Shown: in pieces, positions 1-64,000 of the stretch
How positions within the stretch are numbered: the stretch's first letter is position 1
Layout: each line of letters opens with the position of its first letter
Assembly (NCBI GenBank): GCA_027491155.1
Contig: JAIXWR010000010.1
Coordinates: 124,001 to 188,000, forward strand
Direction: 5' to 3'
DNA length: 64,000 nt
Origin: Verrucomicrobiaceae bacterium
GTDB taxonomy: Bacteria; Verrucomicrobiota; Verrucomicrobiia; Verrucomicrobiales; Akkermansiaceae
The notes under the pieces: generated by a model
Databases searched by the model: none
Seen by the model: the letters and a program-made list of their open reading frames with translations, nothing else
Told to the model about the DNA's origin: nothing
Translations under genes and position numbers: made by a program

Positions 1-106
1 TTGCCTGGGGGATGAACACTTCGATCACCCATCGTTCAAAGGTGACAAGGTCCACCTTCGGAGCGGGCGGATGTCCGCTGAGATCAGCTAGTTCAATGTC
101 GATCAT
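1..106 (-). CDS. N-terminal fragment of an unidentified protein, cut by the window edge
   Basis: An ATG on the minus strand shares its bases with the TGA of the nucleotidyltransferase gene upstream (ATGA overlap), and the frame then stays open to the window edge, giving about 35 residues that begin MIDIELADLSGHPP. The overlap suggests translational coupling with the nucleotidyltransferase, so the two products probably act together. The visible residues show no domain I recognise. It could be the partner of a nucleotidyltransferase-type toxin pair, but that rests only on position. Confidence 0.55.
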   Translation of the reverse strand, partial: MIDIELADLSGHPPAPKVDLVTFERWVIEVFIPQA

Positions 107-630
107 GGCCGGAATCTTAGCTTCTCGAAGGCATCCGGGCCAGCATACTTCTGACACATCGCGCGTAGTTCGGGCTCGGGGATTTTTCCCGGGTTCCGCT
201 CCAGCAGCTCTTGCAGATCGCGCAGGTCGCGTCCCTTCCGGTGTTCGTCGTCCTTGAGCGCGTAGAGTTTCATCGCGATCAAGCCCTCGAAGTTGATGAC
301 GCGAACCCCCATCGCCTGATCCATCGAACCGCGCATCTGCTTGAAGCTATCGTCGTTGACCCAGATCAAATCGACGAAGGGAAACGCGAGATCGCGACCG
401 TATTGAAATCGGGTCGCCATCCCGTCCGATCTCGGCTCAAAGCCCAGCTTGGCCATGAGAGCAACCGCGTCCGCCTCGCGGCTTCGCGCGCAGATCCAGT
501 CGAGGTCGAGCGTGTTTCGCGGGAAGCCATGTGAAGTGACTGCCCATCCTCCGGCTAGAAGCAGAGGGATTCCCTCTTCCTCGAAGCGCTCGAACATGGC
601 CTTTGCGAAGTCTCTGAGAGATACGTTCAT
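103..630 (-). CDS. AbiEii/DUF-type nucleotidyltransferase-like protein
   Basis: A 175-residue protein with the start of a nucleotidyltransferase fold: a GGWAV motif near residue 27, then RNTLDLDW near residue 38, which matches the R-x-T-x-D-L-D pattern of AbiEii/MNT-like minimal nucleotidyltransferases in which the Asp pair binds metal. A second acidic cluster (FVDLIW) follows near residue 86. Such proteins transfer nucleotides to tRNA or protein targets and often belong to toxin-antitoxin or phage-defence pairs. The downstream gene overlaps its stop by four bases. GC content looks lower than in the mre genes, hinting at acquisition. The exact subfamily is not clear from sequence alone. Confidence 0.6.
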   Translation of the reverse strand: MNVSLRDFAKAMFERFEEEGIPLLLAGGWAVTSHGFPRNTLDLDWICARSREADAVALMAKLGFEPRSDGMATRFQYGRDLAFPFVDLIWVNDDSFKQMRGSMDQAMGVRVINFEGLIAMKLYALKDDEHRKGRDLRDLQELLERNPGKIPEPELRAMCQKYAGPDAFEKLRFRP

Positions 631-653
631 GGGGCGAGCTCGGAGATCATGAT

Positions 654-1004
654 TTACTGCTCGTCTTCAGGGGCAAGGGGCTCTTCCTCAAAATTGTTGG
701 TTCCCTCGATCCGGCCGAATGCCCGACCGGGAAGGCTTTCGAGATAGGGGATAATGGCTGGGTCGTAGTTGCAGATCGTGTTCACGTCGTATCGCGCCAG
801 GTTGGCAGGATCGTTCACGTAGCTGTCCGACTCCTCGCCGGAAAAGAACCGCCATCCCGAATCGAGGTCGTCGTCCGGTTCCTCTCGATACATGTAACCC
901 ACGTGGCGCCCTTCGACCGTGATCTGGTCGGTGGCGAGACATGACCCCATATTGGGGATGACACGTTTGATCTCGGAGCCGGGAATCTTGAAATCCTTCT
1001 TCAT
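654..1004 (-). CDS. Imm33/DUF2185 domain protein
   Basis: A 116-residue acidic protein with the conserved block of the DUF2185/Imm33 family: GYMYREEPDDDLDSGW near residue 36, then a DSYVNDP motif and YDVNTICNYDP near residue 72. Members are small cytoplasmic proteins found as immunity proteins in polymorphic-toxin loci and also as stand-alone genes. No toxin gene is visible next to it. It lies 23 bp upstream of the nucleotidyltransferase gene, so the two may be co-transcribed. The family call is firm; an immunity role here is inference from the family only. Confidence 0.7.
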   Translation of the reverse strand: MKKDFKIPGSEIKRVIPNMGSCLATDQITVEGRHVGYMYREEPDDDLDSGWRFFSGEESDSYVNDPANLARYDVNTICNYDPAIIPYLESLPGRAFGRIEGTNNFEEEPLAPEDEQ

Positions 1005-1026
1005 CGCATTTAGGCAACGACCCGGA

Positions 1027-2616
1027 TCAGGCCTGGTCGATGGTCTTTTCCGTCGAAGCGTCCACGATCATGAAACGCTCGCGGTGCAGGGATGGATCGG
1101 AGCGGAAGATCAGGCGGCCGGAGTGCTGTCGCTCGAGTTCGACGAGGTGCTTGCTGTCCTCGGTCTTGAAGCGCGTGAGCACGTCGGGATTGACCACCAC
1201 GATGAGATCGCCGGCCTGGTCGCGGTGCTTGTTGATCACCGTGACGATGCGGCGCTGGATTTCGACGCTCATGGTCATCGGCGTCTTCACGCGGCCGCGG
1301 CCCTGGCAGTAGGGGCAGGGCTCGAACATGGTGTCGCGCAGCGATTCGTTGAGCCGCTGGCGGGTCATTTCCATGAGGCCGATCGACGAGATCTGCAGCA
1401 CCTGGGTCTTCGCCTTGTCCTTCTTCAGGCGGTCCTTCATCGCCTTGTAAACCGCCTGCTGGTCCTTGCGATGGCGCATGTCGATGAAGTCGACGACGAC
1501 CAGACCGCCGATGTTGCGGAGCCGGAGCTGGCGGGCGACTTCCTGGGCGGCCTCGACGTTGGTTTCGAGGATCATCTTGTCGACATCCTTCGAGCCGCGG
1601 TTGCGGCCGGTGTTCACGTCGATGGAAATCAGGGCCTCCGTCTCGTCGATGACGATGTAGCCGCCGCAGGGCAGCCAGACCTGGCGCGAGAAGGCTTCGT
1701 CGATCTGCTTCTGGATGCCCACTGCCTCGAAGATCGGCTGGGCGGAGGGAAGGTGATGGATGCGGCGCTTGGCGCGGCGGGAGATCTTTCCGGCGATCTC
1801 GCGGATGAACTCGGTGGTCTGCGCGTCGTCGCAGAGGACCTGGTCGACCTCGTCGGTGAGGAAGTCGCGGGCGGTGCGCTCGATCAGCCCGGGCTCCTGG
1901 AAGACGCAGAGCGGGGCGGGGCCGGAATCGCGCCTGTCCTCGACCGCGCGCCACTGCTCGAGGAGCATCGCGAGATCGCGGACGAAATGGCGGGCGCGGG
2001 TGCCGTGGGCGACGGTGCGCATGATGATGCCCATGCCTTCCGGCACGCTGAGCTTCTGCATGATCTTGCGGAGCCGCTGGCGTTCCTTGGGATCCTCGAT
2101 CTTGCGGGAAATGCCGAACTGCTCGGTGTAGGGCATGAGCACCAGGTAGCGGCCCGCCAGCGAGATGTTGGTGGTGACGCGCGGGCCTTTGGTGCCGATC
2201 GGCCCCTTCGAGACCTGGATCATGATCTCGGAGCCGATCGGATAGATGCTCGGGATGTCCTTCGAGGTGATCTTCTGCTGCTGCTTTTTCTTCTGGCTGC
2301 CGGCGCGCTCGATCTCCTCGAGGCCGGCGTCGAGCGCGGCGGGGATGGCATCCCAGAAGTGGAGGAAGGCATTCTTGTCGAGGCCGATGTCGACGAACAT
2401 CGCCTTGAGGCCTTGCTCGATGTTCTTCACGCGGCCCTTGAAGATGCCGCCGACGATGTTCTGTTCGCCTTCTCGTTCGACGGTGTATTCCTCCAGGACG
2501 CCGTTATCGAGGAGGGCGACCCGGCGCTCGAGGCGCTCGACGTTGACAATGACGGTGTTGCCTTCCTTCGGGTTGGGTTTGCCGATGCCGAGGAAGCGTT
2601 TGATTTTCTGGATCAT
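1027..2616 (-). CDS. rng: ribonuclease E/G family endoribonuclease
   Basis: A 529-residue RNase E/G-type enzyme that cleaves single-stranded RNA in rRNA maturation and mRNA turnover. An S1 RNA-binding domain starts near residue 55 (GGIFKGRVKNIEQG). The catalytic core carries the two metal-binding aspartates in ISIDVNTG and VVVDFIDM, and the zinc-link CPYC at residues 434-437. The length fits RNase G; there is no long disordered scaffold tail like that of enterobacterial RNase E. It is the last gene of the mre cluster, 29 bp after mrdA, an arrangement common in bacteria where rng follows mreBCD. Confidence 0.92.
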   Translation of the reverse strand: MIQKIKRFLGIGKPNPKEGNTVIVNVERLERRVALLDNGVLEEYTVEREGEQNIVGGIFKGRVKNIEQGLKAMFVDIGLDKNAFLHFWDAIPAALDAGLEEIERAGSQKKKQQQKITSKDIPSIYPIGSEIMIQVSKGPIGTKGPRVTTNISLAGRYLVLMPYTEQFGISRKIEDPKERQRLRKIMQKLSVPEGMGIIMRTVAHGTRARHFVRDLAMLLEQWRAVEDRRDSGPAPLCVFQEPGLIERTARDFLTDEVDQVLCDDAQTTEFIREIAGKISRRAKRRIHHLPSAQPIFEAVGIQKQIDEAFSRQVWLPCGGYIVIDETEALISIDVNTGRNRGSKDVDKMILETNVEAAQEVARQLRLRNIGGLVVVDFIDMRHRKDQQAVYKAMKDRLKKDKAKTQVLQISSIGLMEMTRQRLNESLRDTMFEPCPYCQGRGRVKTPMTMSVEIQRRIVTVINKHRDQAGDLIVVVNPDVLTRFKTEDSKHLVELERQHSGRLIFRSDPSLHRERFMIVDASTEKTIDQA

Positions 2617-2645
2617 GGATTTGATGGGAGAGGGGTGGGTGAGGG

Positions 2646-4811
2646 TTAGCGCCGGGGCGATGAAGGGTTCCGTCGCGGGGCGACGGTGCCTTCCTCGTCG
2701 GCTTCGGGAGTGATGGTGGGAGTCGGGGTGACGGGAGAAGGAACGAGCGAAGGATCCGGCGGGGTGATTCCCGCGGCATCGGCGGCATCGGACGCCTCGT
2801 TGCCGGTCTCGCCGCCCTCGTCGGTGACATCGATGGAGGCGAGGACGTCCTCGGGCAGGAGGATTTCCTCGATGGGATCGTTGTTGCCGACGACCGGTTC
2901 CAAGGGGTGGAGCGGCAGACGCTTGCCTTCATCGCGGGCGAGGATGCCGCGCAGGAGGAGATGGACGAGCGGCCCGCAGACCTTGCCGCCGGACTTTCCG
3001 TTTTCGACCAGCATGCAAACGGCGTAGCGGGGCTCTTCGTAGGGAGCAAAGGCGAGGGTCCACGAATTGTGGAGATCGAGCGGCTTGCTGACCTGGGCGG
3101 TGCCGGTCTTGGCCGCGACTTCGTAGCCGGGGATCTTGACCCTTCCGGCCGTGCCTCCGGGCACGTTGACCGCCATCCACATGCCCTTGCGGACGAGTTC
3201 GATGTCGGCGGGTTTCATCCCTTCCTTCACCAGGTCGACCTTGAGCCGGGGGACGTCCTCGACGAGCAGGGTCCCGTCCTTTGCGACGGCCTTTTTGACG
3301 AGGCGTGGATGGTAGTAGCGGCCGCCGTTGGCGACGCAGGCGGTCACGGCGCAGAGTTGGAGCGGGGTGGCGAGCGCGTTGCCCTGGCCGATGGAAAGGA
3401 AGCCCATGTCGATCGGCGTGGCCGTGACGTTGGGCCGCGCGCGCTGCCAGTTGCGGCTGCCCGTGACCAGGCCCGGGCTTTCCTGCGGCAGGGGGATCCC
3501 GGTCTTTTCTCCCAGCCCGAGCATGCCGAATCCGGCGGCCATCTCCTTGGTGCCGATCGAGCGCGCGAGGAGCATGAAATACGGATTGCAGGACTGCTGG
3601 ATGGCCTTCGGCAGGTTGAGCCCGCCATGGCTGCCGCCCTTCTGGGCGATCCAGCAGCCGACCTTGGCGTTGCCGTAGGAGACATAGCCGCTGCAGTTGT
3701 AAGTCCGGCCGGCCAGGCCTTTGGTCGCACCGACCAGGGCGGTCGGGATCTTGAAGGTTGATCCCGGCACGAAAGGGCTGATCGAGCGGTCGATCAGGGG
3801 CGAGATCTTTGCCGCGAGGTACTCCGCGTTCCGCTCCTTCGAGATGCTCGGGATGAAGTCGTTCGGGTTGTAATCGGGCACACAGGCCATGGCGAGGATC
3901 TCGCCGGTGCGGACGTCCATCACCACCCCCGAGGCCGAGCCCGCCTTGCGGAGGATGTTGGAGAGGAGGTATTGGATCTCGGCATCAATGGTCAGCGCGA
4001 CCTCCGCGCCCACGCCGGGATCGAGCCGGTCGTAGATCCCGAGGATCTTGCCCTTCTCGTTCTTGCTGATCTTCTTCCAGCCCTCGGGTCCCCGAAGGAT
4101 GTCGTCGAGGGTGGCCTCGACCCCCGCCACACCCTTGTCGTCGCCGACGTATTGGTAGCCATACTCGCGTGCTGCATCCTCGGGGATGTCGCCCTTCGAC
4201 CACTGGCGCAGATAGCCAAGGGTGTGGCAGGCGAGGGCCTTGTAGGGGTATTCCCGCTGCGGCCGGACGTTCAAGTAGACGCCGGGGAGTTCCAGCGAGT
4301 GCTCCGCAAAGCGGGCGAACTGGTCGTAGTCGAGGTCGGTGGTGTAGGAGAACGGGACGAGCCCGCCGTGGGTCTTGTAGTGCACCCGCAGGGCCTCGGC
4401 ATTGAAGTTCCTCGCCAGGCCGAGAGGCTGGAGAACGGGGATCACGCGTTCCTTGAGAATGGCGACGATGTCGGTCTCGGTCGCCTTCCGGGGCATGCCG
4501 TCCTCGCGGGTTTCGACATCCACGGTGGGATCCTCGGAGCGTTGGATCCGGTAGGCCTGGTGGATTTCCTCGAGATTGAAGGAGACCTCGTAGTTGCGGC
4601 GGTTGCGGGCGAGTTCGACTCCGTTGCGATCCTTGATGGTGCCGCGGATGCCGGGTTCGCGGACGGTGATCTGGCGGTTGCCCGGGACGAGGGCCTTGTA
4701 GTAATCCCGCTTGTTGATCTGGAACTCGTAAAGCTGCGTCAACAAGGCCCCGAACCCGAACAGCACGAGGGCGGTCAGGAGGTAGAGTCTGAGACGGAGA
4801 CGGGGTTCCAT
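2646..4811 (-). CDS. mrdA: penicillin-binding protein 2 (peptidoglycan transpeptidase)
   Basis: A 721-residue class B PBP of the elongasome. It begins with a short cytoplasmic stretch and one membrane segment (about residues 7-26), then a PBP dimerisation domain and a transpeptidase domain. All three active-site motifs are present: PGSTFK (SxxK, near residue 348), SCN (SxN, near 405) and KTGTAQ (near 567). The protein forms D,D-crosslinks in lateral-wall peptidoglycan. A Pro/Thr/Glu-rich tail of about 60 residues follows the catalytic domain. It starts 5 bp after mreD. The usual partner rodA is not in this cluster. Confidence 0.92.
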   Translation of the reverse strand: MEPRLRLRLYLLTALVLFGFGALLTQLYEFQINKRDYYKALVPGNRQITVREPGIRGTIKDRNGVELARNRRNYEVSFNLEEIHQAYRIQRSEDPTVDVETREDGMPRKATETDIVAILKERVIPVLQPLGLARNFNAEALRVHYKTHGGLVPFSYTTDLDYDQFARFAEHSLELPGVYLNVRPQREYPYKALACHTLGYLRQWSKGDIPEDAAREYGYQYVGDDKGVAGVEATLDDILRGPEGWKKISKNEKGKILGIYDRLDPGVGAEVALTIDAEIQYLLSNILRKAGSASGVVMDVRTGEILAMACVPDYNPNDFIPSISKERNAEYLAAKISPLIDRSISPFVPGSTFKIPTALVGATKGLAGRTYNCSGYVSYGNAKVGCWIAQKGGSHGGLNLPKAIQQSCNPYFMLLARSIGTKEMAAGFGMLGLGEKTGIPLPQESPGLVTGSRNWQRARPNVTATPIDMGFLSIGQGNALATPLQLCAVTACVANGGRYYHPRLVKKAVAKDGTLLVEDVPRLKVDLVKEGMKPADIELVRKGMWMAVNVPGGTAGRVKIPGYEVAAKTGTAQVSKPLDLHNSWTLAFAPYEEPRYAVCMLVENGKSGGKVCGPLVHLLLRGILARDEGKRLPLHPLEPVVGNNDPIEEILLPEDVLASIDVTDEGGETGNEASDAADAAGITPPDPSLVPSPVTPTPTITPEADEEGTVAPRRNPSSPRR

Positions 4812-4816
4812 GACGG

Positions 4817-5410
4817 TCAGGCGGCGATGCGCCGGCGGCGCTTTTTCTTCAGTCCTTCGAAGCGGATCTCATGGCCGAAGCGTCCGGCGATATGGAAAAG
4901 GATCCAGAAGACCACGGGCGAAAACAGCATCGTGAGCACGGAGGTGAACACGATCTGGAACAGCGTGGCCCGCGGAAAGATGAAGTCGCCGCGGACGAAG
5001 TTGATGATGAGATATTCGGCAACCAGATAGACGAAGATCGAGACCCCCACGAGGAAAGCGGAGAACTGCCACTTTCCCTCGCGGAACAGGGGCTGGATGC
5101 CCTGCATCAGGTAGCCGATGACCCCGTAGAGGATGATCGAGTAGCCGAAGCGCAGCGACTCGGCCGGGTCGGAGTAAACCATCGGATCGCCGCCGGGCGG
5201 GCCGAGGGCGCTCTGGGCGTCCCACAGGAAGCCGCAGGTGAAGGCAAGGGCGAGCATCACCGGCGGCCCCACGGTCACCGAGGCGCAGAGGAAGACCAGC
5301 GTGACCAGCAGCAACCGCGAATTGAAAAGTCCTGTCAAAGACGGGATGAACTGCTGCACGACGAGCGCCAGCAGGACGAGAATGAACAGGCTGAGTGAAT
5401 AGCGGATCAC
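4817..5410 (-). CDS. mreD: probable rod shape-determining protein MreD
   Basis: A 197-residue integral membrane protein with about five hydrophobic segments, beginning with a short basic N-terminus and a first helix from about residue 5. It has a highly basic C-terminus (KKKRRRR). It sits exactly where MreD is expected, between mreC (4 bp) and mrdA (5 bp). MreD is poorly conserved, so the name rests on topology, length and position rather than on motifs. It would bridge MreC and the elongation synthases in the inner membrane. Confidence 0.8.
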   Translation of the reverse strand: MIRYSLSLFILVLLALVVQQFIPSLTGLFNSRLLLVTLVFLCASVTVGPPVMLALAFTCGFLWDAQSALGPPGGDPMVYSDPAESLRFGYSIILYGVIGYLMQGIQPLFREGKWQFSAFLVGVSIFVYLVAEYLIINFVRGDFIFPRATLFQIVFTSVLTMLFSPVVFWILFHIAGRFGHEIRFEGLKKKRRRRIAA

Positions 5411-5414
5411 GGTC

Positions 5415-6215
5415 TCACGGCAGCGGAAGGAGAAATACCGTGCTCAGATCCGTGAAATCGACCGAGGGTCGGACCAAAGCTTCGGAGTCGAGGGGACCGG
5501 GAAGGACCGACTCGACGGTACCCACCAGGAGGTTCGCGGGGAAAAGCCCTCCGCGCCCGGTGGTGAACACCCGCGTGCCCGGACTGATCCGGGCCTTCGG
5601 GGAAAGGAACCTGAGGTGGAGCTTGGTGCCCCCCTCGTATTGGCCGCGCTGGCCGCTCAGGATGCCCACCTCGGGCGTTCCCTCGACCTGCACGGAAACC
5701 TGGCACGCTTCATCGGTCAGCAGGATCACCGACGAGAGCTTGTCGCCCACCCGGTCGACCTTTCCGACCAGGCCGCCATCGGCGACCACCGGCTGGTGGA
5801 CCGCCACCTTGTCCTGCCAGCCGCGGTCGATCTCCACGGTCTGCCACCAGGTGGTGGTTTGGCGCCGGATCACCCGGGCGACCGTCGCCTTGAACTCGGT
5901 GCGCTTCTGGAAATCCAGGGCCCGACGGAGCCGGGCGTTCTCCTCCTCGAGTTCCCGCGAGTGGGCCTCGACCTGGCGCAGACGGTCGAACTCGTCGCGC
6001 ATGGCGCTCAACTCCACCTCGAGCTTCTTGGAGTTCTCGACCTCGTCGAGGAAGGTGCGGGCCCGCACCTCGAGGGTCGAGCCGGCGTTGAGGAACGGCG
6101 TCAGCCACGAGTAGTAGGTGGCCTGGATATCCCGGACCGTACGCTCGCTGCGGGTCAGCGCCCAAACGGTGCCGGCCAGGAAAAGGAGGAATGCGAGGAG
6201 ATTGAGCGGCCTCAT
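5415..6215 (-). CDS. mreC: rod shape-determining protein MreC
   Basis: A 266-residue bitopic protein: one N-terminal membrane helix (about residues 4-20), a coiled coil at about residues 60-115 rich in Glu, Leu and Arg, and a periplasmic beta domain. The stretch QPVVADGGLVGKVDRVG near residue 140 is the conserved MreC pattern before the first beta barrel. MreC organises PBP2 and MreD outside the membrane while linking to MreB filaments. It starts 24 bp after mreB and is followed by mreD, the classical order. Confidence 0.9.
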   Translation of the reverse strand: MRPLNLLAFLLFLAGTVWALTRSERTVRDIQATYYSWLTPFLNAGSTLEVRARTFLDEVENSKKLEVELSAMRDEFDRLRQVEAHSRELEEENARLRRALDFQKRTEFKATVARVIRRQTTTWWQTVEIDRGWQDKVAVHQPVVADGGLVGKVDRVGDKLSSVILLTDEACQVSVQVEGTPEVGILSGQRGQYEGGTKLHLRFLSPKARISPGTRVFTTGRGGLFPANLLVGTVESVLPGPLDSEALVRPSVDFTDLSTVFLLPLP

Positions 6216-6239
6216 GGCGAGGAGCCCCGGGTCAACCGG

Positions 6240-7274
6240 TCAGTAGTGGGATGAGGTTGTCACCCGCTTCAATACCTCGATCTCCTGGAGCATCTTGCCG
6301 GTGCCCTCCGCCACGGCGCTGAGGGGGTCCTCGGCGACATGGACCGGCAGGCCCGTTTCTTCCCGGAGAAGTCGGTCCAAGCCCCGCAACAGGGCTCCGC
6401 CACCCGCCAGCACGATGCCGCGGTCGACCAGGTCGGCGGCAAGTTCGGGAGGGCAGCGTTCCAAGGTGGTGCGCACGGCGTCCACGATGGTGGAAAGCGG
6501 GTCGGACATCGCCTCGCGGATTTCCTGCGAGGTGATGGTGATGGTCTTCGGCAGGCCGGCGACGAGGTCGCGGCCCTTCACGTCCATGGTGATTTCCTTC
6601 ACCAGCGGGGCGGCGGAGCCCAGCCGGATCTTGATGTCTTCGGCGGTGCGCTCGCCGATCATCAGGTTGTAGGCCCGTTTCATGTAGGAAACGATGGCCT
6701 CGTCGAGTTCGTCCCCGGCCGTGCGGACCGAGCGGGCGAACACGATGCCGCCGAGGGAGATGAGCGCGACTTCGGTGGTGCCGCCCCCGATGTCGACGAT
6801 CATGTTGCCGGAGGCGTCCATGACCGGCAGGCCGACGCCGATCGCGGCGGCCATCGGTTCCTCGACGATGTGGACCTCGCGCGCGCCGGCCTGTTCAGCG
6901 GACTCGCTGACCGCCCGGCGCTCCACTTCGGTGATGCCCGACGGGACGGCGATGACCACCCTCGGGTTGTTCCGCCGGCGTCCGTTGTTGGCCTTGCGGA
7001 TGAAGTGGCGGAGCATCGCTTCGGTCACTTCGAAATCGGCGATCACGCCGTCCTTGAGGGGACGGATCGCCACGATGTTGCCGGGAGTGCGGCCGAGCAT
7101 CCGCTTGGCATCGTCGCCCACCGCCAGCACTTCGTTGGTGCCGGCCTTGACCGCGACCACCGAGGGCTCCCGCAGTACAATGCCCTGGTCCTTGACGTTG
7201 ACGAGCGTGTTGGCGGTGCCGAGATCGATGCCGATGTCGTTGGAAAACCAGCTGCCGAATAATCGAGCAAACAT
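6240..7274 (-). CDS. mreB: rod shape-determining actin homologue MreB
   Basis: A 344-residue bacterial actin that polymerises under the inner membrane and positions lateral-wall synthesis. Actin-fold signatures are clear: phosphate-1 loop DLGTANTLV near residue 17, phosphate-2 loop DIGGGTTEV near residue 161, and adenosine-binding [10 protein letters not shown] near residue 290. The N-terminal FARLFGSWF is amphipathic, as in membrane-binding MreB proteins. It heads the five-gene cluster with mreC, mreD, mrdA and rng. The 199 bp upstream contain no gene and probably the cluster promoter, though I could not pick one with confidence. Confidence 0.95.
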
Positions 7275-7473
7275 TCTGATGGTGAAAGGATTGGAAAGGG
7301 ACGGTCGTCACGGCCCCGGCGCGGCACCGTCCACCGGTCGCAAGGGTGCGAAAAATTCAAGCTTCCCGACTATTCGGGGAGGCGGCGGACTATGGTGACG
7401 ACAGCCCCGGCGGGTCAAGAGGGAATCCCTGTTCCGCAAAGAGAACAAAGGAGTTCCACGGCTTTTGCCCGGC

Positions 7474-8268
7474 TCAACGAGATGCCAGGGCGGGCCCGAC
7501 CGCGGCGTGGCGCACCAGGAACTCGTCGGCCAGGGAAAGATAGGCCGCGGCACCGATTCCTCCCGCGTCGTGCTCGAAGATCGTCTTCGCGTGGCTCGGC
7601 GCCTCGCCCAGGCGGATCGTGCGGGGAATCACCGTCCGGTAAAGCTGCTGCGGGAAGTAGTTTCCGACCTCGTCCACGACCTGTTTCGCAAGGTTGGTCC
7701 GGCCGTCGAACATGGTCATGACGATCCCTTCGAGCGAGAGCTCCGGATTGGCACCGGATTCGCGGATCTGGTCGATCACGTGGACGATTTTCGCGAGCCC
7801 CTCGAGGCCGAACCATTCGCACTGGAGAGGGATCAGGATCTCGTCTGCCGCCGCCAGGGCGGAAGTCATCAGGACACCGAGCGAGGGCGGGGTGTCGAGC
7901 ACGCAGAAGTCGAACAGGTCGTTCGGCTTGAGCCCTTGCAAGTGCGTCCGCAAGCGCACCAGGTGGTCGTCGCCGCGGGCAAGCTCGATTTCCACCCCGG
8001 CCAGATCCATGTGTGAAGGAATCACCGACAGGTTCTCGCGACCGGAAGGGATGATCTTGTCGCGCACGTTGGCGTGGCCGAGCAGGGCGGGGTAAACGGT
8101 GCCTTCTCCATCGACATCGAGCCCCAGCCCGCTGGTCGTGTTTGCCTGGGGATCGAGATCGATCAGCAATACCCGTTGCCCGCGCAGGGCGAGGGCGGCG
8201 GAGAGGTTCAGCGCGGTGGTGGTTTTTCCCACGCCTCCTTTCTGATTGGCAATGGCGACAACTTTCAT
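7474..8268 (-). CDS. ParA/Soj family ATPase, orphan
   Basis: A 264-residue ATPase with the deviant Walker A motif KGGVGKTTTALNL at about residue 10 and the partner DxD motif in LLIDLDPQANTT. Such proteins bind DNA non-specifically as ATP dimers and segregate chromosomes, plasmids or protein complexes together with a ParB-like partner. I start it at ATG 8268 (MKVVAIANQ), directly before the conserved fold; the open frame upstream has no family-like sequence. No parB lies nearby, so the cargo is unknown. A TTGCCA box at 8320-8325 with a poor -10 (GGATCA) 19 bp later is a possible promoter. Confidence 0.85.
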   Translation of the reverse strand: MKVVAIANQKGGVGKTTTALNLSAALALRGQRVLLIDLDPQANTTSGLGLDVDGEGTVYPALLGHANVRDKIIPSGRENLSVIPSHMDLAGVEIELARGDDHLVRLRTHLQGLKPNDLFDFCVLDTPPSLGVLMTSALAAADEILIPLQCEWFGLEGLAKIVHVIDQIRESGANPELSLEGIVMTMFDGRTNLAKQVVDEVGNYFPQQLYRTVIPRTIRLGEAPSHAKTIFEHDAGGIGAAAYLSLADEFLVRHAAVGPALASR

Positions 8269-8443
8269 CGGACGCGAGCGGACGGCAGCGGGGGTGATCC
8301 TTCCGCCCCGGCGGCGGGCTGGCAAACAAAACCGCGAGGGAATCGGGGCGGCGGCGCGACCGTCCCTGTCATCCCGGAGCTTTCGGCGTGATCGGTCGCC
8401 GCGGCCGGGGCAGATTCGACCGGACTCCCGCACGCAACCGACC

Positions 8444-10195
8444 ATGAATCGTCCTCTCGTCAAGCTGGCCTCCGCCCTGCTGCTCGTCGCTCCCCTGTTC
8501 GCCGACCTCACCCCGCCTGCAGGAGGCCAGGAGATCACGGTAGGAGGAAAGCTGGGGGCCTACTCGAATCCGGACCACGGGACTGCGAAAGCGGAAGGCG
8601 GGACGTGGCGGGTCGATGTCACCAAGCCCGACGACTCCAAGCCGTTCCTCGCGCAGATCTCGATGTCCTGTCCGCAGGGAGCGCTGGAGCCGGGCGACGT
8701 TGTCCTCGCGATCATCAAGGCTCGGGCGCTTCGCGGTGAGACACCTGCGGTGGAAGCCAAGTTGCAACTCGCGGCGGCTCCTTACACGGCCGCCGCCGGC
8801 ACGACCGGCCTAGACCTCTCGCCGGAATGGCGCGAATTGCCGGTCCTCTTTCCTGTCACCGCCGCGATCGCCGAAGGCCGTGCGTCGCTGAACCTGTTCT
8901 GCGCCCGCACGGCTCAGACGGTGGAAGTCGCGTCGATCCGCGCCTTCAGGTATCCTAAGGGGACCGACACCTCCGCTTTTCCCCGGATCCGGAAGACCTA
9001 TGCCGGCCGCGAAGCCGATGCCGCGTGGCGGAAGGCGGCGCTGCAACGGATCGAGCAGCAGCGGAAGTCCGACTTCTCGCTCCGCGTCCAAGGCGCGGAT
9101 GGCAAGCCCTTGGCCGACACGGAGGTCACCCTGACGCTGCGCCGCCACGATTTCGGCTTCGGATCGGCAGTGACCGCCGACTGGCTCACCGACGGCACCG
9201 AGGATGGCAAAAGATACCGGGAGATTGTCGACCGCCTCTTCAGCCAGGTGGTGTTCGAGAACGATTTCAAGGACTTCGGCTGGCAAGAAGGAGCGGGAGG
9301 CAAGGAGGCGAAACTCCGGCAGCTTGATCAGGCGATGGACTGGCTTGAGGAACGCCGCATTTCCATCCGGGCCCACTACCTGATGCAGGTGGCCACTCCG
9401 CCCAATCTCGCCAAGATGACGGATCCCGAAGCGATCCGCCGGCACTTCCTCACGACCGCGGAAGAGCGGCTTGCATTCGCCGAGGGCAGGGTCCGCGAGT
9501 GGGACGTCATCAATCACCCGGTGGCCTGGAGCGGTGCCGACCTCCTGTCCCGGCGGCCGGGCCTGGAGAAGCTCGACCGCGAGATCCACGGCCTTGCCCA
9601 GCGTTCGACGGCGGTTCCCTTGTTCGTCAACGAGGACCAGCTGTTCCGCCCCGGGAGACAGTCGGACGAGACCTTCGACTACGTCCGCCGCCTGAAGGAG
9701 GAGGGCTTCCGTGTCGACGGGGTCGGCAACCAGGCGCACATCGACGAAAGCTTCCTGCCTTCACCCAAGCATGTCCTCGCGGTGACCGACCGCTTTGCGA
9801 CGCTGGTCCCGCGCCAGGTCATCACCGAATTCGACATCACGACCCTCCAGGACGAGGAACTCGCGGCCGATTACACCCGAGACCTCATGATCGCCTGCTT
9901 CAGTCATCCGGCTTACACCGGTTTCCTGCTCTGGGGATTCTGGGAAGGCCGCCACTGGAAGCCCGAGGCAGCGTCCTGGAGCCGGGACTGGACGATCCGC
10001 AAGCGGGGCGAGGTGCTCGAGGAATGGATCGGCCGCCGCTGGAGCACCACGGTCACCCTGACCACCGGAAAAGACGGGATCGTCGGCTGGCGGGGATTCC
10101 CGGGCTGGTATGAGATCCGCACCGGGGCGGGCGGGCCCGTGGGCCAGTTCGAGGTGACCAAGGCGCTTCCGAGCGGCAGCGTCGAGATCAAGTGA
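8444..10195 (+). CDS. exported glycoside hydrolase family 10-like protein with altered acid/base residue
   Basis: A 583-residue protein with a signal peptide (MNRPLVKLASALLLVAPLFA). A beta-rich carbohydrate-binding-like N-terminal region of about 200 residues is followed by a GH10 (beta-xylanase-type) barrel from about residue 235. The nucleophile motif ITEFD is intact (E462) and the conserved end motif LLWGFWEG is present. The acid/base motif, normally D-V-x-N-E, reads DVINHP, so His358 replaces the catalytic Glu. The usual HTLVWHSQ-like motif reads AHYLMQV. It may be an altered hydrolase or a binding protein. It is divergent from parA. Confidence 0.8.
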   Translation: MNRPLVKLASALLLVAPLFADLTPPAGGQEITVGGKLGAYSNPDHGTAKAEGGTWRVDVTKPDDSKPFLAQISMSCPQGALEPGDVVLAIIKARALRGETPAVEAKLQLAAAPYTAAAGTTGLDLSPEWRELPVLFPVTAAIAEGRASLNLFCARTAQTVEVASIRAFRYPKGTDTSAFPRIRKTYAGREADAAWRKAALQRIEQQRKSDFSLRVQGADGKPLADTEVTLTLRRHDFGFGSAVTADWLTDGTEDGKRYREIVDRLFSQVVFENDFKDFGWQEGAGGKEAKLRQLDQAMDWLEERRISIRAHYLMQVATPPNLAKMTDPEAIRRHFLTTAEERLAFAEGRVREWDVINHPVAWSGADLLSRRPGLEKLDREIHGLAQRSTAVPLFVNEDQLFRPGRQSDETFDYVRRLKEEGFRVDGVGNQAHIDESFLPSPKHVLAVTDRFATLVPRQVITEFDITTLQDEELAADYTRDLMIACFSHPAYTGFLLWGFWEGRHWKPEAASWSRDWTIRKRGEVLEEWIGRRWSTTVTLTTGKDGIVGWRGFPGWYEIRTGAGGPVGQFEVTKALPSGSVEIK

Positions 10196-10289
10196 TGCCG
10201 ACGGGCCTTGCCGTCCGCGTCTTCCGTCCGGAACCAGCGCTTTTCCCCTCGCATCCCCGCGGCTCCCTCCGTTCATTGCCCCCGGGCAC

Positions 10290-13200
10290 ATGGAGATCTC
10301 GGAAGACTGGGTGAGGGGACTGACCGGCTGGAAGCCCTTCAAGGATGGCAAGGCGATGGCGGACCAAGGTCTCGTCGCCGGATTCAAGCAATCCGGCGGA
10401 GTTCTCCAGGGCACCCTGCGCGAGGGTCGCCTCAATCTCCGGCCCGTGGTCAAGGTCGCCGGCCCCTCCGATGTCCGCGTGCAATGCGGCTGCCCGGATC
10501 ATCGTTCCACCGGCGGCGTCTGCGCCCACGCCGTGGCGCTGCTCCTGACGGCGCTCAAGCCGGCCACTCCAGCCGCGGCATTGCCGGTGGGCTCGCCGTC
10601 GCCCCGGCCGACCCCTTCCGCTCCCGCTCGAGCATGGGACATCCGCTTTTCCCCGCGGATCGAATCCGAGTGGTCCGACGGCAAGCTCGCCGTCCGGATC
10701 CTGCCGTCCTCGTCGGCGATCACTCCAAAGGATTCCGGCCTCAGCGGATGGCTGTCGGCAAAGAAGCTCCTTCACGCCTCCCAACCGCTCGCCCTGCGAC
10801 TCGCCGGAAGCGAAGCCGCGGAGTTCCTCGATCTCGTCGCGGGTCATCCGCGGGTGGAGATCGAAGGGCGCGCCGGATCTTTCCGGATCGAGGAGGAACC
10901 CGGCGCACCGCTCCGCCTGAGCGATAGCCGCTTTGAAGGAAGCCAGGTGGTCCTGGAGCTCTCGCCGGACGAACCCCGCCGGAAACTGGTTCGGTGGGGC
11001 GACTGCCCGGCTGTGATCGCTCCTTCCTCGGTTGAGCGGCTGCCCGGGCGATCGTCCCGGCCGGCTTGGCTCGGACAAGTCCTGGCGCTTGCGGAGAACG
11101 GACGATTGAATCTCCCGTTGGATGACTTCCTCGCCAGCTTCGATGCTTGGCTGGATTTGCTCGAGCCCCCGCATCCCGGATGGCTTGGAGCCCTGCGCTT
11201 GGCTGGCACCGAGCCTGGGTTCGAGTTGGAACTCGACGGCTCCCTCGATGTCTTGGAAGGGGTCCTGAAAGTCCGCTACCCGGGTCAAAGCGCCCGCCCG
11301 ATTCCGGAACCGGGTGAAATCCTGCCGGGATTGCCCTGCCTGGCACCCGACGGACATCTGATCACCCGAAATCCCGTGGCCGAGCATCAGGCCCGACTCC
11401 GCCTGGGCGGACTGGGCTTCGAGCCCTACCCGGGCAATTCTCGCTTCCGCATCCGCGGTCGCGAGGAGATCCTCGGCCTCATCGCGGACGGGCTTCCGGA
11501 GCTGCGCCGGCGCTGGCTCGTCAGGGAAGGGGAGCGCTTTACCGCTGCCGCCAGCCGTGTTCACGTGGTCCGGCCCGACATCCGGGAAACTGCGGACCAC
11601 GGCAGCTCGCTGCTGTTCGAACTTTCATTTCAAACAAGCGGAGGGAAGCGCATCCCAGGGGCGGAACTCCGGCGGATCCTGCGCGGCGGGAAGCGGAACG
11701 TGAAGCTCGCCAACGGGGCAGAACTGGTGGTCAGCAGGAGCTGTGAAGAACTGGTGAATCCGTTGGTGGAGGAGCTCGGAATCGGTCGTCCCGACGAGGC
11801 TATCCAGCTTTCAGGAGCCTCCTCGATCATTTTCCGGAATCTACGTGAAAAACTACAGGATAGACTGGATACTAATACTCCAAGTGAATCTCTAATATCG
11901 GATTCTCTTCCGATTTCAAACAGGGGGCTTGCCGCAACCTTAAGATCCTACCAAGGGGCCGGAGCTGCTTGGATGGTGGATCGCTTGAGTCAACTGGGCG
12001 GTGTCCTTCTCGCGGATGAGATGGGCCTCGGCAAAACAATTCAAACAATTGCTTGCATCAATCATTGGAAGCAGCTCGGTGGTGACTTGGAGGGTGCCAG
12101 TCTGATCGTGGCGCCTACTTCTCTTCTTGGGAATTGGATGGCGGAACTCGGGCGCTTTGCTCCGGATCTTCGGCGTTTGCTCTTCCATGGCGCAGGTCGC
12201 GATGGACTGCGGGACGCGCTGGAGAATCACGATGTGATTGTCACCAGTTATCAAACCGTGGTCCGCGACTTGGCATTCCATCTCCAGAGGGAATACCGGC
12301 TGATTGTGGCGGATGAGGCGAGCCTCCTTCGGAATCCGGACTCCGAGATCAGCAAGGCGCTCTGCAAGCTCCGGGCTCGCAACCGGATCGCCCTCACGGG
12401 GACGCCTGTCGAGAATCGCATGCAGGATCTCTGGTCTGTTTTTCGCTTCATTGCTCCCGGTTATCTGGGGAGCCGGGCGGATTTCAAGGAGCGCTACGAG
12501 GCGCCGGCTGCAGCCGGTGACCTGTCTCCGCCCGGACTTCTGGAGCGACTTCGCCTGCGCGTTTCGCCCTTTGTCCTGCGTCGGACCAAGGACCAGGTCG
12601 CTAAGGATCTGCCCGACAAGATCGAGATCGACGAATGGCTGACCATGTCGGAGGGGCAGGCGAGTCTTTATTCCACCCTGGCCCGGGCCGGCTTGGAAGA
12701 GGTCGAGCGGATCCGCGACCGGCAGGGCGAGGGGGCAGGAAGGATGCACTTGCTGACCTTGCTTCTGCGCCTGCGCCAGGTCTGCGTCGATCCGGGATTG
12801 CTGAATCTTAACGAAGGGGCTGCCGCCGGGGCTGTTAAAATCGAGCGTTTGTTGGAGTTTCTCGAGGAGCGATTTGAAAGCGGAGGCAAAACACTGGTCT
12901 TCAGTCAATTCGCGACGAATTTACGGCGAATCGAGAAGAGGATTTCCGAAGGCTTCGGCCGGGTGTTTTGCATCGATGGAAGCACTCGCAACCGCCAGAA
13001 TCTGGTGGATGACTTTCAATCGGCGGCGGGACCGGCAGTCTTCTTGATCAGCCTGAAGGCCGGTGGCTACGGCCTGAATCTGACGGCGGCCGATGCCGTG
13101 GTTCACCTGGATCCCTGGTGGAATCCGGCCGTGGAAGCCCAGGCGACCGACCGGGCGCACCGGATTGGTCAAACCCGGCCGGTGACGGTCTATCGATTGC

Positions 13201-13337
13201 TGACACGGGATACTGTCGAAGAAAGGGTTCGGCGGATGCAGGAGCGCAAGCGCGCCATCATCGAGGCTGCGACCGACGGTTCGGATTCCATCCCGCGGAA
13301 CTGGACCCAGCGCGAGTTGGAGGATTTGCTTCGCTGA
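10290..13337 (+). CDS. SWIM zinc-finger SNF2-family ATPase/helicase
   Basis: A 1015-residue SWI2/SNF2 DNA translocase. A SWIM zinc finger lies at about residues 66-84 (CGCPDH then CAHAV, a CxCx(n)CxH pattern). A long middle region follows, then the two RecA-like domains: Walker A in DEMGLGKTIQT near residue 577, motif II as VADEAS near 674, motif III LTGTPVENR, and C-terminal motifs with QATDRAHRIGQ near 950. Bacterial SNF2 proteins of this layout (HepA/RapA-like) are thought to remodel DNA- or RNA-polymerase-bound complexes. The linker before the ATPase core (about residues 515-550) is notably AT-rich compared with the rest. It stands alone on its strand after the GH10 gene. Confidence 0.88.
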   Translation: MEISEDWVRGLTGWKPFKDGKAMADQGLVAGFKQSGGVLQGTLREGRLNLRPVVKVAGPSDVRVQCGCPDHRSTGGVCAHAVALLLTALKPATPAAALPVGSPSPRPTPSAPARAWDIRFSPRIESEWSDGKLAVRILPSSSAITPKDSGLSGWLSAKKLLHASQPLALRLAGSEAAEFLDLVAGHPRVEIEGRAGSFRIEEEPGAPLRLSDSRFEGSQVVLELSPDEPRRKLVRWGDCPAVIAPSSVERLPGRSSRPAWLGQVLALAENGRLNLPLDDFLASFDAWLDLLEPPHPGWLGALRLAGTEPGFELELDGSLDVLEGVLKVRYPGQSARPIPEPGEILPGLPCLAPDGHLITRNPVAEHQARLRLGGLGFEPYPGNSRFRIRGREEILGLIADGLPELRRRWLVREGERFTAAASRVHVVRPDIRETADHGSSLLFELSFQTSGGKRIPGAELRRILRGGKRNVKLANGAELVVSRSCEELVNPLVEELGIGRPDEAIQLSGASSIIFRNLREKLQDRLDTNTPSESLISDSLPISNRGLAATLRSYQGAGAAWMVDRLSQLGGVLLADEMGLGKTIQTIACINHWKQLGGDLEGASLIVAPTSLLGNWMAELGRFAPDLRRLLFHGAGRDGLRDALENHDVIVTSYQTVVRDLAFHLQREYRLIVADEASLLRNPDSEISKALCKLRARNRIALTGTPVENRMQDLWSVFRFIAPGYLGSRADFKERYEAPAAAGDLSPPGLLERLRLRVSPFVLRRTKDQVAKDLPDKIEIDEWLTMSEGQASLYSTLARAGLEEVERIRDRQGEGAGRMHLLTLLLRLRQVCVDPGLLNLNEGAAAGAVKIERLLEFLEERFESGGKTLVFSQFATNLRRIEKRISEGFGRVFCIDGSTRNRQNLVDDFQSAAGPAVFLISLKAGGYGLNLTAADAVVHLDPWWNPAVEAQATDRAHRIGQTRPVTVYRLLTRDTVEERVRRMQERKRAIIEAATDGSDSIPRNWTQRELEDLLR

Positions 13338-13503
13338 GTCTGGTTAACACGGTCTCCGGGTGAGTTTCGAGGCCAGCCAAAGACTCCCGCTGCCTCCGCG
13401 ATGCAAATTGTGACAATGCATGTAATGCGGAGCATTGGATTCGGCAAGCGCCCCTGTTCTTCATTCCCGTCCCTTGGCGTGCTCTCCCCCGGCTCGCCTC
13501 CCA

Positions 13504-16500
13504 CTAGTTTTCCGTCACCTCGACCACTCCGAACATCCGTGTCGTCCCGGGCAAAATCGATTGATCGACGGTCACGCGCTCCCACGCGGCGTCGATCTCG
13601 ACGACGCTCTCCGGGCCGCTCATGGCGACGAAGGAACGGACGTCCAGCGTGGTCGACCATTTTGGCACGTAGGAAAAGCGACCGTCGCGTCGGCGGAGGT
13701 ATTCGACGCGGAAGACGCCCGAAACACGGGTGAAACTCGGGTAACCGGAGCTCCCCCGGCCTGCTTCCATGACCGGCCGGCCGGTGGAGGCGGGGTCGAG
13801 ATTGAAGGCGTGGCGGAGCAGCGACTCGTCATCCGCGATGACCGAAGCCCCCTGCCCGGCTTTACCGACCGTGCCGCGGGACCGGTTGTCGACGGTGGCC
13901 AAGCCTTCGGGATTCGCGGGCAGATCCAGCACGTGCAGTTCGTAGCCGGCGACCGGGTCTTCGGCGCCGAAGAAGAGTTGCTTGCCGGCGACACAGAGCA
14001 TGGCGGGATTTGACGAGCGGTCGCCGGGCATGACCTCGGCGATCATCGAAGTTCCGGCCCCGGTGCCATCGCTGGACCAGAGTTCGCGGCCCCGGACGGG
14101 ATCGCTGGCGGCGAAGTAAAGCCGCCCGCCGTGGACTTGGAAACCGGCGGGATTCGAACCCTCCGGCCCGGGAAACAGGTCGGCAACCATGGAGGTTCCC
14201 TCTTCGCTGCCGTCCGTGCGCCACAATTCCCGGCCGTGGGCCTGCGTGTCGATGACCAGATACAAAATCCCGTCGATGATCACGCTTTCCGGGACCTGCC
14301 CCGACTGGAAATAGGGCGCGGGACCGAGGCTGAGATCCTTCAAGATTCGAGTGCCGTCGGTGGTGCCGTCGCTGATCCACCATTTCAAGCCGCCGTTCTG
14401 TGCATCGGCGAGGAACAGGAAGCGCTCGCCAAACGGGACGGCGGTCAGCACCCGGAAGTAGCTGCCCGGATCGAAGACGATGGGCACTTCCAAGGTGCCA
14501 TCTGCCGTGCCGTCGGAGCGCCAGAGGCGGGAGGTGTCGGAGGTCTTGGAGAAGAAGCAGATCGAATTCCCGAGCGCCGTGAATTGGTCCAAACGCGGCT
14601 TCTCCCCGTTGGCCGCCGCAGGGAAGGCATCGCGGACCATCACGGTGCCCTCCGGGGTGCCGTCGGAGCGCCACAGTTCGTGGCGGAGCGGACGGCGGTC
14701 ATGAGCGAAGAACAGCGTCGGTCCGGCCATCCGCAAAGTGCCGCCCACCACGTTGAGCGGCGTGTTGCCGGGGATCGGGATCCCGCGGGTTTCTTTCCGG
14801 GTTCCGTCCGTCACCCAGAGCGCGTTTTCTGCCTCGCCGGAGGTGAAGAACATCCGCTCGCCATCGACCGTGAAATCGGAGGGCAGTCCCTGGCTGGGAT
14901 CGGCGAAGTTGGTCAACGGCGCCGTGCCGGCTTTGCTTCCGTTGCTAGCCCAGACCTGGGCGACCGCGAAGCTCGTGTTGTTGGCGTAGAGGACTCTCTT
15001 GTCCAGCCGGGTCAGGAACTGGCAATTCGCCGACCCGCCCTTGATCGTGTCGCCGACCGCTCTCGTGCCTTTGAAGGTGCCATCGCTGGTCCAGGGCTCG
15101 ATCCCGAACTTGGAGAATCCGGCGTTGAAGAAGACCTTGTTCCCCAGGGCCACGATGGGAGGCGAAAAGGAGAGGCTCAGGCCCAGGCCCGACCGGCCTT
15201 TCTGTTCCGGAACGGTGAGGCGGACGCTCCCCTTCTTGGTCCCGTCGGTCCGCCAGAGGTCGCCGCCGGGACTCAGTTGACCGCCCAGGAAATAAACCCC
15301 TTCTCCATCCGCCGTCAGTCCTTCCGGCTTCGTGCTGCGCTCGCCGGGCGCGGTTTCGTGGACCAGCCGGGTGCCTTTGGCCGTTCCGTCGGAGCGCCAG
15401 ATCTCCCGACCCCGCTTGGGGTCTTCCGCGGTGAAATAGACCCACCTCCCGGCCACGGTGAGATCCTGAAGATCGGCGGCGGCACTCCCGGGAGGGCTGG
15501 AGTTGACGATGCGGGTCCCGGCCGCGGTGCCATCGCTGCGGCCCAGCCCCGCCCCGCTGCCGGGGATGCTGGCGTCGTAATAAACCACATCGCCCAGCGG
15601 CACGAATCTCTCGTTCCGGTTCCCGAGCATGGACGTGGGGAGCCTTTCTGAGCCCGCCAGGGTCCCATCGCCACAACGCCAGATCTCCTCCGCGCCGCTC
15701 TCGGTCTTGGCTTTGAACCAGAGCTTGTCGCCCACCGCGAGCATCCCGCGGAATACTTCCCACGACTCGATCCCGGACTCCCGGGGGATCAACTCCGTCT
15801 CACCAACTTCGCCCGTAGCGCGCCAGAGCCATCGCCGCCCGGCGGCATGGACGACCAGGTAGAGCATGTCTCCCACGACGGTCATTTCCGGGATGCTGAT
15901 GCCCTGGTTCGGGATGGTCCGCAGATCGTCGATCATGATCGTGCCCTCCACCGTGCCATCGGATTTCCACAGCTCGGAGCCGCTGCCGAAGTAGAGGACT
16001 TCTCCCCGGCGTGCGAACACCGTGGGGGTGAGAAAGCGCCGGTTGAAGGAGCCTGCGGGCGTCGGATTGAGTTCCACGGCACCCGACGGAGTCCCGTCCG
16101 TGCACCATAGTCCGGTCCCCTTCCCCGATTCGGCCGTGAACCAAAGGAGGCCGGAAGCCGCGGCCAATGGCATGGGATTGCCGCTGCCGCCGCCCGGGAA
16201 GAGATCGGCGATCCGGACGGTCCCCGCGAGGCTCCCGTCGCTGCGCCAGAGTTCGCGACCGTGGACCCCGTCGTCGGCGGAAAAGTAGAGCTTCCCGCCC
16301 ATTTCCATCATCGCTTCCGGCCATGAAGAGCGGAATCCGGGATAGACGTCGGCGACGCGGAAGGTCCCCGCAGGCGCTCCCGAACTTACCCACAACTCGG
16401 CACCGTGCTCCAGCGTGGTCGCGTTGAAGAAGGCTTTTCCGCCGGCCAGAGTCGGGCGTTTGACCTTCAACGGACTGAGCTCGAACCCGGGGTCGAGATC

Positions 16501-16587
16501 CCTCACCAGTCTCGCCACCGGCGGGGTCGCCCCGACGGAAGTCGCCAGCATGGCCAGCACGAGTCCGGCAAATCTTGTGTGAGCCAT
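13504..16587 (-). CDS. exported ELWxxDGT repeat protein
   Basis: A 1027-residue protein with a signal peptide (MAHTRFAGLVLAMLATSVGA) and about 17 copies, spaced roughly 45-60 residues apart, of the ELWxxDGT repeat (ELWRSDGS, EIWRSDGT, ELWSSDGT and others), plus one degenerate copy. These repeats form beta-propeller-like blades in secreted proteins. A C-terminal domain of about 110 residues (LRHAFNLDP, FRVEYLRRR, AAWERVTV) resembles a tail common to exported verrucomicrobial proteins. A GTG at 16620 would give 11 more residues, but the signal peptide favours ATG 16587. The gene lies 36 bp after the TPR-like gene. Function unknown; surface or adhesive roles are guesses. Confidence 0.85.
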   Translation of the reverse strand: MAHTRFAGLVLAMLATSVGATPPVARLVRDLDPGFELSPLKVKRPTLAGGKAFFNATTLEHGAELWVSSGAPAGTFRVADVYPGFRSSWPEAMMEMGGKLYFSADDGVHGRELWRSDGSLAGTVRIADLFPGGGSGNPMPLAAASGLLWFTAESGKGTGLWCTDGTPSGAVELNPTPAGSFNRRFLTPTVFARRGEVLYFGSGSELWKSDGTVEGTIMIDDLRTIPNQGISIPEMTVVGDMLYLVVHAAGRRWLWRATGEVGETELIPRESGIESWEVFRGMLAVGDKLWFKAKTESGAEEIWRCGDGTLAGSERLPTSMLGNRNERFVPLGDVVYYDASIPGSGAGLGRSDGTAAGTRIVNSSPPGSAAADLQDLTVAGRWVYFTAEDPKRGREIWRSDGTAKGTRLVHETAPGERSTKPEGLTADGEGVYFLGGQLSPGGDLWRTDGTKKGSVRLTVPEQKGRSGLGLSLSFSPPIVALGNKVFFNAGFSKFGIEPWTSDGTFKGTRAVGDTIKGGSANCQFLTRLDKRVLYANNTSFAVAQVWASNGSKAGTAPLTNFADPSQGLPSDFTVDGERMFFTSGEAENALWVTDGTRKETRGIPIPGNTPLNVVGGTLRMAGPTLFFAHDRRPLRHELWRSDGTPEGTVMVRDAFPAAANGEKPRLDQFTALGNSICFFSKTSDTSRLWRSDGTADGTLEVPIVFDPGSYFRVLTAVPFGERFLFLADAQNGGLKWWISDGTTDGTRILKDLSLGPAPYFQSGQVPESVIIDGILYLVIDTQAHGRELWRTDGSEEGTSMVADLFPGPEGSNPAGFQVHGGRLYFAASDPVRGRELWSSDGTGAGTSMIAEVMPGDRSSNPAMLCVAGKQLFFGAEDPVAGYELHVLDLPANPEGLATVDNRSRGTVGKAGQGASVIADDESLLRHAFNLDPASTGRPVMEAGRGSSGYPSFTRVSGVFRVEYLRRRDGRFSYVPKWSTTLDVRSFVAMSGPESVVEIDAAWERVTVDQSILPGTTRMFGVVEVTEN

Positions 16588-16623
16588 TGCGGAGAAGTGA
16601 CCGGGAGGCTCCTTTGCCACAAC

Positions 16624-19296
16624 TCATTTCGGCGGGAAAGGCCCGCTCTTGAAGCGTTCGTGCTGGCGGATGATCTGCGGGTCCTCGGCTTCCTCCATGA
16701 TGGCCCGGTTCGAGTAGTCGACCGCCTTGGCGCGGTCTCCGAGTGCGAAATGCACCTCGGCCATCGTGTCCAGATAGGCCGCCTGCCTCGGATGGTTCTC
16801 GAGCGCCTTCCCCACGTGCTTTAACGCTTCATCGAGGCGCCGGTTGGCACGGGAGGCCAGCCAGGCGGCGGAGTTCCGGGTGTTGTCGTTGTCCGGGAAG
16901 GTCTCGATCCGCTTCTCGAGGTTTTTCCAGAGCCGCTCGAAGGCCTCGTCGTGCTCTCTCACCAGTCCGGCTTCCCGCATCGGGGCGAAGAAGCTGTCCG
17001 CCAGCGAAAGGTCGGCGTAAGGCATGGCCGCGGCCGTCTTGATTCCCTCCACCGCCGCGGCCCGGTTTCTGCCGAGTTGCATGAAGTTCCGGGCAAGGTC
17101 GGCATCGATCCTCGTGCGAAGGTCGCCGGAAACACCGTACGAAATCGGGATGCCGTAGCTCGCCCTTCCGCTCATGGCTTCCTGCAACGCGAGCGCCTCG
17201 GCAAAGGCGGCGGCCAATCCCCATTGACCGGTCGCGAAGGCGTCCTGACTCAGGTAGTGAAGCGCCTGGAGGAAGCTGTCCGTGTCGTTGGTGCACTCCA
17301 CCGCCGCGCGCCGCCACCAGGTCCGGGCGCGCTCGAAATCACCTGCGAGGGCAAAGGCGACCGCGCAATCGTGGAGCACTTCGGTTTCCCCCATCGCCAT
17401 CAGTTCGATGAGGCGCTCCTGTGCGGCGGCCGCGGACTCGTTGCCGGCCCGGCGGTAGCTCGCCGCCGCGTAGGCCCTCAGCGAGGGATATCCGGGCCGC
17501 AGTTTGACCAGTCGCATCCATTCCTCGGCCGCCTCGGCCCAGCGCCCCACGGTCGAATAGTGGTTGCCGGCAAAGCGCTCGGCGGCCGCATCCGGATCCT
17601 CCTCGAAGAGCAACCTCATTCCCTTCAGGAAGTTCGGCGAATCCTTCAGGCGCAGCATGTTGCTCAGGTCGAGGAACTGGCCGAGCTGGGTGAGGCGGTC
17701 GATTCCCTCCGCTTTCTGGATGGCCGCCCAGGCGTCGTCGAAGAACTTGCCGCGGGCATCGTCCGGGTCCGGCAGCCGGGTATAGAGACGGCACAGCAGT
17801 TCCATGCGCTCCAGCCGGCTGAGGCCGGGTTTCACCGTGCCGATCCAGGTCCAGAGGCGGTCGGGCTCGCGGTAGTTGTCGAAGAGGTTTTCGACAACCT
17901 GCATCCACCGCACCTCGTCGTCACCGGCGTAGGTGGCCGCCGCCCGGATGACCGGCCAGGCAGTGGACGCGGTGACCGATCCGTAGGGTCCTGAAAAAAG
18001 GCGGGACGCGGTGCGGATGAAGATTTCCTGGTCGGTCCGGGCGAGTTCTTCCAGCGGGACGACAAAGGCCTCCTGCAGTTCCTTCATCAGGCCCCGGCGC
18101 TCCAGAAAGTAGCCGAGCATCGAGAGTTCAAGGAGCTCGTTCTCCTCGTCATCCGGCTCGTCGATCAGCACGCGGAACCGCTTCATCGCCCAGGCCTTGT
18201 AATCGGGCTTCGCGGGATCCAGCCCGAACACCTTCAGGGCCTCCTCGATCCGCTCGCCGGTCTCGAAGTAGTAGAACGCGGCCGTGGGATCCTGGGCCGC
18301 CAGCAGCTTTTCCGCCTCGGCATGGTCGCCCGCGAGGAAGAGCAGGCGCAGCGACTTGGCCTGGTCGTCCTCGTCCCCTCCCCGCGCCATCCGCCGCATG
18401 TGGCGCAGCATGTCCGGCTTGATTTCCTTGCCCTGCCAGCGGCGGATCACGAGGTCCCGGTAATCCGGCAAGGCCATCGCCGAAATCGTCTGCGGGGGTG
18501 CCGGGGCCACCTTGATCCATGGCAATGGATCCCCGGCGAGCAGCTGCAAGCGGGCGGACGCCAGTTCGAGCCCCGCAAGCTCCGCGGAGGCCGACGCCTC
18601 CTTGACGTTGCCGGCGGCCGCATGAAGGGCGAAGCGCCACAAATGCCCGTCCCGGCCTTCGAGATCGCGCGCCTTTTCAAGCTCCGCGGCCAGCGTCCCG
18701 GTCGCCCGGTGAAGAGAAGCCATCGCCATCAATTCCGGCGGCTCGGGTCGAGCCATCCGCAGATAGGATAGGGCCCCGGCGATATCGGGCTCGTCGGCGA
18801 TGACGCAATCGCGGGCGGCATCGATCGCCACCCCCCTCACCTGCGGCTCGATCACGGCCAGGCTCTCCTCGTCCTTTTCGAGCGCGTAGAGCTTCAGGAT
18901 CTGGCGCCAGGCCCGGAGGGACTTGAGCTCGCCGATGACCGCGCGTCGCTCGTCCGGATTGCCGCGGTCGTAGCGCATCACCAGTTGCACGATCTCCGCC
19001 GAGCTGTCAGGCAGGATTCCCAGCTCGATCTTGCGGATCAGCTCGCGCGCCCGGATGGCCGCCTCGGGATCGTCGCTTTCGGCGGCGCGCTGCAGTTCCG
19101 GCAGCGCTTGCTCGCCCAGCTCCCAAAGATCCTGGGTCGCGGCTTCCCGGATTTTGAAGGAGTCGTCCGACAAACGCGTCACCGCTTCCGCGACGGCGGC
19201 TGCGTCCACCGGGGCGGGTCCCGCCACCGGCGCGGCCGAAAGGCCTGCCGCGGCCATCCATGCCCAAAGGGTCGCATTACCGGAGCGCAGTTTCAT
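16624..19296 (-). CDS. exported TPR/HEAT-like repeat protein
   Basis: An 890-residue protein with a signal peptide (MKLRSGNATLWAWMAAAGLSAAP). Next comes a short HEAT-like module (FKIREAATQDLWELGEQALP near residue 48), a pattern common in exported proteins of planctomycetes and verrucomicrobia. The remainder is helical with tetratricopeptide-like pairs, including a clear C-terminal one (YLDTMAEVHFALGDRAKAVDY). No enzymatic motif is visible. The start is ATG 19296; the open frame continues upstream only as sequence antisense to nothing known and overlapping the sirtuin gene. It lies 32 bp after the sirtuin and 36 bp before the ELWxxDGT gene, so the three are probably co-transcribed. Function unknown, likely protein-protein contact. 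Confidence 0.7.
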   Translation of the reverse strand: MKLRSGNATLWAWMAAAGLSAAPVAGPAPVDAAAVAEAVTRLSDDSFKIREAATQDLWELGEQALPELQRAAESDDPEAAIRARELIRKIELGILPDSSAEIVQLVMRYDRGNPDERRAVIGELKSLRAWRQILKLYALEKDEESLAVIEPQVRGVAIDAARDCVIADEPDIAGALSYLRMARPEPPELMAMASLHRATGTLAAELEKARDLEGRDGHLWRFALHAAAGNVKEASASAELAGLELASARLQLLAGDPLPWIKVAPAPPQTISAMALPDYRDLVIRRWQGKEIKPDMLRHMRRMARGGDEDDQAKSLRLLFLAGDHAEAEKLLAAQDPTAAFYYFETGERIEEALKVFGLDPAKPDYKAWAMKRFRVLIDEPDDEENELLELSMLGYFLERRGLMKELQEAFVVPLEELARTDQEIFIRTASRLFSGPYGSVTASTAWPVIRAAATYAGDDEVRWMQVVENLFDNYREPDRLWTWIGTVKPGLSRLERMELLCRLYTRLPDPDDARGKFFDDAWAAIQKAEGIDRLTQLGQFLDLSNMLRLKDSPNFLKGMRLLFEEDPDAAAERFAGNHYSTVGRWAEAAEEWMRLVKLRPGYPSLRAYAAASYRRAGNESAAAAQERLIELMAMGETEVLHDCAVAFALAGDFERARTWWRRAAVECTNDTDSFLQALHYLSQDAFATGQWGLAAAFAEALALQEAMSGRASYGIPISYGVSGDLRTRIDADLARNFMQLGRNRAAAVEGIKTAAAMPYADLSLADSFFAPMREAGLVREHDEAFERLWKNLEKRIETFPDNDNTRNSAAWLASRANRRLDEALKHVGKALENHPRQAAYLDTMAEVHFALGDRAKAVDYSNRAIMEEAEDPQIIRQHERFKSGPFPPK

Positions 19297-19328
19297 CGGC
19301 TCGAAGACTCCGATCTTTGAACGGGAAA

Positions 19329-20042
19329 TCAACCCTGATCCTTGGTGCCCGCCAGGAGTTCGTCGACCCATCGCGGCACCAGCTCGCCGGCCGGCCCGCG
19401 GCGCGATTCGTGGAAGGTGCCGCTCGCCGCGCTTTCCTGCAGATTGATCTCCAGCGTGCGGGCTCCCGCCTCCTTGGCCCAGGCCACGAATCCCGCGGCG
19501 GGATAAACCAGGCCGGAGGTGCCGATCGCGACGAAAAGGTCCGCCCGGCTCAAGGCGGCCGAGATCTCGTCGAGCCCGAAGGGCATCTCGCCGAACCATA
19601 CGACGTGCGGCCTGAGGCAGTCGATGCCCCCGCACGCCGGACAGATCGAGGCGCGGCTGAGATCCTCCCGGCAGGGCGTCACCGCACCGCAACGGTTGCA
19701 ACGGGCTTTCAACAGCTCGCCGTGGAGGTGGCGGACGTCCTCGGATCCGGCGCGCTCGTGGAGATCGTCGATGTTCTGCGTGACCAGCGTCAGATGGATC
19801 CCGCGCGCCCGGGACAGCCGGGCCAGGGCGAAGTGCGCCGGGTTCGGCTGCACGCTTCCACCGGTCAGCAGCGCGCGCCGGCCGTTGTAGAACTGGTGCA
19901 CGAGCTGCGGATCCCGGGCGAAGCCCGACGGCGACGCGACGTCCTCGATCCGGTGGCCCTCCCACAGCCCGTCCGACCCGCGGAAAGTCGGCACGCCCGA
20001 CTCGGCGGAGATCCCGGCACCGGTGAGCACGACGACATTCAT
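19329..20042 (-). CDS. cobB: Sir2-family NAD-dependent protein deacylase
   Basis: A 237-residue sirtuin that removes acyl groups from lysines using NAD. NAD-binding motif GAGISAESGVPTFRG is at residues 7-21; QNIDDLHERAG and the catalytic His in HLHGEL follow near residue 110; a Cys4 zinc site is seen as CNRC and CPAC near residues 120-145. ATG 20042 starts directly before the Rossmann strand, MNVVVLTGAG, the normal N-terminus of short class III sirtuins. It begins only 4 bp after the mnmE stop, so co-translation with mnmE is likely. No acetyltransferase partner is adjacent. Confidence 0.92.
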   Translation of the reverse strand: MNVVVLTGAGISAESGVPTFRGSDGLWEGHRIEDVASPSGFARDPQLVHQFYNGRRALLTGGSVQPNPAHFALARLSRARGIHLTLVTQNIDDLHERAGSEDVRHLHGELLKARCNRCGAVTPCREDLSRASICPACGGIDCLRPHVVWFGEMPFGLDEISAALSRADLFVAIGTSGLVYPAAGFVAWAKEAGARTLEINLQESAASGTFHESRRGPAGELVPRWVDELLAGTKDQG

Positions 20043-20046
20043 GGCT

Positions 20047-21402
20047 TCATTTCCCGATGCAGAAGCGGCTGAAGATCGCCCCGAGGATTTCCTCGGCATC
20101 CACCCTGCCGGAGATTTCCCCCAGGGACTCCAAGGCACCCCGCAGCTCGAGCGCCGCCAACTCCGGCGCGGCGCCACCTTCAAGAAGCACCGCGGCTGTT
20201 TCCAGCGCTGCATCCGCCCGGCGAAGGCAGTCGCGGTGGCGGGAATTGATCGCCACGGCGTGCTCGCCCCAGTCCGATTCGCCGAGATCGAGGACTTCCC
20301 GGATCGCCGTCCGCAGCCGGTCGATCCCCTCGCCGGTGCTGCACGAAAGCCGGACCCCGGGCTGCCCGGACCACTCCGGATGCTCGCCAAGGTCGGACTT
20401 GTTGAGGACGGACACCATCCGTCCCACCCCCTCCGGCAACGCGACTTCGCTCTCCTTCGGCGTTAAGGTCGCATCGCGGACCACCAGCAGCAAATCGGCG
20501 CGGCTCGCTTCCTGGAGCGTCCGCCGGATCCCCTCGCGTTCGATCCCTCCGGCCTCGTCGCGCAAGCCCGCCGTATCGACCAATCGCAGCGGGACGCCGT
20601 CGATCACGATGGTTTCCTCGATCGTGTCGCGGGTCGTGCCCGCCTCGTCGCTCACGATCGCGCGCTCGCAGCCTAACAGCAGGTTCAGCAGGCTCGATTT
20701 CCCGGCGTTCGGTCGTCCGCAGATCACCGTCCGCACGCCTTCACGCAGGATCCTTCCCTGCTCCGCCGTTGCCAGCAGGCGGGCAATCCCCTCGCGGGTC
20801 CGGGCAATCCGGTCGAGGAAAAGCACGCCGGTATCGGGGTCGATGTCCTCCTCCGGAAAGTCGATCCACGCTTCAAGGTGGGCCACCACGCCGATCAATT
20901 CCTCGCGCAACGCCCCGCAGCGGCGGCCGATGCCGCCTTCCAGTTGCTCGTGGGCGGCGCGCAGAGCGAGGTCGCTTTGCGCGGAGATCAGGTCCATCAC
21001 CGCCTCCGCCTGGGTCAGGTCGAGCTTGCCGTTGAGGAAAGCGCGCTGGGTGAACTCGCCGGGACCGGCCGCCCGGGCACCGCATTCCAGCAGGCGCCCG
21101 AGGATGCGCCGGGTGATCAGGCGCCCGCCGTGGCAGGCGATCTCCACCACCGGTTCCCCCGTGAAGCTCCGACTGTCGCGGAAGACGGTCAGCAGGACAT
21201 CGTCGATCGTCCGGCCTGCGGCATCCATGACCTTGGCGCGGGTCGCCCGGCGCTCCACGGCTCGCCCCGCCGCCCCGCCGCACGCGGCGTCGGCGATTTC
21301 CTCCGCCCGGCTGCCGGAGAGCCGGATCAGGGCCACGGCCGCCGTGCCGCCGCCACTGGCCAGGGCCGCGATGCAGTCCGAATCCAAGCCGGCGCTCATC
21401 AT
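20047..21402 (-). CDS. mnmE: tRNA uridine-5-carboxymethylaminomethyl modification GTPase MnmE
   Basis: A 451-residue GTPase that with MnmG modifies the wobble uridine of several tRNAs. An N-terminal formyl-THF-binding dimerisation domain carries FTGEPVVEIACHGG near residue 80; the G domain has GRPNAGKSSLLN near residue 220, DEAGTTRDT, DTAGLR and NKSD; the C-terminus ends FCIGK, the conserved CxGK with the catalytic Cys. ATG 21402 forms an ATGA overlap with the stop of the coiled-coil gene; a second ATG one codon later is possible. The sirtuin gene follows within 4 bp. Confidence 0.95.
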   Translation of the reverse strand: MMSAGLDSDCIAALASGGGTAAVALIRLSGSRAEEIADAACGGAAGRAVERRATRAKVMDAAGRTIDDVLLTVFRDSRSFTGEPVVEIACHGGRLITRRILGRLLECGARAAGPGEFTQRAFLNGKLDLTQAEAVMDLISAQSDLALRAAHEQLEGGIGRRCGALREELIGVVAHLEAWIDFPEEDIDPDTGVLFLDRIARTREGIARLLATAEQGRILREGVRTVICGRPNAGKSSLLNLLLGCERAIVSDEAGTTRDTIEETIVIDGVPLRLVDTAGLRDEAGGIEREGIRRTLQEASRADLLLVVRDATLTPKESEVALPEGVGRMVSVLNKSDLGEHPEWSGQPGVRLSCSTGEGIDRLRTAIREVLDLGESDWGEHAVAINSRHRDCLRRADAALETAAVLLEGGAAPELAALELRGALESLGEISGRVDAEEILGAIFSRFCIGK

Positions 21403-24341
21403 TTCTGCGGTGGAGTCTCGACAGCCTGGCCGCCGATGCCGAGGAACTCCCAGCAGATGAAGCGTTTGATGGCGATCTGCGGACTCGGATCGCGGGTCCA
21501 TTCGAGCTCCAGCGTGGCGGTCTTGGTCTTCTGCCGGGCGTTCCGGATGCCGCGCCAGTTGAGGATCGAAAGCGCGCGTCCGAGCTCCGAATCGATCGCG
21601 ACTTGCACCCGGACGGAATCGTTGCGGTGGGCGGGATCGACCATGCGGTAGGTCTTCATGCCGCGCACCACCTGTCCTTTCTCCGGCACGTCCTCCACGA
21701 TGAAGAGCCGGAAAATCTCGCTCCGGCCGGGATTGGGCAGTTCGGTGAAGTTCCGGAAGGTCCGGTACTTGGTCTGGACGAAAGTTTCCCAATCCAGCCG
21801 CATCCCTTCGGGGGTCCGCTTGAAGAACACGTGGATCTTCACCGGCTCCGACGTGAAATTGCCGACTTTGGCCATGGACGAAAGGAGGAGGTCGGGCTCC
21901 TGCAGGCCGTATTGCACTTCCAAGGGGGCCAGCGGGCGGAAGAAGTCGCGCATTTCAAACTGCGGCGGCTGGTCGTAGCGCATCATGAAAATCCCGCGCT
22001 GATGGTCTTCGGGCGGCAGGGGCTCCGCCGAAAATCCGGCCAGCGGGGTATCGGTGTCGTCGATCTTACCGGGGCCGTAAAACGCGTCCATGCGCGGCAG
22101 GAGTTCGCTGCCGCCGATGGAATGGGCGGCTTTTCCCGCCGCGGTCTCGGCGGCCAGAAACTCGCCCAGCACCTGGCGGGCATCGGCTTTCCAGCCCTCC
22201 TGGAGATAGTGCTGCTCCCGCTGCCTCGCCTGAGCCGCGGCGTTGATCGTCGGTCGGGAGACCGTGGTGCCATTTGCCCGGCGCTCGAGGAAATAGATGG
22301 TGCCGCCGCCCACGGTGATGATCAGGAACAAGAGGACGAGCATCCCAACGACCAGCGCCTTGCGTGTTTCCGGAGGCGGGGGCTTGACCGTCCAGGGGTG
22401 CGGTTTGGGTTTGTTCTTCTTCGCTTTGCCCGGGGACTTGGTGCGGATCAATGCCGGGGCCGCATCCGCGGCCGGCAGGGAAACCGGCGGCTCCGGGGCA
22501 AGGAGGGCCGCCGCTTCGGCGGCTTGAGCCGGCTCGGGTGCAGCCGCCGGCGGCGGGCTGGCCGGCATGCCTTCGGCGAAGGGATCCTTGTGATCCGCGG
22601 GGGCCACCGACTCGTAGATCATCCGCTGCCGGGCCGCTTCCGCCTCCCGATCCGGACTCGACGGGGCTTCGGGGATTTTCCCCATCGGCACCGGCTTCTC
22701 CACGACGGGAATCCTTTCCGAAGCGATGGCCCTTCCGGCCATCGAGGTCTTGGCAGCCGCCATGGCCTTCTCCGCTGCGAGGGCCTTTTCGGCGGCCAGA
22801 GCCTTCTCCGCGGCGAGCGCTTTCTCGGCGGCTAGCGCCATCGCCCGTTCCTCGGCGAGGGCCTTTTCGGCGGCCAGCGCCTTTTCCCGGGCGAGGGCCC
22901 GTTCCTGGGCCAACGCACGCTCGGCCGCCTGGGCCTTGCCGGCGGCCAATGCGAGCGCCTTCTCGGCGGCGAGAGCCTTCTGTTCGGCCAGCTCCCGCTC
23001 GGCAGCCAGCGCCTTTTCCTGAGCCAAAGCCTTCTCGGCGGCGAGCGCCCGTTCCTCGGCCAAGGCTTTCTCCTGGGCGAGCGCCCGCTCCGCGGCCTGC
23101 GCCTTCTCTTCCGCCAGCACCTTTTCCTGGGCCAGCGCCTGCTCCGCCGCCCGGGCCTTCTGCTCTGCCAGAGCCTTCTCGGCCGCCAGGGCCTTCTCCG
23201 CCGCCAAAGCCCGCTCGGCCTCCCGCGCCTTCTCGGCGGCCAGCGCCATCGCCCTCTCGGCCGCGGCCGCCTTTTCCTCTGTCAAAGCCTTCTCGCGCGC
23301 CAGCGCTTGCTCGATCTCCCGGGCCTTCTGCTCGGCGAGCGCCTTCTCGGCGGCGAGCGCCCTTTCCGCAGCGCGCGCCTGTTCCTCGGCCTGCGCCCGC
23401 TCCGCCGCCTCCGCCAAAGCCTTCTGCTGGGCAAGTTCGCGCTCGCGGGCGAGGGCTCGCTCCTCTTCCAAAGCTTTTTCCATCTCCCGGGCACGCTCCT
23501 CGGCCCGGGCGCGTTCCGCCGCCAGTTCCTCCTCGCGACGCCGCGCTTCCTCCACCGCCTTGGCGCGCTCCTCGGCAAGGGCCCGCTCGACGGCGAGCGC
23601 CCGCTCGGCCGCTGCCGCCTTCTCTTCGGCCAGCGCTTTCTCCGCCGCAATGGCTCGCTCGGCGGCAAGCGCCTTCTGCTCCGCCAGTGCCTTTTCCGCG
23701 GCGCTGGCCTGGGCCCGCTCTGCCGCCAAAGCCGCTTCGGCGGCACGGGCTTTCGCCTCCGCCTGAGACTTTTCCTCCGCAACCGCCCGGGCATGCTGTT
23801 CGGCGAGGGACTTCTCCGCGGCCACTGCGGCGGCACGCTCTTCCGCACGCAGCTTCTCGGCGGCGATCACCGCCGCCTGCTGCTCCGCCCGGGCCTTCTC
23901 GGCGGCAATCGCGGCCTCCATTTCCCCGGCGCGGGCCCTTTCGCGGGCGAGAGCCTGCTCGGCTTCCCGGAGCTTGCCGGAATCGGGAGCCACCGGCAGC
24001 GGAACCGGTTCGGCAGCCGCTTGCTCGGCAAACGGGGAATGCGCGGGAGCCGCGGTCTTCCCGGGCAAGGGCGGGGCCGGCTTGATGCCCGGCAGTGGCG
24101 GTGGCAAGGGCGGAGGTCCACCGGATCCGCCGCCGACCGCCATCGCGGGGACTTCGACTTCCACCCCGATGCGTTGCACCGGGGCCGCGGCATCCGCCTC
24201 GGGACCCGGCGAGGTGATGGTGCTGCCGCAGTGCGGACAAGGCCCCGACATCGGCGGGAGATCCTTCGGAACAAGGATCTTCCCGCTGCAATGGCAACAC
24301 CGGAACTCCCGTTGGTTCTGAAACACGTCGACGACCGCCAT
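21399..24341 (-). CDS. giant alanine/glutamate/lysine coiled-coil membrane protein with zinc ribbon
   Basis: A 980-residue protein in four parts. Residues 15-38 hold a zinc ribbon (CHC and CPHC). Residues about 128-545 are a near-continuous charged helix of AEKAL/AEERA/AEQKA units with seven-residue spacing, expected to form a very long coiled coil or single alpha-helix. Residues about 660-685 are one membrane helix (VVGMLVLLFLIITVGGGTIY). The last 290 residues form a globular domain with an LDWETF motif. The 352-residue protein at 44561-45619 has the same ribbon-helix-domain plan without the long coil. mnmE overlaps its stop. A good promoter precedes it. Function unknown. Confidence 0.8.
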   Translation of the reverse strand: MAVVDVFQNQREFRCCHCSGKILVPKDLPPMSGPCPHCGSTITSPGPEADAAAPVQRIGVEVEVPAMAVGGGSGGPPPLPPPLPGIKPAPPLPGKTAAPAHSPFAEQAAAEPVPLPVAPDSGKLREAEQALARERARAGEMEAAIAAEKARAEQQAAVIAAEKLRAEERAAAVAAEKSLAEQHARAVAEEKSQAEAKARAAEAALAAERAQASAAEKALAEQKALAAERAIAAEKALAEEKAAAAERALAVERALAEERAKAVEEARRREEELAAERARAEERAREMEKALEEERALARERELAQQKALAEAAERAQAEEQARAAERALAAEKALAEQKAREIEQALAREKALTEEKAAAAERAMALAAEKAREAERALAAEKALAAEKALAEQKARAAEQALAQEKVLAEEKAQAAERALAQEKALAEERALAAEKALAQEKALAAERELAEQKALAAEKALALAAGKAQAAERALAQERALAREKALAAEKALAEERAMALAAEKALAAEKALAAEKALAAEKAMAAAKTSMAGRAIASERIPVVEKPVPMGKIPEAPSSPDREAEAARQRMIYESVAPADHKDPFAEGMPASPPPAAAPEPAQAAEAAALLAPEPPVSLPAADAAPALIRTKSPGKAKKNKPKPHPWTVKPPPPETRKALVVGMLVLLFLIITVGGGTIYFLERRANGTTVSRPTINAAAQARQREQHYLQEGWKADARQVLGEFLAAETAAGKAAHSIGGSELLPRMDAFYGPGKIDDTDTPLAGFSAEPLPPEDHQRGIFMMRYDQPPQFEMRDFFRPLAPLEVQYGLQEPDLLLSSMAKVGNFTSEPVKIHVFFKRTPEGMRLDWETFVQTKYRTFRNFTELPNPGRSEIFRLFIVEDVPEKGQVVRGMKTYRMVDPAHRNDSVRVQVAIDSELGRALSILNWRGIRNARQKTKTATLELEWTRDPSPQIAIKRFICWEFLGIGGQAVETPPQK
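22707..23960 (-). repeat. degenerate tandem repeat encoding the AEKAL coiled coil
   Basis: About 1.25 kb within the coiled-coil gene consists of degenerate 21-bp units (seven codons) of the kind gcc-gag-aag-gcg-ctc-gcg, with many near-identical neighbours. The strong period and GC bias keep all six frames open over long stretches, so long frames on the opposite strand here are artefacts. Copy number is likely to vary between strains by slippage or recombination, in steps that keep the reading frame. Confidence 0.75.
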
Positions 24342-24365
24342 TCGAAACCCCCTCTGAGGAGCGAA

Positions 24366-24394
24366 GTGATATCCAGCGGCAGCTCGACTGTCAA
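24366..24394 (-). promoter_or_regulatory. sigma-70-type promoter of the coiled-coil gene
   Basis: On the minus strand TTGACA (24389-24394) is followed after exactly 17 bp by TATCAC (24366-24371). The start codon lies 24 nt downstream of the -10 box, with a purine-rich AGAGGGGG ribosome-binding site about 7 nt before the ATG. This is the most classical promoter plus leader in the window and contrasts with the very short leaders elsewhere. It lets the coiled-coil/mnmE/sirtuin run be transcribed independently of hisC. Confidence 0.6.
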
Positions 24395-24413
24395 ACCGTC
24401 CGAATCTTTATCT

Positions 24414-25517
24414 TCAGGCGGTGACGCCCGGCATGACCGCGTCCAGCACCTCCAGACAGCGCCGGTTCTGCTCCGGCGTGCCGATCGAGATCCGCACCCA
24501 GTCCGGCAGCTTGTAGCCGCTCATCGCCCGGATGATCACGCCCTGCTTGAGCATGTCGCGGAACACCCGGTCGCCCTCGCACACTTTCACCAGGATGAAA
24601 TTCGCCACGCTGGGCACGAACTCCAGCCCTCGCTCGCGGAAAGCGGCCTCGTAGAACGCCAGGCCATCCTTGTTGATCGCCTTGGTCTTCGCCATGTGCT
24701 CGGCATCCTCCAACGCCGCCAGCGCGCCGGCCTGGGCGATGGCGTTGGTGTTGAAAGGCTGGCGGGCCTTCTGGAGAATTTCCGCCACGCCCTTCGAGCA
24801 CAGCCCGTAGCCGATCCGCAGCGCGGCCAAGCCGTGGATCTTCGAGCAGGTGCGCAACACCGCCACGTTGCGGCCTTCGCGGACGTATTTCAGCACGTCC
24901 GGCGCGTCGTCGAGGAACTCGTGGTAGGCCTCGTCGAAGCACACCACCACGTGCTCCGGCACCCGCGCCATGAAACGGTCGAGCGCCTCCTGGCCGACCA
25001 TCGTGCCGGTCGGGTTGTTCGGGTTCGCGATGAACAAAAGCCGCGTGTCCGGCGTGATCGCGTCGGCCATGCCTTCCAAATCGTGCACGAAGCCCGGGTC
25101 CGGCACCTCGACATACTTCGCGCCGAACAGCGTGGCCATCAGCTTGTAGACCACAAAGGCGTGCTCCGCCGCGATCAGTTCGGCCTTCGGATTGAGGAAG
25201 GAGTGGCACAGCAGCTCGATGATCTCGTTCGACCCGTTCCCCAGCACCACGTTGGAAAGCTCCATGTCGAAACGCTCGGCGATCGCCGTCCGCAGCTTCC
25301 AGCCGCCGCCGTCCGGATAAATGTGCGAATCCTCCAGCGCCTTGCGCATCGCCTCCTTTGCCAGCGGCGACGGGCCCAGCGGGTTTTCGTTCGACGCGAC
25401 CTTGACGATGTCCTCCGCCCGCAAGCCCAGCTCGCGGGCGGTTTCCTCGATCGGTTTCCCGGGCTCGTAAGCGATCAGATCGCAGACAAAACGGTTGGCA
25501 AATTGCTCGATGGCCAT
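24414..25517 (-). CDS. hisC: histidinol-phosphate aminotransferase
   Basis: A 367-residue class I/II PLP aminotransferase. It converts imidazole-acetol phosphate to histidinol phosphate with glutamate, and may also act on aromatic keto acids. Visible motifs: NENPLGPSP near residue 39, the cofactor-binding NPNNPTGTM near 170, and SKIHGLAALRIGYG near 235 carrying the Schiff-base Lys. The length is normal for HisC. It is not beside other his genes. A TTGCGG-N17-TAGCCT promoter ends 6 nt before the ATG, so the mRNA may be leaderless. Confidence 0.9.
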   Translation of the reverse strand: MAIEQFANRFVCDLIAYEPGKPIEETARELGLRAEDIVKVASNENPLGPSPLAKEAMRKALEDSHIYPDGGGWKLRTAIAERFDMELSNVVLGNGSNEIIELLCHSFLNPKAELIAAEHAFVVYKLMATLFGAKYVEVPDPGFVHDLEGMADAITPDTRLLFIANPNNPTGTMVGQEALDRFMARVPEHVVVCFDEAYHEFLDDAPDVLKYVREGRNVAVLRTCSKIHGLAALRIGYGLCSKGVAEILQKARQPFNTNAIAQAGALAALEDAEHMAKTKAINKDGLAFYEAAFRERGLEFVPSVANFILVKVCEGDRVFRDMLKQGVIIRAMSGYKLPDWVRISIGTPEQNRRCLEVLDAVMPGVTA

Positions 25518-25523
25518 GCGCGG

Positions 25524-25552
25524 AGGCTAGGCACGGCGGTTGGGGGCCGCAA
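25524..25552 (-). promoter_or_regulatory. candidate leaderless promoter of hisC
   Basis: Minus-strand TTGCGG (25547-25552), 17 bp spacer, TAGCCT (25524-25529), then only CCGCGC before the hisC ATG. There is no Shine-Dalgarno sequence and no room for one downstream of the expected transcription start. The same layout recurs before other genes in this window. Confidence 0.5.
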
Positions 25553-25583
25553 CCCACAAGATAGGCTCGCAGCACCTCTCGAT

Positions 25584-25658
25584 GTACTGGACCGCGGATC
25601 TTTAGTCCGCTTGGACGGTCGGGGATTTCGAGCGGACTAAAAGTCCGCGGTCCAGTAC
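25584..25658. repeat. 75-bp palindromic element with nested hairpins
   Basis: Two 30-bp arms, near-perfect inverted copies starting GTACTGGACCGCGGA, flank a 15-bp centre. Three positions differ between the arms. Each arm is itself a hairpin of the form GCGGA-(loop)-TCCGC, with TTTAGTCCGC at its inner side. It ends 3 bp before the ubiE stop codon region and fills most of the gap between ubiE and hisC. It may work as a bidirectional terminator or mRNA-end stabiliser, or be a REP/MITE-type element; no transposase is linked. Confidence 0.7.
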
Positions 25659-25661
25659 GCG

Positions 25662-26399
25662 TCACCTTGCTTCAGCCGTATAAATCGCCGCCACCCCGAA
25701 GCTCAACGGCTCTGCCTCAGGACCCCTGAACCCCTGCGCTTCGATCAAATCGCACATCGCCCGGCCCATCGGGAACTCCTCGATCGAGCCGCCGAGATAC
25801 TCATACGCATCCTTCTGCCCCGTCAGCAGCCCGGCTGCTTTCGGCAGGACGTTGTGGAGATACCAGCGGTAGGGCCCTTTCAACACGCCGGTCGGCAGCG
25901 AGAAATCGAGCACCAACAGATGCCCGCCCGGCTTCAGCACCCGCCGCATCTCGCGGATCGCCTTCGCATAGTCGGCCATGTTCCGCAGCCCGAAGGCCAC
26001 CGTGACCACGTCGAACTCCGCGTCGCCGAAGGGCAAGGCCAGCGCGTCAGCGACCAGCGTCTTCGCCAGTCCCCGCTTGCTCGCATGGGCCAGCATCTCG
26101 GCGCAGAAATCGCTGCCGATGATCTCCGCCCCCGGACACGCATCCTGCATTTCCAAGGCCAGATCCCCCGTCCCGGTTGCCACGTCGAGCACCCGCGCCG
26201 GCTTCCAGCCACGCACGATCCGCGCGACTTTCTTTCGCCACAGGATGTCGGTGCCCAGGCTGAGCACGTGGTTCGTCGTCACGTAGCGGTCGGCGATGCG
26301 GGCGAAGGCCTCGCGGACGTACGACGGATCTTGAATGGTGCCAGCTCCCACGCGCCAACCCGTAGTCCGGATTCCCGGACTGCCAAGTGCGGAGTCCAT
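25662..26399 (-). CDS. ubiE: UbiE/MenG-family quinone C-methyltransferase
   Basis: A 245-residue SAM-dependent methyltransferase that methylates demethylmenaquinone or a ubiquinone precursor. Family motifs: YVTTNHVLSLGTDILWRKK near residue 39, SAM-binding LDVATGTGDLALEM near 70, FGLRNM near 135, GGHLLVLDFS near 158 and YEYLGGSIEEFP near 200. ATG 26399 is the first ATG, but its first 16 codons run through a hairpin sequence unlike the family, so GTG 26351 (229 residues, VGAGTIQDPSYV) may be the true start. No Shine-Dalgarno sequence is seen for either. Confidence 0.88.
   Translation of the reverse strand: MDSALGSPGIRTTGWRVGAGTIQDPSYVREAFARIADRYVTTNHVLSLGTDILWRKKVARIVRGWKPARVLDVATGTGDLALEMQDACPGAEIIGSDFCAEMLAHASKRGLAKTLVADALALPFGDAEFDVVTVAFGLRNMADYAKAIREMRRVLKPGGHLLVLDFSLPTGVLKGPYRWYLHNVLPKAAGLLTGQKDAYEYLGGSIEEFPMGRAMCDLIEAQGFRGPEAEPLSFGVAAIYTAEAR
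26364..26381. repeat. short hairpin AGTCCGG/CCGGACT at the ubiE 5' end
   Basis: A perfect 7-bp stem with a 4-nt loop (ATTC) inside the proposed first codons of ubiE. Its AGTCCG core resembles the stems of the palindromic element at 25584-25658. It could be a repeat fragment that has been read through as coding sequence, or an upstream regulatory hairpin if translation begins at 26351. Confidence 0.45.
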
Positions 26400-26404
26400 T
26401 ATAA

Positions 26405-26452
26405 GGAGGGTCGACGTGCCGTCGACCCGGGTGGACGACACGTCCACCCTCC
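26405..26452. repeat. 48-bp double-hairpin palindromic element
   Basis: Two 23-bp arms around a 2-bp centre; the outer inverted repeat matches at 20 of 23 positions (GGAGGGT...). Each arm is a perfect 7-bp hairpin with a 3-nt loop: GTCGACG-TGC-CGTCGAC on the left and GTGGACG-ACA-CGTCCAC on the right. Two of the three differences between the arms keep pairing within each hairpin. It fills the gap between the GNAT gene stop and the ubiE start on the minus strand. Confidence 0.7.
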
Positions 26453-26458
26453 ATACGC

Positions 26459-26929
26459 CTACGGCAGAATATCCCCATAAATCCCCGGATCGCTCCCCGG
26501 AATCTCCACCGCCCCGCAGGCCTTGGCGTAGAACTCCCGCGGACCCACCCCGCCGATGAAAGCATATGCATGCCCCAGCTCCCGCAGCGCCTCCAGCGAC
26601 TTCATCAGCAGCGCCTTCCCGATCCCCGTCCCGCGCGCTGCTTCCGCCACGCCGGTCGGACCGAAGAAGCCGCGCATCGTCGTGTCGTAGCACGCGAAGC
26701 CGAGGATCGCCTTGTCCTTCGTCGCGATGAAGCAGGCCACCGGCTGCCGGGTGATCGCCACCTCGACCTCGCTCACCCATTTGGCCGAAAAGTGGGTCCG
26801 CGCGAACTCCGCCACCGTGTGCTTCTCGAAGGCCCGCGCCCGCCGCAGCGTGATACCCTGCGCCGCGACCTTGGCATAGAGTTCCCCGCTCTCCGGCAGG
26901 TCGTAAAGGCGCACGAGCATGTCGATCAT
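26459..26929 (-). CDS. GNAT-family N-acetyltransferase
   Basis: A 156-residue acetyl-CoA-dependent acyltransferase. The acetyl-CoA-binding loop region reads GVAEAARGTGIGKALLMKSLEAL near residue 90 (R-G-x-G-I/G-x-A type), with core beta strand ILGFACYDTTM before it and a HAYAFIGGVGPREFYAKACGA segment after it. The substrate cannot be told. I choose ATG 26929 (MIDMLVRLYDLPE), where structured sequence begins; the longer frame upstream translates repetitive intergenic DNA. It precedes ubiE on the same strand and is divergent from the DUF4091 gene. Confidence 0.8.
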   Translation of the reverse strand: MIDMLVRLYDLPESGELYAKVAAQGITLRRARAFEKHTVAEFARTHFSAKWVSEVEVAITRQPVACFIATKDKAILGFACYDTTMRGFFGPTGVAEAARGTGIGKALLMKSLEALRELGHAYAFIGGVGPREFYAKACGAVEIPGSDPGIYGDILP

Positions 26930-26940
26930 GGGGCGGATGA

Positions 26941-26975
26941 AATCACCAATCGCCAATCTTCCAATCACCAATCTC
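26941..26975. repeat. 7-nt periodic AATC repeat, divergent intergenic region
   Basis: AATC begins at 26941, 26948, 26955, 26963 and 26970, that is at steps of 7, 7, 8 and 7, with units such as AATCACC and AATCGCC. It lies between the divergent GNAT and DUF4091 genes. Two more stretches with the same 7-nt step and sense lie at 31480-31507 and 58297-58328. Confidence 0.7.
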
Positions 26976-27060
26976 GGGACAGGCAGCTTGCGGATTCCAT
27001 CACTTGTCGGGGACTTTCTTGCCAAATCCGCCATCCGGAGGCCCAATCCCAGCAGAAACC

Positions 27061-29196
27061 ATGACCTCGTCCCTCACCCGCGCGATCCTCTCCTGCCTCC
27101 TCGCCGCCCCCTTGAGCGCCGCGCCCGCCCGGCACCCGAGCTACGAGCCCGTCCCGCCCCCGGCCTCGTCGTCTTCCGCGAACCTCCTGCTCAAGGCAAA
27201 CACCACCGCCAGCGGCCAGTGGAGCGACCGCGCACCGGGCTTCGCAGTCGATGGCAAGATGAACCCGCAGGACCACTGGGCCTGCGAGAACCTGCCGGTC
27301 TGGCATCAGGTGAACCTTGCCGCGCCCGCCGAGATCGCCGCGGTCCGAGTCTGGCCGTATTGGGGCGATGGCCGCGTCTATCAGTTCAAGGTGGAAGGCT
27401 CCCCCGACGGCAAGTCGTGGTCGATGCTCGGTGACATGACCGCGAATTCGATCACCAGCACGCCCGACGGCCATCTCTTCCGCTTCGCCCCGGCCAAGTT
27501 CCAGCACCTCCGCACCACCTTCCTCTCCAACTCCCGCGGCAAAACGATCGGCGGCCACCTCGTCGAGATCGAAGCCTACGCCACGTCGCCCGACGTGAAA
27601 CTCGCCGGCGGCATCGGCAGCACCGACCTCCGCTATCCGCCCGCCGGATCCATCGAAGACCTCGACGCCCCAGCCTCCGGCATCCATCTAACAGCATGGC
27701 GCGGCGAACGCGTGAACGCCCAGGTCGTCCTCCGCTCCGATGCGCCCCAACAGGCACTCCGCTTTGACCCGCTCGTCTTGAAAGGCAACGGCACCAACCT
27801 AACCGCCACCGCCCGCTTCGTCCGCTACACCCTCGCCGACGGCAAGCCGCAGGGCGATATCCTCGACGATGCCCGCCAACTCGATCTCCCCGCCGGCGCC
27901 AACCGCCCGGTCTGGCTTGAGATCATCGTCCCCGCGAACACGCCACCCGGAACCTACATCGGCACCTTCACCGCCCGCAGCAACAGTTCGCAGCTCGACT
28001 TCCCGCTGAAGCTCGAAGTCCTCCCCGCCACGCTGCCCGCGCCGGAGAACTGGTCCTTTCACCTCGACCTCTGGCAGCACCCCGACGCCGTCGCACGCTT
28101 CCACGATGTCCCGCTCTGGTCCGATGCCCACCTCGCCCTGCTCAAGCCCTCGATGATCCGCCTCGCGCAGGCCGGCCAGAAAACCATCACCACCACGCTG
28201 ATTCACGAAGCCTGGGGCGGCCAGACCTATGACCGCTTCGGCGCGATGATCGAGTGGCGGAAAAAGAAGGACGGCAGCTGGACCTACGACTACTCGATCT
28301 TCGACCGCTGGGTCAGCTTCATGAGCGAACAGTGCGGCTTCGCCAAGGCCCGCATCCACGGCTACTCGATGATCCCGTGGAGTCTCAGCTTCCGCTACTA
28401 CGACGAGGCATCGGCCGCCTACATCGACACCGTCCTCCAGCCCGGCAGCAAGGAATACGACGACTTCTGGGGCAGCTTCCTCCGCGACTTCAAGCGGCAC
28501 CTGAAAGAGAAAGGCTGGCTCGAGCGCATGCGGATCGGCATGGACGAACGCCCCGACCACCTGATGCGCGGCGCTCTCGCCACCTTGTCGAAGCACGCGC
28601 CGGAGATCCCCGTCGCGTCGGCCATCAACCACCCCAGCGCCTTGACCCGCGAGATGGACGACCTTTCGCCCTCCATCCAGACCAGCGGCGAGTTCAAGCC
28701 CGCCGACCTCGCCGCCCGCCGCGCCGCCGGCCGCAAGACGACCTACTACGTTTGCACGAGTCCGCCGGTGCCGAACACCTTCACCTTCTCGCCGCCCGCC
28801 GAGTCCGAGTGGCTGCCGCTCTTCTCCGCCGCGAACGGCTACGACGGCTTCCTCCGCTGGGCCTTCCACTCGTGGGTCGAGAACCCGCTCGTCTCCACCG
28901 ACTTCACCTCCTGGCCCTCCGGCGACTGCTTCCTCGTTTACCCCGGCGACCGCTCGTCGATCCGCTTCGAGCGCCTCCGCGACGGCATCGAGAGCTTCGA
29001 GAAGATCCGCCTCCTCCGCGAAGCCGCCGCCGCTAGGCCTTCGCCCCGGACGATCTCGGCGATGTCCAAACTCGATACCGTCCTCGCCGACTTCACCTGG
29101 CAACGCGGCCAAAAGCCCGGCCCGCACACCGACGACGTGAAGCGCGCCAACGCAGCGATCCTCGAAGCCACCCGGATCATCGCCGTTCCGGACTGA
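27061..29196 (+). CDS. exported DUF4091 (GH123-like) glycosidase with discoidin-like domain
   Basis: A 711-residue protein with a signal peptide (MTSSLTRAILSCLLAAPLSA). Residues about 40-175 form an F5/8-type carbohydrate-binding domain (NLLLKANTTASGQWSDRAPG, DGKMNPQDHW). A beta-sandwich and a C-terminal DUF4091 barrel follow, the catalytic domain seen in GH123-type N-acetylgalactosaminidases, with WSFHLDLWQHPD near residue 330 and SFRYYDE near 445. Likely role: hydrolysis of a glycan in the periplasm or outside the cell. The start is ATG 27061; an in-frame TTG at 27004 lacks signal-peptide features. Confidence 0.82.
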   Translation: MTSSLTRAILSCLLAAPLSAAPARHPSYEPVPPPASSSSANLLLKANTTASGQWSDRAPGFAVDGKMNPQDHWACENLPVWHQVNLAAPAEIAAVRVWPYWGDGRVYQFKVEGSPDGKSWSMLGDMTANSITSTPDGHLFRFAPAKFQHLRTTFLSNSRGKTIGGHLVEIEAYATSPDVKLAGGIGSTDLRYPPAGSIEDLDAPASGIHLTAWRGERVNAQVVLRSDAPQQALRFDPLVLKGNGTNLTATARFVRYTLADGKPQGDILDDARQLDLPAGANRPVWLEIIVPANTPPGTYIGTFTARSNSSQLDFPLKLEVLPATLPAPENWSFHLDLWQHPDAVARFHDVPLWSDAHLALLKPSMIRLAQAGQKTITTTLIHEAWGGQTYDRFGAMIEWRKKKDGSWTYDYSIFDRWVSFMSEQCGFAKARIHGYSMIPWSLSFRYYDEASAAYIDTVLQPGSKEYDDFWGSFLRDFKRHLKEKGWLERMRIGMDERPDHLMRGALATLSKHAPEIPVASAINHPSALTREMDDLSPSIQTSGEFKPADLAARRAAGRKTTYYVCTSPPVPNTFTFSPPAESEWLPLFSAANGYDGFLRWAFHSWVENPLVSTDFTSWPSGDCFLVYPGDRSSIRFERLRDGIESFEKIRLLREAAAARPSPRTISAMSKLDTVLADFTWQRGQKPGPHTDDVKRANAAILEATRIIAVPD

Positions 29197-29243
29197 ACCG
29201 AACGGCTGGAGGATTCGAATCCTTCAAGAACGCTCGACCGACA

Positions 29244-29359
29244 TCAAGGAGCGGCGGACTCCGATCCGCCAGCGCTCAAGCATGGAGAATGAATCGAGGC
29301 ACGGCCGCTATCATTCTCCTTCCATGGCTCCCGGCGGATCGGAGTCCGCCGCTCCTTGA
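29244..29359. repeat. 116-bp palindromic element with perfect 27-bp arms
   Basis: Arms at 29244-29270 and 29333-29359 are perfect inverted copies (TCAAGGAGCGGCGGACTC...). Pairing extends inward in part: CATGGAGAATGA on one side faces TCATTCTCCTTCCATG on the other. Each arm again holds a short hairpin GGCGGA-(6)-TCCGCC. It lies between the DUF4091 gene and potA. No flanking direct repeat or transposase is obvious. Confidence 0.75.
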
Positions 29360-29442
29360 TAGCAGTATTGCGGATTGACGACCCGCCCTTCGTAGCCATC
29401 CCGGCCCTCGAAGCCTTGGCGAAGTAGGTGGCGAAGAAGGGT

Positions 29443-29474
29443 TTGCCATCTCTCCCGCGTTCCCCTCTTATCCA
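29443..29474 (+). promoter_or_regulatory. candidate promoter of the potABC-like operon
   Basis: TTGCCA (29443-29448), then TATCCA (29469-29474) after 20 bp, or TTATCC after 19 bp. The potA ATG follows 8 nt after the -10 box. AGAGAGG between them could be a ribosome-binding site only if transcription starts unusually close to the -10. The spacer is longer than ideal. Confidence 0.4.
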
Positions 29475-29482
29475 GAGAGGAA

Positions 29483-30619
29483 ATGGCCCCCTACCTTCGC
29501 TTCGAGAACGTGACCCGCCGCTTCGGGTCCTTCACCGCCGTCAACGACGTCACCCTCGACATCGAGAAAGGCGAGACCTTCTCCCTCCTCGGCCCCTCCG
29601 GCTGCGGCAAGACCACGCTGCTCCGCATGGCCGCCGGCTTCGACAAGCCGGACATCGGCCGCGTGCTGCTCGACGGCAAGGACATCACCCCGCTCCCGCC
29701 CGACCAGCGGCCGGTCAACACGATCTTCCAAAGCTACGCGCTGTTCCCCCATCTGTCCGTTAGAGAGAACATCGCCTTCGGCCCGAAGATCGCGAAATGG
29801 ACACCCGACGCGATCACCCGCGGCGTCGACGAGATGCTCGATCTCATCGACCTGAAGGCCCACGCCGACAAGAAGCCGTCGCAGCTTTCCGGCGGTATGA
29901 AGCAGCGCGTCGCCATCGCCCGCGCCCTGGTCAACAAGCCGAAGGTCCTCCTGCTCGATGAACCGCTCGCCGCCCTCGACCTCAAGCTCCGCCAGCGGCT
30001 CATCGTCGAGCTCGATGCCATCCACGACGAGGTCGGCATCACCTTCATCTACGTCACCCACGACCAGGGCGAGGCGATGTCGATCTCAGACCGCATCGCC
30101 GTGATGAACAAGGGCGTCATCGAGCAGGTCGGCCCTCCCGCCCAGGTCTACGAGGCGCCCCGCAGCTCCTTCGTCGCCGCCTTCATCGGCGATACGAACT
30201 TCCTCGACGGCAAGATTACCGAAACGATCGACTCGCGCTTCTCCCGCTGCGAGGTGAACGGCTTCGGCAGCATCGTCATCGACAACGACAAGCCCGTCTC
30301 CGTCGGCGACCGCATCCATCTCTCGATCCGTCCGGAGAAGCTCGTCCTCTCCCGCGACAAGCCCGAGATCGGCCCGCTCGACAATGCCGTCGAGGGCAAG
30401 GTCGAAGACGTCATCTACTACGGCTCCCACACCCGCTACTGGGTCCGCTGCGGCGAATGGAAGCTTTGCGCCGAGATGCAGCACCGCACCTTCCTGCTCG
30501 ACCAGAGCCCGCCGAAGTGGGGCGACACCGTCTGGCTCATGTGGGACGCCAACGACGGCTTCCTGTTGGAGCAGTATCGCGAGGAGGATGAGGGGATGCT
30601 CACCTTGCCGGGGGAATGA
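29483..30619 (+). CDS. potA: spermidine/putrescine-type ABC transporter ATP-binding protein
   Basis: A 378-residue ABC ATPase that powers import. Walker A GPSGCGKTTLLRM is near residue 37, Q-loop in NTIFQSYALFPH near 80, signature LSGGMKQRVAIARAL near 135, Walker B VLLLDEPLAALD near 156 and the H-loop THD. A C-terminal TOBE-type domain of about 140 residues follows, typical of the PotA/FbpC group. The stop overlaps the start of the permease gene (ATGA). Polyamine is the most likely substrate by similarity of the three proteins; other organic cations or iron are possible. Confidence 0.88.
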   Translation: MAPYLRFENVTRRFGSFTAVNDVTLDIEKGETFSLLGPSGCGKTTLLRMAAGFDKPDIGRVLLDGKDITPLPPDQRPVNTIFQSYALFPHLSVRENIAFGPKIAKWTPDAITRGVDEMLDLIDLKAHADKKPSQLSGGMKQRVAIARALVNKPKVLLLDEPLAALDLKLRQRLIVELDAIHDEVGITFIYVTHDQGEAMSISDRIAVMNKGVIEQVGPPAQVYEAPRSSFVAAFIGDTNFLDGKITETIDSRFSRCEVNGFGSIVIDNDKPVSVGDRIHLSIRPEKLVLSRDKPEIGPLDNAVEGKVEDVIYYGSHTRYWVRCGEWKLCAEMQHRTFLLDQSPPKWGDTVWLMWDANDGFLLEQYREEDEGMLTLPGE

Positions 30620-31470
30620 TCCTACCGATCCGACCGATGAAACCGGAACGAAAGCCCGAACTCCTCGCCACCGCCCCGAGCTTCCTCTGGCTCGTGATGT
30701 TCGTGCTCGTCCCGGTGGCGATCATCTTCGCCATCGCCTTCCGCCCTGCCTTGCCGGCAGGGGGCATCGGCGAAGGCTGGAGCCTGAATGCGATCCGCGC
30801 GCTCGCCGATCCCAGCTACCCCGCGCTGTTCGCCCGCACCATCTTCGTCGCGGCCCTTACCGCCGCGTTGTGCATCGCCACCGCCCTGCCGGTAGCCTAC
30901 GCGATGGCCCGGCTCACCCCGGTCTGGCGTTCGCGGGTGCTGCTGCTGGTCATCGTGCCCTTCTGGACCAACTTCGTGATCCGCGTCTTCGCCTGGCAGC
31001 AGGTCCTCCACGCCCAGGGCTACGTCGCGGAGGCCCTGCGCTTCCTCGGACTGCTCGGAGATAACGACCGGCTGTTAGGCAACCTCGCCGCGGTCACCCT
31101 CGTCAGCGTTTACACCTATCTCCCCTTCGCGATCCTTCCGCTCTTCGCCGCGGCGGAGAAGTTCGACTTCGGGCTGCTCGATGCCGCCCGCGACCTCGGG
31201 GCCAAGCCGCTGCGCGCCTTTTACTCGGTCTTCATCCCCGGCATCCGCCAGGGCGTGATCACCGCCGTGCTGGTTGTCTTCATTCCCATGCTCGGCTCCT
31301 ACGTCGTGCCCGACATGGTCGGCGGCACCGGCACCCAGATGATCGGCAACAAGATCGCCCAGCGGAACTTCACCGACCGCAACCTCCCCGAAGCCGCCGC
31401 CCTCTCCGGCGCCCTCGCCCTCCTCGTCCTCGCCCCCATGTTCCTCCGCCGCCGCGCCAAAGAGGCATAG
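30616..31470 (+). CDS. potB: polyamine-type ABC transporter permease, PotB-like
   Basis: A 284-residue inner-membrane permease with six predicted helices. The EAA coupling motif is seen as LLDAARDLGAKPLRAFYSVFIPG near residue 190. The C-terminal half contains SYVVPDMVGGTGTQMIGN, a stretch typical of PotB/PotH. Translation probably starts at ATG 30616, overlapping the potA stop by four bases; ATG 30637 (MKPERKPEL) is an alternative. It pairs with the potC product. Confidence 0.88.
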   Translation: MILPIRPMKPERKPELLATAPSFLWLVMFVLVPVAIIFAIAFRPALPAGGIGEGWSLNAIRALADPSYPALFARTIFVAALTAALCIATALPVAYAMARLTPVWRSRVLLLVIVPFWTNFVIRVFAWQQVLHAQGYVAEALRFLGLLGDNDRLLGNLAAVTLVSVYTYLPFAILPLFAAAEKFDFGLLDAARDLGAKPLRAFYSVFIPGIRQGVITAVLVVFIPMLGSYVVPDMVGGTGTQMIGNKIAQRNFTDRNLPEAAALSGALALLVLAPMFLRRRAKEA

Positions 31471-31479
31471 CCTCCCCAA

Positions 31480-31507
31480 CATCTTCCATCTGCCATCTTC
31501 TATCGTC
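31480..31507. repeat. 7-nt periodic CATC repeat upstream of potC
   Basis: ATC begins at 31481, 31488, 31495 and 31502, an exact 7-nt step, as units CATCTTC, CATCTGC, CATCTTC and TATCGTC. It fills the 40-bp gap between potB and the GTG of potC, where a ribosome-binding site would be expected, and no Shine-Dalgarno sequence is visible. Confidence 0.7.
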
Positions 31508-31510
31508 CCC

Positions 31511-32290
31511 GTGAAACCCAGCCGCGTCCCCCTCATCACTCTGATCCTCGTGCTGGTCTTCTTCTACCTGCCGATCGGATTCCTGGTGCTGAACTCCTTC
31601 AACAACTCCCGCTTCGCCTCGAAGTGGAGCGGCTTCAGCACGCGCTGGTATGAACGCCTCGGCGACCGCCCGGACATCATCGCCGCACTCGGCAACTCGG
31701 TGAAAGTCGCCACCGCCGCCAGCCTGGTCTCGATGATCCTCGGCACCGCCGCCGCCTTTGCCCTCCACCGCTACAAATCCCGCCTCCAAGACACCCACCG
31801 CCTGCTGGTCACCGTGCCCCTGGTCCTGCCGGACATCCTCATGGGCATGAGCCTGCTGCTGCTCTTCATCTCCTTCGGGATGAGCCTCAGCCTCTTCACC
31901 ATCGCCGTTGCCCACATCACCTTCTGCCTCAGCTACGTCGCTCTCGTGGTCCAAGCCCGGCTCCAGGACTTCGACTTCAACGTCGTCGAAGCAGCCCGCG
32001 ACCTCGGCGCGACCAAAGTCCAGGCCTTCCTCAAGGTCACCCTTCCCCTCCTTGCTCCCGGCATCCTCGCCGGCGGACTGCTCGCCTTCACGCTCTCGAT
32101 CGACGACTACGTGATCACCTACTTCGTGAAGGGCCCCGGCTCCGACACCCTGCCGACCCTCGTCTATTCGATGATCAAGAAGAGCAAGGACCTCCCCGTG
32201 ATCAACGCGCTCTCGTCGATCATGCTGGTCGTCACCTTCGCGGTCGTTGCCGTGTCCCAGCGTCTCACCCGACCCGCACCTGTGGCTTGA
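31511..32290 (+). CDS. potC: polyamine-type ABC transporter permease, PotC-like
   Basis: A 259-residue permease with six predicted helices and the EAA motif VVEAARDLGATKVQAFLKVTLP near residue 158. SIDDYVITYFVKGPGSDTLP near 195 is the conserved PotC/PotI pattern. It starts with GTG (VKPSRVPLITL...). With PotA and PotB it would form the full membrane part of the importer. The gene for the periplasmic binding protein PotD, normally next in such operons, is not here; the next gene is on the other strand. Confidence 0.88.
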   Translation: MKPSRVPLITLILVLVFFYLPIGFLVLNSFNNSRFASKWSGFSTRWYERLGDRPDIIAALGNSVKVATAASLVSMILGTAAAFALHRYKSRLQDTHRLLVTVPLVLPDILMGMSLLLLFISFGMSLSLFTIAVAHITFCLSYVALVVQARLQDFDFNVVEAARDLGATKVQAFLKVTLPLLAPGILAGGLLAFTLSIDDYVITYFVKGPGSDTLPTLVYSMIKKSKDLPVINALSSIMLVVTFAVVAVSQRLTRPAPVA

Positions 32291-32297
32291 GTCTTTC

Positions 32298-33041
32298 TCA
32301 TTCCGCCACCACGAACATCGCGCCGAAGCGGTTGCCCACCACCGGCCCGGCCGGATTCACCGACATGTGCGAAATGTCACCGTCGAGGTAGAGCGCGTCC
32401 TGACATCCCAGCGCCAGGAAAACCCCGGCAAAGTCCCAGAAGTTCACCTCCTGCCCCGCCGCGGCGATCACGAAGACCACCTTGCCCTCCGCGTCCAGGC
32501 CCACTCCGTTGCGAAGCAGCTTCTTGTTCGGCGATCCATTCGTGAACTTGGGATGGCGAACCCCGCCCGACAGCAGCAGCGGACCCCCTTGGATCGCGAG
32601 TTCCAGGGCCCCTTCCTTCGACTTCGGATCCTTGGCAAAAGCCTTCGACTCCATCACGAAGGCCTTGCCCGGCTTGCCCTTCTCCACCCCAAAGACCCCG
32701 TTCGGCTTCAGGAAGAAATTCCCCTCCGCATCGGCGAGGTTCAGAGGCTTCAAGCTCTTCCCCTTCTCCACGTGCAATCCGCTCGGCACGCCGCCGGGCT
32801 CGAAGATTCCCGCATTCATGAGGAACTTCACTTTCCTACCCTGCGCCGCATAGGCCGCCTGAACCCGGTCGAAGGTCCGGTAGGGCTCGCCCTGCGGATC
32901 CTTCCACACCAGCTCGATGTCGCGGGGCTCCAGCTTGACCACCCGGAACGTCACCCCGGCGTGGGTCACGGCCTCTTCCTTCACCTCCGCTGCGAGCATC
33001 GACGGGAGGAAAGCGAGGCAAAGAAGCCAAGTTGCGTTCAT
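32298..33041 (-). CDS. exported phosphodiester glycosidase-family (NAGPA domain) protein
   Basis: A 247-residue protein with a signal peptide (MNATWLLCLAFLPSMLAAE). The NAGPA/phosphodiester-glycosidase pattern is visible: MNAGIFEPGGVPSGLHVE near residue 77, NGVFGVEK near 113, AIQGGPLLLSGG near 150, NGVGLDAEG near 180 and LYLDGDISHM near 218. The family includes the enzyme that uncovers mannose-6-phosphate in animals; bacterial members are periplasmic hydrolases of sugar-phosphodiester bonds. It lies 31 bp after the SanA-like gene and may be the end of the AraC-led run. Confidence 0.8.
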   Translation of the reverse strand: MNATWLLCLAFLPSMLAAEVKEEAVTHAGVTFRVVKLEPRDIELVWKDPQGEPYRTFDRVQAAYAAQGRKVKFLMNAGIFEPGGVPSGLHVEKGKSLKPLNLADAEGNFFLKPNGVFGVEKGKPGKAFVMESKAFAKDPKSKEGALELAIQGGPLLLSGGVRHPKFTNGSPNKKLLRNGVGLDAEGKVVFVIAAAGQEVNFWDFAGVFLALGCQDALYLDGDISHMSVNPAGPVVGNRFGAMFVVAE

Positions 33042-33072
33042 CAAAGAACACGATCACCCGCCGGCCGCGGCT

Positions 33073-33738
33073 TCAATCCCAATCCGGCAGCGGGATCGGA
33101 TCGCCCAGATGGCGTGGACGGGTGCGCAGGAGGTGCACATCGAGCCACATCTTCACCCGCGCACCGACTTCCCGGGCCTTGGTCTTCAGACCGCCCCGAC
33201 CCTCGACGTCGCGGGCGTTGAAACCGGAGACCTTCATCCCGTTGGCACGGCCGAGAAAGGCCGCCCGCTCGTTCTGGAACCTCTGGGAAATGAAGGTGAC
33301 CTCGTCCACGCCGAAGATTTCCTTGGCCCTCACGACCGAATCCAGGGTCCGCAGGCCGGCATAGTCGCAGACGATCCGGTCCGCCGGCACGCCGCGCGCG
33401 ATCAGGGCCCGCCGCATCTTGTCGGGCTCGTTGTAATGGTGGCTCCGGTTGTCGCCGGAAACGATCAGCCCGCGCAGCTTGCCCGCCTTCCACAAGGCTT
33501 CGGCGGCATCGATCCGGTAGCGGAAATACAAGTTCTCCCGGCCCTGGAAGCGGTCGTCGCAACCGAACACCAGCCCGATCCCGCCCGCTTCCACCTGCTG
33601 GAGATCGTCTTGCAGGCGACCGCGTCCGGCCAGGACGGCCGCGGCATTCGACCATCCGACGAACGAGCCCGCCAGCACCAGCACCACGCCGGCAACGATC
33701 CCGGCACCCTTCAAGCGCCGCTTCCACGCCGCTCTCAC
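33073..33738 (-). CDS. SanA/YdcF-family (DUF218) membrane protein
   Basis: A 221-residue protein with a basic N-terminus, one membrane helix (GAGIVAGVVLVLAGSFVGW) and a DUF218 domain: GLVFGCDDRFQGRENLYFRYR near residue 55, LIVSGDNRSHHYNEPDKMRRAL near 88, DYAGLRTLDSVVRAKEIFG near 122. SanA-like proteins are inner-membrane proteins tied to envelope barrier function and vancomycin resistance in enterobacteria. I prefer the GTG whose last bases overlap the stop of the lipid kinase gene (GTGA); ATG 33762 would add eight residues. Confidence 0.78.
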   Translation of the reverse strand: MRAAWKRRLKGAGIVAGVVLVLAGSFVGWSNAAAVLAGRGRLQDDLQQVEAGGIGLVFGCDDRFQGRENLYFRYRIDAAEALWKAGKLRGLIVSGDNRSHHYNEPDKMRRALIARGVPADRIVCDYAGLRTLDSVVRAKEIFGVDEVTFISQRFQNERAAFLGRANGMKVSGFNARDVEGRGGLKTKAREVGARVKMWLDVHLLRTRPRHLGDPIPLPDWD

Positions 33739-34694
33739 GCCCGGACCTCCAGCGGCTTCCATTTCGTCCACGAGACGATCGCCTTCACGGCCTCGGCGAA
33801 GCGCCCGCCGATCGGTTCTTCCGGGCCGATCACCCGCAAGCGGCCGGGTTCCCCGTTGCCGAAAACCACCTCGCGCGCCCGGCCCATCAGCTCGCCATCC
33901 ACCTGGACCGGCACCTCGCGGTCCGCGATCACCTGCAGCCCGGACGACTGAAAGTAACTGACCGTGGAACCGACATGTTCCAGCCCGCCGAGCGCGAGGC
34001 CGCGCAGCGAATCGAGCACCAACCGGTAGCCCGCTTCCTTGAAGACCAGCACGTCCAGCATGCTGTCGCGGTTGTCCGCCTTGTGGAAAAGCTTGAACTG
34101 GCCGCCATACAGCGAGCCGTTCCCCGCCAGCACCGCCACCCCTTCCTCGCGGCGGCCGTCGTCGCAAACCACCTCCATCCGCGGCGGCGATTCCCCGAGC
34201 ACCTTCACCGCGGCCAACAGGTAAGCCAGCGGGCCGAGCATCTTCTTGCTCTCCCAGGTCGTCTCCTCGATCACCATCGCATCGAAGCCGACTCCCGCCA
34301 TCTGCACGAAAGGAACACCGTTCGCCTCGAAGAGGTCGATCTCCTGGATCAGTCCCCGCTCGATCACCTCGAAGGCTCGCGGCAGGTTGTCGAAAGGTAT
34401 GCCCAGTTCGCGCGCGAACACATTCATCGTCCCCGCCGGCAGCACGCCGAGCGCGGTCGCGGAGCCCGCCAGGCCCTGCACCACCGCGTTCAAGGTGCCG
34501 TCGCCGCCGGCCGCGATCACCACCGGCTCTCCATTGCGCGCGAACATCGCCGCCAGATTGCGGGCTTCGTCCGCGCTGTTGCTGGCGTAGAGCGCGAAGC
34601 GCGTCGCGTGGTCCATGATGAAGCGCAGCGCCCGCCGCCCTTTCTGGCTGCGTGCCCTCGGATTGAAGATAAGCGGGTAGCGCCGCGGCAGCAT
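33735..34694 (-). CDS. diacylglycerol kinase-family lipid kinase
   Basis: A 319-residue member of the DAGK catalytic family (YegS/BmrU/DgkB-like), which phosphorylates lipids with ATP. Motifs: LIFNPRARSQKG near residue 8, the nucleotide-binding AAGGDGTLNAVVQGL near 60, LPAGTMNVFARELGIP near 82, and GVGFDAMVIEET near 125. The C-terminal beta domain carries VQVDGELMG. It begins at ATG 34694 (a GTG one codon earlier is possible), 47 bp after the AraC gene. The stop overlaps the SanA-like gene. The lipid substrate is unknown. Confidence 0.85.
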   Translation of the reverse strand: MLPRRYPLIFNPRARSQKGRRALRFIMDHATRFALYASNSADEARNLAAMFARNGEPVVIAAGGDGTLNAVVQGLAGSATALGVLPAGTMNVFARELGIPFDNLPRAFEVIERGLIQEIDLFEANGVPFVQMAGVGFDAMVIEETTWESKKMLGPLAYLLAAVKVLGESPPRMEVVCDDGRREEGVAVLAGNGSLYGGQFKLFHKADNRDSMLDVLVFKEAGYRLVLDSLRGLALGGLEHVGSTVSYFQSSGLQVIADREVPVQVDGELMGRAREVVFGNGEPGRLRVIGPEEPIGGRFAEAVKAIVSWTKWKPLEVRA

Positions 34695-34741
34695 CACGGG
34701 GTGAATGGAAACCGGGACCGGCCAAGTTCCAAGTGAGAACT

Positions 34742-35668
34742 TCAAAGCGACGGGATCTTCACCGGGGAAGCTTCGCCGCCCGCCCCCGTGCCCCGGGCCC
34801 GGAATTCCGACGGGCTGCAACCCATCGCCCGGCGAAATGCACGGTTGAAGAACGAGACCTGGGTGAACCCGCAACCGAGGGCGATCTCCAGGACGCTGCG
34901 GGAGGTCGTCGATAGCTCCCGGCACGCCGCCTGAAGGCGTATCCCGATCAGGAAATCGCTCAGGCTTCGTCCCGTGTGCCGGCGGAACTGGCGGGAGAAA
35001 GTCGGCTTGGTCAAACCCGCGACCGCCAGCACCTCCGCCAGCCGGATCTCTTCGCGGAAATGCCGCACCAGATGCCTCAAGACACGGCTCATCGGTTCCT
35101 GATAAGTCGCGTCCGCCGGCGCTTGGAAGGACCGGCTGGCCAACGCTTCGAGCTCGTCCGCCGGCGCTGCTGCGAGCTCCGCCAGCAATTCGACGAAGCG
35201 CCCGAATCGCGCCAGGCCCTTCAAGCCGGCGAGCTCTTCCATCATTCCGGCAATCCGCCCGTGAACCGCTCCCGTCAGCCGCAGGCCGCCCGCCGCCTTC
35301 TGAAACAGCTCGCGCAAACCATCCGCTTCCGGCAGCTGCCACAGCGCGTGGTCGGCCGGGAAATGCCACTGCAAGGACAGGCCCGACGTCTTGCCCGCCG
35401 AATGCCAATGGTGCGGCAGCATCCCGCCTAACAGGACCAGGTCCCCCTCGCGAAAGTGTCCGATGTGATCGCCCACGAAGCGGTCGCCGCGACCTCCGGT
35501 GAAGAGCGTGAGCTCCATCTCGGGGTGATAGTGCCAATCCGCGCCTTCACCCCTCAACGGCACGCAGCCGCCGCCGGATAGCAGGTTTTCGACGTCCTTC
35601 ACCGAGGAACGCCACCGAATCAGGCGGAACGACTGCCCGGCCGGAATGTTGATCGTCTCGCGGCGCAC
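34742..35668 (-). CDS. AraC-family transcriptional regulator
   Basis: A 308-residue regulator with an N-terminal cupin sensor (WHYHPEMELTLFTGG near residue 41; FREGDLVLLGGMLPHHW near 68) and two C-terminal helix-turn-helix units (IRLAEVLAVAGLTKPTFSRQFRRH near 215; VLEIALGCGFTQVSFFNRAF near 262). The cupin type usually binds a sugar or acid. The start is GTG 35668, supported by a TTGCCA-N17-TATCCA promoter ending 6 nt upstream. It is divergent from the aldolase/kinase/GlcDF operon and probably controls it. Confidence 0.85.
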   Translation of the reverse strand: MRRETINIPAGQSFRLIRWRSSVKDVENLLSGGGCVPLRGEGADWHYHPEMELTLFTGGRGDRFVGDHIGHFREGDLVLLGGMLPHHWHSAGKTSGLSLQWHFPADHALWQLPEADGLRELFQKAAGGLRLTGAVHGRIAGMMEELAGLKGLARFGRFVELLAELAAAPADELEALASRSFQAPADATYQEPMSRVLRHLVRHFREEIRLAEVLAVAGLTKPTFSRQFRRHTGRSLSDFLIGIRLQAACRELSTTSRSVLEIALGCGFTQVSFFNRAFRRAMGCSPSEFRARGTGAGGEASPVKIPSL

Positions 35669-35674
35669 GGGCGA

Positions 35675-35703
35675 TGGATACTTTTTCTTTTCAAATCTGG
35701 CAA
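35675..35703 (-). promoter_or_regulatory. candidate leaderless promoter of the AraC-family gene
   Basis: Minus-strand TTGCCA (35698-35703), exactly 17 bp, TATCCA (35675-35680), then six bases (TCGCCC) and the GTG start. The A-rich spacer (AAAAGAAAAAG) is unusual for this GC-rich DNA. The distance leaves no space for a Shine-Dalgarno sequence, so the transcript would begin at or next to the start codon. The rest of the 259-bp divergent region probably holds the operator for the facing operon. Confidence 0.55.
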
Positions 35704-35927
35704 ATCCTCCCTTCCGGGTGAGACGATAGTGCCGGGATTTGATCCTACCCGTGTCGCAGGGGCGGCCCCGTCGTGATGTCATCGGGCGGTCGCTTCCCCG
35801 CCCGCCTCGGCGAATGACGGGAGTTCTTCCTGTTGCCGGTCGCAAAAAATCATTCCATGACCATGAGCACGGCGAGACCTGCGGCCGCGAAGCCCGTCCA
35901 CGCCAAGCTCCCCCAAACCCAGCCCTC

Positions 35928-36758
35928 ATGAAATCCTTCCGCCTCAACCGCCTCTTCAATCCCGCCTCCGGCCGCTGCTTCGACGTCGCGGTCGACCACG
36001 GCTTCTTCAACCAGCCCGGCTTCCTCGGCGGCATCGAGGACATCCGTGAGGCCATCCGCATCTTGGTCGACGCCGGCCCGGACGCGATCCAGCTCACCCT
36101 CGGCCAGGCCCGCCATTTGCAATCGATCCCCGGCCGCCACAAGCCCTCGCTGGTCCTGCGCACCGACGTCGCCAACGTCTACGGCACCGAGCTCCCGTCG
36201 ACCGCTTTCAGCCTGATGATCGAGGACACCATGCTGCAAGCCGTCCGCCACGACGCCGCCTGCGTCTGCGTGAACCTCTTCCAAATCCCCGGCGCGCCGG
36301 AAGTCCACGCGCAGTGCGTCGAGAACATCCTCCGCCTGAAACCGCAGGCCGACTACTACGGCATGCCGATGATGGTCGAGCCGCTGTGCTTCCGTCCGAA
36401 CTCCGAGGCCGGCGGCTACATGGTCGACGGCGACTTGACCAAGATCACCCACCTCGTCCGCCAGGCGGTCGAGCTCGGTGCCGACGTGATCAAGGCCGAC
36501 CCGACCACCGACCCCGCCGACTACCACAAGGTCGTCCAGATCGCCGGCGACGTGCCGATCCTGGTTCGCGGCGGCGGCAAGGTGGGCGACCGCGAGATCC
36601 TGGAGCGCACCCGGGTTTTGTTAGATCAAGGCGTCGCGGGCATCGTCTACGGCCGCAACGTCATCCAGCACGCCAACCCGCGCGGCATCACCCGCGCGCT
36701 GATGGCGATGGTCCACGAGAACGCCGGGGTCGAGGAAGCCATGCAACACCTCGCCTGA
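35928..36758 (+). CDS. class I aldolase, DeoC/LacD/FbaB family
   Basis: A 276-residue TIM-barrel aldolase. FDVAVDHGFF near residue 19 and the DVIKADPT motif, with K189 as the likely Schiff-base lysine, match the DhnA/LacD group of class I aldolases, which cleave phosphorylated ketoses to DHAP or glyceraldehyde 3-phosphate and an aldehyde. The end motif GIVYGRNVIQHANP is the phosphate-binding region. It is the first gene of a five-gene operon; the kinase gene begins 2 bp after its stop. The sugar is not identifiable; SFP aldolase YihT, tagatose bisphosphate aldolase and fructose bisphosphate aldolase are all related. Confidence 0.82.
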   Translation: MKSFRLNRLFNPASGRCFDVAVDHGFFNQPGFLGGIEDIREAIRILVDAGPDAIQLTLGQARHLQSIPGRHKPSLVLRTDVANVYGTELPSTAFSLMIEDTMLQAVRHDAACVCVNLFQIPGAPEVHAQCVENILRLKPQADYYGMPMMVEPLCFRPNSEAGGYMVDGDLTKITHLVRQAVELGADVIKADPTTDPADYHKVVQIAGDVPILVRGGGKVGDREILERTRVLLDQGVAGIVYGRNVIQHANPRGITRALMAMVHENAGVEEAMQHLA

Positions 36759-36760
36759 CC

Positions 36761-37762
36761 ATGAAGCCGGAGCGTTCGGGACTGCTGGCCGGCGGGAACT
36801 TCATCGTCGACCAGTTGAAGCTGGTCGACCACTACCCCGAGCAGGACCGGCTCGCCTTCGTCTCGTCGCAGTCCCGCACCAACGGCGGCGGTCCCTACAA
36901 CGTGCTCAAGGACCTCGCCGCGATGGGCGCGCCCTTCCCGCTCGCGGCGATCGGCATGGTCGGCGACGACGAGAACGGCCGCTGGATCCAGGACGACCTC
37001 CGCGCGTCCGGCATCGACATCCGGCAACTCCATGTGACCGCGGACGCCGCGACATCCTACACCGATGTCTTCTCGGTCGAGTCCACCGGCCGCCGCACCT
37101 TCTTCCACCAGCCGGGGGCGAATGCGCTGTTAGAACCGGCGCACTTCGATTTCTCTAACAGCAGCGCCAAGCTCTTCCACTACGCCTACCTGATGCTGCT
37201 CGACCGGCTCGACCGCTTCGACGCGTCAGGAAGCACCGCCGCCGCGTCGGTCCTGGCCCGCGCCCGCGCGGCGGGGCTGGTCACCAGCGTCGATATGGTC
37301 AGCGCCGGCCGCCCGGGTTTCCGCGAACTCGTGCTGGCCGCGCTGCCGCAGGCCGATCACCTCTTCGGGAACGAAATCGAAGCCGGCCTGCTGCTCGACC
37401 AGCCGCTCGACGGTAGCCTGCCCGGCCTCGCGGAGGCCGCCGCACGCTTGCTCGATCTCGGCGTGAACGAGGCCGTCGTGCTCCACTCCCCGGCCGGTGC
37501 GGTGGCCGTTGAAAGAAGTGGTGCATCTTATGTCCGCCCGTCCTTGAAACTCCCCTCCGACTTCAGCAAGGGCGCCACCGGAGCCGGCGATGCCTTTGCC
37601 GCCGGCTATCTCCATGGCCTGCACGAAGGCTGGCCGATGGAGCGCCGCTTGCAGCTCGCGACCTGCGCCGCCGCCGCCTGCCTGCGCCATCCCTCGCCCT
37701 CGGCCGGACTCCTGCCGGTGGCCGATTGCCTCGCCCTCGAATCCCGCTTTCCCGCCGCATGA
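36761..37762 (+). CDS. PfkB-family carbohydrate kinase
   Basis: A 333-residue ribokinase-type kinase. The N-terminal motif GGGPYNVLKDLAAMG near residue 42 is the family's first signature; the second, GATGAGDAFAAGYLHGL near residue 270, contains the catalytic Asp and anion hole. It would phosphorylate a sugar for the adjacent aldolase. A TGTTAG-type motif occurs twice in the gene. Its stop overlaps the GlcD start as ATGA. The substrate is unknown. Confidence 0.85.
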   Translation: MKPERSGLLAGGNFIVDQLKLVDHYPEQDRLAFVSSQSRTNGGGPYNVLKDLAAMGAPFPLAAIGMVGDDENGRWIQDDLRASGIDIRQLHVTADAATSYTDVFSVESTGRRTFFHQPGANALLEPAHFDFSNSSAKLFHYAYLMLLDRLDRFDASGSTAAASVLARARAAGLVTSVDMVSAGRPGFRELVLAALPQADHLFGNEIEAGLLLDQPLDGSLPGLAEAAARLLDLGVNEAVVLHSPAGAVAVERSGASYVRPSLKLPSDFSKGATGAGDAFAAGYLHGLHEGWPMERRLQLATCAAAACLRHPSPSAGLLPVADCLALESRFPAA

Positions 37763-39135
37763 ACGCCCTCCTCGATGACCTGCGGCAGCACTGTGGCGCG
37801 GACCGCGTGCTGTCGGAGGCGACCGATCTCATTCCCTACAGCTTCGACGGCACCGCGGAGCTGCGCCAGATGCCCGCCGCGGTCGTCTTCCCGCGCAGCA
37901 CCGCCGAGGTCGCGGCTTGCGTGAAATCCGCGGTCCACCACGGTGTCCCGATCGTCACCCGCGGCGCCGGGACCGGACTCAGCGGCGGCAGCGTGCCGGT
38001 GCCCGGCTGCCTGGTGATCTGCATGGTCGACCTGAAGGCGATCCTCGCGGTCGACCCCGCCATTCTAACACTCCGTGCCCAGCCCGGCGCGATCACCGCC
38101 GACATCGACGCCGCCGCGGGCAAGCATGGCCTGTTCTACCCGCCCGATCCCGGCTCGATGCGCGTCAGCACCATCGGCGGCAACGTCGCCGAAAATTCCG
38201 GCGGCTTGCGCGGATTGAAATACGGCGTGACCCGCGACTACGTGATGGGCCTTGAAGTCGTGCTGCCCGACGGCTCCATCACCCGCCTCGGCAACGCCTG
38301 CGTCAAGGACGTCGCCGGCTACTCGATGAAGGACCTCTTCATCGGTTCGGAAGGCACGCTGGGCATCATCACCGAGGTCCTCCTCAAGCTGCTCCCCCGC
38401 CCCGCCGCGCGGCGGACGATGCTGGCGAGCTACGACCGGATGGAAGACGCCGCGCGCACCGTGTCGGCCATCATCGCCGCCAAGATCATCCCCTGCACGC
38501 TGGAGTTCCTCGACCGCATGACGATCCGCTGCGTCGAGGATTTCTCCAAGATCGGCCTGCCGCTCGACTGCGAGGCGCTGCTGCTCATGGAGACCGACGG
38601 CCATCCCGCCGCGGTCGCCGACGAGGCTGCCGAAATGGAAAAGATCGCGCTGTCCCACGGTGCCCGTGACATCCGCAGCGCCCGCGACGATGCCGAAGCG
38701 CTCACGCTTTCCTCCGCCCGCCGCAATGCCTTCACCGCCCTCGCCCGGGTCCGCCCGACGACCATCGTCGAGGACGTCACCGTGCCGCGCGACAAGCTCG
38801 CGGAGATGGTTGCCTTCATCGCAGAGACGGCCGCGGCCCATCGCCTGCAAGTCGGCACCTTCGGCCACATGGGCGACGGCAACCTCCACCCGACCTTCCT
38901 CACCGACGAGCGCGACACGGAGGAAATGGGGCGCGTCCACCTCGCGCTCGACGCCATCGTCGACAAGACCCTGGCGCTCGGCGGAACCATCACCGGCGAG
39001 CACGGCGTCGGCCTGGCGAAGAAGGCTTGGCTGCCGCGCCAGTTCGACCCCGCCAGCCTCGACCTGATGCGGACGATCAAGCGCTCGCTCGATCCCGCCA
39101 ACCTGCTCAACCCCGGCAAGATCTTCGACTGTTAG
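37759..39135 (+). CDS. glcD: FAD-linked 2-hydroxyacid oxidase, GlcD-type subunit
   Basis: A 458-residue flavoprotein of the glycolate oxidase / D-lactate dehydrogenase family. The FAD-binding loop TRGAGTGLSGGSVPV is near residue 71 and GGNVAENSGGLRGLKYG near 140; the C-terminal catalytic half has GTFGHMGDGNLHPTFL near 375 and GTITGEHGVGLAKK near 415. It oxidises glycolate, D-lactate or a similar 2-hydroxyacid and passes electrons to the iron-sulfur partner encoded next. The start overlaps the kinase stop; the stop is TAG inside a CTGTTAG motif. No GlcE is present, as in many non-enterobacterial systems. Confidence 0.88.
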   Translation: MNALLDDLRQHCGADRVLSEATDLIPYSFDGTAELRQMPAAVVFPRSTAEVAACVKSAVHHGVPIVTRGAGTGLSGGSVPVPGCLVICMVDLKAILAVDPAILTLRAQPGAITADIDAAAGKHGLFYPPDPGSMRVSTIGGNVAENSGGLRGLKYGVTRDYVMGLEVVLPDGSITRLGNACVKDVAGYSMKDLFIGSEGTLGIITEVLLKLLPRPAARRTMLASYDRMEDAARTVSAIIAAKIIPCTLEFLDRMTIRCVEDFSKIGLPLDCEALLLMETDGHPAAVADEAAEMEKIALSHGARDIRSARDDAEALTLSSARRNAFTALARVRPTTIVEDVTVPRDKLAEMVAFIAETAAAHRLQVGTFGHMGDGNLHPTFLTDERDTEEMGRVHLALDAIVDKTLALGGTITGEHGVGLAKKAWLPRQFDPASLDLMRTIKRSLDPANLLNPGKIFDC

Positions 39136-39139
39136 AGTC

Positions 39140-40441
39140 ATGGCCGACACCCTCGACGAGCTCCGCGACACGCTCCAGCAGTGCATCCACTGCGGGCTCT
39201 GCCTGCCGGTTTGCCCGACCTACGAGCTGACCCGCCGCGAGCGCAGCAGCCCGCGCGGCCGGATCTCGCTGATGAAGGCGGTGGCGGCCCGCGAACTCGA
39301 GCCGGGCGAGATCTTCGCGAAGGAAATGGGTGACTGCCTCGGCTGCTTGGCCTGCCAGACCGCGTGTCCTGCCGGGGTCGACTACGCGTCGCTGATCGAG
39401 ACCGCCCGCGCCGAAGTCGAGACCCGCGGGCTCAACGACTCACCTTCCCGCTCGTTCTGGCGCTGGCTCGCGCTGGAGCAGCTTTTCATGAACCCGCGCG
39501 CGCTCCGCCTCGCCGGACGAATGCTGAGGCTCTATCAGAAAAGCGGCCTCGACCGCGCGGCGCGGCGTCTCGGAGTCACGCGCCTCCTTCCCAAGAGCCT
39601 GCGCGACTTGGAACCGCAGACGCCACGGATCACCGCGGCCTTTTCGAACGAGTTGATCGAACCCTGCGAAACTTCCACCAGCCCACCCAAACACCGCGTC
39701 GCCCTGCTCACCGGCTGCGTCCAGGACCTCGTCTTTTCCGACATCAACCGCGACACCGCCGATGTCCTGCTCGCCAACGGCTGCGAGGTCCACACCCCGC
39801 CGTTGCAACCTTGCTGCGGCTCGCTGCACGCCCACAACGGCGCGCCCGAACTGGCCCGCGAACTCGCGCGCCGCTTGATCGACCTGCTCCCGCCCGAACG
39901 CTTCGATGCCATCATCAGCAACTCCGGCGGCTGCGGCTCCCACCTCCGCCATTACGGCAAGCTGCTCGCCGGGGACCCCGCCTACGCCGCCCGTGCCCGG
40001 CTGTGGGACTCCAAGCTGCGCGACATCCACGAGTGGCTGATCGAAACCGGTTGCCGTCCCCCGCTGGCCGCACCGCAGGACGCGCCGCTGACCGTCACCT
40101 ACCACGACTCCTGCCACCTCGCCCACGGCCAGAAAGTCGTCCGCCAGCCGCGCGAACTGTTAGATGGGATCCCCGGCGTCACCACCGTGTCCTTGCCCGA
40201 GGCCTCGTGGTGCTGCGGCAGCGCCGGCATCTACAACATCACCCGGCCGGAGACTTCCGCCGCGCTAATGGAGCGCAAGGTCGGCCACGTGATCGGCACC
40301 AGCGCGAGCCACCTCGCCACCGCCAATCCCGGCTGCCACCTGCAACTCGCCCGCGGCCTCGCGGACGCCGGCTCACCGGTCGAACTGATCCAACCCGTCA
40401 CCCTGCTCGCCCGGGCCTACCGGCGCGAATCCCTCACATGA
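39140..40441 (+). CDS. glcF: glycolate oxidase-type iron-sulfur subunit
   Basis: A 433-residue protein with two 4Fe-4S motifs at the N-terminus (CIHCGLCLPVCP near residue 15; CLGCLACQTACP near 64) and two CCG domains (GCVQ...PCCGSLH near 190-235; SCHLAHG...WCCGSAGIYN near 320-360), the set found in GlcF/LutA/HdrB-like electron carriers. It accepts electrons from GlcD and passes them to quinone. It starts 4 bp after glcD and its stop overlaps the next start as ATGA. Confidence 0.9.
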   Translation: MADTLDELRDTLQQCIHCGLCLPVCPTYELTRRERSSPRGRISLMKAVAARELEPGEIFAKEMGDCLGCLACQTACPAGVDYASLIETARAEVETRGLNDSPSRSFWRWLALEQLFMNPRALRLAGRMLRLYQKSGLDRAARRLGVTRLLPKSLRDLEPQTPRITAAFSNELIEPCETSTSPPKHRVALLTGCVQDLVFSDINRDTADVLLANGCEVHTPPLQPCCGSLHAHNGAPELARELARRLIDLLPPERFDAIISNSGGCGSHLRHYGKLLAGDPAYAARARLWDSKLRDIHEWLIETGCRPPLAAPQDAPLTVTYHDSCHLAHGQKVVRQPRELLDGIPGVTTVSLPEASWCCGSAGIYNITRPETSAALMERKVGHVIGTSASHLATANPGCHLQLARGLADAGSPVELIQPVTLLARAYRRESLT

Positions 40442-41571
40442 AAAACATCCCCGTCGGCATCATCGGCGGCGGCCTCATGGGCCGCGAAATGGCCAGCGCC
40501 TTCGCCCGCTGGTGCGCTCTAACAGACGTGACCGCCCGCCCGGTCCTCACCGCGGTCGCCGATCTCAATCCGGACACGCTTTCGTGGTTCCAACGGATTC
40601 CAAGTTGCACCCAGTTGGTCGCCGACTACCACGAACTCCTGCAAAACCCGGAGATCGAAGTCGTTTACGTCGCGGTCCCCCACCACTTGCACGAGGCCAT
40701 CTATCTCGACGTCCTCGCCGCCGGAAAGGACTTGCTGGCCGAGAAGCCGTTCGGGATCGATCTCTCCGCCGCCCGCCGGATCGTCGATGCCGTCCGCGCC
40801 TCCGGCCGCTTCGTCCGCTGCTCGTCGGAGATGCCCTTCTTCCCCGGCGCGCGGCGGGCCTTCGAACTCGCGCGCTCCGGAAGCCTCGGCCGTTTGTTAG
40901 AAGTGACCAGCGGCTTCCATCATTCGAGCGACCTCGACCCCGCGAAGCCCGCCAACTGGAAGCGCCTGAGCGCGATCTGCGGCGAGGGCGGCGTGCTCAA
41001 CGACCTCGGCATGCACGCCTGCCACGTCCCGCTGCGCCTCGGTTGGAAGCCGAAGTCGCTGTTCGCCCAACTCCAGAAGGGCTACCCGGTCCGGCCCGAT
41101 GGGAAGGGCGGCACGACGGCCTGCGACACCTGGGACAACGCGATGCTCCACACCTGGATCGACCACAACGGCGCGGAAGTCCCGATGCGGCTCGAAATGA
41201 AGCGCCTCGCCCCCGGCGCGACCAATACCTGGTTCCTCGAGATCCTCGGCACCGACGGCGGCGTGCGCTTCAGCACCGCCGAGCCGAAGACCCTGCACGT
41301 CTTCGAGCGCGGCAAGGAGCAGTGGTGGAAGCGCACCGACCTCGGATTCGGTACGGGTTTCAAGACGGTCACCGGCGGGATCTTCGAGCCCGGCTTTCCG
41401 GACGTCATCCAGCAGATGTGGGCGGCTTATCTGGAAGAGCGCGAAGGCAAACTCGGCGACCGCTTCGGCTGCGCGACCCCGGAGGAAGCGCTCGCGAGTC
41501 ATGAAATCTTTGCCGCCGCGCTGGAGTCGCAACGGCTCGGCGAGGCCGTTTCCTTGATTCGTCCGTCGTGA
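40438..41571 (+). CDS. Gfo/Idh/MocA-family NAD(P)-dependent oxidoreductase
   Basis: A 377-residue sugar dehydrogenase-like enzyme. The Rossmann motif GIIGGGLMGREMASAF is at residues 7-22 and the family EKPFGID motif near residue 101. The C-terminal beta-sheet domain is seen through LNDLGMHACHVPLRLGW near 185, where D and H correspond to the common catalytic area. Such enzymes oxidise or epimerise cyclic sugars, polyols and inositols. It closes the operon, translationally coupled to glcF, and probably acts on the sugar before phosphorylation and aldol cleavage. Confidence 0.87.
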   Translation: MKNIPVGIIGGGLMGREMASAFARWCALTDVTARPVLTAVADLNPDTLSWFQRIPSCTQLVADYHELLQNPEIEVVYVAVPHHLHEAIYLDVLAAGKDLLAEKPFGIDLSAARRIVDAVRASGRFVRCSSEMPFFPGARRAFELARSGSLGRLLEVTSGFHHSSDLDPAKPANWKRLSAICGEGGVLNDLGMHACHVPLRLGWKPKSLFAQLQKGYPVRPDGKGGTTACDTWDNAMLHTWIDHNGAEVPMRLEMKRLAPGATNTWFLEILGTDGGVRFSTAEPKTLHVFERGKEQWWKRTDLGFGTGFKTVTGGIFEPGFPDVIQQMWAAYLEEREGKLGDRFGCATPEEALASHEIFAAALESQRLGEAVSLIRPS

Positions 41572-41659
41572 GGGTCAGGGGCGGAGGCCGGAGTCCCCGA
41601 AGATCCTGCCCGGTCCCGCCAAGCCCTTTCGGCCGGATCCGCGGCTGATCCGCTGAGCC

Positions 41660-42445
41660 TCACTTCGCGGCCGCGGCTTTCTCCAAGGTCTCCCGGATCA
41701 GCGTCGCATGAAGGACCGTCCCGATCCCGAGCGGGTGACGGATCGTCCGGTCTTCGTAATCGCTCTCCAGCTTCTCGTTGTGATGGTGCTGCGAGATCAC
41801 GATGCCGGCCACCAATGGCTTGCCGCCGCTTGCTTCGATGAACACCGGACCGCCGCTGTCCCCGGCAAAGGTGGTGAAGTCGGCAAGGAAAGTCGGATGA
41901 TCCGCGACGGGTAGCAGCGGCGGGCTGGCGAAGATGCCCTGCCGCGCGACCGGGAAGCCGGCGCCGTTGGCCTCGAAGCGTTGGGGGTAGGTCAGCACGA
42001 ACAAGGGGCTGCAGATGTGGACGCCGGACGCTCTTAAGGCGGCTTCGTCCGCCAGCACGAGTGCCGGGAGCGCCTTGACCGGGACCGGCAGTTCCCCGGC
42101 CAGACGAAGCACGGCCACGTCGTGTTTTTCATGCCGCGACCACAGCTCCTTGTCGCCTTCCCGGATGTCGATCGTGTGATCGCGCCGCGCATACGCTCCG
42201 TCCGGCTTGGGTTCCCGCAGCACGAGGATGGCGCTCGCCCCCTTCATCCTCTCCAGCGTGTGGGCCGCGGTGACGAGATAAGTCGCCTTGTCGGTCTCGC
42301 CCCGCGTGACCAGGAAGCAGGTGGAGGTGGAGTCCTTGTGGAAGATCTTGAAGGTGGCTTCCATCACCTCGCTGGCGAAGTCGGCGGCGGCGAGCGGGCG
42401 GAGCAGGAGGACGACGAGCAGCAGAGCGGTCGCAAGCGGTTTCAT
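41660..42445 (-). CDS. exported trypsin-like serine protease
   Basis: A 261-residue protein with a signal peptide (MKPLATALLLVVLLLRPLAA). The chymotrypsin-type triad is complete: H62 in VTAAH, D109 in KHDVAVL and S197 in FAGDSGGPVF. There is no PDZ domain, so it is unlike DegP. It lies on the minus strand, convergent with the Gfo/Idh gene. An AAAGGA ribosome-binding site about 6 nt before ATG 42445 supports this start over a longer frame. The substrate is unknown. Confidence 0.82.
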   Translation of the reverse strand: MKPLATALLLVVLLLRPLAAADFASEVMEATFKIFHKDSTSTCFLVTRGETDKATYLVTAAHTLERMKGASAILVLREPKPDGAYARRDHTIDIREGDKELWSRHEKHDVAVLRLAGELPVPVKALPALVLADEAALRASGVHICSPLFVLTYPQRFEANGAGFPVARQGIFASPPLLPVADHPTFLADFTTFAGDSGGPVFIEASGGKPLVAGIVISQHHHNEKLESDYEDRTIRHPLGIGTVLHATLIRETLEKAAAAK

Positions 42446-42528
42446 GAGGATCCTTTCTACGTCGGGCAAAACGCAAAGCTCCCGGCAGGGCGGACCCGGC
42501 CGGGAGTGATTCGGAAAATGACGGGAGC

Positions 42529-43077
42529 TCAGGCGCGGATGCCGGCCAACTCCAGGAACTTGTCGAGCGGCATCGCCACCTGGATCTGCGGGGAGGTCTG
42601 GGTGACGTGGATGCCCGAAGCGTTGCCGGGGATCGCACCGAAGCGGAGCTCCAGCCGGCGGATCGATTCCGGGATCTGGGTCTGGATCTCGCCGGTCAGC
42701 AGGTCCTGGGTGATCTTGACCGCGAATCCCTTCCCGTGGAGCACCTTGTAAAACACGGCCTCGTCAATCTTGCCCGCGACCGGTGGGGCCACGGGCTTCG
42801 GGGCGACCGCCGCCTTGGGTTCGCGAGCCGCGGCGGGCTTGCCGCGCCCTTGGTCCGGCTCGCCGGATGCCGGGCAAGTCCCGTATGAGGAAAGGTATTT
42901 GCCGGAAACCCAGAGCGGCGAAGCGCCTGCACGGCGGTAGCGCGGAGTATCGGTCAGGGTCCACTTGCACTTCGACTTATCGAGGTCCGAATAGACGGCG
43001 GCTTCGGTGGCTTCCAGACCGTTGGCACGGCGCAATTCAAGGATCCGGGACAGGGTTTCGGACGGGATCGTTTCCAT
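42529..43077 (-). CDS. uncharacterised protein with Pro/Ala-rich linker
   Basis: A 182-residue protein I do not recognise. It begins METIPSETLSRILELRRANG, helical in look, then a Trp/Tyr-rich segment (ASPLWVSGKYLSSYGTC). A Pro/Ala/Lys-rich linker spans about residues 75-105, and a C-terminal domain of about 75 residues follows (KIDEAVFYKVLHGKGFAVKI). No signal peptide or membrane helix, so probably cytoplasmic. It sits between the protease gene and the 466-residue gene on the same strand. Confidence 0.55.
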   Translation of the reverse strand: METIPSETLSRILELRRANGLEATEAAVYSDLDKSKCKWTLTDTPRYRRAGASPLWVSGKYLSSYGTCPASGEPDQGRGKPAAAREPKAAVAPKPVAPPVAGKIDEAVFYKVLHGKGFAVKITQDLLTGEIQTQIPESIRRLELRFGAIPGNASGIHVTQTSPQIQVAMPLDKFLELAGIRA

Positions 43078-43149
43078 ATGGGGCCGCGAAGCTGGTCCAG
43101 CCCGGGGCTGCCTGCAAGAGGGATGTGACACCCTTGGAAACCTTGAAAA

Positions 43150-44550
43150 TCAGGGAATCTCGCGTGACTGGGGATCGTGCCCGGCATGCAACGCGGAGCG
43201 GTGGGCCACTTCCGGCACGTAGCGCTTCCACGACTTGTCCCCCCGCTCGATCATCGCCCGGATGTCGCGCCCCGTGTAGCGCATCAGGCTCTCGTCGCCG
43301 GCCGGCACCGGCTTGATCCGCCCGGTCTCGAGGAAGTGCCGGTAGAGGCTGCGGCAATCGTCCGGCGCTTGGAACGTGGACGCGTCGACCAGTTCCCCGG
43401 TGTGCCGGTTCTTCCACGGATACACATAAAGCGTGACCTGGTTCTTGAAGAGTCGGCCGAAGGACTCGAGCAGGCCGCCGGCGAGGTTCTCGGACCACTT
43501 GGCTTTGAAGAGTTCGTTGAGCAGGCCGATGCTGAGCACGATGCCGACGGGCCTGTCGGTCGACCGGCTGAGGTAGGCCGCGATCCGGTGGAACTCGGCG
43601 TGGCGTGAGACCAGCACCGTCTTGCCGAGAGCCTGCAGGGCGTCGCAGCGGTCGATGAAATCGACGTGATCGACCGCCTTGCCGCGCAGGAGGTTGGACA
43701 TCGTCATCTCGCAAAGTTCGATGGTTTTCTCCGCCTCCCCCGGGGCGAGACTGCCGGCGAACACCGTCCGCGCCTGCTCCATCATCTGGAGGTGCAGCTT
43801 GCAGACCGGATCGAAGCTGCCCCGCAGCAACAGGATCGGCTTCTTGTAAAGGGCCTCCGCCGCCTGCACCACCTCGCCGTCCGGAAGGAACATCGCGGCC
43901 TCGGTCAGACCCGCCTCAACCAGGGCGAGGGAGCAGAGCCGGTTGTCGAAGAACCCGTAGCCGTGGCCGTGGAACTTCAGCATGTCGATCTCCACGCGCC
44001 CGGGCCGGAGGTTCTCGGTAAGCGTCCCGACGAAGCGCGAAAGATGGCCGCGCTGGCGGAATGCGGCATGGATCAGGTTGACCCCGACCACGCCGAGCGC
44101 CTCCATCTGGTCGGGGTTGGCGGCATCGAGCAGGCGGACGTGAACGAAAATGTCGGAGGGCGGGTCGCCCGGCTTCAACTGGAAGCGCAGCCCCAGCCAG
44201 CCGTGGCACTCGCCGGTGTCCTGGTAGCCGCGGGCCCGGACGGTGTTGCAGAAGGAGAAGAACGTGGTGGTCTCCCCCCGCTTGGGCCCGAGTCGCTCGA
44301 GCAGGATCGAGAACTCGTGGTCCAGCATCTGGCGCAGCCGCATCCGCGAGACATAACGGTCGCACTTGCCGTAAATGGCATCGCTCATCGTCATGTCATA
44401 GGCCGAGATGGTCTTGGCCACCATCCCGGCCGAACCGGACGCACGGAAGAACCAGTTCGCGGTCTCTTGTCCCGCACCGATTTCGGCGAAGGTCCCGTAG
44501 ATCGCGGGGTCCAGATTCAGCTCCTGGGCCTTTTCGAAGGTGCTAGGCAT
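43150..44550 (-). CDS. conserved protein often labelled nicotinate-nucleotide adenylyltransferase-like
   Basis: A 466-residue cytoplasmic protein. The N-terminal GTFAEIGAGQETANWFFRASG and SAYDMTMSDAIYG near residue 50 belong, as I recall, to a conserved bacterial family of about this length that annotation pipelines label as NadD-like or leave unnamed. A GSFDPVCKLHLQMM segment near residue 268 resembles the NTase GxFDPxHxGH motif, but the His residues are replaced. There is no signal peptide. The gene starts 10 bp after the zinc-ribbon gene. Function is unproven. Confidence 0.6.
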   Translation of the reverse strand: MPSTFEKAQELNLDPAIYGTFAEIGAGQETANWFFRASGSAGMVAKTISAYDMTMSDAIYGKCDRYVSRMRLRQMLDHEFSILLERLGPKRGETTTFFSFCNTVRARGYQDTGECHGWLGLRFQLKPGDPPSDIFVHVRLLDAANPDQMEALGVVGVNLIHAAFRQRGHLSRFVGTLTENLRPGRVEIDMLKFHGHGYGFFDNRLCSLALVEAGLTEAAMFLPDGEVVQAAEALYKKPILLLRGSFDPVCKLHLQMMEQARTVFAGSLAPGEAEKTIELCEMTMSNLLRGKAVDHVDFIDRCDALQALGKTVLVSRHAEFHRIAAYLSRSTDRPVGIVLSIGLLNELFKAKWSENLAGGLLESFGRLFKNQVTLYVYPWKNRHTGELVDASTFQAPDDCRSLYRHFLETGRIKPVPAGDESLMRYTGRDIRAMIERGDKSWKRYVPEVAHRSALHAGHDPQSREIP

Positions 44551-44560
44551 GAAGATCGGG

Positions 44561-45619
44561 TCACGGTGACTCCCCGCCGGGCAGCTCGACCCATTCGTGG
44601 CCGGACACCGCGTCGATCAGCACCTGGTTCTCCGACCGGGCTCCCTCGGGGTATTTCAAACGGACCAGCAACCGGATGCTGGCCCCCTTTTCAAACGGCG
44701 GGATCTTACGGGCGATTTCGCCATTGCGGGGAACGTAGCCGAAGAGGGACTCAGAACCGTCCGGCGAGTTCAAGCGGTAGGACGTCCACGCATCCTCGTC
44801 GGTGAAGTCGAAGTTGTAATACTCGACGTCCGAGAGCACGACGCGGAACCAACTTCCGCCGGGCGGGCGCTTCTCCTTGAAATCGCGCCAGCTCATCTCG
44901 GACCAACCGACCCAGCTCTCCCAGTCCACCTTCAGGCTTCCCTCCGATTCGAGCAGGACGATCTGCCGGGCTTCGAAATCGCCGGTCCTCACCGTGACGG
45001 TCAAAAGATCCCCTTCTCCCGTGGGGGCGATGTCATCCCCCACCATTTCACGGAAGCCGGGGGCGGAGTAGTCCCTTGCCGCGAGCCAGGCTTTCAACTT
45101 CGGCGCGGTCCGCTCCGGATCCCGCACGAACTTCAGGATCTCCTCCTCGTTCCCGGCGGCGAGGAAGCCCTTCACCACCGCTTCGACTTCCAGCATCAGG
45201 TTCTTTTCCCGGGTCGCACTCCGTTCTCCCTCGACCGCTTGGGGCGGCGGTGTCTGAAGCTGGCCTGCGGTGGGAGGGGGCAAGGGCTTGTCGTCGGGTG
45301 CCAGCCACCAGGCGAACAAGGCCAGGACCGCCAGGGCCGGCACCGAGAGTCCGAGCAGGAATCTCCAATCGCTGCCGCCGGAAACAGGCAACGGGTCGTC
45401 GGCGGACTCGACCTCTTCCACCTCCTCATCCCCGTCCTTGCGGGCCGGGGCAATCAAGGGCGGCGTCTCATCCCCGGCATCCGGGAGGCGTAACATGACC
45501 CGGCAGCCGGGACAAACCACTCCCTTGCCGTCGTGATCCTGCGAGACCCGGAACACGAAGCGGCATCCGGGACAGACAAAGCTGTTCCAGCGCCTGGCAG
45601 GGTTCGCGGTTTCCGGCAC
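44561..45619 (-). CDS. zinc-ribbon membrane protein of unknown function
   Basis: A 352-residue protein with a zinc ribbon (C16, C19, C36, C39), an acidic linker, one membrane helix at about residues 87-107, and a periplasmic domain with KVDWESWVGWSEM near residue 235. The plan matches the coiled-coil protein at 21399-24341 but the long helix is missing, so the two look paralogous. It starts with GTG; upstream a weak TTGCGC-N17-CAGTCT promoter would end 6 nt before it. The 466-residue gene follows within 10 bp. Confidence 0.72.
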   Translation of the reverse strand: MPETANPARRWNSFVCPGCRFVFRVSQDHDGKGVVCPGCRVMLRLPDAGDETPPLIAPARKDGDEEVEEVESADDPLPVSGGSDWRFLLGLSVPALAVLALFAWWLAPDDKPLPPPTAGQLQTPPPQAVEGERSATREKNLMLEVEAVVKGFLAAGNEEEILKFVRDPERTAPKLKAWLAARDYSAPGFREMVGDDIAPTGEGDLLTVTVRTGDFEARQIVLLESEGSLKVDWESWVGWSEMSWRDFKEKRPPGGSWFRVVLSDVEYYNFDFTDEDAWTSYRLNSPDGSESLFGYVPRNGEIARKIPPFEKGASIRLLVRLKYPEGARSENQVLIDAVSGHEWVELPGGESP

Positions 45620-45685
45620 GCGGGGAGACTGAGGGGCGGCCCCGCAGGGCGCAAGAGCGGAGCGAACGCCTCCGGGACAGCCCCG

Positions 45686-48112
45686 TCACTCGGGCGAAAT
45701 CTCCAACCGTTCCGGCCACGGCAGCTTCAGCGGTTCCTCGCCGTCGCCGAGGTCGAAGCTGTCGAGCACGCTCGCCCGGTTGCGACCCGAGACCGGCTGC
45801 GTTTCATCCATCAGCACCTGCTCGGTGAAGTAGGGATCCTCGCCCAGCAGCGCCGGCGCCTTGGCACGGACCGGAGTGGTGTCGATGACCGCCAGTTGCC
45901 CCAGCCCGATCGCATCGGTTCCCGGATCCACCCCGGTGGCGCCGGAATGAAGGTGGCAGAAGGGCAGGTTCTCCGTTCCCTTGCGGAAAAACTCGACCTG
46001 CGAGGAAGCCCGCGTCCGCGGACGTCCGGTCGAGGGGTCTTCCACCGTTTCGTAGCAATACGGGGTCGCCCGCTGGCCGCTCACCCGGCAGATGGTGGCC
46101 TCCATCACGCTCTCGGGCTGGGCGATTCCCTTGCCCCCGAACACCGGCGCCGCGGCATTCATCGCCTCTTCCCAAACGGGCATCGCGAGGTCCTTCGAGA
46201 AGGCTCCGGCGTAGATCGACTTGCCCGGCTGGAGGAACCCGACCCAGACACCGCAGGAAACCCGCCCGTTGTATCCGAGGAACCAGTTGTCCGAGAAATC
46301 GTGGGTCGTCCCGGTCTTGGCACCGCCCACGAAGGGCTTCTCGACCATCCGGTCGGCAAGCCCGGCCGCACTCCCTCGGTCCATGCTGCCGCGGAGCATG
46401 CTGTGGACCATGAAGGCGGTCGCCTCGTCGGTCGCCTGCAAGCGCGACGGCACCCGGATCGGGCGCTCGTAGCGGATGTTGCCGTCGGCATCCTCCACCC
46501 GGTTGACATAGGTCAGCAACTGCGGCGCCGTCTGACCGCCGCGGGCAAAGGCCGAGATCGCGCGCACCGCGTCCTTCAAAGAAGCGGACTCCCATCCGGC
46601 GGCGATCCGGGGCAGCAGCTCGACGTCCTTCATCGGCAGCCCGAACTTCTCCGCCGTCTTCACCACGTTGTCCAAGCCGGTCTTGTTGGCGAAACTGATC
46701 GACGCCGCGATCTTCGAGGCCTCCAGCGCCCGGCGCGCGGTGATCTCTCCTTCCACCGGCGGCGTCGCCACCTCCATGCCCCACTCGGCAAGCACTCCGT
46801 CGCGACCACCGATCATTACCGACCGGTTGTCCATCCATTCGTCCATGAGGATGGTCGCGGGCGTCAGGTTCCGCTCGAAACCCGCTGCATAAACGAAGGG
46901 CAGGAACGCGGTGCCCAGAGGACGCCGGCCCAGCTCGATGACGTCGTAGGGAACCTGCTCGTAGTCGCGACCCCCGACGTGCGCGATCACCTCGCCGTTC
47001 CCGTGGTCGACCATCAGTCCGGCCCCCTGGAGATACTCGGCCGGCTTGCCGGAGGACTTGCGGTAATCCGCTTTCTTCGGGTTCGCATAGCCCGGATGCT
47101 GTTCGGCGCGCTCGAGGCTCCGCTGGAGCGACAGCTCGAGGGCGTCCTGCACGTTGGCATCGATCGACGTGTGGATCCGGAAACCTCCCGCCGCAAGGGC
47201 GTCCTCGCCCATCATCCGCCGGATCTCGTCCGCCACCCGCTCGTAAAGGTGCGTGGTGCCGCGCTGCAAGGGCTTCGGATCGAGCTTCAGCGATGCCACC
47301 ATCAGCTCCGCCGCCTGGGCGCGGGTCAGCGCCTTGAGGTCGACCATCCGGCCGATGACCAGGTTGCGGGAGTTCTTGTTGCCGTTCGGGTTGTTGACCG
47401 GGGAAAGGTTGGTCGGGTTCTTGATGCAGCCGACGATCGCCGCGCTCTCCAGCGCATCGAGGTCCTTCGGCTCCTTCCCGAAGTAACCCAGCGACGCCGA
47501 ACGGATCCCGTAGTAGCCGCTGCCGAAATAAATGCGGTTGAGGTAGAACTCGAGGATCTGCGACTTCTCGTAGCGCTTCTCGATCCGCTGGGCCAGGAAG
47601 GCCTCGACCATCTTGCGCTCCATGCTGGTCTCGCCGCGCTTCTTGCGGTCGCCTTCCAGATCGTAGGCGTTCCTTGCCAGCTGCTGGGTGATCGTGCTCG
47701 CCCCCTGGGTGGTCTCCCCGGCCCTCCAGTTCAGATAATAGGCCCGCGCCACGCCGATGTAGTCAACGCCGTCGTGGGTGTTGAAGCGCTGGTCTTCCCC
47801 GGCACGCAGGGCGTCGATGAAGATCTGGGGCACCCCGGCGATCGGGATCACGCTGCGGTTCTGCACAAAGACCCGGCCGATCTCCTTGCCGTTGCGGTCG
47901 AGGATCAGGCTGGGGATTTCCAGATCGTTGATCCGCTCCAGATCGTAGGTGTAGGCCCGCTCGCGGTAGGGCCGGGTGTAGCGCTCCATCGCCACGTAGC
48001 CGATGTAGGCCCCCGCGATGGCCAGCAGTAGCAGGGAGCCCCAGAAGCGTTTGCGCTTGTAGAACCGGCGCCGCTTCAGCTTGTTCCGCGTGTTTTTCTC
48101 GCTCGTGGCCAT
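45686..48112 (-). CDS. class A penicillin-binding protein with degenerate transpeptidase site
   Basis: An 808-residue bifunctional-type PBP: basic cytoplasmic N-terminus, one membrane helix (about residues 23-43), a GT51 glycosyltransferase domain with the catalytic GEDQRF motif near 110 and TITQQLARN near 145, then a transpeptidase-fold domain. The KTGT motif is present near 598, but the SxxK position reads GTAFL (T400, L403) and the SxN position reads SKI (466-468). It should polymerise glycan strands, yet penicillin-sensitive crosslinking is doubtful. The N-terminal ATG overlaps the divergent methyltransferase ATG. Confidence 0.88.
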   Translation of the reverse strand: MATSEKNTRNKLKRRRFYKRKRFWGSLLLLAIAGAYIGYVAMERYTRPYRERAYTYDLERINDLEIPSLILDRNGKEIGRVFVQNRSVIPIAGVPQIFIDALRAGEDQRFNTHDGVDYIGVARAYYLNWRAGETTQGASTITQQLARNAYDLEGDRKKRGETSMERKMVEAFLAQRIEKRYEKSQILEFYLNRIYFGSGYYGIRSASLGYFGKEPKDLDALESAAIVGCIKNPTNLSPVNNPNGNKNSRNLVIGRMVDLKALTRAQAAELMVASLKLDPKPLQRGTTHLYERVADEIRRMMGEDALAAGGFRIHTSIDANVQDALELSLQRSLERAEQHPGYANPKKADYRKSSGKPAEYLQGAGLMVDHGNGEVIAHVGGRDYEQVPYDVIELGRRPLGTAFLPFVYAAGFERNLTPATILMDEWMDNRSVMIGGRDGVLAEWGMEVATPPVEGEITARRALEASKIAASISFANKTGLDNVVKTAEKFGLPMKDVELLPRIAAGWESASLKDAVRAISAFARGGQTAPQLLTYVNRVEDADGNIRYERPIRVPSRLQATDEATAFMVHSMLRGSMDRGSAAGLADRMVEKPFVGGAKTGTTHDFSDNWFLGYNGRVSCGVWVGFLQPGKSIYAGAFSKDLAMPVWEEAMNAAAPVFGGKGIAQPESVMEATICRVSGQRATPYCYETVEDPSTGRPRTRASSQVEFFRKGTENLPFCHLHSGATGVDPGTDAIGLGQLAVIDTTPVRAKAPALLGEDPYFTEQVLMDETQPVSGRNRASVLDSFDLGDGEEPLKLPWPERLEISPE

Positions 48113-49250
48113 GCAGGAATCTCTTCGTGACGCATCCCGGAATCCATCCGGTGCCCCATCCGCATACCTCCCGGACGGGGGGGATGCAACTCCGGGCTTG
48201 GCCGATCGGATCCGGCAAGGAATCCGCCGCGACGGACCCCTGCCCTTCCCCGCCTTCATGGCCGCCGCCCTCTACGATCCGGCCAATGGCTACTACGCCC
48301 GTCCCGCCGGCCAGGTCGGCCGCGGCGGCGACTTCTTCACCAGTGTCAGCACCGGCCCGCTCTTCGGCCGCCTGCTGGCCCGCCACATCGCGGCCTGGCA
48401 CCGGGAAGCGGGATCTCCCGACCGCTGGCGGATCCTCGAATGCGGGGCCAACGACGGATCGCTGGCCGCCGACATCCTTGCCGCCCTCGGCGACCTCCGC
48501 GGTCTCGAATACGCCATCGTCGAGCCGCTACCCCTCCTCGCCGCCGCCCAGCGCGAGCGGTTGCCTGCCGCACGGATCGTCCGCTCTCCGGAGGAACTCG
48601 CCGGCGATGCCCAGCCTTCGTTCGTCCTCGGCAACGAGGTGATCGACGCCCTGCCCTTTCATGTCATCGAGTCCGACGGGCGCGGCTGGCGGCTCCAGGG
48701 CGTGACCCTTTCCGCCGACGACCGCTTCATTTGGACCGACCTCGGCGAAGCCCCGCCCGAGCTCGTCGCCGGCCTTCCCCCGCGTCCCGCCGGCTATCGC
48801 AGCGAAGTTCGCGACAACTTGCTCCCGTTCCTGACCCCGCTCGCCGCCGCGATGACCGGCGGCCGCATGCTGTGGCTCGACTACGGCTTCGAGCGCGACG
48901 ACTACTACCACGAATCCCGTACCACCGGCACCCTGCGGACTTTCTCCCGTCACCGCGCAGCGGAGGACCCGCTGGAGTCTCCGGGCGAGATCGACATCAC
49001 CGCGCACGTCGATTTCACCGCGCTGGGCGAGGCCCTCGTTCAATCCGGCGGCACCGTGCTCCGCTTCGAGAACCAGGGCCGCTTCCTGACCGAAGCGGCA
49101 AAGCCCTGGCTGCTCGAACTCGAAGGCCGCACCGACGAGGCCACGCGAAAAGACCTCCGCTCGTTCCAGACCCTCACCCACCCCGGCCACCTCGGCGCGA
49201 AGTTCCACGTCATGGAGGCCGAGTTCCCTGCCAACACGAAGCGCCGCTAA
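48111..49250 (+). CDS. SAM-dependent methyltransferase, MidA/NDUFAF7 family
   Basis: A 379-residue member of the family that in mitochondria methylates an arginine of complex I subunit NDUFS2. Motifs: FMAAALYDPANGYYA near residue 60, GGDFFTSVSTGPLFGRLL near 83, the SAM-binding ILECGANDGSLAADIL near 118, and GNEVIDALPFH near 190. ATG 48111 shares two bases with the PBP ATG on the other strand. The family normally begins near LADRIRQGI, so the TTG at 48198 (350 residues) is a serious alternative. Its stop overlaps the stop of the convergent lipoprotein gene. Confidence 0.82.
   Translation: MQESLRDASRNPSGAPSAYLPDGGDATPGLADRIRQGIRRDGPLPFPAFMAAALYDPANGYYARPAGQVGRGGDFFTSVSTGPLFGRLLARHIAAWHREAGSPDRWRILECGANDGSLAADILAALGDLRGLEYAIVEPLPLLAAAQRERLPAARIVRSPEELAGDAQPSFVLGNEVIDALPFHVIESDGRGWRLQGVTLSADDRFIWTDLGEAPPELVAGLPPRPAGYRSEVRDNLLPFLTPLAAAMTGGRMLWLDYGFERDDYYHESRTTGTLRTFSRHRAAEDPLESPGEIDITAHVDFTALGEALVQSGGTVLRFENQGRFLTEAAKPWLLELEGRTDEATRKDLRSFQTLTHPGHLGAKFHVMEAEFPANTKRR
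48161..48189 (-). promoter_or_regulatory. candidate promoter of the class A PBP gene
   Basis: Minus-strand TTGCAT (48184-48189), 17 bp, TATGCG (48161-48166). The leader to the PBP ATG would be about 40 nt. The boxes lie inside the first codons of the methyltransferase if that gene starts at its upstream ATG, but outside them if it starts at TTG 48198. Confidence 0.4.
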
Positions 49251-49957
49251 TCCTCCACCGGCGACCATTTCCCGCCCAGCGACCGGCCGAGGAGGAACAG
49301 GTCCCCGTCGTGAAAGCCCCAGGCGACCAGCAGATCCCGCGCGCCTGAAGCTCGTGCCATCGCGGCGCCCAGCACGATGCCGGAGTAGCCCAGGAAGACG
49401 GCGTAATCGCAAAACTCGGACCACGGTTCCCACTCGGGAGACGAATAGCCGGCATGCATTTCCACGAGCCCCCGGATCAGGTGCTCATCGCCATGATCGA
49501 GATCATCCTCCAACCAAGACTCGTCATCGTCGGTCGGATCACACTCCGCGGTGCCGCCGAACTCGACGTTCTTGCCTCTCCCGCCCTCCATGTTGAGAGT
49601 GTCCAAGCCGAGATAGATCCCCTTGGCCGCCGGCTGGGCCTTGAGCTCCGCCGCCAGCCATGCGGCGGCTTCATCCACGTCCTTCCCGATCGCCGGCACC
49701 GGCATTCGCGCCCAAGGCGCCGCGGGCACCTCGGAGCGGAAGACCTCCAGCATCCGGCTCCATTGGGAGACCGGCTCCGGATTCTCCCGCACGATGGCGA
49801 GCAAGCGGGGAAACACACGGTCGAGCGGATCGTCCTGGTTCATTTCGTCGGAAGCTTCGGGCAATTCTTCGGACCGCCTGCCGCAACCGGCAAGCAAGGC
49901 CGTTGCCAATCCCGAGGCTCCGACGAGAAAACTCCTGCGGCTTGCTGAATGGGGCAT
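49247..49957 (-). CDS. Tat-type lipoprotein of unknown function
   Basis: A 236-residue protein with a twin-arginine-like signal ([17 protein letters not shown]) ending in a lipobox LAGC, so Cys25 would be lipidated. The mature part is acidic, with a conserved-looking end region ([30 protein letters not shown] reads as alternating strand and helix). I recognise no domain. Start ATG 49957 is chosen for the signal sequence. Convergent with the methyltransferase gene with a four-base overlap of stop codons. Confidence 0.65.
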
Positions 49958-50018
49958 TGCGGCAACCTGAGGATCGCGCCCTTGCAGGTCAAAGCAGAAC
50001 CTGCCCCGCCCCCGGCTC

Positions 50019-50047
50019 TTGCATGGCATCGGATCCCGGACTATCCC
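50019..50047 (+). promoter_or_regulatory. candidate leaderless promoter of pdxH
   Basis: TTGCAT (50019-50024), 17 bp, TATCCC (50042-50047), then five bases (CGGCC) and the pdxH ATG. No Shine-Dalgarno sequence is present. Layout and -10 sequence match the AraC-gene and hisC cases. Confidence 0.5.
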
Positions 50048-50052
50048 CGGCC

Positions 50053-50688
50053 ATGGATCTCTCCGACTTTCGCAAGGAATACTCCGACCGCGGCCTGCAC
50101 CGCGAGGACCTCGCCGCCGATCCGATGCACCAGTTCGAGCAGTGGTTCCACCAGGCGATCGAACTCAAGCTCCACGAGCCGAATGCCATGAGCCTGGCCA
50201 CCGCCGACGCCTCCGGCCGGCCTTTGCTGCGGACGGTCCTGCTGAAGTACTTCGATGCCTCCGGCTTCGTCTTCTTCACCAACTACGAAAGCCGCAAGGC
50301 CCGCCACATCGCGGAGAACCCCCACGTCTCGCTGCTCTTTCCATGGATCGTCCTCGAGCGCCAGGTCATCGTGCAAGGCCGCGCCGAGAAGATCTCCACC
50401 GCGGAGTCGCTGAAGTATTTCACCTCCCGCCCCCGCGAATCCCAGCTCGGGGCCTGGGTCTCCAGCCAGAGCTCGGTGATCTTCTCCCGCAAGCTGCTGC
50501 TGCAAAAACTCTCGGAGATCCGCGACAAGTTCAGCCACGGCGAGATTCCCCTGCCCTCCTTCTGGGGCGGCTTCCGCGTCGTCCCGGAAAGCATCGAGTT
50601 CTGGCAAGGCGGCTCCGCCCGTCTCCACGACCGCTTCCACTACGAGCGCGACGGCGACGGCTGGAGCATCGAGCGGCTGTCGCCTTGA
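50053..50688 (+). CDS. pdxH: pyridoxamine/pyridoxine 5'-phosphate oxidase
   Basis: A 211-residue FMN enzyme that makes pyridoxal 5'-phosphate. N-terminal LRKEY-like motif ([16 protein letters not shown]), FMN-binding [23 protein letters not shown]-type region near residue 60, [17 protein letters not shown] near 130 and the C-terminal WSIERLSP, the conserved RLSP ending. Length is normal. It precedes the phosphorylase gene by 51 bp on the same strand. Confidence 0.95.
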
Positions 50689-50739
50689 CCCGGTCGCTTG
50701 CGTTCCGGATCTTCCATTCGTCGCCTTCGAATCCTCCCC

Positions 50740-51981
50740 ATGAACCTCCACGTCCCCACCCTCATCGCCCGCAAGCGCGAAGGCGAGACCCTCGATCCCG
50801 CGGAAATCCGCAAGCTGATCGACGGCTACACCTCCGGCGAGATCCCGGATTACCAGATGTCCGCCTTCGCCATGGCCGTCTTTTTCCAAGGCATGGACGC
50901 CGTGGAAACCGCCGCGCTGACCAAGGCGATGCTGCAAAGCGGCGACGTCTTCCACCACCCCGCCGGCCACCCGACGGTCGTCGACAAGCACTCCACCGGC
51001 GGCATCGGCGACAAGGTCTCGCTGATCCTCGCCCCGCTGGTCGCCTGCACCGGCGTCTGGGTCCCCATGGTCTCCGGCCGCGGCCTCGGGATCACCGGCG
51101 GCACCCTCGACAAGCTGGAATCGATCCCCGGCTTCAAAGTCGGCGTCACCATCCCGGAAGCGCAGGAGATGTTGGAGAAAATCGGCGTCGTGATGATGGG
51201 CCAGACCGACCGCTTCTGCCCCGCTGACAAGAAACTCTACGCCCTCCGCGATGTCACCGGCACCGTGCCCTCGATCCCCCTGATCACCGCGTCCATCATG
51301 TCGAAGAAGCTCGCCGAGTCGCTCGACCGGCTCGTCCTCGACGTGAAGTTCGGCAGCGGTGCTTTCATGAAGACCGAGGCCGATGCCCGCGTGCTGGCCG
51401 ACTCGATGATCGCCGTTGGCAAGGAGATGGGTGTCGAGGTCCATGCCGTGCTCAATCCGATGAGCGAGCCGCTCGGCCGTGCCGTCGGCAATTCGCTCGA
51501 AGTCGTCGAGTCCCTCGAGTGCCTCGAAGGCCGCGGCCCCGCCGATCTCCGCAAGCTGGTGCTCGATCTCGCGGAGAAGATCAGCCCGGTTCCGCGCAAG
51601 GAACTGGAACATCTTCTTTCCGACGGCAGCGCGCGCCGCAAGTTCGACGAGATCGTCACCGCTCACGGGGGCAACCCCGCCGACCTGCCGAAGCTCGGGC
51701 AGATCCACCACGCCCCGGTGATTCGCGATTTCCCCGCCCACTGCAGCGGCACCGTCGTGCAAGTCGACGCCGGCCTCGTCGGCCAGGCCGCCCTCCAACT
51801 CGGCGCCGGCCGCGCACGGGCGACCGATGGCGTCGACCACGCCGTCGGCTTCGACCACCTCGTAAAATGCGGCGAGAACGTCCACCAGGGCCAGCCGCTG
51901 TGCCGCGTCCATGCCCGCACCGCCGTCGATTTCGAGATCGCCGAGGCGCTGTTGGAGAAGGCCATCCGCATCGAGCCCTGA
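50740..51981 (+). CDS. deoA: thymidine/pyrimidine-nucleoside phosphorylase
   Basis: A 413-residue phosphorylase that splits thymidine or uridine with phosphate to base and (deoxy)ribose 1-phosphate. Signature VDKHSTGGIGDKVSL near residue 83, SGRGLGITGGTLDKLESIPGF near 108, DKKLYALRDVTGTVPSIPL near 163, and KFGSGAFMK near 204. The all-beta C-terminal domain carries HRARTAVDF-like sequence. It is a little shorter than typical (430-440). Whether it prefers thymidine or accepts uridine cannot be told. The upstream gap contains an irregular ATC-rich stretch. Confidence 0.9.
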   Translation: MNLHVPTLIARKREGETLDPAEIRKLIDGYTSGEIPDYQMSAFAMAVFFQGMDAVETAALTKAMLQSGDVFHHPAGHPTVVDKHSTGGIGDKVSLILAPLVACTGVWVPMVSGRGLGITGGTLDKLESIPGFKVGVTIPEAQEMLEKIGVVMMGQTDRFCPADKKLYALRDVTGTVPSIPLITASIMSKKLAESLDRLVLDVKFGSGAFMKTEADARVLADSMIAVGKEMGVEVHAVLNPMSEPLGRAVGNSLEVVESLECLEGRGPADLRKLVLDLAEKISPVPRKELEHLLSDGSARRKFDEIVTAHGGNPADLPKLGQIHHAPVIRDFPAHCSGTVVQVDAGLVGQAALQLGAGRARATDGVDHAVGFDHLVKCGENVHQGQPLCRVHARTAVDFEIAEALLEKAIRIEP

Positions 51982-51989
51982 CGATTCGC

Positions 51990-52020
51990 TTGCAAGAGCG
52001 AGCCGGTCGGTCGGTAGTAG
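51990..52020 (+). promoter_or_regulatory. candidate promoter of the DUF6807 gene
   Basis: TTGCAA (51990-51995), 19 bp, TAGTAG (52015-52020). The -10 box merges into AGGAGG (52019-52024), which touches a GTG start at 52025 and lies 6 nt before a TTG at 52031. The two readings (leaderless GTG, or Shine-Dalgarno with TTG) compete. Confidence 0.35.
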
Positions 52021-52024
52021 GAGG

Positions 52025-52936
52025 GTGAAATTGCAACCCCATTTCCGCGCCGCGATCATCGCGGTGGTCACAGGCATCGGCGGACTCGCGGCGGAACCGC
52101 TGGCCTTCAAAGACACCCCCGGCAAGCACCTCGACGTGCTGGTGGACGGCAAGGTGGCCGCCCGCTACATGTACGAGCACGACACCTCGACCAAGGAGCG
52201 CGCCCACGAGACCTACAAGCCCTACCTGCATGTCTTCGACGCTGCGGGCGAAGCCCCGATCACCAAAGGTGCCGGCGGCGACTACACCCACCACCGCGGC
52301 ATCTTCATCGGCTGGAACAAGATCGGCTTCGACGGGAAGACCTACGACCGGTGGCACATGAAAGGCGGCGACATCGTCCACCAGGACTTCCCCCGCCAGG
52401 AGATCCAGGACGGCGCGGCCTTCTTCACTTCCCGCACGCTGTGGATGGCGGAGAAGGACAAGCCCCTGCTCGAAGAGATGCGGACCACGAGAATCGCCCC
52501 GGGCACCGACGGAGTTCGGCTGGTGATCGACTTCCACAGCGAGCTGCACGCGAAATTCGGAACCCTGTCCCTGAAGGGCGATCCGGAGCATGCCGGCATC
52601 CATTACCGGCCCGCCCAAGGCGTGGACCTCAAGGCGACGAATTACTCGTTTCCGTTTGAGAAGATCAATGTCCCGAAAGCGCGGGACCTCCCCTGGGCCG
52701 CGGAGACCTACGTGTTGCGCGGCAAAACGCACACCGTGGTCCAGATGAACCACCCCTCGAATCCGAAAGGCACGCGGCACTCGGCCTACCGCGACTACGG
52801 ACGCTTCGGCATGTTCTTCGAAAAGGACATCCCCGAAGGCGGCAAGCTCGAGCTCCGCTACCGCTTCCTGATCCTCGACGGCGAGTTTCCCGGCCGGGAA
52901 ACCATCGCGAAAGCCTGGAACGAGTATTCGAAATGA
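52025..52936 (+). CDS. exported DUF6807/PmoA-family protein
   Basis: A 303-residue protein with a signal peptide (MKLQPHFRAAIIAVVTGIGGLA). DUF6807 (also labelled PmoA) motifs: YKPYLHVFDAAGEAPITKGAGGDYTHHRG near residue 60, HHRGIFIGWNK, YDRWHMKGGDIVHQ near 105, and PEHAGIHYRPAQG near 193, a pattern of histidines reminiscent of metal or sugar binding. The family is frequent in verrucomicrobial and planctomycete polysaccharide loci. The start may instead be TTG 52031. The PQQ-propeller gene follows 10 bp later. Confidence 0.78.
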   Translation: MKLQPHFRAAIIAVVTGIGGLAAEPLAFKDTPGKHLDVLVDGKVAARYMYEHDTSTKERAHETYKPYLHVFDAAGEAPITKGAGGDYTHHRGIFIGWNKIGFDGKTYDRWHMKGGDIVHQDFPRQEIQDGAAFFTSRTLWMAEKDKPLLEEMRTTRIAPGTDGVRLVIDFHSELHAKFGTLSLKGDPEHAGIHYRPAQGVDLKATNYSFPFEKINVPKARDLPWAAETYVLRGKTHTVVQMNHPSNPKGTRHSAYRDYGRFGMFFEKDIPEGGKLELRYRFLILDGEFPGRETIAKAWNEYSK

Positions 52937-52946
52937 AGGAGACACC

Positions 52947-54215
52947 ATGAAGGGAACCCTCGCCACTCTAACAGGCATCCTTGTCACCTCGGGCCTCCTC
53001 CTCGCGGAATCCGGCTGGCCGAACTGGCGCGGCCCGTCCGGTCACGGCGTCGCGGAAAGCGGCAAGACCCCGGCGGCGTTCGGTCCGGAGAAACACGTCG
53101 CATGGAAAGTGAAGCTTCCCGGCCGCGGCGGCTCGACCCCGATGGTCCTCGGCGATCTTATCGTCGTCACCGCCGAGATCGATGGCAAAGACGGCGTGCT
53201 CGCCGTCGACCAGGCGGGCAAGGAGAAGTGGCGCGCCACCGTCGGCACCGTGAGTGCCTTTCAGCACGCCAGCGCCGGCAGCGGTTGCAATCCCTCGCCG
53301 CTCACCGACGGAAAGCGGATCTTCGTCTACTTCAAGTCCGGCAACCTCGCCGCGCTCGATCTGTTAGGCAAAGTCGTCTGGAGCAAGAACCTGCAAAAGG
53401 ACTACGCCAAGGACGGCCTGAAGTGGGACCTCGGCACCTCGCCGGTTCTCGCCGGCGGTCGTCTGGTGGTCGCGATGATGCACAACAAGAACCCCTCCTT
53501 CCTCCTCGCCTTCGACCCCGCCACCGGCAAGGAAGTCTGGAAGACCCCGCGCGATTACAAAGCCCCGGCCGAGGCCAACGATGCCTACACCACGCCCTTC
53601 GTCACGGAGATCGACGGCGTCGAAACCATCGTCTCCTGGGGCGGCGACCACTTGAGCGGCCACGACGCCAAGAGCGGCAAGCTCCTCTGGGACCACGGCG
53701 ATTTCAACCCGCGCCAACAGACGAACTGGCGCGTCATAGCCTCCGCCTCCGCCACCAAGGGCATCGCGCTCGTTCCCTTCGGGCGCGGCAACCACGTCGC
53801 CGGCGTGCGGATGGGCGGCAAGGGCGACACGACGAAGACGCACCGTCTATGGACCCTCGACAAGCGCGGCTCCGACTGCGCCACACCGGCCGCGCAGGAC
53901 GGAAAATTCTACCTCCTCCAGGACACCGGCCCGACCCGCGGCATGGTGAGCTGCCTCGACGCGGAGACCGGCAAGGTCCTTTGGGAAACCGCCCTGCCGA
54001 AAGGCCCGGCGATCTACTACGCCTCCCCGATGATCGCCGGCGATCTTCTCTACTGCGGCCGTTCCGATGGCACGATCTTCTGCGGTCGCATCACTGAAGC
54101 CGGCCTAACAGACGTTACCACCAACGAACTCGAGGAACCTCTGGTCGCCACCCCCGTGGCCATCGGCGATTCCCTGCTTGTGCGGACCCACGAGCATCTC
54201 TGGTGCTTCCGCTAA
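52947..54215 (+). CDS. exported PQQ-like beta-propeller protein
   Basis: A 422-residue protein with a signal peptide (MKGTLATLTGILVTSGLLLA) followed by WPNWRGPSGHG, the hallmark start of exported quinoprotein-like propellers in planctomycetes and verrucomicrobia. Repeated blades with A-x-D-x-x-x-G-K-x-x-W cores (VLAVDQAGKEKWRA, FDPATGKEVWKT, LDAETGKVLWET). No PQQ-binding catalytic set could be verified, so it is probably a structural or binding propeller (BamB-like). A good AAGGAG site precedes the ATG. Two more members lie at 60048-61256 and 63682 onward. Confidence 0.85.
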   Translation: MKGTLATLTGILVTSGLLLAESGWPNWRGPSGHGVAESGKTPAAFGPEKHVAWKVKLPGRGGSTPMVLGDLIVVTAEIDGKDGVLAVDQAGKEKWRATVGTVSAFQHASAGSGCNPSPLTDGKRIFVYFKSGNLAALDLLGKVVWSKNLQKDYAKDGLKWDLGTSPVLAGGRLVVAMMHNKNPSFLLAFDPATGKEVWKTPRDYKAPAEANDAYTTPFVTEIDGVETIVSWGGDHLSGHDAKSGKLLWDHGDFNPRQQTNWRVIASASATKGIALVPFGRGNHVAGVRMGGKGDTTKTHRLWTLDKRGSDCATPAAQDGKFYLLQDTGPTRGMVSCLDAETGKVLWETALPKGPAIYYASPMIAGDLLYCGRSDGTIFCGRITEAGLTDVTTNELEEPLVATPVAIGDSLLVRTHEHLWCFR

Positions 54216-54251
54216 AGGTAAATTGGTGCGTTTGTTTGAGTCCCGCATCCC

Positions 54252-54983
54252 ATGAGTCCGAAAGCGCACCGCTTCCTGTATCTCACCGGCACCAGCCTGC
54301 TTTGCATACTGGGGGTGATTGGAATAAACGCGTTGGCCCCACCAAAGCCCGGGGCAGCGGATGCTGACGTCCTTCTCGTCCGCCAGCTCCTTGGCGAGAA
54401 CCTCGACGAACGAACCTTCTCTTTCGCCACCGTCGCCGAAGCCTGCTCCGGCAAGCAGGTGATCCCGCTCGCCAACCGGGAAAGCCACACCCGCGTCCAA
54501 GCCGCCATCGATTCCGCCCTGAGCCGCGCCATCGACAAGCTCAACGCCCCCGACTCCCCCGTCCGCTCCCTCCGCCGGATCAACGAGGCCTCGCGCTTCT
54601 TCGAGGATGCCCTTCACGAAGGCCTCAACGCCGAGCCCGACCTATCCTGCGACGTTCCTCCCAACCGCCGCGGCGAGGCCCAGCGCAGCGGCTACCCCGA
54701 CCTCCGCATCGTCCACGAACCGAGCGGCGAAGTCTTCTACCTCGATCCCAAGCTCGTCGAGGACGGCTCCTGGGACAGCACCCTGCGGACCTTCTACTTC
54801 GAACCGAAAGACGAGACGCTCAAGATCACCGACGACGCCGTCCACCTCCTCGCCGGCATCGGCCACGATGGCAAGGACGGCGAATGGACCTTCACCGGCT
54901 TCAAGCTGGTGGATCTGTCGACGCTCAAGGTTCGCCTGAAGGCGGAATTCCAGGCGTCGAACAATGATCTGTATCCAGAATGA
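54252..54983 (+). CDS. membrane-anchored or exported protein with PD-(D/E)XK-like motif
   Basis: A 243-residue protein with an N-terminal hydrophobic segment (about residues 9-28) that could be a signal peptide or anchor. The middle carries FFEDALHEGLN near 116 and, at residues 148-167, YPDL followed by YLDPK, a PD-x(14)-DxK spacing like restriction-endonuclease-fold nucleases. Whether it is a nuclease is unproven. The gene's 3' end overlaps the convergent membrane-protein gene by 59 bp. Confidence 0.6.
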   Translation: MSPKAHRFLYLTGTSLLCILGVIGINALAPPKPGAADADVLLVRQLLGENLDERTFSFATVAEACSGKQVIPLANRESHTRVQAAIDSALSRAIDKLNAPDSPVRSLRRINEASRFFEDALHEGLNAEPDLSCDVPPNRRGEAQRSGYPDLRIVHEPSGEVFYLDPKLVEDGSWDSTLRTFYFEPKDETLKITDDAVHLLAGIGHDGKDGEWTFTGFKLVDLSTLKVRLKAEFQASNNDLYPE

Positions 54984-55497
54984 CCGCGCGACGCCGGAAC
55001 CACTCCAGCACCTGCCGTCTCGCCCACCAGGCCAGTGCGCCCGTGGTTGCCCAGAATGCCGGCCAAGCCGGACCGAGGTTGTCCTCGCGGGTGATCTCGG
55101 CAGGAATCCAAATCAGGAGCGAAGCCCCGGAGAACAGAAGGACGACTTCGATCATCAGAACGACCAGATGGCCGGCGGAATCGGTTGGGTCGGGCATCCC
55201 AGCGGCAGCGGGATCCGACCGGAGCCGGATCTGATCCTCGATCCACTTGGCTCCGACCGCAGTCGCGAAAACAAGCTCGGCTGCGGCCAGAGCCACGACT
55301 TGCAACGCGATGAGCTCAACCACGGGATCTTCGACAAAGCAGACCGCGAAGAGCATTCCGCCGCCAAAGAGTGCGAGGAGCATCGCAGGGATAATGAGGA
55401 AAGTCCTCATCACCCCCAGAAAGGTCATGGCGAGCCGCGCCCCGATCGCCGGCCGCCTCTCGGGCGGCACGGGACCGGGTTGCGGGTCTTCAGCCAT
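54925..55497 (-). CDS. multi-pass membrane protein of unknown function
   Basis: A 190-residue protein with about four membrane helices (at about residues 22-52, 62-85, 108-130 and 140-158) and a Pro-rich cytoplasmic N-terminus. No family recognised. Its last 20 or so codons are antisense to the end of the PD-(D/E)XK-like gene. The DUF5069 gene lies 15 bp upstream on the same strand, so they may be co-transcribed. Confidence 0.6.
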   Translation of the reverse strand: MAEDPQPGPVPPERRPAIGARLAMTFLGVMRTFLIIPAMLLALFGGGMLFAVCFVEDPVVELIALQVVALAAAELVFATAVGAKWIEDQIRLRSDPAAAGMPDPTDSAGHLVVLMIEVVLLFSGASLLIWIPAEITREDNLGPAWPAFWATTGALAWWARRQVLEWFRRRAVILDTDHCSTPGIPPSGEP

Positions 55498-55512
55498 CTT
55501 CGGGACCGGTGC

Positions 55513-55953
55513 TCACTTCAGCACCGCGGCATGGAACTCATGCCAGTCGTCGAGGTTGTTCAGGTTGATCGCGTCCTTCGGCGCCGACGCGTCGTCCGGC
55601 AGGCCGTCGGCATCCAGGATCGACTGGCGGGTCGCGTCGGCGTGGATGTAGCCGGTGATCGCCGCGTTGATCGCGGAAACCGAGGCGGCGTCCAGCTTGG
55701 CACCCGGCTGGGCTTTCACCCAGGCTTCGAACTGCGGGTAGGTCGGGCGCTCGGCGGCGATGTAGGCGATCACCGCGTCGCGGTCCAGGCCGAGGGCGTC
55801 GATGACCATCTGGTCGTAGCCTTGGCCGGCACCCGGATAGCCGTCGGCCAGCGCGCCGCGGGCTTCGAGCGAGACCTTGAGCCAGAGGCGGGGCAGATGG
55901 AGGACACCGAGGGGGCCGGCCGTGCCGGAGCTGATTAGGGGTACGAGTTTCAT
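55513..55953 (-). CDS. DUF5069 family protein
   Basis: A 146-residue soluble protein with DUF5069 motifs: [21 protein letters not shown] near residue 21, [20 protein letters not shown] near 45 and [15 protein letters not shown] near 74. The family is common in Verrucomicrobiota and planctomycetes and has no assigned function. It is divergent from the sulfatase-SGNH gene. Confidence 0.82.
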
Positions 55954-56021
55954 GCGCGCCCAACAAAGACGCCCCGGCCCGGCGCGTCAAATGGCAGTTT
56001 GCACCGCCCGGCGGCCTTTGC

Positions 56022-56052
56022 TTGCCAGATCCGGGCTCCCCGCCCGTATTCT
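56022..56052 (+). promoter_or_regulatory. candidate leaderless promoter of the sulfatase-esterase gene
   Basis: TTGCCA (56022-56027), 19 bp, TATTCT (56047-56052), then seven bases (CCACCCC) and the ATG. No Shine-Dalgarno sequence. The TATTCTCC and TAGCCTCC sequences just before the start codons here and at hisC are alike. Confidence 0.5.
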
Positions 56053-56059
56053 CCACCCC

Positions 56060-58240
56060 ATGCGCATTCCCGCCTTGCTCGCCCTGCTGTCCGCCCCGCT
56101 GCTCGCCGCGGACCGGCCGAACATCCTTTTCCTGTTCTCCGACGACCACGCCCTCAACGCCATTTCGGCCTACGGCGGACCGCTCAAGGACATCGCCCCG
56201 ACCCCGAACCTCGACCGCATCGCCAAGGAAGGCGCGATCTTCACCCGCTCCTACTGCGCCAACTCAATCTGCGGCCCGTCCCGCGCCTGCATCCTGACCG
56301 GCAAGCACAGCCATGTGAACGGCTTTCCCGACAACGATTTCTCCCGCTTCGACAGCTCCCAGACAACCTTTCCGAAGCTCCTGCAGAAGGCGGGCTACCA
56401 GACCTCGATCATCGGCAAATGGCACCTCGTCAGCCAGCCCACCGGCTTCGACCACTGGGAAATCCTCCCCGGCCAGGGGAACTACTACAACCCCGAGTTC
56501 ATCACCGCCGCGGGCAGCAAGCGCGAGCCGGGCTACTGCACCGACCTGATCACCGACAAGGCGCTCGCTTGGCTGGAGTCCGGCCGAGACAAGTCGAAGC
56601 CCTTCGTCCTGATGTGCCAGCACAAGGCGCCCCACCGCAACTGGGCGCCCGCTCCCCGGCATTACGGCCTCTTCAAGGACGTGAAGATCCCCGAACCGGA
56701 CACCTTGTTCGACGACTATGCCGGCCGCAGCGCCACGCTGAAAGAGCAGCAGATGACCATCGCCCGCGACTTCCACTGGGGCCACGACATGAAGTTCCAC
56801 GGCAAGTCCCTGTTTCCAGAGCACTTCCTCGGCGGCATCCCCAACGGCGAATACGCCCGCATGACCGACGAGCAGAAGAAGGCCTGGGACGCCGCCTACG
56901 AGCCGGAGAACCAGGCCTTCATCTCCGGCATGAAGGCCTCCCCGCTCTCCGCCGCCGATGTCACCCGCTGGAAATACCAGCGCTACCTCAAGGACTACCT
57001 CCGCACCGTCCGCGCCGTGGACGAGAACGTCGGACGCATGCTCGATTACCTCGAAAAGACCGGCCTCGCGAAGAACACCATCGTGATCTACTCCTCCGAC
57101 CAGGGCTTCTACCTCGGCGAGCACGGCTGGTACGACAAGCGCTGGATGTTCGAGGAAAGCCTGGCCATGCCCTTCCTCGTCCGCTGGCCCGGCGTCGTGA
57201 AGCCAGGGACCCGCAACGACACCCTGATCCAGAACATCGACTACGCCCCGACTTTCCTCGAGGTCGCCGGCGCGAAGATCCCCGCCACCGTCCAGGGCAA
57301 GAGCCTGGTCCCGGTCCTCAAGGGCGAACCCCCCGCCGACTGGCGCAAGGCGATCTACTACTTCTACAGTGGCGAGAACACCCACAACGTCGCCGCCCAC
57401 GACGGCGTCCGCACCGACCGCTACAAGCTGATGTTCTTCCCCAAGACCAAGGAGTGGAACCTCTTCGACCTCGAAAAGGACCCGCGCGAGATGAAGGCCG
57501 TCCACGACGATCCCGCCTACGCGACCGTCCTCGCGGACATGAAGAGGACCTACGACGAGAAGCGCACGGAATACCGCATGAGCACCGCCACGGTGCCCGC
57601 CAACCGCAATGCCGAGGACTGGTGGAAGAAGCGTCACCAGGAGAAGAAGCCGCTGGCAAGAAAGGGCGGCCACGAGCTCGTCTTCATCGGCGATTCCATC
57701 ACCCAGGGCTGGGAAGGCCCGGGCAAGGCGGTGTGGGACAAGCACTACGGACACCGCAAGGCACTCAACCTCGGGTATTCGGGCGACCGCACCGAGCACG
57801 TCCTCTGGCGCCTGATGAACGGCGAACTGGAGAACGTCGATCCCAAGCTCTTCGTCCTGATGATCGGCACCAACAACACCGGCCACCGCCAGGACCCGCC
57901 CGAACAGACCGCCGCCGGTATCCAGCTCATCCTCGAGCTGCTCCAGGACCGCAAGCCCGACGCGAAGATCCTCCTGCTTTCGGTCTTCCCACGGGAGGAA
58001 AAGCCCGATGGCAAGCTGCGCAAGATCAACGACGCGGTGAACGCGCGGATCAAAACCTTCGCCGACGGCGACAAGATCCACTGGCTCGACCTCGACTCCA
58101 CCTTCCTCGCCGCCGACGGCACCCTTTCTAAGGAAATCATGCCCGACCTGCTCCACCCGAAAGCCCCCGGCTACGAGCTGTGGGCCAAGGCCATCGAATC
58201 GAAGATCGCCGCCCTTACCGGCACGCCGGAAGTGAAGTGA
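56060..58240 (+). CDS. exported sulfatase fused to SGNH/GDSL esterase
   Basis: A 726-residue protein with a signal peptide ([17 protein letters not shown]). Residues about 20-520 form a type I sulfatase: [11 protein letters not shown] near residue 19, and the formylglycine motif CGPSR with C71, which needs a maturase. Residues about 535-720 form an SGNH hydrolase: [10 protein letters not shown] (block I) near 540, [15 protein letters not shown] and DLLHP with the catalytic Asp/His. It could remove sulfate and acetyl groups from the same algal or host polysaccharide. The family call for both parts is strong; the substrate is inferred. Confidence 0.88.
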
Positions 58241-58296
58241 TGAGGGATTATCGGTTAATGGCAGCCAGTCCGACAACGCGACTTCCGCTGACCTCC

Positions 58297-58328
58297 AATC
58301 GAAAATCGAGAATCATCAATCGTCAATC
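58297..58328. repeat. exact 7-nt periodic AATC repeat upstream of the quinone oxidoreductase gene
   Basis: AATC begins at 58297, 58304, 58311, 58318 and 58325, an exact step of 7 nt repeated four times. It ends 9 nt before the ATG of the next gene and occupies the place of a ribosome-binding site. No Shine-Dalgarno sequence is seen there. Confidence 0.75.
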
Positions 58329-58337
58329 TGCCCACTC

Positions 58338-59363
58338 ATGCAAGCCGTCGCCCTCACCCGCAAGCTCCCGCTCGATCACCCGGACTGCTTCGAACTCATC
58401 GACCTGCCCGATCCTGTTCCCGGTCCGCGGGACCTGCTCGTCCGCGTCAAGGCGATCGCCGTCAACCCGGTCGACTACAAGCAGCGCCAGGCCCGCAAGG
58501 AGGAGGACAGCACCCCGCGGATCCTCGGCTGGGACGCCGCGGGCATCGTCGAGGCGACCGGCACCGACGTCACCCTGTTCCGCCCCGGCGACGAGGTTTA
58601 CTACGCCGGCGACGTGACCCGCCCGGGCTCGAATGCGGAACTCCAGCTCGTCGACGAACGCATCGTCGCCCGCAAGCCGGAGTCGCTCGGCTTTGCGGAG
58701 GCCGCCGCCCTTCCCCTCACCGCCATCACCGCGTGGGAGTGCCTCTTCGACCGCCTCGGGCACACGCCGGGCGACCTCGTCGGGACCAAGGACAAGACCC
58801 TGCTCATCCTCGGCGGGGCCGGTGGCGTCGGCTCGATCGCCATCCAGCTCGCCGCCGTTTTGACAGGCTTCACCGTCATCGCCACCGCCTCGCGTCCGGA
58901 GTCGGTGGAATGGTGCCGGAAGATGGGGGCGCACCACGTCATCGACCACTCGGGCGATTGGCCGGCGGAGCTCGCGAAGCTCGGCTTCCCGACGGTCGAT
59001 GCGATCGCCTGCTTCTCCGACACCACCGGCCACTGGGCCGCCATGGCCAAGGCGATCGTCCCGCAAGGCAAGATCACCGCGATCGTCGAGTCGCCCGTCA
59101 TCCCGGACATCGGGCTCATGAAATCGAAGAGCGTCACCTTCGCCTGGGAGTTCATGTTCACCCGTCCGATGTTCCAGACGCCCGACATGATCCAACAGCA
59201 CGAACTCCTCAAGGAAGTCGCCGCGCTGGTCGATGCCGGCCGCCTGGTCACCACCATGACCCGCCACGGCGGAGTGCTTTCCCCCGCCACGCTCGCCGCC
59301 GCCCACCGCGAGCAGGAAGCCGGGCGAATGATTGGCAAGCAGGTTCTCGAAACCGCCTGGTAA
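58338..59363 (+). CDS. zinc-type alcohol dehydrogenase-like / quinone oxidoreductase
   Basis: A 341-residue medium-chain dehydrogenase/reductase of the ZADH1/quinone oxidoreductase group. AVNPVDYKQR near residue 36, LGWDAAGIVEATG near 59, the NAD(P)-binding LILGGAGGVGSIAIQLA near 156. There is no structural zinc Cys set, so it is likely NADPH-dependent and reduces quinones or enals. The next gene starts 2 bp after its stop. Confidence 0.88.
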   Translation: MQAVALTRKLPLDHPDCFELIDLPDPVPGPRDLLVRVKAIAVNPVDYKQRQARKEEDSTPRILGWDAAGIVEATGTDVTLFRPGDEVYYAGDVTRPGSNAELQLVDERIVARKPESLGFAEAAALPLTAITAWECLFDRLGHTPGDLVGTKDKTLLILGGAGGVGSIAIQLAAVLTGFTVIATASRPESVEWCRKMGAHHVIDHSGDWPAELAKLGFPTVDAIACFSDTTGHWAAMAKAIVPQGKITAIVESPVIPDIGLMKSKSVTFAWEFMFTRPMFQTPDMIQQHELLKEVAALVDAGRLVTTMTRHGGVLSPATLAAAHREQEAGRMIGKQVLETAW

Positions 59364-59365
59364 GC

Positions 59366-60028
59366 GTGGCCATCGACCTCGATCGCGACGGCTGGACCCG
59401 CGTGGCAACGGGGATCGGGGCGGCATCCATCGCCCTATTGCGCGCGGCGGCCTTCACCGAAGGCACCGCGGGGAGCCGCTGCCTGCTCGACCTGCCGGAA
59501 GTCCGGGCCGCCGCTCTACAACTGAAGCGCGACCTCGTTTCATCCGGCCATCTGCCCGCCACGGCCGTTGCGATCCAGGCCATCGCCTTCGACAAGACGC
59601 CCGCCACCAACTGGAAAGTGCCCTGGCACCAGGACCTGATGTTTCCCTTCGCCGGACCGCCCTCCGCCGCCGGCTTCGACCTGCCCTCCCGCAAGGACGG
59701 CGTGGACTTCGCCCGACCGCCCCGGGAAGTGCTCGAGGACTTGCTGGCAGTCCGCCTCCACCTCGATCCCTGCGGGTCCGGCAACGGTCCGCTCCGGGTG
59801 AGCCCTGGGAGTCACCGCGAAGGCGTGATCCCATCCGGCGAATGCGCCGCCCGTGCCGCCCGCGGCGGGGAAATCCAGTGCCTCGTCGAGGAGGGCGAAG
59901 CGCTGCTGATGCGCCCGCTGCTGCTGCACGCCTCATCGCAAGCCGAGCAACCCGACCACCGCCGGGTGCTCCATTTCGTCTATCACTCCGGCAGCCCGGT
60001 CGCGGAGAAATGGCACCGGGCGGTCTGA
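59366..60028 (+). CDS. phytanoyl-CoA dioxygenase-family Fe(II)/2-oxoglutarate oxygenase
   Basis: A 220-residue protein with the HxD metal motif WHQDLMF (H88, D90) and the distal His in LLLHASSQ, followed by HRRVLHFVYH with the 2-oxoglutarate Arg. It is the short PhyH type that hydroxylates small molecules. The GTG start lies 2 bp after the oxidoreductase stop, so the two are likely co-translated. Substrate unknown. Confidence 0.82.
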   Translation: MAIDLDRDGWTRVATGIGAASIALLRAAAFTEGTAGSRCLLDLPEVRAAALQLKRDLVSSGHLPATAVAIQAIAFDKTPATNWKVPWHQDLMFPFAGPPSAAGFDLPSRKDGVDFARPPREVLEDLLAVRLHLDPCGSGNGPLRVSPGSHREGVIPSGECAARAARGGEIQCLVEEGEALLMRPLLLHASSQAEQPDHRRVLHFVYHSGSPVAEKWHRAV

Positions 60029-60047
60029 ATGCCGGCCTTGGCGGGCC

Positions 60048-61256
60048 TCACTTCACCTCCAGGCAAACCGCCTCGCCCTTGTTGTTGCGGGCGAAGATCC
60101 GGCCGTTCGCATAGGCCACCGGAGCCCAGCAGGTGCCGGACAGCGGCTTGATCCGCCCGTGCTCCTTCCACCCGGACTTGGCGGGCTCGCCGCAGAGGAT
60201 GTCGCCGGTCTCGGAAAGGATCACCATCTTGTCGCCGACCATCAGCGAGCTGCCGCGGGTGCCGGGCATCTTCTCGCGCCACAGGATCTTGCCGCTCTTC
60301 ATCTCCATCCGGATCAGCTCGGCATCGATGTTCTTGTCGCCGAAGACCCCCACGATGTCGCCGTCCACCAGGATGCTGTTCTGGAAAATCATCCGCGTGT
60401 CCTCGTTCTTGTGCAGGATCTTCGGCTGCCCCGCGGAGACATCGATCACCACGTAGCCCATGCCGTAGCCGGACGCGAGGAACATGGCACCGTCGTGATA
60501 CTGCGGGTTGCTCGCGTTCACGTCGTAGGAAGTCCGCCACTCGAAATCGAAGACCGGCTTGCCATCGAGGCTGTAGGTGACCAGTTCCCGGCCGTGGAAG
60601 GCGGCCACCACGCCGCGGCCCTTGTAGTTGAAGAAGACCGGCGCGGCGTAGCCGGGCTTGGTGCTGTCGCCGGACGTCCACTTCGTTTCACCGGTCGCCT
60701 TGTCCAGCGCGTAAAGCCCGCCGTCCTTCCCGCAGGGCAGGCAGTAGAGCAGGTCGCCCTTGACCACCGGGGAGGCCGAAAAGCCCCAGCTCGGGGCCTT
60801 GCCGCCGAAGTCGGTCTGGTAGTGCTTGTGCCACTTCGGCTTGCCGTCGGCCAGCGAGAGGCAGAACAGGTTGCCCGTCTTGCTCAGGGTGTAAACCAGA
60901 CCGCCGTCGATGGTCGGGGTCGCGTTCGGTCCTCCGTCATACATCTTCGGGTCGAGCCGTTCCGGATACTTGTGGGTCCAGAGTTCCTCTCCGGTCGCGG
61001 CGTCGAAGCACCAGACGATGTCGGTGTTGTTCTGGTTCCCCATCACCACCATCTTGTCGCCGGAAATGGCGAAGCTGCCGCATCCTTGCCCGAGTTGCTT
61101 GCGCCAGGCTTCCTTGGGCTTCTGTTTTCCCCAGTCGCTGCGGAAGTCGCCCTCCACCTTGGCCGCCCCGTCCGGCCCGAGGTAGCGCGGCCAGTCCTGG
61201 GCGGAGGCCACGCAGGGAATCAGGCAGGCGGCAAGGAGCAGTGACGGCAATTTCAT
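60048..61256 (-). CDS. exported PQQ-like beta-propeller protein
   Basis: A 402-residue protein with a signal peptide (MKLPSLLLAACLIPCVASA) followed by DWPRYLGPDG, the typical start motif. Blade motifs with CFDAATGEELWTH and ALDKATGETKWTS. The tail ends AVCLEVK. It is convergent with the PhyH gene. ATG 61256 is preceded by a TTGCCT-N16-TAGCCT promoter. Likely a periplasmic beta-propeller with unknown ligand. Confidence 0.83.
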   Translation of the reverse strand: MKLPSLLLAACLIPCVASAQDWPRYLGPDGAAKVEGDFRSDWGKQKPKEAWRKQLGQGCGSFAISGDKMVVMGNQNNTDIVWCFDAATGEELWTHKYPERLDPKMYDGGPNATPTIDGGLVYTLSKTGNLFCLSLADGKPKWHKHYQTDFGGKAPSWGFSASPVVKGDLLYCLPCGKDGGLYALDKATGETKWTSGDSTKPGYAAPVFFNYKGRGVVAAFHGRELVTYSLDGKPVFDFEWRTSYDVNASNPQYHDGAMFLASGYGMGYVVIDVSAGQPKILHKNEDTRMIFQNSILVDGDIVGVFGDKNIDAELIRMEMKSGKILWREKMPGTRGSSLMVGDKMVILSETGDILCGEPAKSGWKEHGRIKPLSGTCWAPVAYANGRIFARNNKGEAVCLEVK

Positions 61257-61571
61257 GATCGGGGAGGCTAATTCAAGTTCGGGGCGAGGCAAGTTCTGGA
61301 ATCGGATCGTTTCACGGGGAGGTCGGGCCGCCCCGTGAAAGTCGGCGTGAGCATTTGAAAGCCAACGACTGCGGGAAGTGGCGGGAGGCGGATTGCGTCA
61401 CCGCTGGAATGAATCGGAAGAAATCGGCCCGGAAAATCATCCTGATGCGGTGGGAAATCCGGTTTCGCTCCGTAAGGTGACCCGGCACTCCCGATGACAG
61501 GCACCCCGGTGCCCGGGATTGACCCCGTCCGTCCGATTCCCAAACTTCCGAGCCTATTCCCAAGAATCCGA
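61257..61571. other. 315-bp divergent intergenic region with one strong hairpin
   Basis: This gap between the divergent propeller and TonB receptor genes contains no credible gene. A perfect 10-bp stem TTTCACGGGG / CCCCGTGAAA with an 11-nt loop lies at 61310-61340. There is no T-run after it on either strand that would mark a terminator. I saw no cobalamin or other known riboswitch core. An operator or RNA element controlling the receptor is possible. Confidence 0.4.
61265..61292 (-). promoter_or_regulatory. candidate leaderless promoter of the PQQ-propeller gene
   Basis: Minus-strand TTGCCT (61287-61292), 16 bp, TAGCCT (61265-61270), then eight bases and the ATG at 61256. The -10 box TAGCCT is identical to that of hisC. 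No Shine-Dalgarno sequence is present. Confidence 0.5.
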
Positions 61572-63617
61572 ATGCATCCGCCACTGAGCCCGATCCGCAC
61601 CGTTTCCGTCTTCCTCGCCCTCACCGGCAGCCTGTTCGCCCAGGAAAACTCCCAGCTCGCCCCGACCATCGTCGAGGCGGAGCGGATCGATGACGAGCCC
61701 CGCGCCGTCAGCGTGGTCTCGGAGGAATCGCTCGAACTCTTCCAAACCACCACCTTCTCCGGCCTCTCCGGCATCGTCCCGGGCTTCAACGTGGTCTCTG
61801 CCGACTCCCGCGGTTACGGCCAGGTCGTGGTGATGCGCGGCTCCACCAACACGCTCTTCTTCGGCTCGCCCGCGCTCGGCCTCTACATCGACGACGTCCC
61901 GCTGGGCGACGCCGACACCTACCCTTCCAGCCTGCTCGACCTCGCGGAAGTCCGCGTCCACCGCGGCCCCCAGGGCCCCTACTTCGGTCGCAACGGTGCC
62001 GCCGGGATGGTCGAAATGTTCACCCCTCGCCCGGGTGACGAGATGAAGACCACCCTGACCGCCGAATACGGCTCCTACGACCACGTCGGCCTGGGCCTCA
62101 ATACCTCCGGCCCGCTCGGCGGCGATTTCTCCTACAGCCTCCAGCTTTTCCACGACGAACGAGACGGCTACATCCGGAACGCCTTCTACGGCAACGAGGC
62201 CGACGACCGCGAATCGAACGGTGGCCTGCTCAACCTGTTCTGGAACCCCAGCGACGACTTCGAGCTCCGCCTCCGCTTCTATGCCGAGCAGGTCAACGAC
62301 GGCTCCCAGCGCCTGTCCTCGCTGTTCTCGCCCGACTCCTTCACCGACTTCTCGGACTTCCCCGGCGCCACCGACCTCGAGCGCTACCAACTCTCGCTCC
62401 ATTCCCGGAAGGACTTCTCCTGGGGCAAGGTGGAGACCATCAGCAGCTACCAGACCTGGGAACTCGACCCGTCCACCGTCGACCTCGACCTGTCCTTCCC
62501 CAACCCGGCCAACGGCTTCGCCGACAGCCGCTCGAACATCACCCAGCAGCAGGACCTCGTCTCCAACGAGCTGCGCTTCACTTCGTCGGAAGACGCCACG
62601 CCCTTCACCTGGAAAGCCGGCTTCTTCCAGATGTGGATTGAAAACGAAGGCCTCGCTTCCCGCCAGCTCTTCCCCGGCTTCGTCGAAGACACCAACTTCT
62701 CGATCGACCAGCTCAACCTGGCGGCCTACGGCAACCTGAGCTGGCAGGCGACCGACCGCCTCGCCCTCGATGCCGGACTGCGCGTGGACTACCACGAGTC
62801 GGAAATCGACCGCGTCCAGAGCGATCCCATCCCGGGCGACGACGTCGTCCGCGGCGACGAGGACGACTGGTTCGTGTCGCCGGTCCTCGGCCTGACCTAC
62901 GGCATCACCCCGGCGGTGGACGCTTTCGTCCGCACCAGCCTGGGCAACAAGCCGGCCGGCTTCTCCGCCTACAGCGACAATCCGGCGCTCGCCCAATTCG
63001 ACCGCGAGGAGAACTGGTCCAACGAGATCGGGCTCCAGTACGACTGCCCCGCCTACGACCTCCGCGTCGGCCTGCGCGCGTTCTGGGACCAGATCGACGA
63101 CTACCAGTTCAACCAGTCGGTGCCCCGGTCCTCCGATTTCATCGTGCTGAACGCCGACGAGGTCACCTCCCGCGGCGTGGAACTCGATCTCGCCTGGGCG
63201 CCCGTGGAGCCGGTCACCGTCCGGGCCAGCTTCGGCTACGTGAACGCCGAGTTCGACAGCTACGCAGATCCCTTTGCCCCCGGCACCTTCTACGACGGCA
63301 ACGACGTTCCCTTCGTCCCCGAATACACCGGCAGCACGGGCATCCGCTACGACTTCGAAAGCGGCTTCTACGCCCAGACCTCGGTCCGGGTCTCCGGCCC
63401 GACCAAGTTCGACGCCGCCAACACCACCACCTTCACGCAGGATGCCTACGTGCTGTGGGATGCCGAAATCGGCTACGCCACCGAGCGTTTCAGTGTTGCC
63501 CTTTACGGCCGCAACCTCCTCGACGAGGAATACTACACCTTCATCAATCCGCAGATCTTCGCCGGATCCCCCGGCGATCCCCAGGTCTTCGGCGTTCGCG
63601 TCCGCACAACCTTCTGA
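61572..63617 (+). CDS. TonB-dependent outer-membrane receptor
   Basis: A 681-residue protein with a signal peptide (MHPPLSPIRTVSVFLALTGSLFA), a plug domain (IVPGFNVVSADSRGYGQVVVMRG and VHRGPQGPYFGRNGAAG near 130-150) and a 22-strand-type beta-barrel ending in Phe (VRVRTTF). NLLDEEYYTF near the end is the conserved last-blade motif of siderophore/vitamin-type receptors. The ligand is unknown; nearby propellers and sulfatase suggest a nutrient other than iron is possible. Start ATG 61572 is chosen for the signal peptide. Confidence 0.88.
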   Translation: MHPPLSPIRTVSVFLALTGSLFAQENSQLAPTIVEAERIDDEPRAVSVVSEESLELFQTTTFSGLSGIVPGFNVVSADSRGYGQVVVMRGSTNTLFFGSPALGLYIDDVPLGDADTYPSSLLDLAEVRVHRGPQGPYFGRNGAAGMVEMFTPRPGDEMKTTLTAEYGSYDHVGLGLNTSGPLGGDFSYSLQLFHDERDGYIRNAFYGNEADDRESNGGLLNLFWNPSDDFELRLRFYAEQVNDGSQRLSSLFSPDSFTDFSDFPGATDLERYQLSLHSRKDFSWGKVETISSYQTWELDPSTVDLDLSFPNPANGFADSRSNITQQQDLVSNELRFTSSEDATPFTWKAGFFQMWIENEGLASRQLFPGFVEDTNFSIDQLNLAAYGNLSWQATDRLALDAGLRVDYHESEIDRVQSDPIPGDDVVRGDEDDWFVSPVLGLTYGITPAVDAFVRTSLGNKPAGFSAYSDNPALAQFDREENWSNEIGLQYDCPAYDLRVGLRAFWDQIDDYQFNQSVPRSSDFIVLNADEVTSRGVELDLAWAPVEPVTVRASFGYVNAEFDSYADPFAPGTFYDGNDVPFVPEYTGSTGIRYDFESGFYAQTSVRVSGPTKFDAANTTTFTQDAYVLWDAEIGYATERFSVALYGRNLLDEEYYTFINPQIFAGSPGDPQVFGVRVRTTF

Positions 63618-63681
63618 CCGATTCCATGGGGCCGGCCGTTCACCGCGGCCGGCCCCGCGAAGCTCCAACCCCGACTCCACC

Positions 63682-64000
63682 ATGCGCCCGCTCCTCCTGT
63701 CCCTCCTCCTTGCCACCCCGCTGCTCGCCGACGTCACCGGCTGGATCGACTGGCGCGGTCCGCTCCAGACCGGGGCATCGCTCGAGAAGAATCTCCCGGA
63801 CCACCTCGACCCCGACAAGCCGCTCTGGATTTACGAAGTCCAGGGTGCCGGCACTCCCGTCATCGCCGACGGCCTGCTCTACGCCTACGGCTACTACGGC
63901 GAGAAGGGCGAGGAAACCCAGGAAGCCCTGATTTGCCTCGATGCCGTGACCGGCGAGAAGAAGTGGGAAGCGCGCTTCTCCGACTACATCTCCGACACGG
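63682..64000 (+). CDS. exported PQQ-like beta-propeller protein, cut by the window edge
   Basis: The first 106 residues show a signal peptide (MRPLLLSLLLATPLLADV) and WIDWRGPLQTG, followed by ICLDAVTGEKKWEA, the blade motif. It follows the TonB receptor gene by 64 bp on the same strand and is probably in its operon. It continues past the end of the window. Confidence 0.78.
   Translation, partial: MRPLLLSLLLATPLLADVTGWIDWRGPLQTGASLEKNLPDHLDPDKPLWIYEVQGAGTPVIADGLLYAYGYYGEKGEETQEALICLDAVTGEKKWEARFSDYISDT

Follow-up and report, generated by a model that had tools for sequence, protein, structure and literature searches.

The RhaABD and FucIKA routes for rhamnose, fucose and D-arabinose convert an aldose into a ketose and a ketose-1-phosphate. 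Cleavage of the ketose-1-phosphate yields DHAP and lactaldehyde or glycolaldehyde, and these routes rely on kinases of the FGGY family and on zinc-dependent class II aldolases. The sulfo-EMP pathway (YihS, YihV, YihT and YihU) combines an isomerase with a PfkB kinase and a class I aldolase of PF01791. The ydj cluster of E. coli pairs a kinase (YdjH) and a class II aldolase (YdjI) with dehydrogenases. For the function of the ydj cluster, no paper was recognised in the open-licence PMC literature. A xylulose-1-phosphate pathway has been built by engineers who combined human components with those of E. coli, E. coli AldA among them (PMC5029101, PMC6995148).

The complete module described below would resemble the engineered pathway in combining a putative aldose isomerase, a proposed ketose C1 kinase and a class I aldolase predicted to give DHAP and glycolaldehyde, followed by a 2-hydroxyacid; it differs in uniting a bacterial DhnA-like aldolase, a PfkB kinase, a Gfo/Idh dehydrogenase and GlcDF in one operon. 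Compared with sulfo-EMP, the aldolase and kinase are distant by sequence, the isomerase belongs to another family, and GlcDF and Gfo/Idh stand in place of YihU, whereas the ydj cluster lacks both an isomerase and GlcDF. Searches of open-licence PMC papers, judged by the entries listed and the opening lines of abstracts, gave no account of such a gene set.

Layout of the operon and its regulator

The operon lies on the forward strand of the window, the 64 kb stretch of DNA that was analysed. It encodes a DhnA-like class I aldolase from the DeoC/LacD family (35928-36758; Pfam DeoC/LacD, 103.8 bits), a PfkB-family sugar kinase proposed to act on ketose C1 (36761-37762; Pfam PfkB, 126.9 bits), a GlcD-like FAD 2-hydroxyacid dehydrogenase subunit (37759-39135; Pfam FAD_binding_4 and FAD-oxidase_C), a GlcF-like Fe-S/CCG subunit (39140-40441; Pfam CCG and Fe-S domains) and a Gfo/Idh/MocA dehydrogenase (40438-41571; Pfam GFO_IDH_MocA). 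A gap of 2 bp separates the aldolase and PfkB genes and one of 4 bp the GlcD and GlcF genes, while PfkB/GlcD and GlcF/Gfo/Idh are joined by ATGA overlaps, confirming the single-strand layout given by the first-pass annotation; the genes form one tight unit. The order ald-pfkB-glcD-glcF(-gfo) was seen in no genome other than this one and the nearest to it (G006), where the contig breaks off within glcF.

GlcD and GlcF both fall below their equivalog cut-offs (495.4 against 567.9 bits for TIGR00387, and 235.6 against 333 bits for PRK11274). The best model for Gfo/Idh is levoglucosan dehydrogenase, at 82.1 bits against a cut-off of 650, and its best solved relatives are 6a3f ('putative dehydrogenase'), 4gqa and the scyllo-inositol/L-glucose dehydrogenase 5ya8.

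A divergent AraC-family regulator (HTH_18) occupies about 34742-35671 of the reverse strand, its start codon position being approximate. It had been described as a cupin AraC regulator; its divergent orientation and AraC assignment hold, but Pfam at E <= 0.001 finds HTH domains and no cupin. In 30 of 130 unique loci, an AraC orthologue is transcribed divergently from the aldolase and lies no more than 2.5 kb upstream of it. The intergenic region of the window carries the motif TGAGAYRATAGT (35719-35730, forward strand), its sole match in the 64 kb, where 0.01 would be expected. This motif, chosen from the alignment of the window with the G006 locus (L035), is exact in 22 of the 30 AraC-divergent intergenic regions, although in several loci the one top-scoring match does not surpass what shuffled sequence gives. 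It is a putative operator or promoter element on the AraC side, which appears to have been kept after the loss of the isomerase described below.

A decayed isomerase gene upstream of the aldolase

The first-pass annotation noted that no isomerase is present, which is literally true but misleading, as a decayed isomerase fragment lies between the AraC and aldolase genes. The interval 35763-35927 of the forward strand, which includes a short gap before the aldolase, aligns at the nucleotide level with the intact isomerase gene at the same position in G006 (3e-19). Its local score, obtained against coding DNA only, was 113, compared with maxima of 68 in 500 shuffles and 69 among 159 other stretches of the window. 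The reading frame is broken by an in-frame stop and indels, and the bulk of the gene is missing. Judged from this alignment, the XylA-like isomerase is deleted in this genome, and 35763-35927 is its decayed 3′ scar. Given this scar, the missing isomerase is best regarded as a local loss and not as a trait of the pathway, which looked incomplete because this copy has lost its first gene.

The operon could also be decaying in this genome and, without its isomerase, serve no pathway, a reading that we consider possible but rather doubtful. In its favour, the isomerase is deleted and frame-broken, the closest other match to the module isomerase in this genome is only 28% identical, and no member of the D-lyxose isomerase family was found in the genome. 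However, all five operon frames are open, the motif is kept and a class II XylA gene (labelled by eye) is present; moreover, dN/dS against G006 is 0.06-0.21 across five comparable genes, AraC among them, over a divergence that is perhaps largely older than the isomerase deletion.

Elsewhere the isomerase is related to XylA without belonging clearly to it, scoring 203.7 bits against TIGR02631 (cut-off 447). Among 48 extracted sequences, the 45 full-length ones all retain the XylA catalytic positions, the D245 position excepted, and all 45 are unlike XylA in the pocket, at the positions that we take to be M88, T90, F94 and D245 in XylA numbering.

The module and its partners among relatives

By gene content and linkage, the gene set belongs to a widely conserved module, apparently not described before, that occurs in Verrucomicrobiota and has relatives in Bacteroidota. 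It comprises a divergent AraC regulator and, on the other side, the XylA-like isomerase, the class I aldolase, GlcD and GlcF in some loci, the Gfo/Idh dehydrogenase and the PfkB kinase. Loci were picked for closeness, so the counts below describe close relatives; the samples of relatives partly overlap, and for one of them the 80 best were taken out of at least 392. Merging identical aldolase stretches reduced 142 loci to the 130 unique ones, and locus counts were taken from protein-to-DNA matches, the mechanical gene calls being partly wrong.

At E <= 1e-40, the aldolase was detected in 35 of the 97 genomes of the relatives set, this genome counted. The genes do not scatter in relatives; such scattering is what the first-pass annotation had named as evidence against its reading. 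At least one module partner lies near the aldolase in 74 of 86 unique well-flanked loci, though the searched partners are absent in the other 12. Gfo/Idh and the kinase are both found in 42 of these 86, GlcD or a GlcDF fusion in only 17 and an aminotransferase in 13. The aldolase is therefore not bound to one pathway, given the loci with GlcD or GlcDF, with no partner and with an aminotransferase. Nor is the exact five-gene set of the first-pass annotation the natural unit; this unit includes the XylA-like isomerase, GlcD or GlcDF is confined to the minority counted above, and gene order varies.

The isomerase occurs in 18 of the 97 relatives, accompanied by the aldolase in 17 and directly adjacent to it in 16; it is immediately upstream of the aldolase in 47 of 49 isomerase-bearing loci. 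One locus, L115 of the cultured Verrucomicrobium sp. BvORR034, contains isomerase, aldolase, kinase and Gfo/Idh. Three isomerase types were searched for over the 130 unique loci, XylA-like (49), D-lyxose-isomerase-family (10) and FucI-like (5), and they never occur together at one locus; none of the three was found in 66 loci, partly because of contig ends. The kinase types are likewise mutually exclusive, with PfkB in 54 loci, PfkB2 in 4 and a ketohexokinase-family protein in 2, and none of these three in 70, again partly owing to contig ends. In L050 and in L051/L128 (the latter two being one genome), the gene before the aldolase resembles a TIM-barrel epimerase, and in both L184 and L158 the kinase is followed by a fusion of GlcD/GlcF type. 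In L158 the kinase slot itself holds a relative of prokaryotic ketohexokinase (PF25270; score 154 bits, cut-off 35) in place of PfkB, and in L204 it holds a relative 63% identical to that protein. This swap, seen in 2 of 130 loci, points to a ketose-1-phosphate as the aldolase substrate. No aldehyde dehydrogenase was recognised among the genes of the typical module; L217 has an ALDH-like gene (by eye) and an Fe-ADH near the aldolase, and L134, L138 and L140 have an Fe-ADH cluster upstream of it.

These exchanges invite a more specific explanation, namely that the module in its full form degrades D-xylose or D-lyxose by a natural xylulose-1-phosphate pathway, in which D-xylulose would be phosphorylated at C1 and cleaved to DHAP and glycolaldehyde, with glycolate passing to GlcDF. 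XylA-like and D-lyxose-isomerase-family genes do swap between loci, as do ketohexokinase-family kinases, GlcDF suits glycolate, and ketohexokinase and aldolase B are the enzymes employed in the engineered pathway (PMC5029101). With a class II XylA still present in this genome, losing the isomerase that belongs to the module would also be tolerable. We nevertheless judge this explanation unlikely, since the isomerase departs from XylA at the four positions named above in all 45 sequences, and L171 carries a XylA above cut-off and a XylB-like kinase (302 of 380 bits) beside the module. D-xylulose thus has another outlet, as the L171 pair and the XylB-model kinases of the relatives indicate. FGGY kinases match the XylB model in 92 of 97 relatives, 32 of them above cut-off, and the best in this genome reaches 310 of 380 bits; at such a frequency, co-occurrence with XylB is uninformative.

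Aldolase, kinase and the proposed route

From its sequence and fold, the aldolase is a proposed ketose-1-phosphate aldolase. Its Lys189 is invariant in 23 of 23 aldolases and aligns with the lysine in the GADIVK stretch of MJ0400, which, with DHAP bound, is the nearest fold (Z 32.4, rmsd 2.5 over 260), followed by LsrF (Z 30.1, rmsd 2.2 over 251). The DhnA-type aldolases MJ0400 (ADH synthase), archaeal FBP aldolase 1ojx and LsrF are the nearest sequences and folds and share the Lys at the aligned position; their roles are biosynthetic, glycolytic or in AI-2 metabolism. The module aldolase, however, is 24-30% identical to them in structural alignments, and the strand that bears the Tyr of the archaeal enzymes contains E151-P152 and F155 as invariant residues. 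More distant fold neighbours are Cgl0159 (3fok; Z 23.9, rmsd 2.9 over 247), sulfohexulose-1-phosphate aldolase 8tnf (Z 23.3, rmsd 3.0 over 246), and LacD and YihT (Z 21.7-22.7, rmsd 3.0-3.7 over about 250).

Family-level likeness to archaeal class I FBP aldolases might suggest that the pair does housekeeping work in glycolysis, the aldolase as FBP aldolase and the kinase as phosphofructokinase. There is next to no chance of this, and we rejected it: the aldolase scores 98.1 bits against the class I FBP aldolase model NF040816 (equivalog cut-off 430), it was not found in 62 of 97 relatives at E <= 1e-40, and the genome has a class II FBP aldolase family gene (PF01116) and two PF00365 phosphofructokinases elsewhere.

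Fold comparison does not separate ribokinase, YdjH, YihV, IolC and ketohexokinase as matches to the kinase (Z 33.7-38.6). By profile, YdjH is the closest solved relative (97.2 bits). YihV (7ag6) is a weak sequence match (25.1 bits, E 8.3e-5, 29th in the list), and the IolC N-domain is the second NCBIfam match (77.5 bits, cut-off 300).

Degradation of a sulfosugar or another C6-modified hexose in the manner of sulfo-EMP, with GlcDF oxidising sulfolactate or a similar acid, would draw on the same superfamilies (PF00294 and PF01791), on the fold likeness of the aldolase to 8tnf, LacD and YihT and of the kinase to YihV, and on the FucI-like partner of another module variant, which weakly matches the sulfoquinovose isomerase SftI (49.6 bits, cut-off 700). 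We find it improbable, because YihT is missing from the aldolase sequence matches at E <= 0.001, and with a profile at E <= 1, YihV matches the kinase only at the level given above, and no sulfonate gene was recognised among the neighbours read by eye. The same reading by eye picked out no sulfoquinovosidase or AGE-type SQ isomerase. The known sulfo-EMP aldolase/kinase pair is accordingly rejected by sequence, so that neither of the identities that the first-pass annotation had set against its own reading, a glycolytic or a known sulfo-EMP pair, is supported. A cautionary case is a sulfofucose cluster in which a PF00294 and PF01791 pair was not raised in the proteome on sulfofucose, the real route being another (PMC12421959).

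An inositol or keto-acid route, in which Gfo/Idh would oxidise a cyclitol and the kinase and aldolase would be IolC and IolJ, giving DHAP and malonic semialdehyde, is very improbable. The IolC N-domain match and the Cgl0159 fold neighbour fit such a route, but the IolC score is far under its cut-off, for which reason IolC/IolJ identity was rejected; the isomerase keeps the XylA catalytic set, and IolB and IolD were not recognised in the module by eye. A D-apiose route through apulose-4-phosphate, with apiose isomerase, apulose kinase and aldolase activities, is a further conceivable rival, on which a search of the open-licence PMC papers brought up nothing.

Taken as a whole, the operon probably represents a conserved catabolic module for splitting a ketose-1-phosphate, in a copy from which the isomerase has been deleted. 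Under the control of the AraC regulator, the XylA-like isomerase would convert an aldose into a ketose. We infer that the PfkB kinase would phosphorylate this ketose at C1 and that the aldolase would cleave the product to DHAP and a short 2-hydroxyaldehyde, glycolaldehyde if the substrate is a pentose. An unlinked enzyme may oxidise the aldehyde to a 2-hydroxyacid, which GlcDF, often part of the module, would oxidise further, and Gfo/Idh may act in a further redox step, which might take place on the sugar as it enters the route; 3-keto-sugar chemistry is one conceivable option for it. Without its own isomerase, the operon would have to receive the ketose from another one, such as the class II XylA, or by direct uptake; otherwise the route would be idle. 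The steps from kinase to class I DHAP-type aldolase and from 2-hydroxyacid to GlcDF, proposed in the first-pass annotation, fit the exchange of kinases for ketohexokinase relatives, the gene context conserved between loci and the sequence comparisons, which did not favour glycolytic, sulfo-EMP or IolC-IolJ pairs.

A broader reading, which we put forward tentatively and at slightly below even confidence, is that a new class I DHAP-aldolase family defines a natural and widespread ketose-1-phosphate cleavage system in Verrucomicrobiota and Bacteroidota. Its isomerases (XylA-like, D-lyxose-isomerase-family, FucI-like and TIM-barrel) and kinases (PfkB, prokaryotic ketohexokinase and FGGY) would be interchangeable and its two-carbon product would pass to GlcDF, making it nature's counterpart of the engineered xylulose-1-phosphate route. 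Family models give the module genes only a loose placement, under the labels xylose isomerase, DeoC/LacD aldolase and PfkB kinase. The window offers a clean case in which the first gene of a pathway is deleted while the regulator, intergenic motif and downstream genes are kept. If the reading is right, many environmental bacteria would have a new aldolase family and sugar pathway, and engineers who assembled the route from human ketohexokinase and aldolase B would gain all-bacterial parts.

The operon and the scar of a lost isomerase gene

Five genes on the forward strand at 35928-41571 are separated by gaps of 2-4 bp or joined by ATGA overlaps, with an AraC-type regulator gene divergent from them, as the first-pass annotation had described; its reading of the regulator as a cupin type was not upheld, since a Pfam search found no cupin domain in the AraC protein at E <= 0.001. 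Pfam assigned DeoC/LacD aldolase, PfkB, GlcD-type, GlcF-type and Gfo/Idh domains to the operon proteins. Against their closest NCBIfam models, all five proteins fell below the curated cut-offs, with a large shortfall for the aldolase, kinase and Gfo/Idh protein and a smaller one for GlcD and GlcF. The genome carrying the window (G000:C28:124001-188000) comprises 5.7 Mb. Polyamine/spermidine-type ABC transporter genes (an ATPase and two permeases, labelled by eye) lie at 29483-32290 and are unrelated to the operon.

The window operon is a derived copy of a conserved gene set, hereafter the module, that has lost its isomerase gene. Among 30 unique loci with a divergent AraC gene within 2.5 kb, 28 carry a XylA-like isomerase gene between AraC and the aldolase, the two exceptions being our own genome and L153. 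The nearest relative, G006, whose aldolase is 96% identical, retains an intact isomerase gene ending about 20 bp upstream of the aldolase. The last part of this gene aligns with window positions 35763-35927, where the frame is broken, a stop is present and small gaps are numerous. Scored against coding DNA, the alignment reached 113; the highest control values were 68 (500 shuffles) and 69 (159 other stretches of the window). Sequence that aligns on either side of this scar sits on a single 232,587-base contig, so the loss is not a contig-end effect. The earlier statement that no isomerase is present thus holds for an intact gene and overlooks the decayed remnant. Elsewhere in our genome, the best match to the module isomerase is 28% identical and, by eye, a class II XylA; no member of the D-lyxose isomerase family was found there.

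The regulator side of the AraC/operon region has been kept despite this loss. The motif TGAGAYRATAGT, chosen from the alignment of the window with L035 (the G006 locus), occurs once in the window against 0.01 expected and is exact in 22 of the 30 AraC-divergent intergenic regions. An exact match is absent from the other regions (L037, L048, L123, L137, L145, L146, L147 and L153), and the best 17-base motif match is no better than shuffles in several loci. Relative to G006, dN/dS was 0.06-0.21 for AraC, the aldolase, PfkB, GlcD and 198 residues of GlcF; Gfo/Idh is absent from that G006 contig.

Composition and distribution of the module

Partner genes were counted around 130 unique aldolase loci, 86 of which are flanked by 1.5 kb or more upstream and 5 kb or more downstream. 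Near the aldolase in these well-flanked loci are genes for Gfo/Idh (49), PfkB (41), XylA-like isomerase (30), GlcD or a GlcDF fusion (17), class III aminotransferase (13), D-lyxose-isomerase-family protein (8) and FucI-like protein (5); at least one module partner is present in 74, and none in 12. Loci with an isomerase are usually arranged as isomerase-aldolase-Gfo-PfkB or as isomerase-aldolase-GlcD-GlcF-Gfo-PfkB; contig ends truncate many loci. The window order, with PfkB second, is common only to our genome and G006. Downstream of the module in some Verrucomicrobiales, a GntR-type regulator recurs with DUF1501/cytochrome-like gene pairs, labelled by eye (L046, L047, L052, L056 and L127; L124 without the regulator). 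A second aldolase context, with a class III aminotransferase nearby, was seen in 13 of the 130 loci (L144, L153, L163, L166, L174, L177, L179, L194, L196, L202, L203, L213 and L214); five of these have a FucI-like isomerase, and several have ceramidase-like or NagB-like genes (both labelled by eye) along with a further PfkB kinase.

Apart from our own genome, the relatives set comprises 96 genomes, and 34 of them have an aldolase orthologue (62-96% identity), which makes 35/97 with our own counted. The aldolase also turned up in 23 of 387 genomes sampled across the phylum and in 25 of 273 from another order of the same class; these three samples overlap. The XylA-like isomerase occurs in 18 of the 97 relatives (E <= 1e-60), 17 of which also have the aldolase, with the genes adjacent in 16; they lie on separate contigs in G064, and in G092 the isomerase match lies at the edge of a contig, with no aldolase found. 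A public-genome scan gave at least 392 aldolase relatives, the best 80 of which include Bacteroidota (Niabella, Pedobacter, Aquimarina, Terrimonas and Mucilaginibacter) together with one MAG each labelled Acidobacteria and Gemmatimonadetes. The module is also carried by public MAGs bearing the titles Akkermansia muciniphila (L108, the same as G006) and Polynucleobacter meluiroseus (L112); these titles are probably wrong, since G006 measures 6.3 Mb. An accessory catabolic function suits the patchy presence of the aldolase.

Exchangeable isomerases and kinases and the candidate route

The isomerase position is also occupied by D-lyxose/D-mannose isomerase family, FucI-like and epimerase-like TIM-barrel proteins. 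Across the 130 loci, XylA-like (49), D-lyxose-type (10) and FucI-like (5) genes, kinds whose isomerases produce ketoses, never share a locus, as expected if they had one common role. The kinases are likewise mutually exclusive: no locus has more than one of PfkB (54), another PfkB type (4) and ketohexokinase-family genes (2). Of the latter two genes, which replace PfkB, one (L158:12684-13808) matched Pfam PF25270, prokaryotic ketohexokinase, with 154 bits against a cut-off of 35, and the other (L204:about 13472-14500) was identified by its 63% identity to the first. Ketohexokinases yield ketose-1-phosphates.

The aldolase lysine aligned with that of MJ0400 is kept in 23/23 sequences. The predicted aldolase structure (pLDDT 88.4) is closest in fold to MJ0400 solved with DHAP (Z 32.4) or FBP (Z 32.0), at rmsd 2.5 over 260 residues, followed by sulfohexulose-1-phosphate, tagatose-bisphosphate and sulfofructose-1-phosphate aldolases (Z 21.7-23.3). 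A 2-hydroxyacid is indicated by GlcDF, and also by the GlcDF-like fusion proteins of L184 (Pedobacter) and L158; the L184 fusion best matched a D-2-hydroxyglutarate dehydrogenase model and then GlcD, both below cut-off. At L217:6307-14069, a divergent aldolase (53% identity) stands in a row with aldo-keto reductase, GlpD-like, FGGY kinase, ALDH-like and Fe-ADH genes, labelled mostly by eye (including GlpD and ALDH), an arrangement resembling a self-contained DHAP/aldehyde route. In L134, L138 and L140, too, the aldolase has an Fe-ADH cluster upstream; the L134 protein matched models for 4-hydroxybutyrate dehydrogenase and lactaldehyde reductase, in each case short of the cut-off. Taken together, the isomerase variety, kinase exchange, aldolase lysine and fold, GlcDF, and L217/Fe-ADH context fit a route in which an aldose would be converted to a ketose, then to a ketose-1-phosphate, and cleaved to DHAP and a short hydroxyaldehyde.

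A simple D-xylose route via D-xylulose is one reading of the module. Among solved structures, its XylA-like isomerase is most closely related to xylose isomerases (6xia, 172.9 bits). In the 45 full-length isomerases (of 48 extracted, from 49 loci), numbered by XylA residues, which we take to be equivalent, H54, D57, W137, E181, K183, E217, H220, D255, D257 and D287 are kept in all 45; however, M88, T90, F94 and D245 are replaced by F, A, W and H in all 45. Against this reading, too, FGGY kinases matching the XylB model occur in 92/97 relatives (above cut-off in 32/97), and in Aquimarina L171 a XylA above cut-off and a XylB-like kinase below it lie beside the module. Given these differences and the XylB-type kinases, the module either acts on a ketose other than D-xylulose or provides D-xylulose with a second outlet. 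Speculatively, if the ketose is D-xylulose, our genome's own class II XylA could have made the module isomerase dispensable.

Relation to known pathways

A glycolysis pair, a sulfo-EMP pathway (tested by sequence) and an IolC/IolJ pair were each unsupported. A sulfosugar or another substrate is possible for the module. By profile, the closest solved relative of the PfkB kinase is E. coli YdjH (97.2 bits), of the ydj cluster, which likewise couples a kinase and an aldolase. The module is nearest in logic to the engineered xylulose-1-phosphate pathway (PMC5029101, PMC6995148), termed synthetic in PMC5029101. No published description of the gene set was recognised in titles and abstract openings of the open-licence PMC literature. 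The module is a real, conserved and apparently undescribed gene set and, judged from sequence, is a putative new variant within ketose-1-phosphate/DHAP-aldolase sugar catabolism.
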